A stretch of 36,343 nt of DNA, from the NCBI GenBank assembly GCA_026126245.1, contig JAHCJT010000009.1:1-36343 (forward strand), written 5' to 3'. This stretch comes from Alphaproteobacteria bacterium (GTDB taxonomy: Bacteria; Pseudomonadota; Alphaproteobacteria; Reyranellales; Reyranellaceae). The notes under the pieces were generated by a model, which was given only the letters and a program-made list of their open reading frames with translations, made no database searches and was not told the DNA's origin. This document shows, piece by piece, positions 1-36,343 of this stretch. Both the position numbers and the translations under genes were made by a program. Every line of letters starts with the position of its first letter. Position 1 is the stretch's first letter.

Positions 1-164
1 CCGCCCAGGGCATCGCGCAGGATACGCGCCTCCTCGAGCCGGCGCCGGCAATCGGGGCAATGTGGCAGCGCTTGCTCGACCGCGGCGGCGACATCGGCGG
101 ACAGCTCGCCGTCGACATAGGCGTCGATCAGCGAGGCGCAGGTCGGGCAGTCGATATCGGCCAT
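1..164 (-). CDS. Anti-sigma factor with zinc-finger motif, N-terminal part
   Basis: Only the first 54 codons are inside the window; the gene runs off the left edge. The visible protein has Cys6 and Cys9, the segment LIDAYVDGEL, then His35-Cys36-x2-Cys39. This resembles the zinc-binding anti-sigma (ZAS) domain that holds an ECF sigma factor inactive, though the His-to-Cys spacing is not the textbook Hx3Cx2C. The ATG lies 5 bases after the stop of the sigma gene, and its ribosome site (GAGGAG) overlaps the end of that gene, so the two are co-transcribed and probably translationally coupled. Inference: it binds the neighbouring sigma factor. A membrane segment cannot be judged because the C-terminus is missing. 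Confidence 0.8.
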   Translation of the reverse strand, partial: MADIDCPTCASLIDAYVDGELSADVAAAVEQALPHCPDCRRRLEEARILRDALG

Positions 165-169
165 CGTCG

Positions 170-718
170 TCACTCCTCGCACGTCCGCCGGCGGACCTCG
201 GCCGCCAGCGCCGCGCGCGCCCGCGCCAGTCGCGACATTACGGTGCCGATCGGCAGGTCGAGCATGGTCGCGATGCGCTTGTAGGAAAGCTCCTCGATCT
301 CGCGCAGCACCAGGATCTCGCGCGCCGCCACGGGCAGAGCCGCCAGCGCCGCGGCGATCGTGTGCCGTGCGTCAGCCGCCAGTAGTGCGCGCTCCGGCGT
401 CACGGGAATGGCGGCCAGCGCCTCGGTTCCGGCCAGCGCACCATCGATCTCGCCGTCCGCATCGTCGAGGGAGGCTGACGGTGCCTCGCGCGACCGCCGC
501 GCCGACAGAAATGTGTTGCGCACGATGCTCAGCAGCCAGGGCCGTGCATCCTCGCCGCGGAAACCGTCGAAGTAGCGCCATGCCCGCAGGAACGCCTCCT
601 GCGTGACATCCTGGGCCTCGCTGCTATCGCGCGTCAGGTGGCAGGCATAGCCATAAGCGGCGTCGAGGTGCGGCAACGCCTTCTCGGCGAAACGCCGGGC
701 GCGGGCAGCATCAGTCAT
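170..718 (-). CDS. ECF-type RNA polymerase sigma factor
   Basis: A protein of 182 residues in the size range of extracytoplasmic-function sigma factors. Region 2 runs from about residue 15 to 75 and includes TQEAFLRAWRYFDGFRG, the core-binding and -10 recognition part. Region 4 covers the last 60 residues, with LPVAAREILVLREIEELSY and the helix-turn-helix YKRIATMLDLPIGTVMSRL. An alternative ATG at 736 would add six residues; I prefer 718 because the candidate promoter ends so close to 736 that a start there would leave almost no leader. The anti-sigma gene follows directly. The divergent partners are a Tat phosphoesterase and a cupredoxin, and the same promoter motif stands before both units, so self-activation plus control of those two genes is likely. 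Confidence 0.9.
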   Translation of the reverse strand: MTDAARARRFAEKALPHLDAAYGYACHLTRDSSEAQDVTQEAFLRAWRYFDGFRGEDARPWLLSIVRNTFLSARRSREAPSASLDDADGEIDGALAGTEALAAIPVTPERALLAADARHTIAAALAALPVAAREILVLREIEELSYKRIATMLDLPIGTVMSRLARARAALAAEVRRRTCEE

Positions 719-742
719 CGGGGAGCCATCGAACATCGACTC

Positions 743-771
743 CAATACTGGCCCGCGACCGATCTTATTCC
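743..771 (-). promoter_or_regulatory. Candidate ECF promoter of the sigma/anti-sigma operon
   Basis: Read on the minus strand this is GGAATAA, 15 bases, then AGTATTG. The -35-like GGAATA and -10-like GTAT elements have the spacing of an ECF promoter and end a few bases before the ATG at 736 and 25 bases before the preferred start at 718. The same pattern occurs on the other strand 16 bases further right. Function is inferred from the match and from position. Confidence 0.55.
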
Positions 772-786
772 GCGCCAACCGCGGCC

Positions 787-815
787 GGAATATCCGGCGT
801 CCGGGCCCGGTATCG
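787..815 (+). promoter_or_regulatory. Candidate ECF promoter of the phosphoesterase/cupredoxin operon
   Basis: GGAATAT, 15 bases, then GGTATCG, 38 bases before the ATG of the phosphoesterase. It shares GGAATAW-N15-RGTATYG with the minus-strand motif at 743-771. Two copies, one facing each gene set, suggest that the ECF sigma factor transcribes both. Confidence 0.55.
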
Positions 816-852
816 CCCATATCGCCCCAGTTGCGGGGCGCCAGGAGGGCAG

Positions 853-1740
853 ATGACCGCAAGCCATGATCGCCGCGACTTCCTCAAACTGGCCGGCGTT
901 GCCGGCGTAGCGTTCGCGTCGGGACTGTTCGCCGGCCGCGACGGCGCGTCGGCGCAGGACGGCGACTTTCATTTCGTGCAGTTCTCCGACACGCACTGGG
1001 GCTACAGCGGGCCGGCCAACCCCGATGCTGCGCACACGCTGGAAAAGGCGATAGCGACGGTCAACGGACTTTCAGCGCAGCCTGACTTCGTCGTGTTTAC
1101 AGGTGACCTCACACACACCACGGACGACCCCAAGGAACGCCGCTCGCGGCTGGCGCGCTTCAAGGAGATCGTCGCGGCGTTGCGCGTCAAGGACGTGCGT
1201 TTCATGCCCGGCGAGCACGACGCGTCGCTCGACCGCGGCGAAGCCTACAGGGAATTCTTTGGCGCGACCCACTACACGTTCGATCACAAGGGTGTGCATT
1301 TCATCGCCCTGGACAACGTTTCCGATCCGGCGGCGAAGGTAGGTGACGAGCAACTCGCGTGGCTGGCCGCCGATCTGAGGCAGCGCAAGCCCGACGACCG
1401 CATCGTGGTGATGACGCACCGGCCGCTGTTCGATCTCTATCCGCAGTGGGACTGGGCAACGGCCGACGGCGCCAAGGTGATGGACTTGCTGATGCCATTC
1501 CGCAACGTCGAGGTGTTCTACGGCCACATCCACCAGTCGCATCACCACACGACCGGTCACATCGCGCACCACGCGGCGCGGTCACTGGTCTTTCCGTTGC
1601 CGGCGCCAGGCTCGCAGCCCAAGCGGACGCCGTTGGCATGGGACGCTGCCATTCCCTATCGTGGTCTGGGATCGCGCGACATCGGCGTCACTGCGCCATC
1701 TGACTACAGGCTGGTGGATCTGCCGGTCGCCAAGGCCTGA
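853..1740 (+). CDS. Tat-exported calcineurin-like metallophosphoesterase
   Basis: 295 residues. The N-terminus carries a twin-arginine signal (RRDFLK at 7-12, then a hydrophobic stretch to about residue 28 and an Ala-rich cleavage region), so the folded enzyme is exported to the periplasm. The two-metal phosphoesterase motifs appear in order: Asp46-x-His48 (SDTHW), Gly-Asp85 (FTGDLT), Gly-Glu-His-Asp at 120-123, His189 (THRP) and Gly-His-Ile-His at 224-227. The third motif is normally GNHD; here the metal-bridging Asn is Glu. A run of histidines (QSHHHTTGHIAHH) follows the last motif. The ribosome site AGGAGG is 5 bases before the ATG. The cupredoxin gene starts 2 bases after the stop. The substrate is not evident; a phosphomonoester or diester is typical of the family. 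Confidence 0.88.
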   Translation: MTASHDRRDFLKLAGVAGVAFASGLFAGRDGASAQDGDFHFVQFSDTHWGYSGPANPDAAHTLEKAIATVNGLSAQPDFVVFTGDLTHTTDDPKERRSRLARFKEIVAALRVKDVRFMPGEHDASLDRGEAYREFFGATHYTFDHKGVHFIALDNVSDPAAKVGDEQLAWLAADLRQRKPDDRIVVMTHRPLFDLYPQWDWATADGAKVMDLLMPFRNVEVFYGHIHQSHHHTTGHIAHHAARSLVFPLPAPGSQPKRTPLAWDAAIPYRGLGSRDIGVTAPSDYRLVDLPVAKA

Positions 1741-1742
1741 CG

Positions 1743-2108
1743 ATGACAAGCCGCAGAACCACGCTGCGATGGCTGATCGCGGCGCCGGCGGTCGCTGGCC
1801 TGGCGGCCGCCGGTTTCGCAGCGGAGCCGCCAGTGCGCGAAATCCGCATCACGGCCCGGCGCTTCGAGTACACGCCCGCGAGCATCACGGCGCGGCGGGG
1901 CGAGACCGTTGACCTGCTGCTGACCTCGGAAGACCGCATCCACGGCTTCAAGATGCCAGACTTCAACCTGCGCGCCGACATCTTGCCGGGCCAGATCACG
2001 ACCGTGCGACTGATGCTGGATCGGACCGGCTCGTTCGCGTTCTTTTGCGATGTCTTCTGCGGCGACGGACATGAGGAAATGGGCGGCACGATCCTGGTCG
2101 AGGCATGA
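1743..2108 (+). CDS. Exported CuA-like cupredoxin
   Basis: 121 residues with an N-terminal export signal (RR at 4-5, hydrophobic to about 26), then a beta-rich cupredoxin domain. The copper ligands match the binuclear CuA pattern of cytochrome oxidase subunit II and nitrous-oxide reductase: His67, then Cys102-x3-Cys106-x3-His110-x2-Met113. Unlike those proteins it has no oxidase helices and no catalytic domain, so it is probably a soluble periplasmic electron carrier or copper-handling protein. It begins 2 bases after the phosphoesterase stop, in one operon with it. The link to the ECF sigma factor suggests induction by envelope, copper or redox stress, which is inference. Confidence 0.85.
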   Translation: MTSRRTTLRWLIAAPAVAGLAAAGFAAEPPVREIRITARRFEYTPASITARRGETVDLLLTSEDRIHGFKMPDFNLRADILPGQITTVRLMLDRTGSFAFFCDVFCGDGHEEMGGTILVEA

Positions 2109-2292
2109 ACGGTCGGTTCGCCGGCCACCCCTGGACGGGCTGAAAAGGCCATGCACGACCCGCCGCAAGTGCCTTGCGCCCACCGCAGCAGGACATGTTA
2201 GCGCTTGCCGGCGCGGGCGGAATCGCGATCCTTGACGGACGCTTGGTTGGCGTCAGCGACCGCCCTGACCGCGGTTCCCGGGAGAATTGTTC

Positions 2293-3111
2293 ATGTCCAC
2301 CGTTTCCGAAAAGCGCGCCGCGTTCCGTCACCTGCACAAGGACGGCTGTTTCGTCATGCCGAACCCCTGGGACGTCGGCAGCACGCGCTTCCTGCAGGGC
2401 ATGGGCTTCAAGGCACTGGCCACGACCAGCGCCGGTTTTGCGTTCTCGCGCGGGTTCGGCGACGGCGGCGTGACGCGCGACGCCATGCTGGCGCATATCG
2501 CCGAGTTGTCGGCGACGGCCAACGTGCCGATGAACGCCGACTTCGAAAACGGCTACGCGCACGCGCCGGCGGCCGTGGCCGAGAGCGTCCGGCTGTGCGT
2601 CGGCACGGGCGTATCGGGCCTGTCGATCGAGGACTTCACCGGCGACCGGGCCAATCCGCTGTATGCGATCGACGACGCGGTGGCGCGCATGAAGGCCGCC
2701 CGCGCCGCCATCGACAAGGCCGGCGGCGAGGTCGTGCTGACCGGCCGCGCCGAGGGCCTGATCCGCAACCGGCCCGATTTCGACGACATCCTGCGCCGCC
2801 TGCAGGCCTTTGCGGCGGCGGGCGCTGACTGTCTCTATGCGCCCGGTCTGACGACGCGCGAGCAGATTGCCGCCGTGGTCAAGGCGGTGGCGCCCAAGCC
2901 GGTCAACGTGCTGATGGGCAGCCCGAGCGATCTGACGGTGCACGACCTGACGGCGCTGGGGGTGCGTCGCATCAGCGTCGGTGGGGCGCTGGCACGTGCC
3001 GCCTGGGGCGGCTTCATCCGCACCGCGCGGCAGATCGCCGAAGCCGGCAGCTTCAAGGGGTTCGCCGATGCCGCGCCGAGCGCCGAGATCGTCAAGGGCA
3101 TGGGCGGCTAG
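2293..3111 (+). CDS. Isocitrate lyase/PEP mutase family enzyme
   Basis: 272 residues, the size of the PEP mutase/2-methylisocitrate lyase group rather than full isocitrate lyase. Features of this TIM-barrel family are FVMPNPWDVGSTR near the start (substrate-side loop), the metal-binding acidic pair Asp83 and Glu85 in NADFENGY, and IEDFTGD near residue 115. The catalytic KKCGH loop of true isocitrate lyases is absent, so C-C or P-C bond chemistry on another 2-oxoacid-like substrate, or oxaloacetate decarboxylation, is more likely. The start is the ATG after GGAGAA; a TTG two codons upstream is less likely. It is a single gene, convergent with the next one, and its TAG stop sits in the loop of a small hairpin. 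Confidence 0.85.
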   Translation: MSTVSEKRAAFRHLHKDGCFVMPNPWDVGSTRFLQGMGFKALATTSAGFAFSRGFGDGGVTRDAMLAHIAELSATANVPMNADFENGYAHAPAAVAESVRLCVGTGVSGLSIEDFTGDRANPLYAIDDAVARMKAARAAIDKAGGEVVLTGRAEGLIRNRPDFDDILRRLQAFAAAGADCLYAPGLTTREQIAAVVKAVAPKPVNVLMGSPSDLTVHDLTALGVRRISVGGALARAAWGGFIRTARQIAEAGSFKGFADAAPSAEIVKGMGG

Positions 3112-3117
3112 GCCGCC
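3103..3117. terminator. Small hairpin around the stop codon (possible terminator)
   Basis: GGCGGC, TAG, GCCGCC: a perfect 6-bp stem whose three-base loop is the stop codon of the upstream gene. The convergent gene ends at 3127. There is no T-run, so intrinsic termination is uncertain. Confidence 0.3.
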
Positions 3118-3126
3118 GCGCGCTGC

Positions 3127-3471
3127 CTACAGCAGCTTGCGCAGGATGTGCCGGCGGTTGCTGGTGTGGGGCCTGACCTGGCTTGCCCAGCGGCCAGCTT
3201 CGACGGCATCCTGCCACGCCTTGCCCAGCAGGATGTCGGGGCTGTCCAGTTCGTAGATCGCGGTGTAGGCCGGCTCGCCGTCGCCGGTCAGCGGCTTCTT
3301 CTCGCCGCCGATCATCACCGCCGCAGGCTCCGTCTTGGCGCGCGTCACGCCATGCACGCCGGGCACCTTGCGGATGAAGCCGATGTGTTCATCGTAGACC
3401 TCGTTGAACAGGGCTTCTTTGTCGGGTGTCACGTCCATCGAGACGATGAACAGATATTTTCCCGTCGCCAT
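3127..3471 (-). CDS. Small dimeric-fold protein, paralogue B of a tandem pair
   Basis: 114 residues, start ATGGCGACGGG giving MATGKYLFIVSMDV. It looks like a ferredoxin-like alpha/beta barrel protein of the EthD/Dabb/DUF4286 kind: an opening beta-strand, VTPDKEALFNEVYDEHIGFI as helix, then a strand with YTAIYELDSPDIL. No catalytic residues can be assigned. It is 82 percent identical (93 of 114, counted by eye) to the next upstream gene and has the same length, so the pair is a recent tandem duplication. A NIPSNAP-family gene of similar fold lies just beyond, on the same strand. Likely roles in such families are isomerisation or degradation of small aromatic or polyketide-like compounds, but the substrate is unknown. 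Confidence 0.75.
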   Translation of the reverse strand: MATGKYLFIVSMDVTPDKEALFNEVYDEHIGFIRKVPGVHGVTRAKTEPAAVMIGGEKKPLTGDGEPAYTAIYELDSPDILLGKAWQDAVEAGRWASQVRPHTSNRRHILRKLL

Positions 3472-3616
3472 CGCCACCCTCCATGCTGTTGACCGACATC
3501 GCGCATCGTCATGACGGCCCGGCCACATGACGTGCCGGTGACGAGGGTGGCGCCCGCCGCGCCATCGCGCAACAGCAGCGCGACGGCGGCAGCGCGCACC
3601 GGTGCCGGACGCGGCG

Positions 3617-3961
3617 TCACAGCACCTTGCGCAGGATGTGCCGGCGGTTGTTGGTGTGAGGTCGCACCTCGCTCGCCCAGCGGCCGGCTTCGCCGGCCTC
3701 GTGCCACGCCTGGCTGGTCAGGATGTCAGGACTGTCCAGCTCATAGATCGCGACATAGGCCGGTTCGCCGGCGCCGGTCAGCGGCTTCATCTCGCCGCCG
3801 ATCATGACGGCGGCGGATTCGGTCTTGGCGCGCATCACGCTGCGCACGCCCGGCACCTTGCCTAGGAAACCGATGTGCTCCGCATAGACCTCGTTGAACA
3901 GCGCCTCCTTGTCGGGCGCCACGTCCATCGACACGATGAACAGGTACTTTCCGGCAGCCAT
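3617..3961 (-). CDS. Small dimeric-fold protein, paralogue A of a tandem pair
   Basis: 114 residues, beginning MAAGKYLFIVSMDV. It is collinear with the gene at 3127-3471 without gaps and differs at 21 positions. The differences cluster in LTSQAWHEAGEAG (residues about 80-92), which is LGKAWQDAVEAG-like in the partner, so this segment may set specificity. The 145-base spacer between the paralogues is not conserved and shows no gene. It lies 31 bases downstream of the NIPSNAP gene, which suggests one leftward operon of three small proteins. Function not recognised beyond fold similarity. Confidence 0.75.
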   Translation of the reverse strand: MAAGKYLFIVSMDVAPDKEALFNEVYAEHIGFLGKVPGVRSVMRAKTESAAVMIGGEMKPLTGAGEPAYVAIYELDSPDILTSQAWHEAGEAGRWASEVRPHTNNRRHILRKVL

Positions 3962-3992
3962 CGGTGGTCTCCCCGTCGATGCCCGATGGGGC

Positions 3993-4319
3993 CTATTTGA
4001 CCGACGAGAAACTGGTCGGCTGCAGCATCGCGTTGCTGACGTTGGCGACGATCTGGCCGTCCTTCTCGGTCTCGGCGCGTGCGGCCAGCCACTCGGGGTC
4101 GGTCGCGAAGCGGTTCCACTTCTGCTCGCGGTCGGCCAGCGAGTCCCAGGCCAGCAGGTAGTGCAGCTCCTGGTTCGACTCGCCGATCAGCGTCGTCCAG
4201 AAGCCGGCCTGTCGGATGCCGTGCTTCTCCCACAGTTTCAGCGTGATGGTGTCGAAGCGCTTGAGCAGGGCGGGCAGGCGGCCGGGCAGGCAGCGATAGA
4301 TGCGCAGTTCGTAGATCAT
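3993..4319 (-). CDS. NIPSNAP family protein
   Basis: 108 residues with the hallmark start MIYELRIYRCLPGRLPALL and the family segment YLLAWDSLADREQKWNRFATDPEW. NIPSNAP proteins are small ferredoxin-like alpha/beta barrels that dimerise; bacterial members often sit in catabolic operons, but few have a defined reaction. It is the first gene of the leftward group with the two 114-residue paralogues and is divergent from the aldo/keto reductase across a 204-base spacer that must hold both promoters. I see no clear operator there. Confidence 0.85.
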   Translation of the reverse strand: MIYELRIYRCLPGRLPALLKRFDTITLKLWEKHGIRQAGFWTTLIGESNQELHYLLAWDSLADREQKWNRFATDPEWLAARAETEKDGQIVANVSNAMLQPTSFSSVK

Positions 4320-4523
4320 GGCGTTTCCTCGTGGGCTGCAGGCGCGCGCCAGGTTGATGGCGCACCGGCCGGTGGGGCCTGGCGCGACTCTGTACCATAC
4401 TCATTGCCGGCCGGCGCGGCGTGGGCGCTGCACATCTGTCAGACCGCTTTTGCCGTTCTCGGGCGGCGGCCATGCCGGCATGCTTGATCATTCATCCAGG
4501 ACCGGTAGGCGGGGGATTCGCGC

Positions 4524-5501
4524 ATGGACTACACCACGCTCGGCAGGACGGGGTTGCGGGTCAGCGTCGCCGGCCTGGGCTGCGGCGGCAACAGCCGCAT
4601 CGGCCAGGGCAGCGGGCTGAGCGAGGCCGACTCGGTGGCGCTGGTGCGCGAAGCGATGGAATTGGGGGTCAATTTCATCGACACCGCCGAGGCCTACGGC
4701 ACCGAAGGCATTGTTGGCCGCGCTGTTGCGGCGGTGCCGCGCGACTCCGTGGTGGTTTCGACCAAGTGCCTGATCCGCAGCGGCGGCGGATTGCGCTCGG
4801 CGGCCGACGTCGTGCAGGCGCTCGACGGCTCGCTGCGCCGGCTGCAACTCGACCACGTCGACGTGTTTCACCTGCATGCCGTGGCGCCGGCCGCCTATGC
4901 GCAAGCGCTGAACGAACTGGCGCCGGCGCTGCTGCGCGAGAAGGAGAAGGGCAAGCTGCGCCACCTCGGCATCACCGAGACCGGCCCCAACGATCCGGGC
5001 CAGGACATGGCGCAGCGCGCCGTGCACGACGCGTGCTGGGAGGTGATCATGCTGGCCTACAGCATGATGAACCAGGGCGCGCGGCAGAAGATCTTTCCCC
5101 ACACCCGCCGCAACGGCATCGGCACGCTGCTGATGTTCGTGGTGCGCAACATCTTCAGCGTACCCGGCCTGCTGGCCCGCACGATGAAAGAGCTCGCGGC
5201 CGCCGGGAAAATACCGGCGTCGCTGGCCGACGACGGCGAGCCGCTGGGCTTCCTGGTGCACGAGAGTGGCGCCGCCAACATCACCGACGCAGCCTATCGC
5301 TTCGCGCGCCATGAGCCGGGCGTCGACGTCGTGCTGTTCGGTACCGGCAATCGCGCCCATCTGCGCAGCAACATCGAGTCGATCTGCAAACCGCCGCTGC
5401 CGGCGGCTGACGTGCAGAAACTCTACGAACTGTTCGGCGCACTGCAGGGCGTCGGCCTCGACCTGCCGGGACGCGTGCAGGCGGCAGCGGTGCGGGCGTG
5501 A
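4524..5501 (+). CDS. Aldo/keto reductase
   Basis: 325 residues of the NAD(P)H-dependent aldo/keto reductase TIM barrel. The catalytic tetrad is visible as Asp53 (FIDTAEAYG), Tyr58, Lys81 (VVSTK) and His118 (HLHAV). The N-terminal MDYTTLGRTGLRVSVAGLGCGG is typical of the group that includes L-glyceraldehyde and pyridoxal reductases. The ATG follows GGCGGGGGATTC. It is single, with 151 bases before the next gene, which has a different class of product. The substrate is probably a small aldehyde or sugar derivative; the sequence does not define it. Confidence 0.9.
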   Translation: MDYTTLGRTGLRVSVAGLGCGGNSRIGQGSGLSEADSVALVREAMELGVNFIDTAEAYGTEGIVGRAVAAVPRDSVVVSTKCLIRSGGGLRSAADVVQALDGSLRRLQLDHVDVFHLHAVAPAAYAQALNELAPALLREKEKGKLRHLGITETGPNDPGQDMAQRAVHDACWEVIMLAYSMMNQGARQKIFPHTRRNGIGTLLMFVVRNIFSVPGLLARTMKELAAAGKIPASLADDGEPLGFLVHESGAANITDAAYRFARHEPGVDVVLFGTGNRAHLRSNIESICKPPLPAADVQKLYELFGALQGVGLDLPGRVQAAAVRA

Positions 5502-5514
5502 ATAGCGCTGCGCT

Positions 5515-5530
5515 CGGCGCCGAGGCGCCG
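5515..5530. terminator. Perfect GC-rich hairpin after the aldo/keto reductase
   Basis: CGGCGCC, GA, GGCGCCG, 14 bases after the stop codon. The 7-bp stem is perfect but the 2-base loop is tight and no T-run follows. It may act as a Rho-independent-like or pause structure; weak call. Confidence 0.3.
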
Positions 5531-5652
5531 GGAAGACGGAGGGGCTCGTAGCGAACAGAGCCGCTCGGCGCGGACGGGGGCCGCCTCGGATTCTCTCGTT
5601 GCCGCCAGAAAGATCGATCGTATCGAACCCACCACGAAATCGCGAGGGAACC

Positions 5653-6702
5653 ATGACGACCACTACGCCATCGCCGTTTCACGGCTACCTGCCGGTACGA
5701 CAGGACTGGCTCGACCGCCGGCAGGAGGAGATCCTGGAGCCCGGCTTGCCGATCGTCGATCCGCACCATCACCTGTGGGATCGGCCGGGCTGGCCGTACC
5801 TATTGCCCGAGCTTTTAGCCGACACCGGCGGCGGCCATAACATCGTGGCGACCGTATTCGTGCAATGCCGCGCCATGTACCGCGCCGACGCGCCGGTCGA
5901 GCTGAAGCCGCTCGGCGAGACTGAGTTTGTCAATGGCGTGGCGGCGATGAGCGCCAGCGGGGGCTATGGTGCCACCCGCGCCTGCGCCGGTATCGTCGGG
6001 CATGTCGATCTGGCGCTGGGCGCCCGGGCGCAGGACATCCTTGAGGCGCACACGCGCATCGCCGGCGATCGCTTCAAGGGCATCCGGCATACGTCGGCGT
6101 GGGACGCCGATTCGTCGGTCCTGAATCCCAACTACCACGTGCCGCAGGGCCTGATGCCGAGCGCCGCCTTTCGCGAAGGCTTCGCGCGTCTGGGCAAGCT
6201 CGGCCTGTCCTACGATTCCTGGCTCTACCATCCGCAAATCGGCGAGCTGGAAGCGCTGGCGCGGGCTTTCCCCGAGACGCCGATCGTGCTCGACCATGTC
6301 GGCGGCCCGCTGCATATCGGCGCCTATGCCGGCAAGCAGAAAGAGGTGTTTGCCCGCTGGCAGCCGGCCATGCGCGCCCTGGCGGCGTGTCCCAACGTGC
6401 ACATCAAGCTCGGCGGCCTGGGGATGCGGATTGGTGGCTTCGGCTTCGAGGACCAGGCCGAGCCGCCGTCGTCGGACCAGCTGGTGGCGGCGTGGAAGCC
6501 GTACATCGAGACCTGCATTGAGGCGTTCGGTGCTCGGCGCTGCATGTTCGAGAGCAATTTCCCGGTCGACAAGGGTTCTTACGGCTATGCCGTGTTCTGG
6601 AACGCCTGCAAGAAACTGGCGAAAGGCGCCAGCGCCACGGAGAAGACGGATCTGTTCAGCGGCACGGCGGCACGCTTCTACCGGCTTGAGTTGCCGACCT
6701 AG
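5653..6702 (+). CDS. Amidohydrolase family (COG3618-type) metal-dependent hydrolase
   Basis: 349 residues of the amidohydrolase-2 TIM-barrel family, which hydrolyses lactones, or hydrolyses or decarboxylates carboxylic acids, with one divalent metal. The metal motif Asp36-Pro-His38-His-His40-Leu-Trp is near the start, HTSAWD and IVLDHVGGP are the central strands, and FESNFPVDKGSYG near the C-terminus carries the last catalytic acid. The ATG at 5653 follows GAGGGAA; an in-frame upstream start at 5599 has no ribosome site. An SDR follows after 42 bases on the same strand and may be co-transcribed. Such hydrolase-SDR pairs often open a lactone and oxidise the alcohol, which is an inference here. 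Confidence 0.85.
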   Translation: MTTTTPSPFHGYLPVRQDWLDRRQEEILEPGLPIVDPHHHLWDRPGWPYLLPELLADTGGGHNIVATVFVQCRAMYRADAPVELKPLGETEFVNGVAAMSASGGYGATRACAGIVGHVDLALGARAQDILEAHTRIAGDRFKGIRHTSAWDADSSVLNPNYHVPQGLMPSAAFREGFARLGKLGLSYDSWLYHPQIGELEALARAFPETPIVLDHVGGPLHIGAYAGKQKEVFARWQPAMRALAACPNVHIKLGGLGMRIGGFGFEDQAEPPSSDQLVAAWKPYIETCIEAFGARRCMFESNFPVDKGSYGYAVFWNACKKLAKGASATEKTDLFSGTAARFYRLELPT

Positions 6703-6744
6703 CGGAGCGCTCGAACGCCCGCACGAATTTCAGGGAGAAACGCT

Positions 6745-7548
6745 ATGCGCTTTGACGGCAAGGTGGCGCTGGTGTCGGGCGCCGGATCGGGGATCGGACG
6801 GGCGACGGCGCTGGGCTTCGCGGCGCGCGGTGCGCGGGTGGCGGTGTCCGATATTATTGCCGCCAAGGCCGACGCCGTGGTGTCGGAGATCAAGCAGGCG
6901 GGCGGCACCGCCGTCGCGATCATCGCCGACGCCGGCGATCCGGCGGGCATCGACGCGATGATCGGCAATACGGTGAAGGCCTTCGGTGGCCTCGACATCC
7001 TGCACAACAACGCGTTCGGGCAGCCGGCGCTGCCGGCCGGCCAGAGCCGGCTCGCCTTCGTCGGCGACATCGACGAGAAGGTGTGGACGCACACCATCGA
7101 CTTGGGGCTGACGGGCGTGTTTCGCGCCACCAAGCGGGCGATCCCCGAGCTGCTCAAGCGCGGTGGCGGCGCCATCGTCAACACCGCCTCGATCTCCGGA
7201 CTGTTCGCCGACTACGCCATCGGCGCCTACAACGTCGCCAAGGCCGGGGTGATCAACCTGACGCGGGTGGCGGCCATCGAGTACGCCAGCAAGGGCATTC
7301 GCGTGAACTGCGTCTGCCCCGGCGCCATCGACACGCCGCTGCTGCGGCCGTCGATGTCGTTGCCGGGCTTCGCCGAAGGAACGCTGGGCGCCATCCCCAT
7401 GGGCCGGCTGGGACAGCCGGAGGAGATGGCTAACGTTGTGCTGTTCCTAGCGTCGGACCTCGCGTCCTACGTCACCGGCGCAGCCGTCGTGGCCGATGGC
7501 GGATTGACGGCGCAGACGGGGCTGCCGAACCGCATATCGGCCATCTGA
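6745..7548 (+). CDS. Short-chain dehydrogenase/reductase (SDR)
   Basis: 267 residues, classical SDR. The NAD(P) motif is GAGSGIGRA (12-20), the structural motif HNNAFG replaces NNAG at about 87-92, and the active site has Ser149, Tyr162 and Lys166 in the usual Sx12Yx3K spacing. The C-terminal ITGAAVVADGG-like strand is present. The ATG follows GGAGAAACGCT. It is probably in an operon with the amidohydrolase before it. The reaction is oxidation or reduction of an alcohol/ketone pair; the substrate cannot be read from the sequence. Confidence 0.9.
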   Translation: MRFDGKVALVSGAGSGIGRATALGFAARGARVAVSDIIAAKADAVVSEIKQAGGTAVAIIADAGDPAGIDAMIGNTVKAFGGLDILHNNAFGQPALPAGQSRLAFVGDIDEKVWTHTIDLGLTGVFRATKRAIPELLKRGGGAIVNTASISGLFADYAIGAYNVAKAGVINLTRVAAIEYASKGIRVNCVCPGAIDTPLLRPSMSLPGFAEGTLGAIPMGRLGQPEEMANVVLFLASDLASYVTGAAVVADGGLTAQTGLPNRISAI

Positions 7549-7559
7549 GGCGGCGCTGC

Positions 7560-7760
7560 CTAGGCGTCCTGCGCCTTGCCGAGGCGCTTCAGTTCTTCGC
7601 GAATGATGCGCAAGACCTCGGTCTGGTTCTGTTGCAGGTCAAGCACGCCCTGCTGGGCGCGCAACATATTGGCATTGTTGACCGTGACGCGCTCGACCAT
7701 CTCGGCCAGCGAGCTGACCCTGGCTTCGAGCTTGGCCAGACGTTTCTCGATGTCGTCCAT
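7560..7760 (-). CDS. Small coiled-coil protein, unknown function
   Basis: 66 residues with a start preceded by GGAG. Leu/Ile/Val/Met recur at heptad positions along nearly the full length (IEKRLAKLEARVSSLAEMVERV, then VLDLQQNQTEVLRIIREELKRL), so a parallel or antiparallel coiled coil is likely. A polar QNQ lies mid-chain. It ends 12 bases from the convergent SDR stop. I do not recognise the family; a SlyX-like or small structural/adaptor protein is possible. Confidence 0.7.
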   Translation of the reverse strand: MDDIEKRLAKLEARVSSLAEMVERVTVNNANMLRAQQGVLDLQQNQTEVLRIIREELKRLGKAQDA

Positions 7761-7930
7761 GGCTGACTCCCTGACCGCCGCCCACCGTGTCGCGTTGTTC
7801 CGAGTCGCAGCCTAACCGCCCGGCGTCGCGAATTGGAGTCTCCATGCACGACGCTTTCCGGCTAGGTTCCATCGGCAAAGCCGCAGCCTCACGGGCCGGC
7901 GGCGGGCCGTCGAACCGGGAGGAGGGCAGC

Positions 7931-8683
7931 ATGGCGGGTGCGCTGGACGGAAAGGTCGCGCTGGTGAGCGGCGCGGGCAAGAATATCGGCCGGACGATCG
8001 CCTTGACTTTGGCGCGCGACGGCGCAGCCGTGGTCGTCAACGGGCGCGCCGATCGCGCCCTGGTCGACGGCGTCGTCGGCGAGATCCAGGCGGCCGGCGG
8101 CAAGGCAATGGGCTATGTCGCCGACGTCACCGACCCGCGCGGCGTCGGCCAGATGATCGAGGCCGCGGTCGGCACCCTGGGCGGCCTCGACATCGTGGTC
8201 AGCAATGCCGGCCTGCGGCGGCAGACGCCGTTCCTCGACATGAGCTTCGCGGAATGGCGCGAGATCCTGTCGGTCGCGCTGGACGGTGCCTTCGTGCTCG
8301 CCAAGGCGGCGGCCCCGCAGCTGATCCGCCGCGGCGGCGGCGCGATGGTGGCGCTGTCGGGCATTTCCACCCATGTCGGCACGCCCAACCGCTGCCATGT
8401 CTCGGCGTCGAAGGCCGGTCTCGAAGGCCTGATGCGGGCGCTGGCCGTCGAGCTGGCGCCGCATCGCATCACCTGCAACTGCGTTGCGCCCGGTGCCATC
8501 GATACCGTACGCGGCGCGTCGGCCGGGGCCATGCCCGGCACGCTGGCGGACCGCAACATTCCGCTGCAGCGCAAGGGCACGGTCGACGAGATCGCCGCCG
8601 TGGTACGTCTGCTGGCCGGTCCAGAGGGGAGTTACATCACCGGACAGACGATTCACGTCAACGGGGGCGCTTTCCTGACCTGA
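7931..8683 (+). CDS. SDR-fold protein with altered active site
   Basis: 250 residues with the SDR cofactor motif GAGKNIGRT (14-22) and SNAG at 91-94. Around the active site the sequence is LSGISTHVGTPNRCHVSASKAG: Ser143 is followed 13 residues later by His156, and Lys161 is five residues after that. The catalytic Tyr of the YxxxK motif is therefore missing, with His in its place and one extra residue before Lys. SDR proteins with His instead of Tyr are, as far as I know, an uncommon subgroup; either His serves in catalysis or the protein has lost oxidoreductase activity. The start at 7931 follows GGAGGAGGG. It lies 178 bases before hyuA on the same strand. Confidence 0.82.
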   Translation: MAGALDGKVALVSGAGKNIGRTIALTLARDGAAVVVNGRADRALVDGVVGEIQAAGGKAMGYVADVTDPRGVGQMIEAAVGTLGGLDIVVSNAGLRRQTPFLDMSFAEWREILSVALDGAFVLAKAAAPQLIRRGGGAMVALSGISTHVGTPNRCHVSASKAGLEGLMRALAVELAPHRITCNCVAPGAIDTVRGASAGAMPGTLADRNIPLQRKGTVDEIAAVVRLLAGPEGSYITGQTIHVNGGAFLT

Positions 8684-8861
8684 CTGTGGCGGCCATCATG
8701 ATTTCTGTGAGCAATCTGCGCACAGTGGCGAAATTTCAGGCATCTGCGGCCCGGGAGGCGGGCGCTCTGCCCGCGAATTGGCGGCGAGCCTTGGCTCGGG
8801 TCTTGCAGCCGACCCAGCCGGATGTTGCGCTGACATGCATCGCAGGACTGGGTGACACGTC

Positions 8862-10934
8862 ATGAAGCTGGTCGGGGTCGATGTCGGTGGTACCTTCACG
8901 GACCTGGTGTTCGCCGATACCGAGGCAGGCGGCACGCTGACCCACAAGGTGCCGACGACGCCGGACGATCCGTCGCGCGGCGTGGTCAGCGGCCTGATCG
9001 AACTGTGCAGCCGCTATGGTGTGCCACGCGAGGCCATCGACTTCGTGTTCCACGGCACGACCATCGCCACCAATGCGATCCTCGAGCACGACGGCGCCGT
9101 GACCGGCATGATCACTACGGCCGGCTATCGCGACGTGCTGCACATCGGCCGCCACCAGCGGCCGCAGCACTACTCCATCATGCAGGACATCCCCTGGCAG
9201 GATCGTCCCCTGGTGCGCCGGCGCAACCGCAAGACCGTGCGCGAGCGGCTGGTTCCGCCCCGCGGGGAGGTGCTGGAGCCGCTCGACGAGGAAGCGGTGC
9301 GCGTGGCGGTGCGCGAACTGAAGGCGGCCGGCGTGCAGTCGATCGCCGTCTGCTTCCTGTTCTCCTATCTCGATCCGGCACACGAGGAGAGGGCGCGCCA
9401 GATCGTGCAGGAGGAATATCCCGAGTGCTTTGCGACGACCTCGTCGTCGGTGTCGCCGCAGTTCCGCGAGTTCGAGCGCTTCACCACCACGGCGATGAAC
9501 GCGTTCGTGGGACCCAAGGTGCGCAACTACGTCGTGCGCCTGGAAGACGAGATCGCCGCCAGCGGCTTTCGCGCTGACCTGCGCATCATGGCGTCCAACG
9601 GCGGCGCCGCGACTCCCAAGATGGTGGCCGAGCGGCCGGTGCTGACGCTGCTGTCCGGCCCCGCCGCGGGCGTCATCGGTGGCGACTGGGCAGGGGCGCT
9701 GTCGCAACGGCGCAACCTGATCACCTTCGACGTCGGCGGTACCTCGGCCGACATCGGAATCATTGCCGATGGCCGTTTCGGCGAAGCCACGGCGCGCGAC
9801 ACATGGATCGCCGGCTTTCCGGTGATGGTGCCGATGATCGACGTGCACACCATCGGCGCCGGCGGCGGTTCGATCGCCTTCGTCGACAGCGCCGGCGCCT
9901 TCCGGGTCGGGCCGCGCTCGGCGGGCGCCGTGCCGGGGCCGGCGGCCTATGGCCGCGGCGGCACCCGGCCGACGGTAACCGACGCCAACGTGGTGCTGGG
10001 TCGGCTTGACCTCCAGCATTTCCTGGGCGGTGGCATGAAGCTGGACGAGGTGGCGGCGCGGCGCGTCATCGCCGACCTGGGCCGACAGCTCGGCATGAGC
10101 GACCGCGAGGCGGCCGAAGGCGTGATCACGGTGCTCAATGCCAACATGGCCAACGCGATCCGCTCGCGCACGGTCCAGAAGGGCATAGACCCGCGCGATT
10201 TCGCACTGGTGGCGTTCGGTGGTGCCGGGCCGCTGCACGGCGCCGAGGTCGCCGCCATGCTGGGCGTACGCGAGATCATCGTGCCGCCGCATCCCGGCAT
10301 CACGTCGGCGGTGGGGTTGCTGATCAGCGACTTGCGCTATGACGCCATCCGTACCGCCTTCCAGGTGTCGGGCGCCGTCGATCTGCCGCGCCTGAATGCC
10401 GGCTTCGCGGCCATGGAAGCCGAACTGCGCGGCCGCTTCGCCGCCGACGGCGTCGAGGCCGAGCATGTCGCCTTCGTCCGGGCCGGTGATCTGCGCTACG
10501 TCGGACAAGGGTATGAGCTGCGCGTGCCCTTCGGCGACGGCGTCCTGGATGACACGGCGATGGCGGCGGTGTTCGCGGCCTTCCACGACATACACCGGCG
10601 CGAGTACGGGCATCATTTCGCCGACAGCGCGATCGAGATCGTCAATATCCGGCTGATCGGCACGGCCGGCACGCCATCGCTGGCACGGCCGGCGCCGCCA
10701 GCCGGCGGCTCTCTGGCCGACGCCCATGTGCGCTCGGGCACATGCGTGTTCCGGGTCGACGGCAAGCTTGCCGACTATCCCACCGAGTTCCTGCGGCGCG
10801 AGGCTTTGCCTGTCGGCGAGGCGATCGCCGGGCCGGTCATCATCCTGCAGATGGACTCGACCACTGTTGTGCCGCCCGGCCATACCGTCGAAGTCGACCC
10901 GGCCGGCAACCTGATCATCCGGAGCACGCCATGA
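8862..10934 (+). CDS. hyuA: Hydantoinase/5-oxoprolinase family subunit A
   Basis: 690 residues, the ATP-binding half of the hydantoinase/oxoprolinase/acetone-carboxylase type family. The N-terminal ASKHA-like phosphate motif is DVGGTFTDL at about 6-14, and HGTTIATNAIL follows near 65-75. The central NGGAATPKMVAERPVLTLLSGPAAGV and ITFDVGGTSADIG are the second phosphate motif. Together with HyuB it carries out ATP-dependent opening of a cyclic amide (hydantoin, 5-oxoproline) or related carboxylation; subunit A alone does not decide which. The stop overlaps the hyuB start as ATGA, a sign of translational coupling. The start is the ATG after GGTGACACGTC. Confidence 0.92.
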   Translation: MKLVGVDVGGTFTDLVFADTEAGGTLTHKVPTTPDDPSRGVVSGLIELCSRYGVPREAIDFVFHGTTIATNAILEHDGAVTGMITTAGYRDVLHIGRHQRPQHYSIMQDIPWQDRPLVRRRNRKTVRERLVPPRGEVLEPLDEEAVRVAVRELKAAGVQSIAVCFLFSYLDPAHEERARQIVQEEYPECFATTSSSVSPQFREFERFTTTAMNAFVGPKVRNYVVRLEDEIAASGFRADLRIMASNGGAATPKMVAERPVLTLLSGPAAGVIGGDWAGALSQRRNLITFDVGGTSADIGIIADGRFGEATARDTWIAGFPVMVPMIDVHTIGAGGGSIAFVDSAGAFRVGPRSAGAVPGPAAYGRGGTRPTVTDANVVLGRLDLQHFLGGGMKLDEVAARRVIADLGRQLGMSDREAAEGVITVLNANMANAIRSRTVQKGIDPRDFALVAFGGAGPLHGAEVAAMLGVREIIVPPHPGITSAVGLLISDLRYDAIRTAFQVSGAVDLPRLNAGFAAMEAELRGRFAADGVEAEHVAFVRAGDLRYVGQGYELRVPFGDGVLDDTAMAAVFAAFHDIHRREYGHHFADSAIEIVNIRLIGTAGTPSLARPAPPAGGSLADAHVRSGTCVFRVDGKLADYPTEFLRREALPVGEAIAGPVIILQMDSTTVVPPGHTVEVDPAGNLIIRSTP

Positions 10935-12742
10935 GCAGCGCCGCACCGCGCCTCGCCGCCACCAAGCCGGATCGTATCGATCCGATCACGGTCAGCGTGA
11001 TCCAGGGGGCGCTGGAGAACATCGCCATCGAGATGGGCTACAAGCTCATGCGCATGAGCTACTCGTCGATCATCCGCGAGTCGGAGGATTTCGGCGCCGC
11101 CCTGATCGATGCCGAGGGCAGGGGGCTGGCCGAGTCGGCGCAGTCGACGCCGCTGCAGTCGGGGCCGATCCCCGGCTACATCAAGGGCGTGCTGCGCCTG
11201 TTCGGCGAGCGCGGCGAGAAGATCCGGCCCGGCGATGTGATCATGCACAACGACGCCTATTCCGGCGCCAGCCACGGCCCGGACGTCGCCTTTATCGTGC
11301 CGGTTTTCGTCGGCGAGCGTCTGATGGGCTTCGCCGCCACCACGGCGCACCATCTCGACATCGGCGCATTGTCGCCAGGCTCCTGCGGCATCGTCGAGGC
11401 GCTGGATGCCTATGCCGAGGGTCTGCAATTCAAGGCCATCAAGGTCTATGACCGCGGCATCCGCAACGACGCGGTCTGGCAGATCGTGCGCGACAACATC
11501 CGCGCCTCGGACCTCGTGGTTGGCGACATGGATGCGCAGGTTGCCGCTGCCCGCATCGGAGCGGAGCGCATGGTCGAGCTGATCCAGCACTACGGCGTGG
11601 AGACCTTCGACACCGCCTGTGCAGCGCTGATGGACCACGCCGAGCGTCTCATGCGCCAGGCGATCGGCAAGCTGCCCGACGGCGTCTACACAGCGGCGAC
11701 GGCGATCGACGGCTATCTCGACAGCGACGATCCAGCCAAGAAGGAACTGCCGCTGGTGGTCACCATCACCAAGCAGGGCGAGGAGATGACCGTCGACCTG
11801 ACGGGCACCGCGCCGCAGGTGGCGGACCGGCCGATCAACATGCCGCTGGAGGGTACGGTCGACATCGCGATCTGGCTGACCATCCGGTCGATCCTGCTGG
11901 ATACCGCGGTGCACGGCCACATCCCGGTCAATGCCGGCCTGGTGCGGCCGATCAGGATCGTGGCGCCCAAGGGCTGCCTCGCCAATCCCGAGTTCCCGGC
12001 GCCGACCATCGCGCGCTTCTGCCCCGGCAACCAGCTGGCCGACACCGTGATGAAGGCGCTGGCCCAGGCGATGCCGACCAACGTGTCGGCCGGCATCGGC
12101 AACCTGAAGGTGATCGCGTTCTCCGGCCTGAAGGACGGCACGCACTGGGTGCATATGGAAATCTTCGAGGGCTCCTACGGCGGCCGCTACGGCAAGGACG
12201 GCATGGACGCGGTCGACACGCTGTATGCCAACACGCGCAACAACCCGATCGAGGACATCGAGACCCATCTGCCGCTGCGCGTGCTGCGCTACGAACTGCG
12301 CGAGGACGTGGCCGGCGCCGGCCAGTGGCGCGGCGGCTTGGGGTCGGTGCGCGAATTCGCGTTCCTGACCGACGGCGGCGCCTCGGTCGAAGGCGAGGGG
12401 CACCGCTACCGTCCGTGGGGATTCCGAGGCGGCCAGGAGGGCCAGCCCGCCAAACTCGACCTGCTGTCGAACGGCAGGCCGGCGCGCGCCCTGCCGTCGA
12501 AGGTGCCGCACATGACGGTGCCGGCGGGCGGCCGCTTCGTGTGCTACGGCCCGGCCGGTGGCGGCTACGGCGATCCGCTGACGCGCGATCCTGCCGATGT
12601 CCTGGACGACGTGCTGGACGGGCTGATTTCGGCTGCGACCGCGCAACACGACTACGGCGTCGTGATCGCACCTGGCGGTGTGCTCGACATCGCCGCCACG
12701 ACGGCCTTGCGCGCGCGACGCAAAATGCCGCCGGCGACCTGA
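10931..12742 (+). CDS. hyuB: Hydantoinase/5-oxoprolinase family subunit B
   Basis: 603 residues, subunit B of the same family as the preceding gene. Recognisable segments are DPITVSVIQGALENIAIEMG at the start, IIRESEDFGAALIDAEG, the metal-site region HNDAYSGASHGPDV, and the Gly-rich GPAGGGYGDPLTRDPADVL near the C-terminus. It forms the catalytic partner of HyuA. The start overlaps the upstream stop by four bases. The next gene is convergent and the stop codon lies in one arm of a perfect hairpin. Substrate possibilities are a hydantoin, 5-oxoproline or a related cyclic amide; the sequence alone does not choose. Confidence 0.92.
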   Translation: MSSAAPRLAATKPDRIDPITVSVIQGALENIAIEMGYKLMRMSYSSIIRESEDFGAALIDAEGRGLAESAQSTPLQSGPIPGYIKGVLRLFGERGEKIRPGDVIMHNDAYSGASHGPDVAFIVPVFVGERLMGFAATTAHHLDIGALSPGSCGIVEALDAYAEGLQFKAIKVYDRGIRNDAVWQIVRDNIRASDLVVGDMDAQVAAARIGAERMVELIQHYGVETFDTACAALMDHAERLMRQAIGKLPDGVYTAATAIDGYLDSDDPAKKELPLVVTITKQGEEMTVDLTGTAPQVADRPINMPLEGTVDIAIWLTIRSILLDTAVHGHIPVNAGLVRPIRIVAPKGCLANPEFPAPTIARFCPGNQLADTVMKALAQAMPTNVSAGIGNLKVIAFSGLKDGTHWVHMEIFEGSYGGRYGKDGMDAVDTLYANTRNNPIEDIETHLPLRVLRYELREDVAGAGQWRGGLGSVREFAFLTDGGASVEGEGHRYRPWGFRGGQEGQPAKLDLLSNGRPARALPSKVPHMTVPAGGRFVCYGPAGGGYGDPLTRDPADVLDDVLDGLISAATAQHDYGVVIAPGGVLDIAATTALRARRKMPPAT

Positions 12743-12762
12743 CGGCGGGGTGCCGCCGTCAG
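12739..12762. terminator. Bidirectional hairpin carrying both stop codons
   Basis: A perfect 10-bp stem, CTGACGGCGG and CCGCCGTCAG, with the loop GGTG. Its left arm contains the TGA of hyuB (12740-12742) and its right arm contains the TGA of the convergent minus-strand gene (12759-12761). The symmetry lets one hairpin serve both transcripts. No T-run follows on either side, so termination strength is uncertain. Confidence 0.55.
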
Positions 12763-13166
12763 CCCCTGGTGCAGGTCCCCTCGGCGATCAGGATCCGCTC
12801 CATGCCGGCCATCACGACGCCGATGATGCGGCCGGCTTCGTCGACCCGGTACATCAGTGCACCGTCGGGCGCGTGGGCGATGAGAATGGCGGTCCGCGTG
12901 GCCACCTCGCGCTGGGCGACGGCGAATTTCAGCGGATGTGCGCAGGCCTTCTCGCGCCCAGGGCACATCGTCTGCGATTCGAAGTCGACCTGGAAGGTGC
13001 GCTCACCGGTATTGCGCGAATTGTAGCATTTGGTGCCCGAGCAATCCTGGCCGGCCTCCTTCCAGGTGCAGGTGATGCGGCCGGTCAGCTCAAGCGCCAG
13101 CGACGGAACGGGCGTCGCCGCCAGCAGCGCGGCGGCCAGCGCCAGGGGTGACAATCTCCATCGCAT
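12759..13166 (-). CDS. Secreted six-cysteine protein, unknown function
   Basis: 135 residues with a Sec signal (MRWRLSPLALAAALLAATPV, cleavage probably after residue 22-24). The mature part contains six cysteines (CTW, CSG, CYN, CPG, CAH, CTR), an even number that would allow three disulfides in the periplasm. The segment DGALMYRVDEAGRIIGVV is a beta-rich stretch near the C-terminus. The start is the ATG after GGGAGAGC; longer in-frame starts lack a ribosome site. It is convergent with hyuB and divergent from the dioxygenase at 13319. Family not recognised. Confidence 0.72.
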   Translation of the reverse strand: MRWRLSPLALAAALLAATPVPSLALELTGRITCTWKEAGQDCSGTKCYNSRNTGERTFQVDFESQTMCPGREKACAHPLKFAVAQREVATRTAILIAHAPDGALMYRVDEAGRIIGVVMAGMERILIAEGTCTRG

Positions 13167-13318
13167 GTTTGGCTCTCCCGACTGCGGTCGCGTCGGGACG
13201 CGTCCCGGCGCAATCCAGCCTAGCGCGGACCCCATCCCGGTAGAAGCGGCCGCGGCTTTGGCTTTTCCCGGGCGGCAAGCCTATACTTCGCCGGTTTCAC
13301 TGCCAAAGGGTGTCGGCC

Positions 13319-14209
13319 ATGAGCGTCACCATCCGCCAGCTCCATCCAGTTTTTGTCGGCGAGGTCGAGGGCATCGACATGCGCCGGCCGCTAACGCCCG
13401 ACGAAGTTGCGGCCATCGAGGCCGGCATGGACAAGTATGCCGTGCTGGTGTTCCACGACCAGAACATCAGCGATGAACAGCAGGTCGCTTTCAGCCGCAA
13501 CTTCGGCCGCATCGAGCTGGCGGTCGGCGGCAACATCACGAAGGCCAACGAACGGCGGCTCAGCGTCGAACTGGCGGATGTCTCGAACCTCGACCAGAAC
13601 AGCCGGATTTTTGCGCGTGACGACAGGCGGCGCATGTTCAACCTGGGCAACCGGCTGTGGCACTCCGACAGCTCGTTCCGCGCTGTGCCGGCAAAGTACT
13701 CGCTGCTGTCGGGGCGCGCCATCCCCGGGAGCGGCGGCAACACCGAATTCGCCGACATGCGTGCCGCCTACGACGCGCTCGATGATGCGACCAAGGCGCA
13801 GGTCGAGGACATGATCTGCGAGCACTCGCTGATGTACTCGCGTGGCCAGCTCGGCTTCAGCGAGTTCACGGACGAGGAGCGTGCCATGTTCAAGCCGGTG
13901 CGGCAGCGGCTTGTGCGCACCCATCCCGTGACCGGCCGCAAGTCGCTGTTCCTGGCATCGCACGCCGGTACCATCGTCGGGTGGCCGATGCCGGAGGCGC
14001 GGTCCTTCCTGCGCGATCTGGTCGAACACGCCACGCAGCGCGAGTTCGTCTACGCCCACCGCTGGCGGCAATACGACTTGGTGATGTGGGACAACCGCCA
14101 GACCATGCACCGGGCGCGACCCTTCAATGAGACCGGCGAGGTGCGCGATGTGCGCCGCACCACGATTGGCGGTGATGGGCCGACCGTGCAGCAGGAGCAG
14201 GCGGCCTGA
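13319..14209 (+). CDS. TauD/TfdA family Fe(II)/2-oxoglutarate dioxygenase
   Basis: 296 residues, the usual length for this family. The iron facial triad is His115-x-Asp117 (LWHSDSSF) and His264 (TMHRARPF). The 2-oxoglutarate-binding Arg is about residue 276, in GEVRDVRRTTIGG. The N-terminal half has DGIDLxxPL-like EVEGIDMRRPLT. These enzymes hydroxylate a substrate carbon next to a sulfonate, ether or carboxylate and so release sulfite, glyoxylate or a phenol; TfdA-like herbicide or ether cleavage and taurine-like desulfonation cannot be told apart here. The start is the ATG with AAGGG upstream; a GTG three codons earlier is possible. It stands alone, with a convergent neighbour behind it. 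Confidence 0.9.
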   Translation: MSVTIRQLHPVFVGEVEGIDMRRPLTPDEVAAIEAGMDKYAVLVFHDQNISDEQQVAFSRNFGRIELAVGGNITKANERRLSVELADVSNLDQNSRIFARDDRRRMFNLGNRLWHSDSSFRAVPAKYSLLSGRAIPGSGGNTEFADMRAAYDALDDATKAQVEDMICEHSLMYSRGQLGFSEFTDEERAMFKPVRQRLVRTHPVTGRKSLFLASHAGTIVGWPMPEARSFLRDLVEHATQREFVYAHRWRQYDLVMWDNRQTMHRARPFNETGEVRDVRRTTIGGDGPTVQQEQAA

Positions 14210-14274
14210 CGTCCGCGTCGCTACCGTCTGGGTTGCGCGCGCGATCAGGCCTGCGGCGGCGGCCCTACAACTCG

Positions 14275-14295
14275 CGGCGGGGCTTTCGCCCGCCG
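14275..14295. terminator. Hairpin between convergent genes
   Basis: CGGCGGG, loop GCTTTCG, CCCGCCG, extended on both sides by an imperfect CGCG match. It lies about 60 bases beyond the end of the dioxygenase gene and about 56 bases beyond the end of the leftward serine hydrolase, which is a natural place for a shared terminator. No T-run is present. Confidence 0.45.
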
Positions 14296-14350
14296 CCGCG
14301 ACCGACCATTCCCGGCCAGAGTCGCTGGTACTGCCAGTGAGGCAGACGAC

Positions 14351-15571
14351 TCAGTCGACGATCGCCTGGTAGCTCAGCACGCGCAGTTCGCGACGGATCG
14401 GGTAGGTCGACGACGGCATCAGCTGGGTCAGCAGGATGACGTACATCTCCTCGGCCGGATCGACCCAGAACGCCGTGCTGGCCGCGCCGCCCCAGGCGAA
14501 TTCGCCTGGCGTGCCGAGGATTTGCGCCTTGGCGGGGTCGATCATCACCGAGAAGCCCAGCCCGAAGCCGATACCGGTGTAGGTCGACTCGCTGAAGCGC
14601 GGCTGGCCCATGTCGGCCATGTCGCCCCTCAGATGGTTGCTGGTCATCAGCTCGACGGTCTTGCGCCCGAGCAGCCGCACGCCGTCGAGCTCGCCCTTGT
14701 TCAGCATCATCTGGCAGAAGCGCATGTAGTCGGCCGCGGTTGACAACAGTCCGCCGCCGCCGGAGCACAGACGCGGCGTCAGGAAGCGGCTCTTCGCCGG
14801 ATCGTCGATCAGCTTCAGGCCGCCGCCCTCGTCGGGGCCGTAGTTGGCGGCGAACCGCTCGACCTTGTCGGCCGGCACATGAAAGGCGGTATCGACCATG
14901 CCCAGCGGGCGGACGATGCGTTCGTGCAGGAAGTCGCCGAACGGCTGGCCGGAAATCACCTCGACGAGATAGCCGAGCACATCGGTCGAGATGCTGTAGT
15001 TCCACTCGCTGCCGGGCTGGGCAATCAGTGGCAGGCTGGCGGCCAGTTCCACCACGTCCTTCAGGCTGCCCTTGTGGGTCTGGAAATCAACGCCAGCCTC
15101 GCGGTACATGGCGTCGACCGGCGTCGATTCCATGAAACCGTAGGTCAGGCCGGAGGTGTGTGAAAGCAGGTCGCGGAACGTGATGTCGCGCTGCGCCGGC
15201 TCGCTGTCGAACTTGCCGCGCGCGCCCGACACATAGACGCGCATGTTCTTGAAGGCCGGTATGAAGCGGGTGATCGGGTCATCGAGCTGGAAGCGGCCGT
15301 CCTCGTACAGCATCATGATGGCGGTGCTGGTGAGCGGCTTGGTCATCGAGTAGATGCGAAAGATCGTGTCCGGCCGCATCGGCTTGTCGCGCGCCAGATC
15401 GGCCTTGCCGCAGGCGTGCATCAGCCCGACCTGGCCGCGGCGGCTGACAATCGTGATCAGGCCGGCCAGCTTCTTCTGGTCGACCAGCGCCTCCATCCAG
15501 TCGCGGATGCGGCCCAGCCGCTGCGAGCACAGGCCGATGTCTTCGGACGGGATCTTGGCGACGACGTTCAT
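14351..15571 (-). CDS. Serine hydrolase, beta-lactamase class C/esterase EstB family
   Basis: 406 residues without a signal peptide, so probably cytoplasmic. The nucleophile motif is Ser75-Met-Thr-Lys78 (SMTK) and the general base motif is Tyr192-Ser in WNYSISTD, where class C beta-lactamases have YSN or YAN. A Gly-rich WGGAAS segment near residue 375 occupies the KTG-like position. The length and motifs fit esterase/carboxylesterase or D-aminopeptidase-like members rather than a true beta-lactamase. The start follows GGAGGACCGCCC. It is the third gene of a leftward set after the GlcG-like protein and the TAXI receptor, 93 bases behind the latter. Confidence 0.85.
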   Translation of the reverse strand: MNVVAKIPSEDIGLCSQRLGRIRDWMEALVDQKKLAGLITIVSRRGQVGLMHACGKADLARDKPMRPDTIFRIYSMTKPLTSTAIMMLYEDGRFQLDDPITRFIPAFKNMRVYVSGARGKFDSEPAQRDITFRDLLSHTSGLTYGFMESTPVDAMYREAGVDFQTHKGSLKDVVELAASLPLIAQPGSEWNYSISTDVLGYLVEVISGQPFGDFLHERIVRPLGMVDTAFHVPADKVERFAANYGPDEGGGLKLIDDPAKSRFLTPRLCSGGGGLLSTAADYMRFCQMMLNKGELDGVRLLGRKTVELMTSNHLRGDMADMGQPRFSESTYTGIGFGLGFSVMIDPAKAQILGTPGEFAWGGAASTAFWVDPAEEMYVILLTQLMPSSTYPIRRELRVLSYQAIVD

Positions 15572-15664
15572 GGGCGGTCCTCCGGCGTCAGGGCGACGAT
15601 CGGCATGCAGCCTACGGACCCGACTTGCGACATGCCAGCGGCGTGCGGCGGGGCTGGGTCGCGT

Positions 15665-16621
15665 CTAGCGCAACAGCCCTTGATCGCGCAGATAGCGCGC
15701 GACGCCGGGATGCAGCAGCTCGCGCCGCGGCAACGCGGCAACGGTATTCGCCGCCGTGGTCTCGCGCGCCTGCGGCAGTCGCCGGCCGAGGGCGGTTTCG
15801 CCGCGATGCAGGGCCCTTGCCAGGCGGAACGCGACATCGTCCGGCAGGGTCGGTCGCGCCATGACGAAGCTCCACGAGCCGACTGACGGCAACGCCGAGT
15901 CCTGTCCGGGATAGCTGCCGGCGGGCGTCGACAGCGGCCGCAGGAAAGCGTGCTTGGCGAGGATGCGCGCGATCTCATCGGCGTCGGGCACGATAAACCG
16001 GGCACCGGGTTGGCTGCGTGCCATGGTGGCGAAGCCCGGCCATCCCGTGCCGCCACCCCACAGCGCCGCAGCGCGGCCGTCGAGCACCATGGCCGGGCCA
16101 TCGCCGGCGCGCTCGAGGTAGATCGCGCGGAAGTCGCGATCCTGGTTCAGGCCGATGCCGTCCAGCACGTAGCGGGCGAGGATGACGAGGCCTGATCCGC
16201 GGGCGCCGAACGCCACGTTTTGGCCGACGAGGTCGCGGATACGCCGGTAGGGACTGTCGGCGCGGACCACGAACATCCCGGCGGTAGCGTACATCGCCGT
16301 AACAATCCTGAGATCGGCGGGCGGTCGGCCGATGCCGTTGAGCGCCTCGAAGGCCGCTTCGCCCTGCACCAGTGCGATGTCGAGTTGGCCGGCTTCAAGC
16401 AGCGGAATGTTCTCGGCGCTGCCCTTGGTGTTGCGCGGTTCGACCTGCAGCGTTGGATCGGTCTCATTGATGGTCTGCGCCAGGGCATCGCCGTAGACCG
16501 GAAAGCCGCCGCCGGGCGTCGCCGTCCCGAGGGTGATCACGGTCTTTTCCTGGCCATGTGCCAGGCCGATGGCGGCAACGCAGATCAACGACGCGACGAG
16601 ATAGGGTAGGGTGGCCGTCAC
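15665..16621 (-). CDS. TAXI-family TRAP transporter solute receptor
   Basis: 318 residues with a Sec signal peptide (about 1-23, ending LAHGQEK). The mature start VITLGTATPGGGFPVYGDALA and the segment NTKGSAENIPLLEAGQLDIALVQGEA are the hallmark of TAXI receptors, periplasmic binding proteins for the fused-membrane-subunit TRAP transporters. Known TAXI receptors bind dicarboxylates or amino-acid-like compounds. No TRAP membrane gene (DctQ/DctM fusion) lies nearby, so the receptor would have to work with a distant transporter or a sensor. It lies 24 bases after the GlcG-like gene in a leftward operon. Confidence 0.87.
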   Translation of the reverse strand: MTATLPYLVASLICVAAIGLAHGQEKTVITLGTATPGGGFPVYGDALAQTINETDPTLQVEPRNTKGSAENIPLLEAGQLDIALVQGEAAFEALNGIGRPPADLRIVTAMYATAGMFVVRADSPYRRIRDLVGQNVAFGARGSGLVILARYVLDGIGLNQDRDFRAIYLERAGDGPAMVLDGRAAALWGGGTGWPGFATMARSQPGARFIVPDADEIARILAKHAFLRPLSTPAGSYPGQDSALPSVGSWSFVMARPTLPDDVAFRLARALHRGETALGRRLPQARETTAANTVAALPRRELLHPGVARYLRDQGLLR

Positions 16622-16645
16622 GTCCGGGCTCGCGGGCTGCGCATG

Positions 16646-17122
16646 TCAGCTGCGATGAGCCTTGGGCGACTCGGCCGGCTCGGAGCCGAAACCCGCGCGC
16701 TGGATGGCAAGGACGGCGCAGTGCTCGTCATTGTCGGAGGTGTCGCCACTGACGCCCACCGCGCCGACTGCCGCCCCATCCCTGTCGAGGACCAGTACGC
16801 CGCCGGGCACTGGCACGAACCGGCCGCCGGAGGCGCTCGTCAGTGCGTTCAGGAAGGCCGGCATGTCCTTCAGGCGGTCGCGGATGGCGCGCGTCGACAG
16901 TCCCATGCCCAGGGCACCCCAAGCCTTGCCCAGCGCAATATCGAACCGCAGGATGCCAGCCCCGTCCTCCCGCTTGTACGCGACCAGCGAACCGGCGGCG
17001 TCGAGCACAGCAACACCCAGCGGCAGCATTTTTTCCGCGCGTGCGACATCAAGAACCCCGTCGGCGATGGCCGAAGCCGCCGCCAGGGTCAGGCTGGAAT
17101 GAACAATTCTGGGCCCCGCCAT
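16646..17122 (-). CDS. GlcG/HbpS-like protein (DUF336)
   Basis: 158 residues. The core LPLGVAVLDAAGSLVAYKREDGA and VPGGVLVLDRDGAAVGAVGVSGDTSDNDEHCAVLAI is the heme-binding-protein/GlcG family signature, an alpha-beta fold found in glycolate operons and in Streptomyces HbpS. The ATG at 17122 has GGGGA upstream; a TTG six codons earlier lacks a ribosome site. It leads the leftward operon with the TAXI receptor and serine hydrolase. In related operons such proteins may chaperone or sense a substrate; the role here is not defined. Confidence 0.85.
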   Translation of the reverse strand: MAGPRIVHSSLTLAAASAIADGVLDVARAEKMLPLGVAVLDAAGSLVAYKREDGAGILRFDIALGKAWGALGMGLSTRAIRDRLKDMPAFLNALTSASGGRFVPVPGGVLVLDRDGAAVGAVGVSGDTSDNDEHCAVLAIQRAGFGSEPAESPKAHRS

Positions 17123-17513
17123 CGATGTCCCCACGCGCAATCCTTGGCGCAGAGCATGACGCCGCGCGCGCTGTCACGCAATTGCATGCTGGCGCTGGCC
17201 GCGGCATCGGCCGCGAAGGCAGCAGTTGCTGAAGTGTCCTCGAGGTGGGGACGTCGCGCGCGGTCGACGGCGATGCCTCGGCGATGCCGTGCCGTCAGGC
17301 GTGCTGTCGAACGACGTGGCGCTAGCATGAGGCCCGAACAGGCACAGCAGCGCGCGCCGCGCCGTCATCGGAGCGGCCGCAAGAGTTCTCTCAGTCACAA
17401 ATGGCTCCGGCGCCGCGACCGGCACGATGTGCCGGTCGGGCGGCCAGATCCAGACTGTAGCTACTGTCGACGCCGCGGCCTTGCGCGGCGCCGATGTCGG
17501 TGAGAACAGACGT
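17123..17513. other. 391-base intergenic spacer
   Basis: The spacer lies between the GlcG-like gene and the first pilin gene, both on the minus strand. I see no credible gene. It must hold the promoter of the leftward GlcG/TAXI operon. A GC-rich hairpin (CGCCGCG, loop of six bases, CGCGGCG, 17471-17490) lies 24 bases beyond the pilin stop and could end the pilin transcript; no T-run follows. Confidence 0.5.
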
Positions 17514-17675
17514 CTAGAGTTGGCCCGCGATGTTGTTCATCGAGGTGCCCAGGTTGGTGCCGATCAACGTGAACGCCGCGATGGCGGCGGTCGACAGCAG
17601 CACTACAATCAGGCCGTACTCGATGGCGGTCGCCCCGGATTCATCGCTCGCCAGGTTTCGAAGCAGGACAGACAT
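17514..17675 (-). CDS. Flp-type IVb pilin, downstream copy
   Basis: A 53-residue protein. The short leader ends in DESG and is followed by the type IVb pilin core ATAIEYGLIVVLLSTAAIAA, where prepilin peptidase would cut after the Gly and Glu/Tyr are the conserved +5/+6 residues. The C-terminus is TNLGTSMNNIAGQL. It follows GGAGATGGCAAA. It is a near-duplicate of the pilin at 17731-17889, with a 55-base spacer. Flp pilins build tad pili for surface attachment; none of the cpa/tad assembly genes is in this window. Confidence 0.88.
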   Translation of the reverse strand: MSVLLRNLASDESGATAIEYGLIVVLLSTAAIAAFTLIGTNLGTSMNNIAGQL

Positions 17676-17730
17676 TTTGCCATCTCCCCCGAGAAGGAGT
17701 TTTCCGGCTGCGACCTCGCGGACCCGACAA

Positions 17731-17889
17731 TTACATCTTGCCGGCGACGTTGTTCATCATCGTGCCGAGGTTGGTGCCGACCAGCGAGAACGCCGCGATG
17801 GCAGCCACCGAGATCAGCGCCGCGATCAGGCCATACTCGATGGCGGTGGCGCCGGCTTCGTCCTTAATCAGCTTGCGGAACATGGACAT
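17731..17889 (-). CDS. Flp-type IVb pilin, upstream copy
   Basis: 52 residues. The leader MSMFRKLIKDEAG is followed by ATAIEYGLIAALISVAAIAA and TNLGTMMNNVAGKM. Cleavage after the Gly is expected. The ATG at 17889 has AGGAG 8 bases upstream; a second ATG two codons later is less likely. It is the first of two tandem pilin genes, which probably share a promoter in the AT-rich spacer to the right. As in other tad systems, two pilin paralogues may give a major and a minor subunit. Confidence 0.9.
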   Translation of the reverse strand: MSMFRKLIKDEAGATAIEYGLIAALISVAAIAAFSLVGTNLGTMMNNVAGKM

Positions 17890-18644
17890 GTGACTATCTC
17901 CTGGAACCAAATTGGAGGATGCGCTCATGCGCTGGGGAAAAAGGTGGTTCCTTGCCCGACTCCCCTTAAATCCTGGTGTCTTTCGACGATCCCGCCCACG
18001 CCGCTGTACTCATTCGTCGGCAATCAGGCTGTCGCCTTCATAAGCGTGAAATTGACGTCAACAGCTTTGACCAACTTGAACCGATCCAACAATATCTTTC
18101 TTTAATCGCTTCAGGTCATGGACATAAGGATTACGAATCATTATGTAATTTCAATATCTTATGCATGCAATCATATTGAACCATAATGAACGAATTGTAG
18201 AACGAAAGTGGTTCATCTTCTGGGTCGTCAGAATGTCGTAACTTACATCGAGCTAGCAGCCCCCATTTGGGTTAGAGAGGATCGCGCGATGTTGGCGGTC
18301 GAGTGTCGCGCCACCAGGCGATCCGGCAGTCAGTTTCTCAAGTAACACATCAGAAGAATCCGTTAAGCTTATCCGTGGCGGACCAATTGTCCACCAATTC
18401 TGCACGTTGTTCCGGTATTCATATCACGCGAGTGTTCACCGTGACGCGGCATCCGCGCAGTCGGTCGAGGGTACCGTGCATTGCCCATCCGTTTGGTTAG
18501 CCGGAGCAGCTGAAGTGCGGCACTTCGGCATGGTTGACGTGCAATCCCGGCGCGCGAGCCGAAGGCGCGGGCAGCGTCGCGGCCAGGCCGACATCCGGCG
18601 GGCGCGTCGCCGCCCGGCCACGGTATGACGCGGCAAGGTGCGTT
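17890..18644. promoter_or_regulatory. AT-rich regulatory spacer between pilins and hybrid kinase
   Basis: 755 bases without a credible gene, between divergent units. Counted from the sequence, 18061-18240 is only 36 percent G+C, against roughly two thirds elsewhere, and 18121-18180 is 27 percent. It holds a perfect palindrome TTGACGTCAA (18052-18061), a sigma70-like TTGACC-N18-AATATC (18067-18096, plus strand) and a nested inverted repeat at 18139-18188. Promoters for the leftward pilins and rightward kinase must lie here. AT-rich islands are frequent targets of H-NS- or MucR-like silencers, which is inference for this case. Confidence 0.55.
18139..18188. repeat. Nested inverted repeat in the AT-rich spacer
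   Basis: Outer arms CATTATG (18139-18145) and CATAATG (18182-18188), inner arms TTCAATAT (18150-18157) and ATATTGAA (18173-18180). Together they pair 15 of 15 bases, with a 3-base asymmetry between the arms, around a 15-base centre containing the palindrome GCATGC-like ATGCAT. It may be a regulator site or a cruciform; it is not a typical terminator. Confidence 0.6.
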
Positions 18645-21600
18645 GTGACCTGGCGCCTTGTCATCATCGTCTACGGAGCCCTGATCGCCGCCGTCATGGC
18701 GGTGACCGTCTTCAGCGGCATCTACATCGACCGGCGGCTGGCTGAGGATGCCGCCCTGCGGCGCATTGAATCGACGTCGCGCATCCTGGAAGAACACGCC
18801 GCGCGCAGCTTCGGCGAAATCGTGCTCGCCATCGAGGGCGTGCGCAGCGCGGTCATCGGCCATCCCGAACTCGGCCGGGCCGGCAGCCCCGAAATCCGCA
18901 GCCTGCTGCTCGACAGGCTGGAAGGCGCCGGCGTGGCAGCGAACCTGTTCATCGCCGGTCCCGACGGCAAGATCATCCATGCCGCCCGCAGCCTGACCCG
19001 CGAAGGTGAGCCGGCCGGCGGTTTGGCTGCGACGCTGGAAGCGGTGTTGCGCGAATCGACGTCGCGCGCCGGCGACCTGCCGACCGTCTCGCTACCGGTC
19101 ATCTCCTTGCCGGTGCAGACTGAGGTGGCCGGCCGCTTCTTCGTGCTGGCGAGCCTGCGGCTGATCGATGCCGCCGGGCGCTACCGGGGATCGGTCTCGG
19201 CCATGATCCCGTCGGCGTACTTCGACACTCTCTATGGCGCCGCCCAGAGCAACGTCCGCCATTCCATCGTGCTGTGGCGGCGCGATGGCTCCGTGCTGTT
19301 CCGCCGGACGGCGGACGACGAGCTGACCGGCGGGCTCGTGCCGTGGGAGCGGCTGCGCGGCAATGCACCGGTTGGCGTCGAGTCGGGCGCCTTCCGCGAG
19401 CAGCTGCCCGACGGCAGGGGACGAATCGTATCCTGGGGGGCGGTGTCCGGCTGGCCGTTCGTGGTTTCTGTGGCGGCGGTCGATACCGACTACCTCGAAT
19501 CGTGGCGGCGCTACGCCTGGCGCAACGGGTTGCTGGCCGGCATCGGCTTCCTGATCGTCCTTGCCCTGACAGCGATGCTGGCCCGTCACGCCGAGAAGCT
19601 CAGCCAAGCCCGCGCCGAGATCGAAGCCACCCGGCGACGCCTGGCCGACGCCATCGAGTCGCTGCCCGACGCCTTCATTCTGTTCGACCGCGACGATCGC
19701 CTGGTGACGGTGAACCAGAAGTTCCGCGACTACTTCAGCGGCGGCGATGACCTGCTGGTCCCGGGCACGACCTACGAGCAGATCCTGCGGCACGGCCTGG
19801 AGCAGGGCCACTATCCGGCCGCTGTCGGGCGGGAGGAGGCCTGGTTGGCCGAGCAGCTTGCGGCGCACCGTGAGCCCGGGGCGGCCTTCGAGCTGGCGCT
19901 GGCCGATGGTCGCTGGTTCCGAGTCAGCGAGCGGCGGACCGGCGACGAGGGCATCGTCGGCATCCGCGTCGACATCACGGACAGCAAGCGGGCCGAGCGC
20001 AAACTGCAGGACAGCGAGCGGCAGGCCCAGGCGATCATGGACGCCACGGTCGACGGCCTGGTCATGATCAACGGCGCCGGGATCATCGAGCGGACCAATC
20101 GCTCGGTGACGTCGCTGTTTGGCTATCGTGGCGAGGATCTGATTGGCCGCGACGCCAAGGAACTGCTGGCCGAACCGTTCCGCTCGCTGTTCGACGAGCA
20201 TCGCGCGCGCCATGGCGAGAACTTCCTGGCGCGGCTGATCGGCGGCGGACGCGAGGTCACCGCCGAGCGGATGGACGGCAGCGTGTTCCCGGCCGACATC
20301 GCCACCGGCGAGCTGATGCTCGACGGCAGCCGCCGGTTCATCGTGGCGATCCGCGATATTTCGGACCGTGTCCGCGTCCAGGCCATGCTGCACGAGGCGA
20401 TCGACAGCACGTCCGACGGCTTCGTCTACTTCGACGCCGACGACCGGCTGGTCATGTGCAACAGCAAGTACGTCGAGGCCTACGCCTATCTCGACGCGGT
20501 GCCCAAGCTCGAAGGGCTGAGGTTCGAGGAAATCGCCCGGCTGGGGCTCGCCAAGGGCTATTTCGCGGACCCGCTGGCCAAGACCGATCCGGAGGCCTGG
20601 ATCCGGCTGGCGCAGGAGCAACGGCGTGCACCGCCAGACGCGCCGATCCTGACGCAGCTGTCGGATGGTCGCTGGCTGCTGGCCAGCGACCGGCGGACCC
20701 CCAGCGGTGGTCTTGTCGGCGTGCGCATCGACGTCACCGACCGCATCCGCGTCGAGCAGGCGTTGCGCGAAAGCGAGCGGCGCTTCCGTCTGCTGGTCGA
20801 CGGCGCGCGCGACTACGCCATCGTCATGCTCGACCCCGAGGGCAAGGTCACGAGCTGGAACGAAGGCGCGCGTCAGATCACCGGCTATGAGGCGGGCGAC
20901 ATCATCGGCTGGTCGCACGAGCTGTTCTGGCCGCAGGACCGGATCGCCGAAGGGGCGCCGGTGGCGGCCCTGCGCGCGGCGCGGGACAGCGGCCGCTACG
21001 CGGTGCGCGAGCAGCGCATGCGCAGCGACGGCAAGCTGTTCTGGGCCGACGTGGTCATCTCGCGGATCGACGACGACGAGGGCCGGCTGAGCGGCTTCGC
21101 CAACATCATGCATGATGTGACGGAGCGCATCACGATCGAGGAGCAGCTCGCCCAGGCGCAGAAGATGGAAGCGGTCGGGCAGCTCACCGGCGGCCTGGCG
21201 CACGACTTCAACAACCTGCTGCAGGTGGTGATCACCAACCTCGAGTTCGTGCTCGACGGGTCGAGCGACCCGGCGGAAACCGGCGTGCGTGCCAACGACG
21301 CGCTGCGGGCCGCCGAGCGGGGCGCCGAGCTGACGTCGCAGATGCTGGCCTACGCCCGACGGCAGCGGCTGACGCCGCGGCGCACCGACCTGCAGGCGCT
21401 GATCGAGGACCTCGCCGGGCTGCTGCGCCGGACCCTGGGCGAGAACATCGTCATTGAGCTGGGCCTCGCCGACAAGCTGCGCGACGTGATGATCGACCGC
21501 GGCCAGTTGGAGAGCGCGCTGCTGAATCTGTCGATCAACGCCCGCGATGCCATGCCCCAGGGCGGCCGGCTGCGCATTTCCGCCGAAAACGTCGATCTCG

Positions 21601-22286
21601 ACGACGACTACATCCGCCACCATCCGGAAGCGCGCCGTGGCCGCTACGTTCGCATCTCGATCGCTGATACCGGCATGGGCATGTCGCCCGAGGTGCGGGC
21701 GCACGCCTTCGAGCCGTTCTTCACCACCAAGGAAGTCGGCAAGGGCTCCGGCCTGGGCCTGTCGATGGTCTACGGCTTCGTCAAGCAGTCCGGCGGCCAC
21801 GTCCAGCTCGACAGCGTGTTGGGTCAGGGCACGACGCTGATGCTGTACCTCCCCGAGGCACCGGCCGCCGACGCCAGCGACCGGGTGCAGGTCATGGCAC
21901 CGGCGGCCATGCCTGGCGGCGACGAGACGGTACTGGTCGTCGAGGACAATCCCGACGTGCGCCGCCTGGCGGTCACCTTGCTCAAGGGGCTGGGCTATCA
22001 CGTCCTGGAGGCGGCCAACGGCACGACCGCGTTGTCGCTGCTGGAGGACAAGCCCGACATCAAGCTGCTGTTGACCGATGTCATGCTGGCCGGCGGCATC
22101 AGCGGACCGGACGTCGCGCGCCAGGCCCGCACCAGTCGGCCGGGCCTGCGGCTGGCCTACATGTCCGGCTACGCCGGCGGTGCGACCGGCGGGTCGGCGC
22201 TCGACCCGGAAGTGCCCCTGATCAGCAAGCCCTTCACCCGTGCCACATTGGCACGCGGCATCCGCACCGCGCTCGACGCCGGGTGA
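18645..22286 (+). CDS. Hybrid sensor histidine kinase with periplasmic sensor, four PAS domains and receiver
   Basis: 1213 residues from the GTG at 18645 (AAGG is 6 bases upstream; a longer TTG-initiated frame from 18534 has no transmembrane or ribosome-site support). Transmembrane helix 1 lies at about 3-25, a Cache/CHASE-like periplasmic part reaches about 290, and helix 2 is about 298-315. Four PAS domains follow near 332, 464, 580 and 711. The dimerisation domain carries phospho-acceptor His853 in [11 protein letters not shown]. The ATPase domain shows the N box ([10 protein letters not shown]), DTGMGM and GSGLGLS. A C-terminal receiver begins near 1094 with phospho-acceptor Asp1145 and the Lys of ISKPF. 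PAS domains 1 and 3 are of the same subtype. No separate response regulator or output gene is adjacent. Confidence 0.93.
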
Positions 22287-22298
22287 GCACCGAGCTTA

Positions 22299-22315
22299 CC
22301 GCCCCTAAAAGGCGG
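22299..22315. terminator. Hairpin after the hybrid kinase
   Basis: CCGCC, loop CCTAAAA, GGCGG, with a further imperfect CTT/AAG match outside. It lies 13 bases after the kinase stop and before the convergent lipoprotein gene. There is no T-run on the plus strand, so this is a weak terminator call. Confidence 0.35.
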
Positions 22316-22356
22316 AAAGCGGAAATGTCGATTGTATCAACGCAAAGTAATACAAC

Positions 22357-22611
22357 TTATTGGCAAGACGGCCCGTAGCGCGTCTCGATGCAGCAGCGGT
22401 CCTTGCCTGCCGGAACGTAGCCGGGCACCGGTCCGCGGCGTGTCTGGAATGTGCACTGGCCGGCGCTGTCGTAGGATCGCGACGGCGGCGGATAGTAGCC
22501 GGACGGCGAGCCGTAGTAGCCGCCGCGCGGCGGCGGGCCATCGTAGTAGCCACTGTCGGGTACGCAGCCGACGACGCCGAGAAGGATCAGCGGAAGCAGG
22601 ATCCGGCGCAT
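22357..22611 (-). CDS. Small Pro/Tyr/Gly-rich lipoprotein
   Basis: 84 residues. The signal MRRILLPLILLGVVGC ends in a lipobox (VVGC), so Cys16 would be lipidated. The mature part begins with low-complexity Gly-Tyr-Pro repeats (GYYDGPPPRGGYYGSPSGYYPPP), followed by a short Cys-bearing tail (QCTFQTRRGPVPG, RCCIETRYG). The ATG follows AAGGGGTGA. Function not recognised; such proteins are often envelope spacers or copper- or stress-responsive lipoproteins. It is convergent with the kinase. Confidence 0.75.
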   Translation of the reverse strand: MRRILLPLILLGVVGCVPDSGYYDGPPPRGGYYGSPSGYYPPPSRSYDSAGQCTFQTRRGPVPGYVPAGKDRCCIETRYGPSCQ

Positions 22612-22771
22612 GAGCGAATCACCCCTTGAAAACCGCGCTGCCTTGGGAGCAACAGCCGCCTGCCGGGCAGGCGTTCGGCACGACACCGACGACAACACAC
22701 ACCGTCAATGAGGTGAATCCGCGGCCGGATCGGGGCACCGTCTGGATCAATCAAGGCAGTATCGGCATCCC

Positions 22772-23575
22772 TCACTGCGCGGTGTAGCCGCCGTCGACCA
22801 CCAGGCCGCTGCCGGTCATGAAGCCGGCGTCGTCGGAGGCGAGGAACACGATGCCGTTGGCAATATCCGTGGCGGTGCCGAGGCGACCGATCGGGTGGGC
22901 GGTCAGCGACTGCCGTCGGGCGGCGTCGACGTCGTTGGTTCCCAGGGTCTGGGCGCGCGAGACGAAGGTCTGGGCCCCCATGTCTGTCTCGATCACGCCG
23001 GGGTGGATCGAGTTGACGCGGATGCGGTAACCCTTGCGCGCGAATTCCAGGGCCGTCGATTTGGTGAAGGTCGTGACGCCGCCCTTGGTCATCGAGTACA
23101 GCGGATCGATCTGCGAGCCGACCAGGCCGGCGATCGAGGCGAGGTTGACGATGGCGCTGCCGTTCGGGCTGCCCCGGCCGCGGTCGCGCAGGGCCGGCAT
23201 CGCCAGCTTGGTCCCGAGGAAGACGCCGGTCAGGTTGACGCCGCACAGCCGCTGCCAGTCGGCCATGGTCGCGTCCTCGATGCCGCGGCCGAGGAACACG
23301 CCGGCATTGTTGACCAGGATGTCCAGGCCGCCGAACGCCGACACGGCGGCCGCCACTGCGGCGGCCCAGTCATCCGGGCTGGTCACATCGAGATGCGTGT
23401 AGATCGCGGAGCCGCCCTCGGCCTCCAGCGCCCGCACCGTCTGGCGGCCGCGTTCGTCCAGCACGTCGCCGATCGCCACCTTGGCGCCGGCACGCACCAT
23501 CATCAGCGCCGTCTCGGCACCGATGCCGCGCGCCGCGCCGGAAATCAGGGCCACCTTGCCATCGAGCCGGTTCAT
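22772..23575 (-). CDS. Short-chain dehydrogenase/reductase (SDR)
   Basis: 267 residues, classical SDR with cofactor motif GAARGIGAE (13-21), VNNAG at 88-92 and active site Ser147, Tyr160 and Lys164 in canonical spacing. An Asp at the end of the second strand (IGDVLDERG) favours NAD over NADP. The start follows GGAGGAAGAG. It is divergent from the M20 deacylase across 162 bases, and its stop faces the lipoprotein promoter. The cyclopentanol/3-hydroxysteroid dehydrogenase type is the closest I can suggest; the substrate is not defined. Confidence 0.9.
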   Translation of the reverse strand: MNRLDGKVALISGAARGIGAETALMMVRAGAKVAIGDVLDERGRQTVRALEAEGGSAIYTHLDVTSPDDWAAAVAAAVSAFGGLDILVNNAGVFLGRGIEDATMADWQRLCGVNLTGVFLGTKLAMPALRDRGRGSPNGSAIVNLASIAGLVGSQIDPLYSMTKGGVTTFTKSTALEFARKGYRIRVNSIHPGVIETDMGAQTFVSRAQTLGTNDVDAARRQSLTAHPIGRLGTATDIANGIVFLASDDAGFMTGSGLVVDGGYTAQ

Positions 23576-23737
23576 CTCTTCCTCCCGCTGTTCAATGCGC
23601 ATCGACGGTAGCACCTGGCGGCGCTCCCGCGAGGCGACCGTCGCGCATGGCCGACCTGATTTGCCCGGCCGCCGCCGCGATGCGATGGTCGCGGCCACGC
23701 GGTACCGGGGTCGGCTGTGGCTGACGAGGGCGAGACG

Positions 23738-24904
23738 ATGGCGGGTGAGGCGGTGGATTCGATCGAGATGCTGCGCCGGCTGGTGGCGTTCGACACGACG
23801 TCGCGCCATTCCAACCTGGCGCTGATCGACTACGTGCAGGCGTATCTCGCCTCACACAATGTCGACTCGACCCTGGTGCCCAACGCCGAGAAGACCAAGG
23901 CCAATCTGTACGCGTCGATCGGGCCGGACGTGGAAGGCGGCATTGTCCTGTCGGGCCACACGGACGTGGTGCCGGTCGACGGCCAGGCATGGGACAGCGA
24001 TCCCTGGACGCTGACCGAAAAGAACGAGGCGCTCTACGGCCGCGGCACCTGCGACATGAAGGCGTTCTCAGCCGTGGCGCTGGCGCTGCTGCCCGAATTC
24101 CAACGCGCCCGGATGAAGGTGCCGGTGCATCTGGCGCTGAGCTACGACGAGGAGATCGGTTGTCTCGGCGCTCATTCGCTGGTCGAGCGGCTGATGGGCG
24201 ACGTCAAGCGGCCGCACGCCGTGATCGTCGGCGAGCCGACCATGATGGGCGTGGTCAACGCGCAGAACTGGGGTGGCGGCCTGGTGACCACCTTCACCGG
24301 CGTCGAGGCGCATTCCTCGATGACTCATCTCGGCGTCAGCGCGATCCATTTTGCCGGCGAGTTCATTCATTTCCTGAACGCACTCCAGGATGAGCTGGCG
24401 GCGCGCCCCGGCGACACGGACATGGTCCCGGGTCACACCACCATCAACATCGGCGTCATTCGCGGCGGTACCGCCGGCAACATCCTGGCGCGCGAATGCG
24501 TGATGAACTGGGGCTACCGTACGTTGCCCGGCCACGACTTCATGGAAGTGCAGCGTCGTGCCGAGGCCTACCTCGCCGAGACCCTGCTGCCGGCGATGCG
24601 CCGGCGTCATCCCGACGCCGACATCCATACGCGCCGTCGTTCGTTCGTGCCCGGCATCAAGCCGGAGGAAAACCGCGAAGCCGAGGTGCTGGCGCTGCAA
24701 TGGACCGGTGGCAATCGGACGTACGCCGCGCCCTACGGCACCGAGGCCGGCATTTTCCGCGCCGCCGGAATTCCGACCGTCATCTGCGGGCCGGGCGACA
24801 TCGCTCAAGCGCATCAACCCAACGAGTTCATCCTGAAGTCGCAGGTCACGGCGTGCGAGAATTTCATGCGCCGACTGATGGCATGGGGCGCGCGGCAGGC
24901 CTGA
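23738..24904 (+). CDS. M20 family deacylase, acetylornithine deacetylase-like
   Basis: 388 residues. The two-zinc site is seen as His74-x-Asp76 (SGHTDVVPVDG), Asp106 (GRGTCDMK), catalytic Glu138-Glu139 (YDEEIGCLG), Glu166 (VGEPT) and a His in AQAHQPNEF near the C-terminus. The dimerisation part VEAHSSMTHLGVSAI lies between. This is the ArgE/DapE-like architecture that removes an N-acyl group from an amino acid. It is not next to arginine genes, so a degradative N-acyl amino-acid hydrolase role is as likely as arginine synthesis. ATG 23738 follows GAGGGCGAGACG; a GTG at 23717 is an alternative. It precedes the ABC operon on the same strand. Confidence 0.85.
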   Translation: MAGEAVDSIEMLRRLVAFDTTSRHSNLALIDYVQAYLASHNVDSTLVPNAEKTKANLYASIGPDVEGGIVLSGHTDVVPVDGQAWDSDPWTLTEKNEALYGRGTCDMKAFSAVALALLPEFQRARMKVPVHLALSYDEEIGCLGAHSLVERLMGDVKRPHAVIVGEPTMMGVVNAQNWGGGLVTTFTGVEAHSSMTHLGVSAIHFAGEFIHFLNALQDELAARPGDTDMVPGHTTINIGVIRGGTAGNILARECVMNWGYRTLPGHDFMEVQRRAEAYLAETLLPAMRRRHPDADIHTRRRSFVPGIKPEENREAEVLALQWTGGNRTYAAPYGTEAGIFRAAGIPTVICGPGDIAQAHQPNEFILKSQVTACENFMRRLMAWGARQA

Positions 24905-24906
24905 CA

Positions 24907-24931
24907 CGCCGTCGGCGCATGGATGACGGCG
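24907..24931. terminator. Hairpin after the M20 deacylase
   Basis: CGCCGTC, an 11-base loop, GACGGCG, starting 3 bases after the stop codon. The position is right for a terminator that separates the deacylase from the ABC operon, but no T-run follows. Confidence 0.35.
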
Positions 24932-25115
24932 GCGTTGCGCGTTGAAGCCCGTCGGTGCGCGGCATACGCTTTGCTCCGGTGGACACACGTCTGCGATGCT
25001 GCCATGCGGAGCGGACGCTGAGTCTCGTGCGCAATGGGGACTTCTGTCGGCAGGATCTCACGCTTCGCCCGAAGGATGGACGGGACGGAGCGTGTCTGAA
25101 CAGCGGAGGGCGACG

Positions 25116-26138
25116 ATGAAGCGTGTTGGGGCAATGGCGGGGACCGCGGTCGTGGCGCTTGCCACGGTGTCGGGCGCTTCGGCGCAGGAGCTGGTGGTCG
25201 GTATCTTCGGCGGCACGTTCGCGGAGAACACGCGCGCCTGTGCCGTGCAACCGTTCGAAAAGGCGACCGGCGCCAAGGTCAAGTTCGTGCTTGGCAGCTC
25301 GGTGCAGAATGTCGCCAAGCTGCGCGCCACCAAGGGGTCGCCCGAGCTGGATGTGGCGTACATGGACCTGGCGATCGCCACACAGGGCAAGAACGAGGGC
25401 CTGCTGTCCAAGCTCGATACCGCCAAGCTGTCGAACTACGGCTCGCTCTACGACAACGCCAAGGACAAGGACGCGCGGTTTGTCGGGATGATGTATGGCG
25501 CCACCGCGCTGGCTTACAATCCCAAGCTGGTGAAGACGCCGCCCACGTCGTGGCACGACCTGTGGAAGGACGAATTCAAGGGCAAGCTGGCGATCGGCGA
25601 CATCTCGGGCACCACCGGCATCCACCTTGTGATCGCCGCCTCGATGATCAATGGCGGCTCGCAGGACAACACCGATCCGGGGTTCGCCGCGATCAAGAAG
25701 CTGAAGCCCAATGTCGTCATGATGTACAGCCAGGCCGACCAGGTCGTGCCGCTGTTCGAGCGCGAGGAGATCGTGCTCGCCGTCTGGTATCCCGACCGGG
25801 TCGGCGCGGCGGCGTCCAAGGGACTTTCGGTGGCCACGGCGTTCCCCAAGGAGGGCGCCATCGGTATCCTGCCGACCGTGTCGATCCCCGAGGGCGCGAA
25901 GAGCAAGGTGCTGGCGGAAAAATACATCGACCAGCTGCTGTCGCCCGACACCCAGAAATGCTTCGCCGAAAAGCAGTATGCCGGCCCGGTGAACAAGACC
26001 GTGAAGCTCGACGACAAGCTGGCGTCGGCGTTGCCCTACGGTCCGGCGGTCGAGCGCATGCACTTTCCCGACCCCGAGAAGACGGCCAAGCTTCTGCCGT
26101 CATGGAGCGAACGCTGGGGACGCGAGATCGCGCGCTGA
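25116..26138 (+). CDS. ABC importer solute-binding protein, spermidine/putrescine (PotD) type
   Basis: 340 residues with a Sec signal (about 1-24, ending GASAQ). The mature segments LVVGIFGGTFAENTRACAVQ and WHDLWKDEFKGKLAIGDISGTTG are those of the PotD/iron-type family-1 periplasmic binding proteins. The start follows GGAGGGCGACG. It is the first gene of a rightward operon with one ATPase, two permeases, a NodB-fold deacetylase and two SDRs, so it is probably the specificity component for a polyamine-like or other cationic or amide solute. The exact ligand is not evident. Confidence 0.9.
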   Translation: MKRVGAMAGTAVVALATVSGASAQELVVGIFGGTFAENTRACAVQPFEKATGAKVKFVLGSSVQNVAKLRATKGSPELDVAYMDLAIATQGKNEGLLSKLDTAKLSNYGSLYDNAKDKDARFVGMMYGATALAYNPKLVKTPPTSWHDLWKDEFKGKLAIGDISGTTGIHLVIAASMINGGSQDNTDPGFAAIKKLKPNVVMMYSQADQVVPLFEREEIVLAVWYPDRVGAAASKGLSVATAFPKEGAIGILPTVSIPEGAKSKVLAEKYIDQLLSPDTQKCFAEKQYAGPVNKTVKLDDKLASALPYGPAVERMHFPDPEKTAKLLPSWSERWGREIAR

Positions 26139-26147
26139 AGGACCTGC

Positions 26148-27209
26148 ATGTCGGACCTGCGCCTGGAGCGGCTGGTCAAGCGCTACGGGTCGCTCGCCGC
26201 GGTCGACGGGATCAGCCTGTCGCTGGGCGAGGGCGGTTTCTTGTCGCTGGTCGGACCCAGCGGCTGCGGCAAGACCACGGTGCTGCGCATGGTCGCCGGT
26301 CTAATCGAGCCGGACGGCGGCCGCATCTACGTGGGCGGCGACGACGTCACCGACGTGCCCGTGCACAAGCGCAATCTCGGACTGGTGTTCCAGTCGTATG
26401 CGCTGTTCCCGCACATGACAGTGGCCGAGAACGTTGCCTTCGGCCTGCATCGCCGCGGCGTGCCGCGGGCCGACGTCGAGACGCGCGTCGCGAAGGCGCT
26501 GGCCCTGGTGCGCCTGGACGGCCTGGCCGAACGCGCCCCCCGGCAGCTTTCCGGCGGTCAGCAGCAGCGCACGGCGCTGGCGCGTGCCCTGGTCGTTGAG
26601 CCGCGTCTGCTGCTGCTCGACGAGCCATTCAGCAACCTCGATGCGCTGCTGCGCGACGAAATGCGCATCGAGATCAAGCGGCTGCAGCAGGAAGTCGGGA
26701 TCACGACCTTGTTCGTGACCCACGACCAGGGTGAGGCGCTGGGCATGGCCGACCAGGTGGCCGTCATGAACCGCGGCCGGCTGGAGCAGCTGGCCGCGCC
26801 GCGCGATCTCTACCGTGCGCCGTCGAGTGCGTTCGTGGCGCATTTCATCGGGCGCGCCAACCTGCTGCGGGGCGAGGTGCGTGGACGCCGGGGTGAGGAG
26901 GTCACGGTTGGGTTGCCGACCGGTGCCGCGGTTCGGGCCTGCGGCGAGATCGGCGACGGGCGATGCTGCGTGGTCGTGCGCCAGGAGAATGTGCGTCTGG
27001 TGCCAGCGGCGACGACGGCGGACAACAGCTTTGCTGCCCGGATTGTCGTCGCGGCGTTCGCGGGTGCCACGGCGCAGTACGTGGTCCGGCTCGACGACGG
27101 CACCGAGTTGCAGGTGCAGGTCCCCGGCGCGCGCGCCGACCTCGGGCCCGGCGCAACCGTCGTCGCCGAGTGGGACGCGACCGATGCATCGGTGGTGCCC
27201 GATGCCTAG
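26148..27209 (+). CDS. ABC importer ATP-binding protein, PotA type
   Basis: 353 residues. The ATPase part shows Walker A GPSGCGKTT (36-44, Lys42), Q-loop Gln82 (VFQSYALFPH), signature LSGGQQQR (134-141), Walker B LLLLDEP (Asp158, Glu159) and switch His192. The last 100 residues form the TOBE domain typical of PotA/UgpC/FbpC importers. The ATG is 10 bases after the binding-protein stop. It energises the two permeases that follow. Confidence 0.93.
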   Translation: MSDLRLERLVKRYGSLAAVDGISLSLGEGGFLSLVGPSGCGKTTVLRMVAGLIEPDGGRIYVGGDDVTDVPVHKRNLGLVFQSYALFPHMTVAENVAFGLHRRGVPRADVETRVAKALALVRLDGLAERAPRQLSGGQQQRTALARALVVEPRLLLLDEPFSNLDALLRDEMRIEIKRLQQEVGITTLFVTHDQGEALGMADQVAVMNRGRLEQLAAPRDLYRAPSSAFVAHFIGRANLLRGEVRGRRGEEVTVGLPTGAAVRACGEIGDGRCCVVVRQENVRLVPAATTADNSFAARIVVAAFAGATAQYVVRLDDGTELQVQVPGARADLGPGATVVAEWDATDASVVPDA

Positions 27210-27266
27210 GCCCGCGCTCAGGTCCAGTCGCCCGACGCGGTCCGTCGCCCGAGTGGGGCTCGACGC

Positions 27267-28133
27267 ATGACGGCCGGCCTGCGCAAACGTCTGGACCGCA
27301 ATGGCCTGGGCCTGCTGTCGCCGCCACTGCTGCTGTTGCTGGTGATATTCTTGGCGCCACTGCTGGCGATGCTCCCGACCAGCTTCCAGCCCTACATTCC
27401 CGGCAAGGGCATCGGCGAAGGCTTCACGCTGGAGCACTACGCCAAGGCCCTGACCGACAGCTACTACCTCGAGATCATCGGTCGTACCCTGGCGCTGGGC
27501 GTGATCGTGACCCTGACCTGCCTGGTGCTGGGCTACCCGCTGGCGTTTTTTCTGGCGCGCACCGAGTCACGCTGGCGGCCGTGGCTGATGCTGCTTGTGA
27601 TCTTTCCGTTGCTGCTCAACCTGGTGGTGCGCACCTTCGGCTGGATCGCCCTGCTGGCCAACCGCGGGCTGGTCAACGACACGCTGAAGGCGCTGGGCCT
27701 GATCGAGACGCCGATCAAGCTGCTGTTCAATTTCGGCGGCCTGCTGATCGCGCTGTCGCACATCTTCCTGCCCTTCATGGTGCTGGTGTTGGTCGGGGTC
27801 ATCCGCAACCTGCCGCGCGACGTCGAAGACGCCGCGCGCACGCTCGGCGCCGGCTGGGCGGCGACGTTCTTCCGGGTCACGCTCCCGCTCAGCCTGCCGG
27901 GCATCCTGGCCGGGTCGATCCTGGTGTTCGTGCTGACGGTCAGCGCCCTGGTGACACCACGCCTGTTGGGGGGCCCGACCTACAAGGTGATGTCGACCCT
28001 GATCTACGACCAGTTCCTGCAGCTCTTGAACTGGCCTGCGGGCGCGGCGCTGTCGTTCATCCTCACGGCCATCGCCGTCGGCCTGATCAGCCTCTCGAGC
28101 GGAATGGCGCGGCGCATGGGAGCGGGGACGTGA
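27267..28133 (+). CDS. ABC importer permease, PotB type
   Basis: 288 residues, six predicted transmembrane helices (the first at about 12-35). The cytoplasmic EAA loop, EDAARTLGAGWAATFFRVTLPLSLPG, lies near residues 188-212 and contacts the ATPase. The start is preceded by GTGGGGCTCGACGC. It is followed by a 274-base spacer that contains a long inverted repeat, after which the second permease starts. Confidence 0.92.
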   Translation: MTAGLRKRLDRNGLGLLSPPLLLLLVIFLAPLLAMLPTSFQPYIPGKGIGEGFTLEHYAKALTDSYYLEIIGRTLALGVIVTLTCLVLGYPLAFFLARTESRWRPWLMLLVIFPLLLNLVVRTFGWIALLANRGLVNDTLKALGLIETPIKLLFNFGGLLIALSHIFLPFMVLVLVGVIRNLPRDVEDAARTLGAGWAATFFRVTLPLSLPGILAGSILVFVLTVSALVTPRLLGGPTYKVMSTLIYDQFLQLLNWPAGAALSFILTAIAVGLISLSSGMARRMGAGT

Positions 28134-28211
28134 AGGCGCCTGCCGATCCGCCGGCACCGATTTTTTGGTGGGGCAGGGCTGTCGCGTATCAGAATTGTAC
28201 CGCGATATGTC

Positions 28212-28335
28212 GTCGTCCGGAGCACCGCGAAGGACCCTGCGGTGGTTGGTCAAGGAACTGCGGGACCAGTGATTCACCGGCACTGCCAGTCACCGTCGTC
28301 ACCACCGCAAGATCCTTCGCGGTGCTCAGGACGAC
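28212..28335. repeat. Palindromic extragenic element between permease genes
   Basis: Two 35-base arms, 28212-28246 and 28301-28335, are inverted copies of one another at 32 of 35 positions around a 54-base centre. The core of each arm is AGCACCGCGAAGGA. The element lies inside an operon, so it would fold in the transcript as a long hairpin. It resembles the REP/MITE-like small extragenic palindromes of GC-rich genomes; I cannot see other copies in this window. Confidence 0.7.
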
Positions 28336-28407
28336 GGCCGGTTCGCCATATGCGAGTCCCCTGCCTCGCAGGCGCGAGGCGCCCGAAGGGGTGACGGGGG
28401 CCGCGCC

Positions 28408-29208
28408 ATGAGCGCCCGGGCGGCCGAGCGGTGGCGGGCGAGGGGGCTGGCGGGCTTTGCCGGCCTGATGCTGGCGTTCCTGATGCTGCCGGTGGTGGTC
28501 GTGGTGCTGGCCTCGTTCACCACGACCTCGTATCTGACGATCCCGCCCAAGGGCCTGACGCTGCGCTGGTACGGCCAGGTATTTGCCGATGCCGAGTATA
28601 TCGATGCGCTGTGGTTCAGCCTCGTGCTGGCGATCGTGGTGACTGTCGTGTCGATCGTGCTGGGCACGATGGCGGCTTATGCCCTGGCCCGGCGGCAGGT
28701 ACCGGCGGCGCCGGCGGTCTCGGGCCTGCTGATGTCGCCGCTGGCCTTTCCCGGCGTGGTGATCGGCGTGGCGCTGCTGCAGTACTACACGCTGACCGGC
28801 CTGCGCGGCAGCTTCGCCGGCCTGCTGCTGGCGCATCTGGTGATCACCTTGCCGTATACGGTGCGCACCATCCTGGCCAGCATGGCTGGCGCCGATCCGG
28901 AAATCGAGGCGGCCGCCCGCGTGCTGGGCGCCAACCCGTGGGTCGCGTTCTGGAAGGCGACCCTGCCGGTGATCCGGCCGGGTATGATGGCCGGCGGCCT
29001 GTTTGCCTTCATCACCTCGTTCGACAATGTGCCGGTGACGATCTTCATTCTCGGCACGCGCCATACGACCTTGCCGGTCAAGATCTTCACCGCCATCGAG
29101 TACGGCGTCGATCCGTCGATTGCGGCGCTGTCGACCTTGCTGATCGCGGGCACCGCGGTCTTTCTGGTGGCGGCGGAGCGTTGGGTCGGCTTCCATCGCT
29201 TCGCCTGA
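28408..29208 (+). CDS. ABC importer permease, PotC type
   Basis: 266 residues with about six transmembrane helices and the EAA loop EAAARVLGANPWVAFWKATLPVIRPG near residues 168-192. It pairs with the PotB-type permease to make the channel. The ATG follows GGGGGCCGCGCC. The palindromic element lies directly upstream and may change translation or mRNA stability between the two permease genes. Confidence 0.92.
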   Translation: MSARAAERWRARGLAGFAGLMLAFLMLPVVVVVLASFTTTSYLTIPPKGLTLRWYGQVFADAEYIDALWFSLVLAIVVTVVSIVLGTMAAYALARRQVPAAPAVSGLLMSPLAFPGVVIGVALLQYYTLTGLRGSFAGLLLAHLVITLPYTVRTILASMAGADPEIEAAARVLGANPWVAFWKATLPVIRPGMMAGGLFAFITSFDNVPVTIFILGTRHTTLPVKIFTAIEYGVDPSIAALSTLLIAGTAVFLVAAERWVGFHRFA

Positions 29209-29278
29209 CGATGTCACGGTTGCCCGTCGAGCGCGGGAAGAACATGCAGCTGCGGCTGCGCAGGTAACGGAGAGTGTC

Positions 29279-30142
29279 ATGCCCATCGCGACCAAGGGCT
29301 TTCCCGTCATGCTGACCTTCGATCTCGACGCCGAGACCTTGTGGACGGCGCGCGATCCCAAGAACTGGGAGCGGCCGATCGGGCTGTCGCAGGGCACCTA
29401 CGGCTGGAAGGTCGGCATGGGCCGCATCCTGAAGCTGCTCGACGTCTACGGCATCAAGGTGACGTTCTTCATCCCCGGACTGGTCATGAAACAGCATCCG
29501 GCCCTGGTGGACGATGTGCTTAGACGCGGCCATGAGATCGGCCATCACAGCTGGTCGCACACCTGGATCACGACCCTTACGCCCGAGCAGGAGCGCGAGG
29601 AGATGGAAAAGGGCATCGAGATCATCCGCGAAATGACCGGCCACAGGCCGGTCGGCTACCGCTCGCCGGCCGGCGAGTTCAGCCAGATCACGCTCAAGCT
29701 GCTCAAGGAATACGGCTTCGGCTACTCGTCCAACTTCTTCGACGACGACTCGCCCTATCTGCTGCGCTTCGACGGCGAGACCACGGACATCGTCGAGTTT
29801 CCCTTTGCCTGGGTGCTCGATGACGCGCCGTTCTTCCTCTATTCGATCACGCTGCCGGGCCGCACCATGCATCCGCCGTCGTCGGTGCTGGAGGGCTGGA
29901 TCGAGGAGTTCGACACCCTCTACCGCGAGGACCGCGAGTTCGTGCTGGCCATGCACCCGCAGATCATCGGTCGGCCGTCGCGCATCACCATTCTGGAAAA
30001 GCTGATCAAGCACATCGTTTCGCATTCCAATGTCTGGATTGCGCGTTGCGACGAGGTCGCCAAGGCGGTGCGGCCCTACCTGAAGAGGCACAACATGGTG
30101 ATGGAACCGGTGGCGCTGCGGAGACCACCCTATGGCGGATGA
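29279..30142 (+). CDS. Polysaccharide deacetylase (NodB fold) family hydrolase
   Basis: 287 residues without a signal peptide, hence probably cytoplasmic. NodB motifs are Asp15 and Asp17 (TFDLDAE), His90 and His94 (HSWSH), Arg128 (YRSPAGEF) and AMHPQ near the end. Cytoplasmic members of this family, such as cyclic imide hydrolase and allantoinase PuuE, act on small amides or imides rather than polysaccharide. The operon context (importer before, two SDRs after) fits hydrolysis of an imported amide or imide, which is inference. The start follows GGAGAGTGTC, and the stop overlaps the next gene. Confidence 0.85.
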   Translation: MPIATKGFPVMLTFDLDAETLWTARDPKNWERPIGLSQGTYGWKVGMGRILKLLDVYGIKVTFFIPGLVMKQHPALVDDVLRRGHEIGHHSWSHTWITTLTPEQEREEMEKGIEIIREMTGHRPVGYRSPAGEFSQITLKLLKEYGFGYSSNFFDDDSPYLLRFDGETTDIVEFPFAWVLDDAPFFLYSITLPGRTMHPPSSVLEGWIEEFDTLYREDREFVLAMHPQIIGRPSRITILEKLIKHIVSHSNVWIARCDEVAKAVRPYLKRHNMVMEPVALRRPPYGG

Positions 30143-30887
30143 CGCAACCGACCTCGCCGGCCGCCGCGTGCTGATCACCGGTGCCGCGTCGGGCATCGGC
30201 CGCGCGACGGCCGACCTGTTCGTGCGCCGCGGCGCGCGCGTGGCCCTGCTCGATCGCGATCCCGACGTGGCGTCGATCGCCGCCGCTGCCGGCGGCACGA
30301 TCGGTCTGGCGGTCGACGTTGCCGACGAGGCGGCGGTTACGCGCGCCGTCGGCGATGCGGCGGCGGCGATGGGCGGCCTGGACGGCGTGGTCAACTCGGC
30401 CGGCATCGATCTGGTGAAGTCGATCTCCGACATGAGCCCGGCCGAATGGAACCGGCTGCTGGCGGTCAACCTCAACGGCCCGTTCCATGTCTGCCGGGCG
30501 GCGGCGCCGCTGCTGCGGCAGTCGGCGGAAGCGACCGTGGTCAACGTGGCCTCGGGGGCCGGCCTGGCGCCGTTGAAGCATCGTACGGCCTACTGTGCGT
30601 CGAAAGCCGGGCTGGTGATGTTCACCAAGTCGCTGGCCATGGAGCTGGCGCCGGTGCGCGTCAATGCCTTCTGTCCCGGCATCATCGACACGCCGCTGTT
30701 CCGCCAGTCGTTCGTTGACGAGCCCGACCCCGATGCGGAGCTGCGGCGCATCCTCGACCGCTATCTCATCAAGCGCGCCGCCACGCCCGCGGAGGCGGCG
30801 CAGGTCGTGCTGTTCCTGTCCAGTCGTGCCTCGTCGATCATGACCGGGGTGGCGCTGGCCGGCGATGCCGGGAGGACGTTCCATTGA
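30132..30887 (+). CDS. Short-chain dehydrogenase/reductase (SDR)
   Basis: 251 residues. The cofactor motif is TGAASGIGRAT (17-27), NSAG at about 88-91 and the active site Ser141, Tyr154 and Lys158 in normal spacing. It overlaps the deacetylase gene by 11 bases and ends in TTGA, where the TTG of the next SDR overlaps its TGA stop. This close overlap supports tight co-translation. The substrate is unknown. Confidence 0.9.
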   Translation: MADDATDLAGRRVLITGAASGIGRATADLFVRRGARVALLDRDPDVASIAAAAGGTIGLAVDVADEAAVTRAVGDAAAAMGGLDGVVNSAGIDLVKSISDMSPAEWNRLLAVNLNGPFHVCRAAAPLLRQSAEATVVNVASGAGLAPLKHRTAYCASKAGLVMFTKSLAMELAPVRVNAFCPGIIDTPLFRQSFVDEPDPDAELRRILDRYLIKRAATPAEAAQVVLFLSSRASSIMTGVALAGDAGRTFH

Positions 30888-31630
30888 GCGGGCCGCGTTT
30901 CGCCGTCGTCACCGGCGCCGCCAACGGCATCGGCCGTGCCACCGCGTTGCGCTTCGCCGACGATGGCTACGACCTGGCGATCGTCGACATCGAAGCCGGG
31001 CCGCTGGCCGAGGTCGCCGCCGCGATCGAGGCCAAGGGCCGGCGTTGCCGCAAGCTGGTGGTCGATTGCCTCGATGCAGGCGCCATCGAAACGGCGGCGC
31101 GCGAGATCGAGGCGATGCAGCCGGTCGACATCCTGTTCAACAACGTTGGCCAAAGCGGCCGCGAACGGGCCAGCGAGTTCTGGAATTCCGATCCGGAGGT
31201 CTGGCGCTTCGTGCTCGAGATCTCGCTGCTGGCGACCATGCGCTGGTCGCGCCAGATCGTGCCCGGCATGCGCGCGCGCCGGCGCGGGCGGATCATCAAC
31301 ATGTCGACGGAGTCGGCGTTCTATGGCGACGTCGGGCTGGTCGACTACGCCGCCGCCAAAATGGGCGTCATCGGTTTCACCCGGTCGTTGGCACGCGAGC
31401 TGGCGCCGTTCCACATCACGGTCAACGCGATCGGCCCCGGCGCCATCCGCACCCGCGCCCACGACCGCCTGCCCCGAGAGACGATCGACAAGATCCGCGG
31501 CAGCGTGCCGATGGGCTTCGTCGGCGAACCCGACGACGTCGCCCACGTCGTGTCGTTCCTCGCCAGCGACGGGTCGCGCTACGTCACCGGCCAAACGATC
31601 CTGATCGACGGCGGGCGGTGGATGATCTGA
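30884..31630 (+). CDS. Short-chain dehydrogenase/reductase (SDR), TTG start
   Basis: 248 residues. The TTG at 30884 overlaps the previous stop and has GGAGGACG upstream, so it is the likely start. Cofactor motif TGAANGIGRAT (10-20), FNNVGQS at about 85-91 where NNAG is usual, Tyr155 and Lys159. The active-site Ser is 141 or 144; the position 13 before Tyr is Thr142. It is the last gene of the operon. Its stop is 30 bases from the convergent pseudouridine synthase. Confidence 0.88.
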   Translation: MSGPRFAVVTGAANGIGRATALRFADDGYDLAIVDIEAGPLAEVAAAIEAKGRRCRKLVVDCLDAGAIETAAREIEAMQPVDILFNNVGQSGRERASEFWNSDPEVWRFVLEISLLATMRWSRQIVPGMRARRRGRIINMSTESAFYGDVGLVDYAAAKMGVIGFTRSLARELAPFHITVNAIGPGAIRTRAHDRLPRETIDKIRGSVPMGFVGEPDDVAHVVSFLASDGSRYVTGQTILIDGGRWMI

Positions 31631-31660
31631 CCGGCTGGGCTGGGGTCGCGGCCGAACGCG

Positions 31661-32401
31661 TCAGTCGGCGTAGCCGCACGCCCGCAGCGCCGCCAGCATG
31701 TGCGGCGGCGGCGGGGCTTGAACCGTGATCGGCGGCTTGCCGTCCTTGAGCGGGATCAGCAGCGCGCGGGCATGCAGGTGCAGGGGCGGCAGCTGGGTCG
31801 CGGACTGTGCGCGCGGGCCGTACAACGGATCGCCGACAATGGGGCAGCCCAGTGCGGCGCAGTGCACCCGCACCTGGTGGGTGCGGCCGGTGCGTGGCCG
31901 CAGTTCCAGCCAGGTGCGATCATCCTCGCTGCGACCCAGGACGCGGTAGTCGGTGATGGCCGTCTGGCCGGTCGGGTCGGGCAGCATGCGCCAGCCGCCA
32001 TCACGCCGCGACACCTTGCGCAACGGCTGATCGATGGTGCCTTCCAGCGCCGCCGGGGTGCCGTGCACGATCGCCCAGTAGGTTTTCTCGATCCTACCTG
32101 CCGCGAAGAGGGCGCCCAGTTTGCGCAGGGCCTTCGGGTGGCGGCCCAGCACCAGGCAGCCCGAGGTGTCGCGGTCGAGGCGATGGGCGAGGGCCGGCGG
32201 CTTCGACCAGCCGAAGCGCAGGGCGTCGAACAGCGCCTCGAGGTTCGGCCCGCCTCCCGGGCCGCCATGCACGGCGATGCCGGCCGGCTTGTCGATCACT
32301 AGCATCATGGCGTCGCGGTAGAGCACGCGCGCCAGCAATGCCTCGCCGGTCAGGACGGGATCGCCCTGTCGGCCAGCGCGCGCGCGTGGGGTCGCGGACA
32401 T
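31661..32401 (-). CDS. RluA-family pseudouridine synthase
   Basis: 246 residues. The catalytic segment is HRLDRDTSG at 73-81, where Asp76 is the nucleophile that attacks the target uridine. RTGRTHQVRVHCAALGCPIVGDPLYG is the second conserved part. There is no N-terminal S4 domain, as in RluA itself. The enzyme acts on rRNA or tRNA in the cytoplasm. It begins 4 bases after the L-aspartate dehydrogenase stop on the same strand, so the two share a transcript although their functions are unrelated. Confidence 0.9.
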   Translation of the reverse strand: MSATPRARAGRQGDPVLTGEALLARVLYRDAMMLVIDKPAGIAVHGGPGGGPNLEALFDALRFGWSKPPALAHRLDRDTSGCLVLGRHPKALRKLGALFAAGRIEKTYWAIVHGTPAALEGTIDQPLRKVSRRDGGWRMLPDPTGQTAITDYRVLGRSEDDRTWLELRPRTGRTHQVRVHCAALGCPIVGDPLYGPRAQSATQLPPLHLHARALLIPLKDGKPPITVQAPPPPHMLAALRACGYAD

Positions 32402-32405
32402 CGGC

Positions 32406-33203
32406 TCAGCCGCCGATCACCAGCGTGGCAACGCGGTTGCGCAGGGTCTTGACGATGGCGTGGCCGACCAGCGTGCTGGTCTTGCGGTTCTCGGGCGAGG
32501 GCACGAGGTCCTCGACAAAGCGCATCGCGCCCAGCGGACCGCTTGCGGCGATCTCACAGACATGGGTGGTGATGGTCGGATCGGCGACGATCACGACCCG
32601 GGTGCGGTCCAGCCCGATGCCGGCGAAGGCTGTGGCGGCGGAGATGTTGACGTTCTGTGGATAGAGCCGGGCGCCTTCGCGCACCGGGCCGTCGAACACC
32701 GTGTGCGGCTGCGTCAGGCCATCGAGGTCGACGAGCTCTTCGGCTGCCGTGCCCTTCCACGAGGCCGGGTCCTTGCGCACCGTGATGGTTGCCTCGTCCA
32801 GGCCGCCTTCGGCCAGCGACGCCAGCATGTCCAGCCCGCCGATGCCCGCCGACGGCAGGTACACCCGGCTGCCGCTGCCGCGGGCGGCGGCCACGACGCG
32901 CTCCAGCAGTGCCGTATCGGTGAAGGCGCCGACCGAGGTGACGTAGAGGTCCGTGCCGCTCTCGAGTATCCGTTCGGCATAGTCGCGCACGGCCTGGTGA
33001 CCGGCGCCTTCCACGACAACGTCGAACCGGTATCTCAGGAACCAGTCGGGGTCGTGGGTGATGTCGGGCCGGCCGCTCGCGCCAGGCCGCGGGCGGCGCA
33101 CGAGTGCCGCCGTCAGGTCGATGCCATCGAGCTGGCCGGCAGCGCAGGCCTCCGCGATACGCCTGCCGATGGCGCCGAAGCCCAACAATCCCAGCCGAAC
33201 CAT
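32406..33203 (-). CDS. nadX: L-aspartate dehydrogenase
   Basis: 265 residues, the usual length. The Rossmann motif is GLLGFGAIGRRI at 5-16, the YPQNVNISAATAFAG segment lies at 181-195, and His214 in TTHVCEI is the likely catalytic residue. The enzyme makes iminoaspartate from L-aspartate with NAD(P), the first step of NAD synthesis in organisms without NadB, or works in aspartate catabolism. The ATG follows GGGGGACGGC; a longer in-frame start is not supported. No nadA or nadC is nearby, so catabolism or a scattered NAD pathway remain open. Confidence 0.85.
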   Translation of the reverse strand: MVRLGLLGFGAIGRRIAEACAAGQLDGIDLTAALVRRPRPGASGRPDITHDPDWFLRYRFDVVVEGAGHQAVRDYAERILESGTDLYVTSVGAFTDTALLERVVAAARGSGSRVYLPSAGIGGLDMLASLAEGGLDEATITVRKDPASWKGTAAEELVDLDGLTQPHTVFDGPVREGARLYPQNVNISAATAFAGIGLDRTRVVIVADPTITTHVCEIAASGPLGAMRFVEDLVPSPENRKTSTLVGHAIVKTLRNRVATLVIGG

Positions 33204-33634
33204 GCCGTCCCCCGTGCCTATCGCGTACGCCGTGTGCCAGAAATCCCGACCGCAGGCCATGCGGCGACGGCCCCGCGCCGCGGAAAGTGGCCGACGGCTG
33301 GAGCGGCCGGGCACATGGCGCCTGCCGCCTGCCACGAAGTTGCCACGATTGCGGCAGACCTGCTGCATCGCCCGGGATGTCCGGTCGAGGCGGGAGCCTT
33401 CGCCGTCAACCCGGCAGTTGCCTGCCTATTTGGAGGGCGGATCCCCGTCCAGGGGGAGCAATCGTGCAGTGGACACTGCACCGTAAGCCCTTACGATAGC
33501 TGCGGGAATTCCCCAAGCGCGGGGCTGGGGCGGCTCAAATACGGTGGTCCACAGGGCCGTAGTCGGGTAAACATCAACCGGAGTTTATGAGAACGGGAGC
33601 TCCGAGCCCCCGCAGGGCTCCCCGGAGGAAGCAG
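33204..33634. promoter_or_regulatory. 431-base spacer with a two-way leader hairpin
   Basis: The spacer lies between divergent nadX and the FAD oxidoreductase and has no credible gene. Just before the ribosome site GGAGGA (33624-33629) two stems are possible: GGGAGC (33595-33600) with GCTCCC (33617-33622), or GAGCCC (33604-33609) with GGGCTC (33615-33620). The two share bases, so they exclude each other, which would suit a leader that controls translation. An in-frame ATG at 33587 is an alternative start with a weaker ribosome site. Confidence 0.4.
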
Positions 33635-35404
33635 TTGAAAGCGACGGATATCGGCAATCCCGACTATTTTCATAAGGTCGTGGATTGTCAGTGGGCGTGT
33701 CCGGCCCATACGCCGGTGCCCGAGTACATCCGGTTGATCGCCCATGGGCGCTACGACGACGCCTATATGATCAACTGGAAGTCCAATGTGTTCCCCGGAA
33801 TCCTGGGCCGGACCTGCGACCGGCCATGCGAGCCGGCGTGTCGTCGCGGACGGGTCGAGGACGAAACCCTGGTCCACGGCAAGAAGGAGCCGGTCGCGAT
33901 CTGCCGCCTCAAACGGGTGGCCGCCGACTACAAGAACGGTGTCGCGCAGCGCCTGCCCAAGGCGCCGGCCCGCAAGATGGGCAAGACCGTTGCCTGTGTC
34001 GGTGGCGGTCCGGCATCGCTGACGGTGGCACGCGATCTGGCGGTGCTGGGCTACGACGTCGTGATCTTTGACCAGGATCCCAAGCTCGGCGGCATGATCC
34101 GCACCCAGATCCCGCGCTTCCGCCTGCCGGAGTCGGTGATCGACGAGGAAGTCGCCTACATCACCAGCATCGGCAATATCGAGTTCCGCCACCGGCAGAT
34201 CGATTCGATGAAAGCGCTGCTGGCCGAGGGCTTCGACGCGATCTTCGTCGGCTCGGGCGCGCCGCGCGGGCGCGACCTCGACATCCCCGGCCGCGAGGAG
34301 GCCGCGAAGCACATCCACGTGGGCATCGAGTGGCTGGCCTCGGTCTCGTTCGGCCACATCACGAAGGTCGGCAAGCGGGTGATCGTGCTGGGCGGCGGCA
34401 ACACCGCGATGGACTGCTGCCGCTCCGCGCGGCGCCTGGGCGGCGAGGACGTGAAGGTGATCGTGCGCTCCGGCTTCGAGGAGATGAAGGCGAGCCCCTG
34501 GGAGAAGGAGGACGCGGTCCACGAGGGCATCCCCATCCTCAACTACCTGGTGCCGAAGTCCTTCGCGCACGACAACGGCCGGCTCACCGGGATGACCTTC
34601 GAAAAGGTGAAGGCGGTCTACGACGACAAGGGCCGGCGCTCGCTCGTGCCCACCGGGGAGCCCGAGCAGCATTTCGAATGCGACGAGGTGCTGGTGGCCG
34701 TGGGCCAGGAGAACGCGTTCCCCTGGATCGAGCGCGACATCGGCGTCGAGTTCGACAAGTGGGGCATGCCCGTGCTCGACGCGAAGACCCTGCAGTCGAC
34801 GCTCCCGAGCGTCTTCTTCGGCGGCGACGCCGCGTTCGGACCCAAGAACATCATCTGGGCGGTGGCCCACGGCCACGAGGCGGCGATCTCGATCCACAAG
34901 GCCTGCCAGGGCGAGGACATCAAGGACCGCCCGGCGCCCGGGATGAACATCGTCAGCCAGAAGATGGGCATCCACGAGTGGAGCTACGACAACGACGTTG
35001 CCGTCGTGTCGCGCTTCAAGGTGCCGCATCGCGCCAAGGAAGAAGCGCTCAAGGACATCAGGGCCGAGGTCGAGCTGGGCTTCGACGTCGAGCTGGCCTG
35101 GAAGGAGGCGCAGCGCTGCCTGAACTGCGACGTGCAGACGGTCTTCACCGCCAGGCTGTGCATCGAGTGCGACGCCTGCGTCGACATCTGCCCGATGGAC
35201 TGCATCACCTTCACCGCCAACGGCGAGGAGGAGGAGCTGCGCGGGCGGCTGAAGGCGCCGGCGCTCAACGCGACGCAGGACCTCTACGTCGGCGACGGGC
35301 TGAAGACCGGCCGCGTCATGGTCAAGGACGAGGACGTGTGCCTGCACTGCGGGCTGTGCGCCGAGCGCTGCCCGACCGGCGCCTGGGACATGCAGAAGTA
35401 TCTG
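33635..35404 (+). CDS. FAD/Fe-S oxidoreductase (GltD-like with ferredoxin domains), partner of 2-oxoacid oxidoreductase
   Basis: About 590 residues from the TTG at 33635 (GGAGGA 5 bases upstream). The N-terminal part has Cys18, Cys22, Cys61, Cys65, Cys69 and Cys90 of the GltD-type Fe-S region (WACPAHTPVPEYI). FAD and NAD(P) Rossmann motifs follow near 123 (GGGPAS) and in VIVLGGGNTAMD. Two [4Fe-4S] ferredoxin motifs are near 509 (CIECDACVDICP) and 569 (CLHCGLCAERCP). It would pass electrons between NAD(P)H and the 2-oxoacid oxidoreductase next to it, much as in NADP-linked 2-oxoglutarate oxidoreductases. There is no stop in this frame before the window end; the coding signal leaves the frame at about 35404. 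Codons from about 34213 on are almost all G/C-ending. Confidence 0.85.
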
Positions 35405-35405
35405 C

Positions 35406-36343
35406 GTGGAGATGACGCACGCGGAGCACGCATGCCACAAGCCGATCAGACGCGTCAACGACTTCGTCGTCAAGTTCGCCAACGTCAACGGCTCGGGCTC
35501 GGCCAGCGCCAACGAGCTGTTCGCCCGCGCCATCATGCGCATGGGCGTGCCGGTCGCGCCGCGCAACATCTTCCCGTCCAACATCCAGGGCCTGCCGACC
35601 TGGTACGAGGTCCGCGTCTCGGAAGACGGCCATCTCGGCGCCCGCGGCGGCACCGACCTGATGGTGGCGATGAACCCGCAGACCTTCGACAAGGATATCG
35701 CCTCGATCGAGCCCGGCGGCTATTTGCTGTACGATTCCACCAAGCCCTATCCGGCGTCGAAATTCCGCGACGACATCACCGTCATCGGCGTGCCGCTGAC
35801 CGCGATCTGCAACGCGAATACACCGACCCACGCCAGCGCCAGCTCTTCAAGAACATCATCTATATCGGCGTGCTCACCGCGCTGATCGAGATGGACGTCG
35901 CCGCCGTCGAGAAGCTGATCACCGAGCAGTACAAGGGCAAGGACAAGCTGATCGGCCCGAACATCAAGGCGCTGCATATCGGGCGCGACTACGCCATCCT
36001 CAATCTCGCCCACCCGATCGGGCTGAAGCTGCGCAAGGCCGACAAGGTCGGCGACAAGATCTTCGTCGAGGGCAATGCCGCGGCGGCGCTGGGCGCGGTC
36101 TATGGCGGCGCCACTGTGTGCGCCTGGTATCCAATCACGCCGTCCTCGTCGCTGGCCGACGCCTTCACCAAGCATTGCAGCAAGCTGCGCGTCGATCCTG
36201 AGACCAAGAAGGCGAAATACGCCATCATCCAGGCCGAGGATGAACTCGCCTCGATCGGCATGGTGATCGGCGCCGCCTGGAACGGCGCGCGCGCCTTCAC
36301 CGCCACCTCCGGCCCCGGCATCTCGCTGATGCAGGAGTTCATC
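35406..36343 (+). CDS. 2-oxoacid:acceptor oxidoreductase, gamma-alpha subunit, N-terminal part with frameshift
   Basis: The gene runs off the right edge. It begins in a second frame with VNDFVVKFANVNGSGSASANELF, the gamma-domain start of KorA-type subunits, then NIFPSNIQGLPTWYEVR. At about 35816 the coding signal returns to the frame of the upstream gene (GEYTDPRQ-like, then NIIYIGVL) as if one base were missing. The alpha-domain motifs AWYPITPSSSLADAF and IQAEDELASIGMVIGAAWNGARAFTATSGPG follow. The enzyme would oxidise a 2-oxoacid to an acyl-CoA with a ferredoxin-type acceptor; no beta subunit with the TPP site is visible yet. The GTG at 35406 is only a nominal start, since no stop codon separates this from the upstream gene in either frame. 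Confidence 0.8.

Follow-up and report, generated by a model that had tools for sequence, protein, structure and literature searches.

The window, i.e. the whole stretch of 36,343 nt that was analysed, is one entire contig from a 4.98 Mb draft assembly. Pfam and profile matches revealed that positions 1-2108 code for four genes, encoding an anti-sigma factor, an ECF sigma factor, a metallophosphoesterase-fold protein (MPE) and a cupredoxin. The sigma and anti-sigma genes are located on the minus strand, while the MPE gene and, 2 bases after it, the cupredoxin gene are located on the plus strand; the contig edge truncates the anti-sigma gene at base 1. All four genes of the compact divergent locus proposed in an earlier, sequence-only reading are thus present and were correctly typed; the truncation at the contig edge, the divergent promoters and a Glu-for-Asn replacement in the MPE had been missed. 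The locus comprises the following features:

3-164, minus strand: anti-sigma factor, N-terminal zf-HC2 domain only (Pfam zf-HC2 PF13490, 5e-9)
170-718, minus strand: ECF sigma factor, its start lying at 718 or, alternatively, at 736 (Sigma70_r2 and r4; sigma70-ECF TIGR02937 above cutoff)
746-771 (read 771-746), minus strand: sigma-ward promoter GGAATA-N17-GTA (from the sequence; kept in 52 of 62 divergent named loci)
787-812, plus strand: MPE-ward promoter GGAATA-N17-GTA (from the sequence; kept in 57 of 62 divergent named loci)
843-849, plus strand: ribosome-binding site AGGAGGG, 5' of the MPE gene (from the sequence)
853-1740, plus strand: Tat-exported MPE of the GEHD family (PF00149, 2e-14; AF2 model; Tat signal RRDFLKL)
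1213-1215, plus strand: codon of Glu121, replacing the metal-ligand Asn, N97 of Rv0805 (alignments with homologues, GpdQ and Rv0805)
1743-2108, plus strand: exported single-domain CuA cupredoxin (COX2/Cupredoxin_1, 8e-10; alignment to Thermus CuA, 2cua/2lln)

A gene-neighbourhood search, which the earlier reading had proposed as a check, demonstrated conserved linkage far above chance. Among 101 genomes, namely that of the window and its relatives, the MPE gene adjoins the cupredoxin gene in all 24 loci with strong cupredoxin matches (E < 1e-30), and the sigma gene is visible at the border of the short fetched stretch in most of them. When 80 named loci and the window were compared, a CuA cupredoxin was recognized by profile in 78 of the 81 MPE loci and a sigma gene in 76, divergently oriented in 62 and in line in 14. 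The named loci were picked by likeness to the MPE alignment; a fairer sample, drawn evenly from 299 genomes across the phylum, yielded ten new MPE matches (at 1e-30 or better), all of them with the GEHD motif and a cupredoxin neighbour, and nine with a sigma gene. The linkage was seen in Reyranellaceae, Betaproteobacteria, Acidobacteria and Nitrospirae, and the module occurs across many bacterial phyla. Neighbourhood comparison identified no further conserved gene families around the unit, beyond a leuB-type synteny among Reyranella-like genomes and, in five loci, a class I cytochrome c. The association of the GEHD motif with a carrier gene forms one clade with a single origin and by itself therefore counts as one event; only the carrier replacements recur.

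The sigma and MPE genes of the window are separated by a region carrying GGAATA-N17-GTA on each strand. Both promoters are present in 52 of the 62 divergent named loci, with a motif density of 2.38 per kb-strand versus 0.094 in the remainder of the same loci (about 25 times the background) and a spacer of exactly 17 in 112 of 115 promoter matches. They are retained in most loci with MPEs only 35-44% identical. Together with the conserved linkage, these paired promoters strongly support the earlier view that the genes form a single unit under an ECF switch of their own. A stricter motif, GGAATAN15-16GGTA, has a single match in the own assembly of approximately 5 Mb, located 5' of the MPE gene, and motif matches elsewhere in genomes of the family were near the control level; a wider regulon was therefore rejected, and the sigma factor most likely serves this one locus.

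The promoters of the window match the consensus GGAATA and GT of the Sinorhizobium meliloti ECF26 sigma factors (PMC6180224), and its sigma factor is only 33% identical to RpoE6, the comparison with ECF26 as a group covering these two features. In S. meliloti, RpoE4 controls an enzyme, a cytochrome and a pseudoazurin in response to sulfite (PMC3511301). This RpoE4-SorT-SorU-Azu2 system (ECF26; PMC3511301, PMC6180224) resembles the locus of the window, in that an ECF/anti-sigma pair drives both its own operon and an enzyme-carrier operon including a cupredoxin; since it is built in the same style, an enzyme and a carrier under an ECF switch are plausible here. The enzymes themselves differ, being a sulfite dehydrogenase in S. 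meliloti and an MPE-fold protein in the window. A further difference is that EcfR6 is without the HTVKPW domain. No description of an MPE and cupredoxin pair with an ECF sigma factor was found in open-licence papers, and the paper on Bradyrhizobium EcfF/EcfQ mentions neither phosphoesterase nor copper. A link to sulfur metabolism, suggested by the ECF26 sulfite response and by a Rhizobiaceae locus near SoxYZ with a SoxA-type cytochrome, was not adopted, since sulfur genes do not recur around the other loci. In the two Rhizobiaceae plasmids L072 and L068, a divergent GEHD MPE gene is followed by one for a SoxA/TsdA-type cytochrome, and SoxYZ and SCO genes are found close by in L068.

The zf-HC2 domain of the anti-sigma factor scores 36.4 bits (cutoff of 22.2). 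The canonical H-x3-C-x2-C of ZAS factors is incomplete, with Ala in place of the His both in the window and in rows L073-L078 of the 30-sequence alignment A3, which are of the near Reyranella type; many other rows of A3 retain the His. In relatives, the anti-sigma factor continues past the point corresponding to the contig end of the window with a transmembrane helix and an RseB-like periplasmic domain, as in the full-length gene L073:4583-5338. Structural modelling likened the N-terminal anti-sigma domain to RslA and the periplasmic part to RseB/MucB, the latter with a weak match (E 7e-4, TM 0.27). The predicted fold would be shared with the RseB/MucB envelope-stress sensors, although the domain would here form part of the anti-sigma protein itself. 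Such a weak match points toward a possible signal from the envelope rather than from copper.

The MPE scores 55.0 bits against PF00149 (curated cutoff of 21.5), and the nearest PDB folds of its AF2 model, which is of moderate confidence (pLDDT 76.5), are GpdQ (3d03) and Rv0805 (2hy1), with 17-20% identity in the fold match; some purple acid phosphatases were also matched by profile. A Tat-type RRxF motif is present in 44 of 46 aligned sequences. The GNH[D/E] motif is absent, and all aligned family members possess GEHD instead: Glu121 aligns with a metal ligand, the Asn in the GNHD motifs of GpdQ and Rv0805, and does not vary among 46 close homologues or among 21 diverse ones, whose identity falls to 34%. 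Residues D46, H48, D85, H122, H189, H225 and H227 are likewise invariant, so that all classical catalytic residues are kept except the Asn. The MPE of the window therefore shares its fold and its metal-site residues, except one, with GpdQ and Rv0805, from which it also differs in its Tat export and in the adjoining carrier gene and ECF unit. Since the remaining metal-site residues are intact, the protein should bind two metals, in a predicted dinuclear site of two Asp, one Glu and four His with one carboxylate more than usual. Given the replacement of Asn by Glu at a metal ligand, ordinary phosphoesterase activity is uncertain, and the substitution may alter the chemistry of the site. The Asn is kept in 19 other MPEs from the same search, and none of these 19 GNHD controls has a cupredoxin, sigma or anti-sigma gene as neighbour.

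The CuA ligands listed in the earlier reading (H67, C102, C106, H110 and M113) were borne out as a complete set at these positions, all aligning with those of the Thermus CuA domain (2cua, 2lln). In contrast to this domain and to CoxB, the cupredoxin of the window is a single exported domain whose gene has no oxidase genes beside it, and its score of 60.5 bits is below the curated CoxB cutoff of 147.7. In 41 of 80 CuA homologues, mostly betaproteobacterial (e.g. L087:3614-3985), ligand position 67 is Met and not His, a natural alteration of the copper site. Moreover, the cupredoxin is replaced by a HiPIP in Methylotenera (L091), by a cytochrome c' in Enhydrobacter (L077) and by a SoxA/TsdA-type cytochrome in Rhizobium (L072), while amicyanin-type cupredoxins partner the MPE in L037 and L042 and a class I cytochrome c is added in some betaproteobacterial loci. 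A natural fusion of the MPE with an amicyanin domain was found once, in Gemmatirosa (L070). In a quick MPE tree, whose weakly supported forks are not to be relied on, the HiPIP and cytochrome c' loci are nested inside the CuA clade, and their carriers are hence regarded as replacements. Since carrier types swap within one class, the conserved trait of the MPE partner is electron carrying and not copper. The link between redox state and a putative phosphoesterase envisaged in the sequence-only reading gains support in its direction from the carrier exchange and the fusion, whereas copper is not supported as the common factor or as the signal, with HiPIP and cytochromes, which are iron proteins, in the place of the cupredoxin and approximately half of the CuA relatives having Met for His67.

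The locus probably represents an autoregulated envelope module, in which an ECF switch governs a periplasmic MPE-fold enzyme exchanging electrons with a one-electron carrier. The membrane anti-sigma factor, through its RseB/MucB-like periplasmic domain, would respond to an envelope-derived signal and otherwise sequester the ECF sigma factor; once released, the latter would drive both the operon to which it belongs and the facing operon for MPE and carrier, using the twin divergent GGAATA-N17-GTA promoters. The periplasmic products would be an enzyme of the GpdQ/Rv0805 fold, whose metal site is predicted to be dinuclear, and a small one-electron carrier, in this case CuA. We infer that this carrier moves electrons to or from a redox-active metal site of the enzyme, coupling the MPE to the respiratory chain; the order of genes in Rhizobium L072 (MPE, cytochrome, then oxidase-like genes in a row) is consistent with electron transfer. 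The exchange of carriers within one class and the natural fusion, both hard to explain otherwise, argue for a functional tie between the MPE and the carrier.

As a more tentative extension, the GEHD family could be an MPE fold turned periplasmic oxidoreductase, the Glu rendering the dinuclear site, perhaps one of iron, redox-active and the small carrier of each lineage serving for the electrons. A parallel is provided by the HD-domain phosphohydrolase fold, from which the oxygenases MIOX and PhnZ arose. In several phyla, members of the family bear the annotation 'metallophosphoesterase' and are taken for ordinary hydrolases; should they cooperate with electron carriers, an entire annotated family is misassigned and one hydrolase fold includes a redox branch. 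The MPE and its carrier are two small soluble proteins, and as an ECF switch the module is compact, with two predicted promoters.

Less likely is that the MPE is still a phosphoesterase, acting on a cyclic nucleotide, a glycerophosphodiester or a lipid headgroup, and that the carrier switches hydrolysis on or off by oxidizing or reducing an Fe-containing site. Purple acid phosphatase, active only when half-reduced, would be the model for such an enzyme, which is a sub-case of electron exchange and overlaps with the module proposed above. The invariance of all classical residues bar the Asn, the hydrolases found as closest folds and the profile matches to some purple acid phosphatases agree with gated hydrolysis; the invariant Glu in place of Asn, unlike in the matched hydrolases, and the existence of related MPEs that keep the Asn and lack a carrier speak against it.

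An operon partnership can also reflect shared regulation without contact, and an ECF regulon can bring together several functions of the envelope. That the sigma factor merely turns on a phosphoesterase and an unrelated carrier in one stress response would agree with the two GEHD loci (L036/L178 and L063) near whose MPE no carrier gene was found; L155, the closest relative of L063, does have one. Such independent outputs are nevertheless unlikely, since carrier exchange within one functional class and the fusion would be difficult to account for unless the two proteins were functionally connected. Delivery of copper by the cupredoxin, with the MPE or an oxidase as recipient and the unit as a copper-homeostasis system, is still less likely: the CuA and amicyanin-type partners do belong to copper-binding families and loci are present in Cupriavidus, but HiPIP and cytochromes occupy the place of the cupredoxin, Met replaces His67 in many CuA homologues, and copper transport genes are not conserved around the loci in the neighbourhood comparison. 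Electron exchange between the MPE-fold enzyme and its carrier is the preferred reading.

Two further plasmid loci differ in their gene content. In a Mycobacteroides plasmid (L064), genes for a molybdopterin-dependent oxidoreductase, an epimerase, an RNA polymerase sigma factor, a Rieske protein, a cupredoxin and a GEHD MPE are arranged in line. A Janthinobacterium plasmid (L066) harbours genes for a sigma factor, a c-type cytochrome and a CuA cupredoxin together, with no MPE matched within 12 kb. Elsewhere in the window, positions 3127-3528 and 3617-3961 of the minus strand contain two similar tandem small ORFs (MA..GKYLFIVSMDV...), apparently a duplicated small-protein gene.
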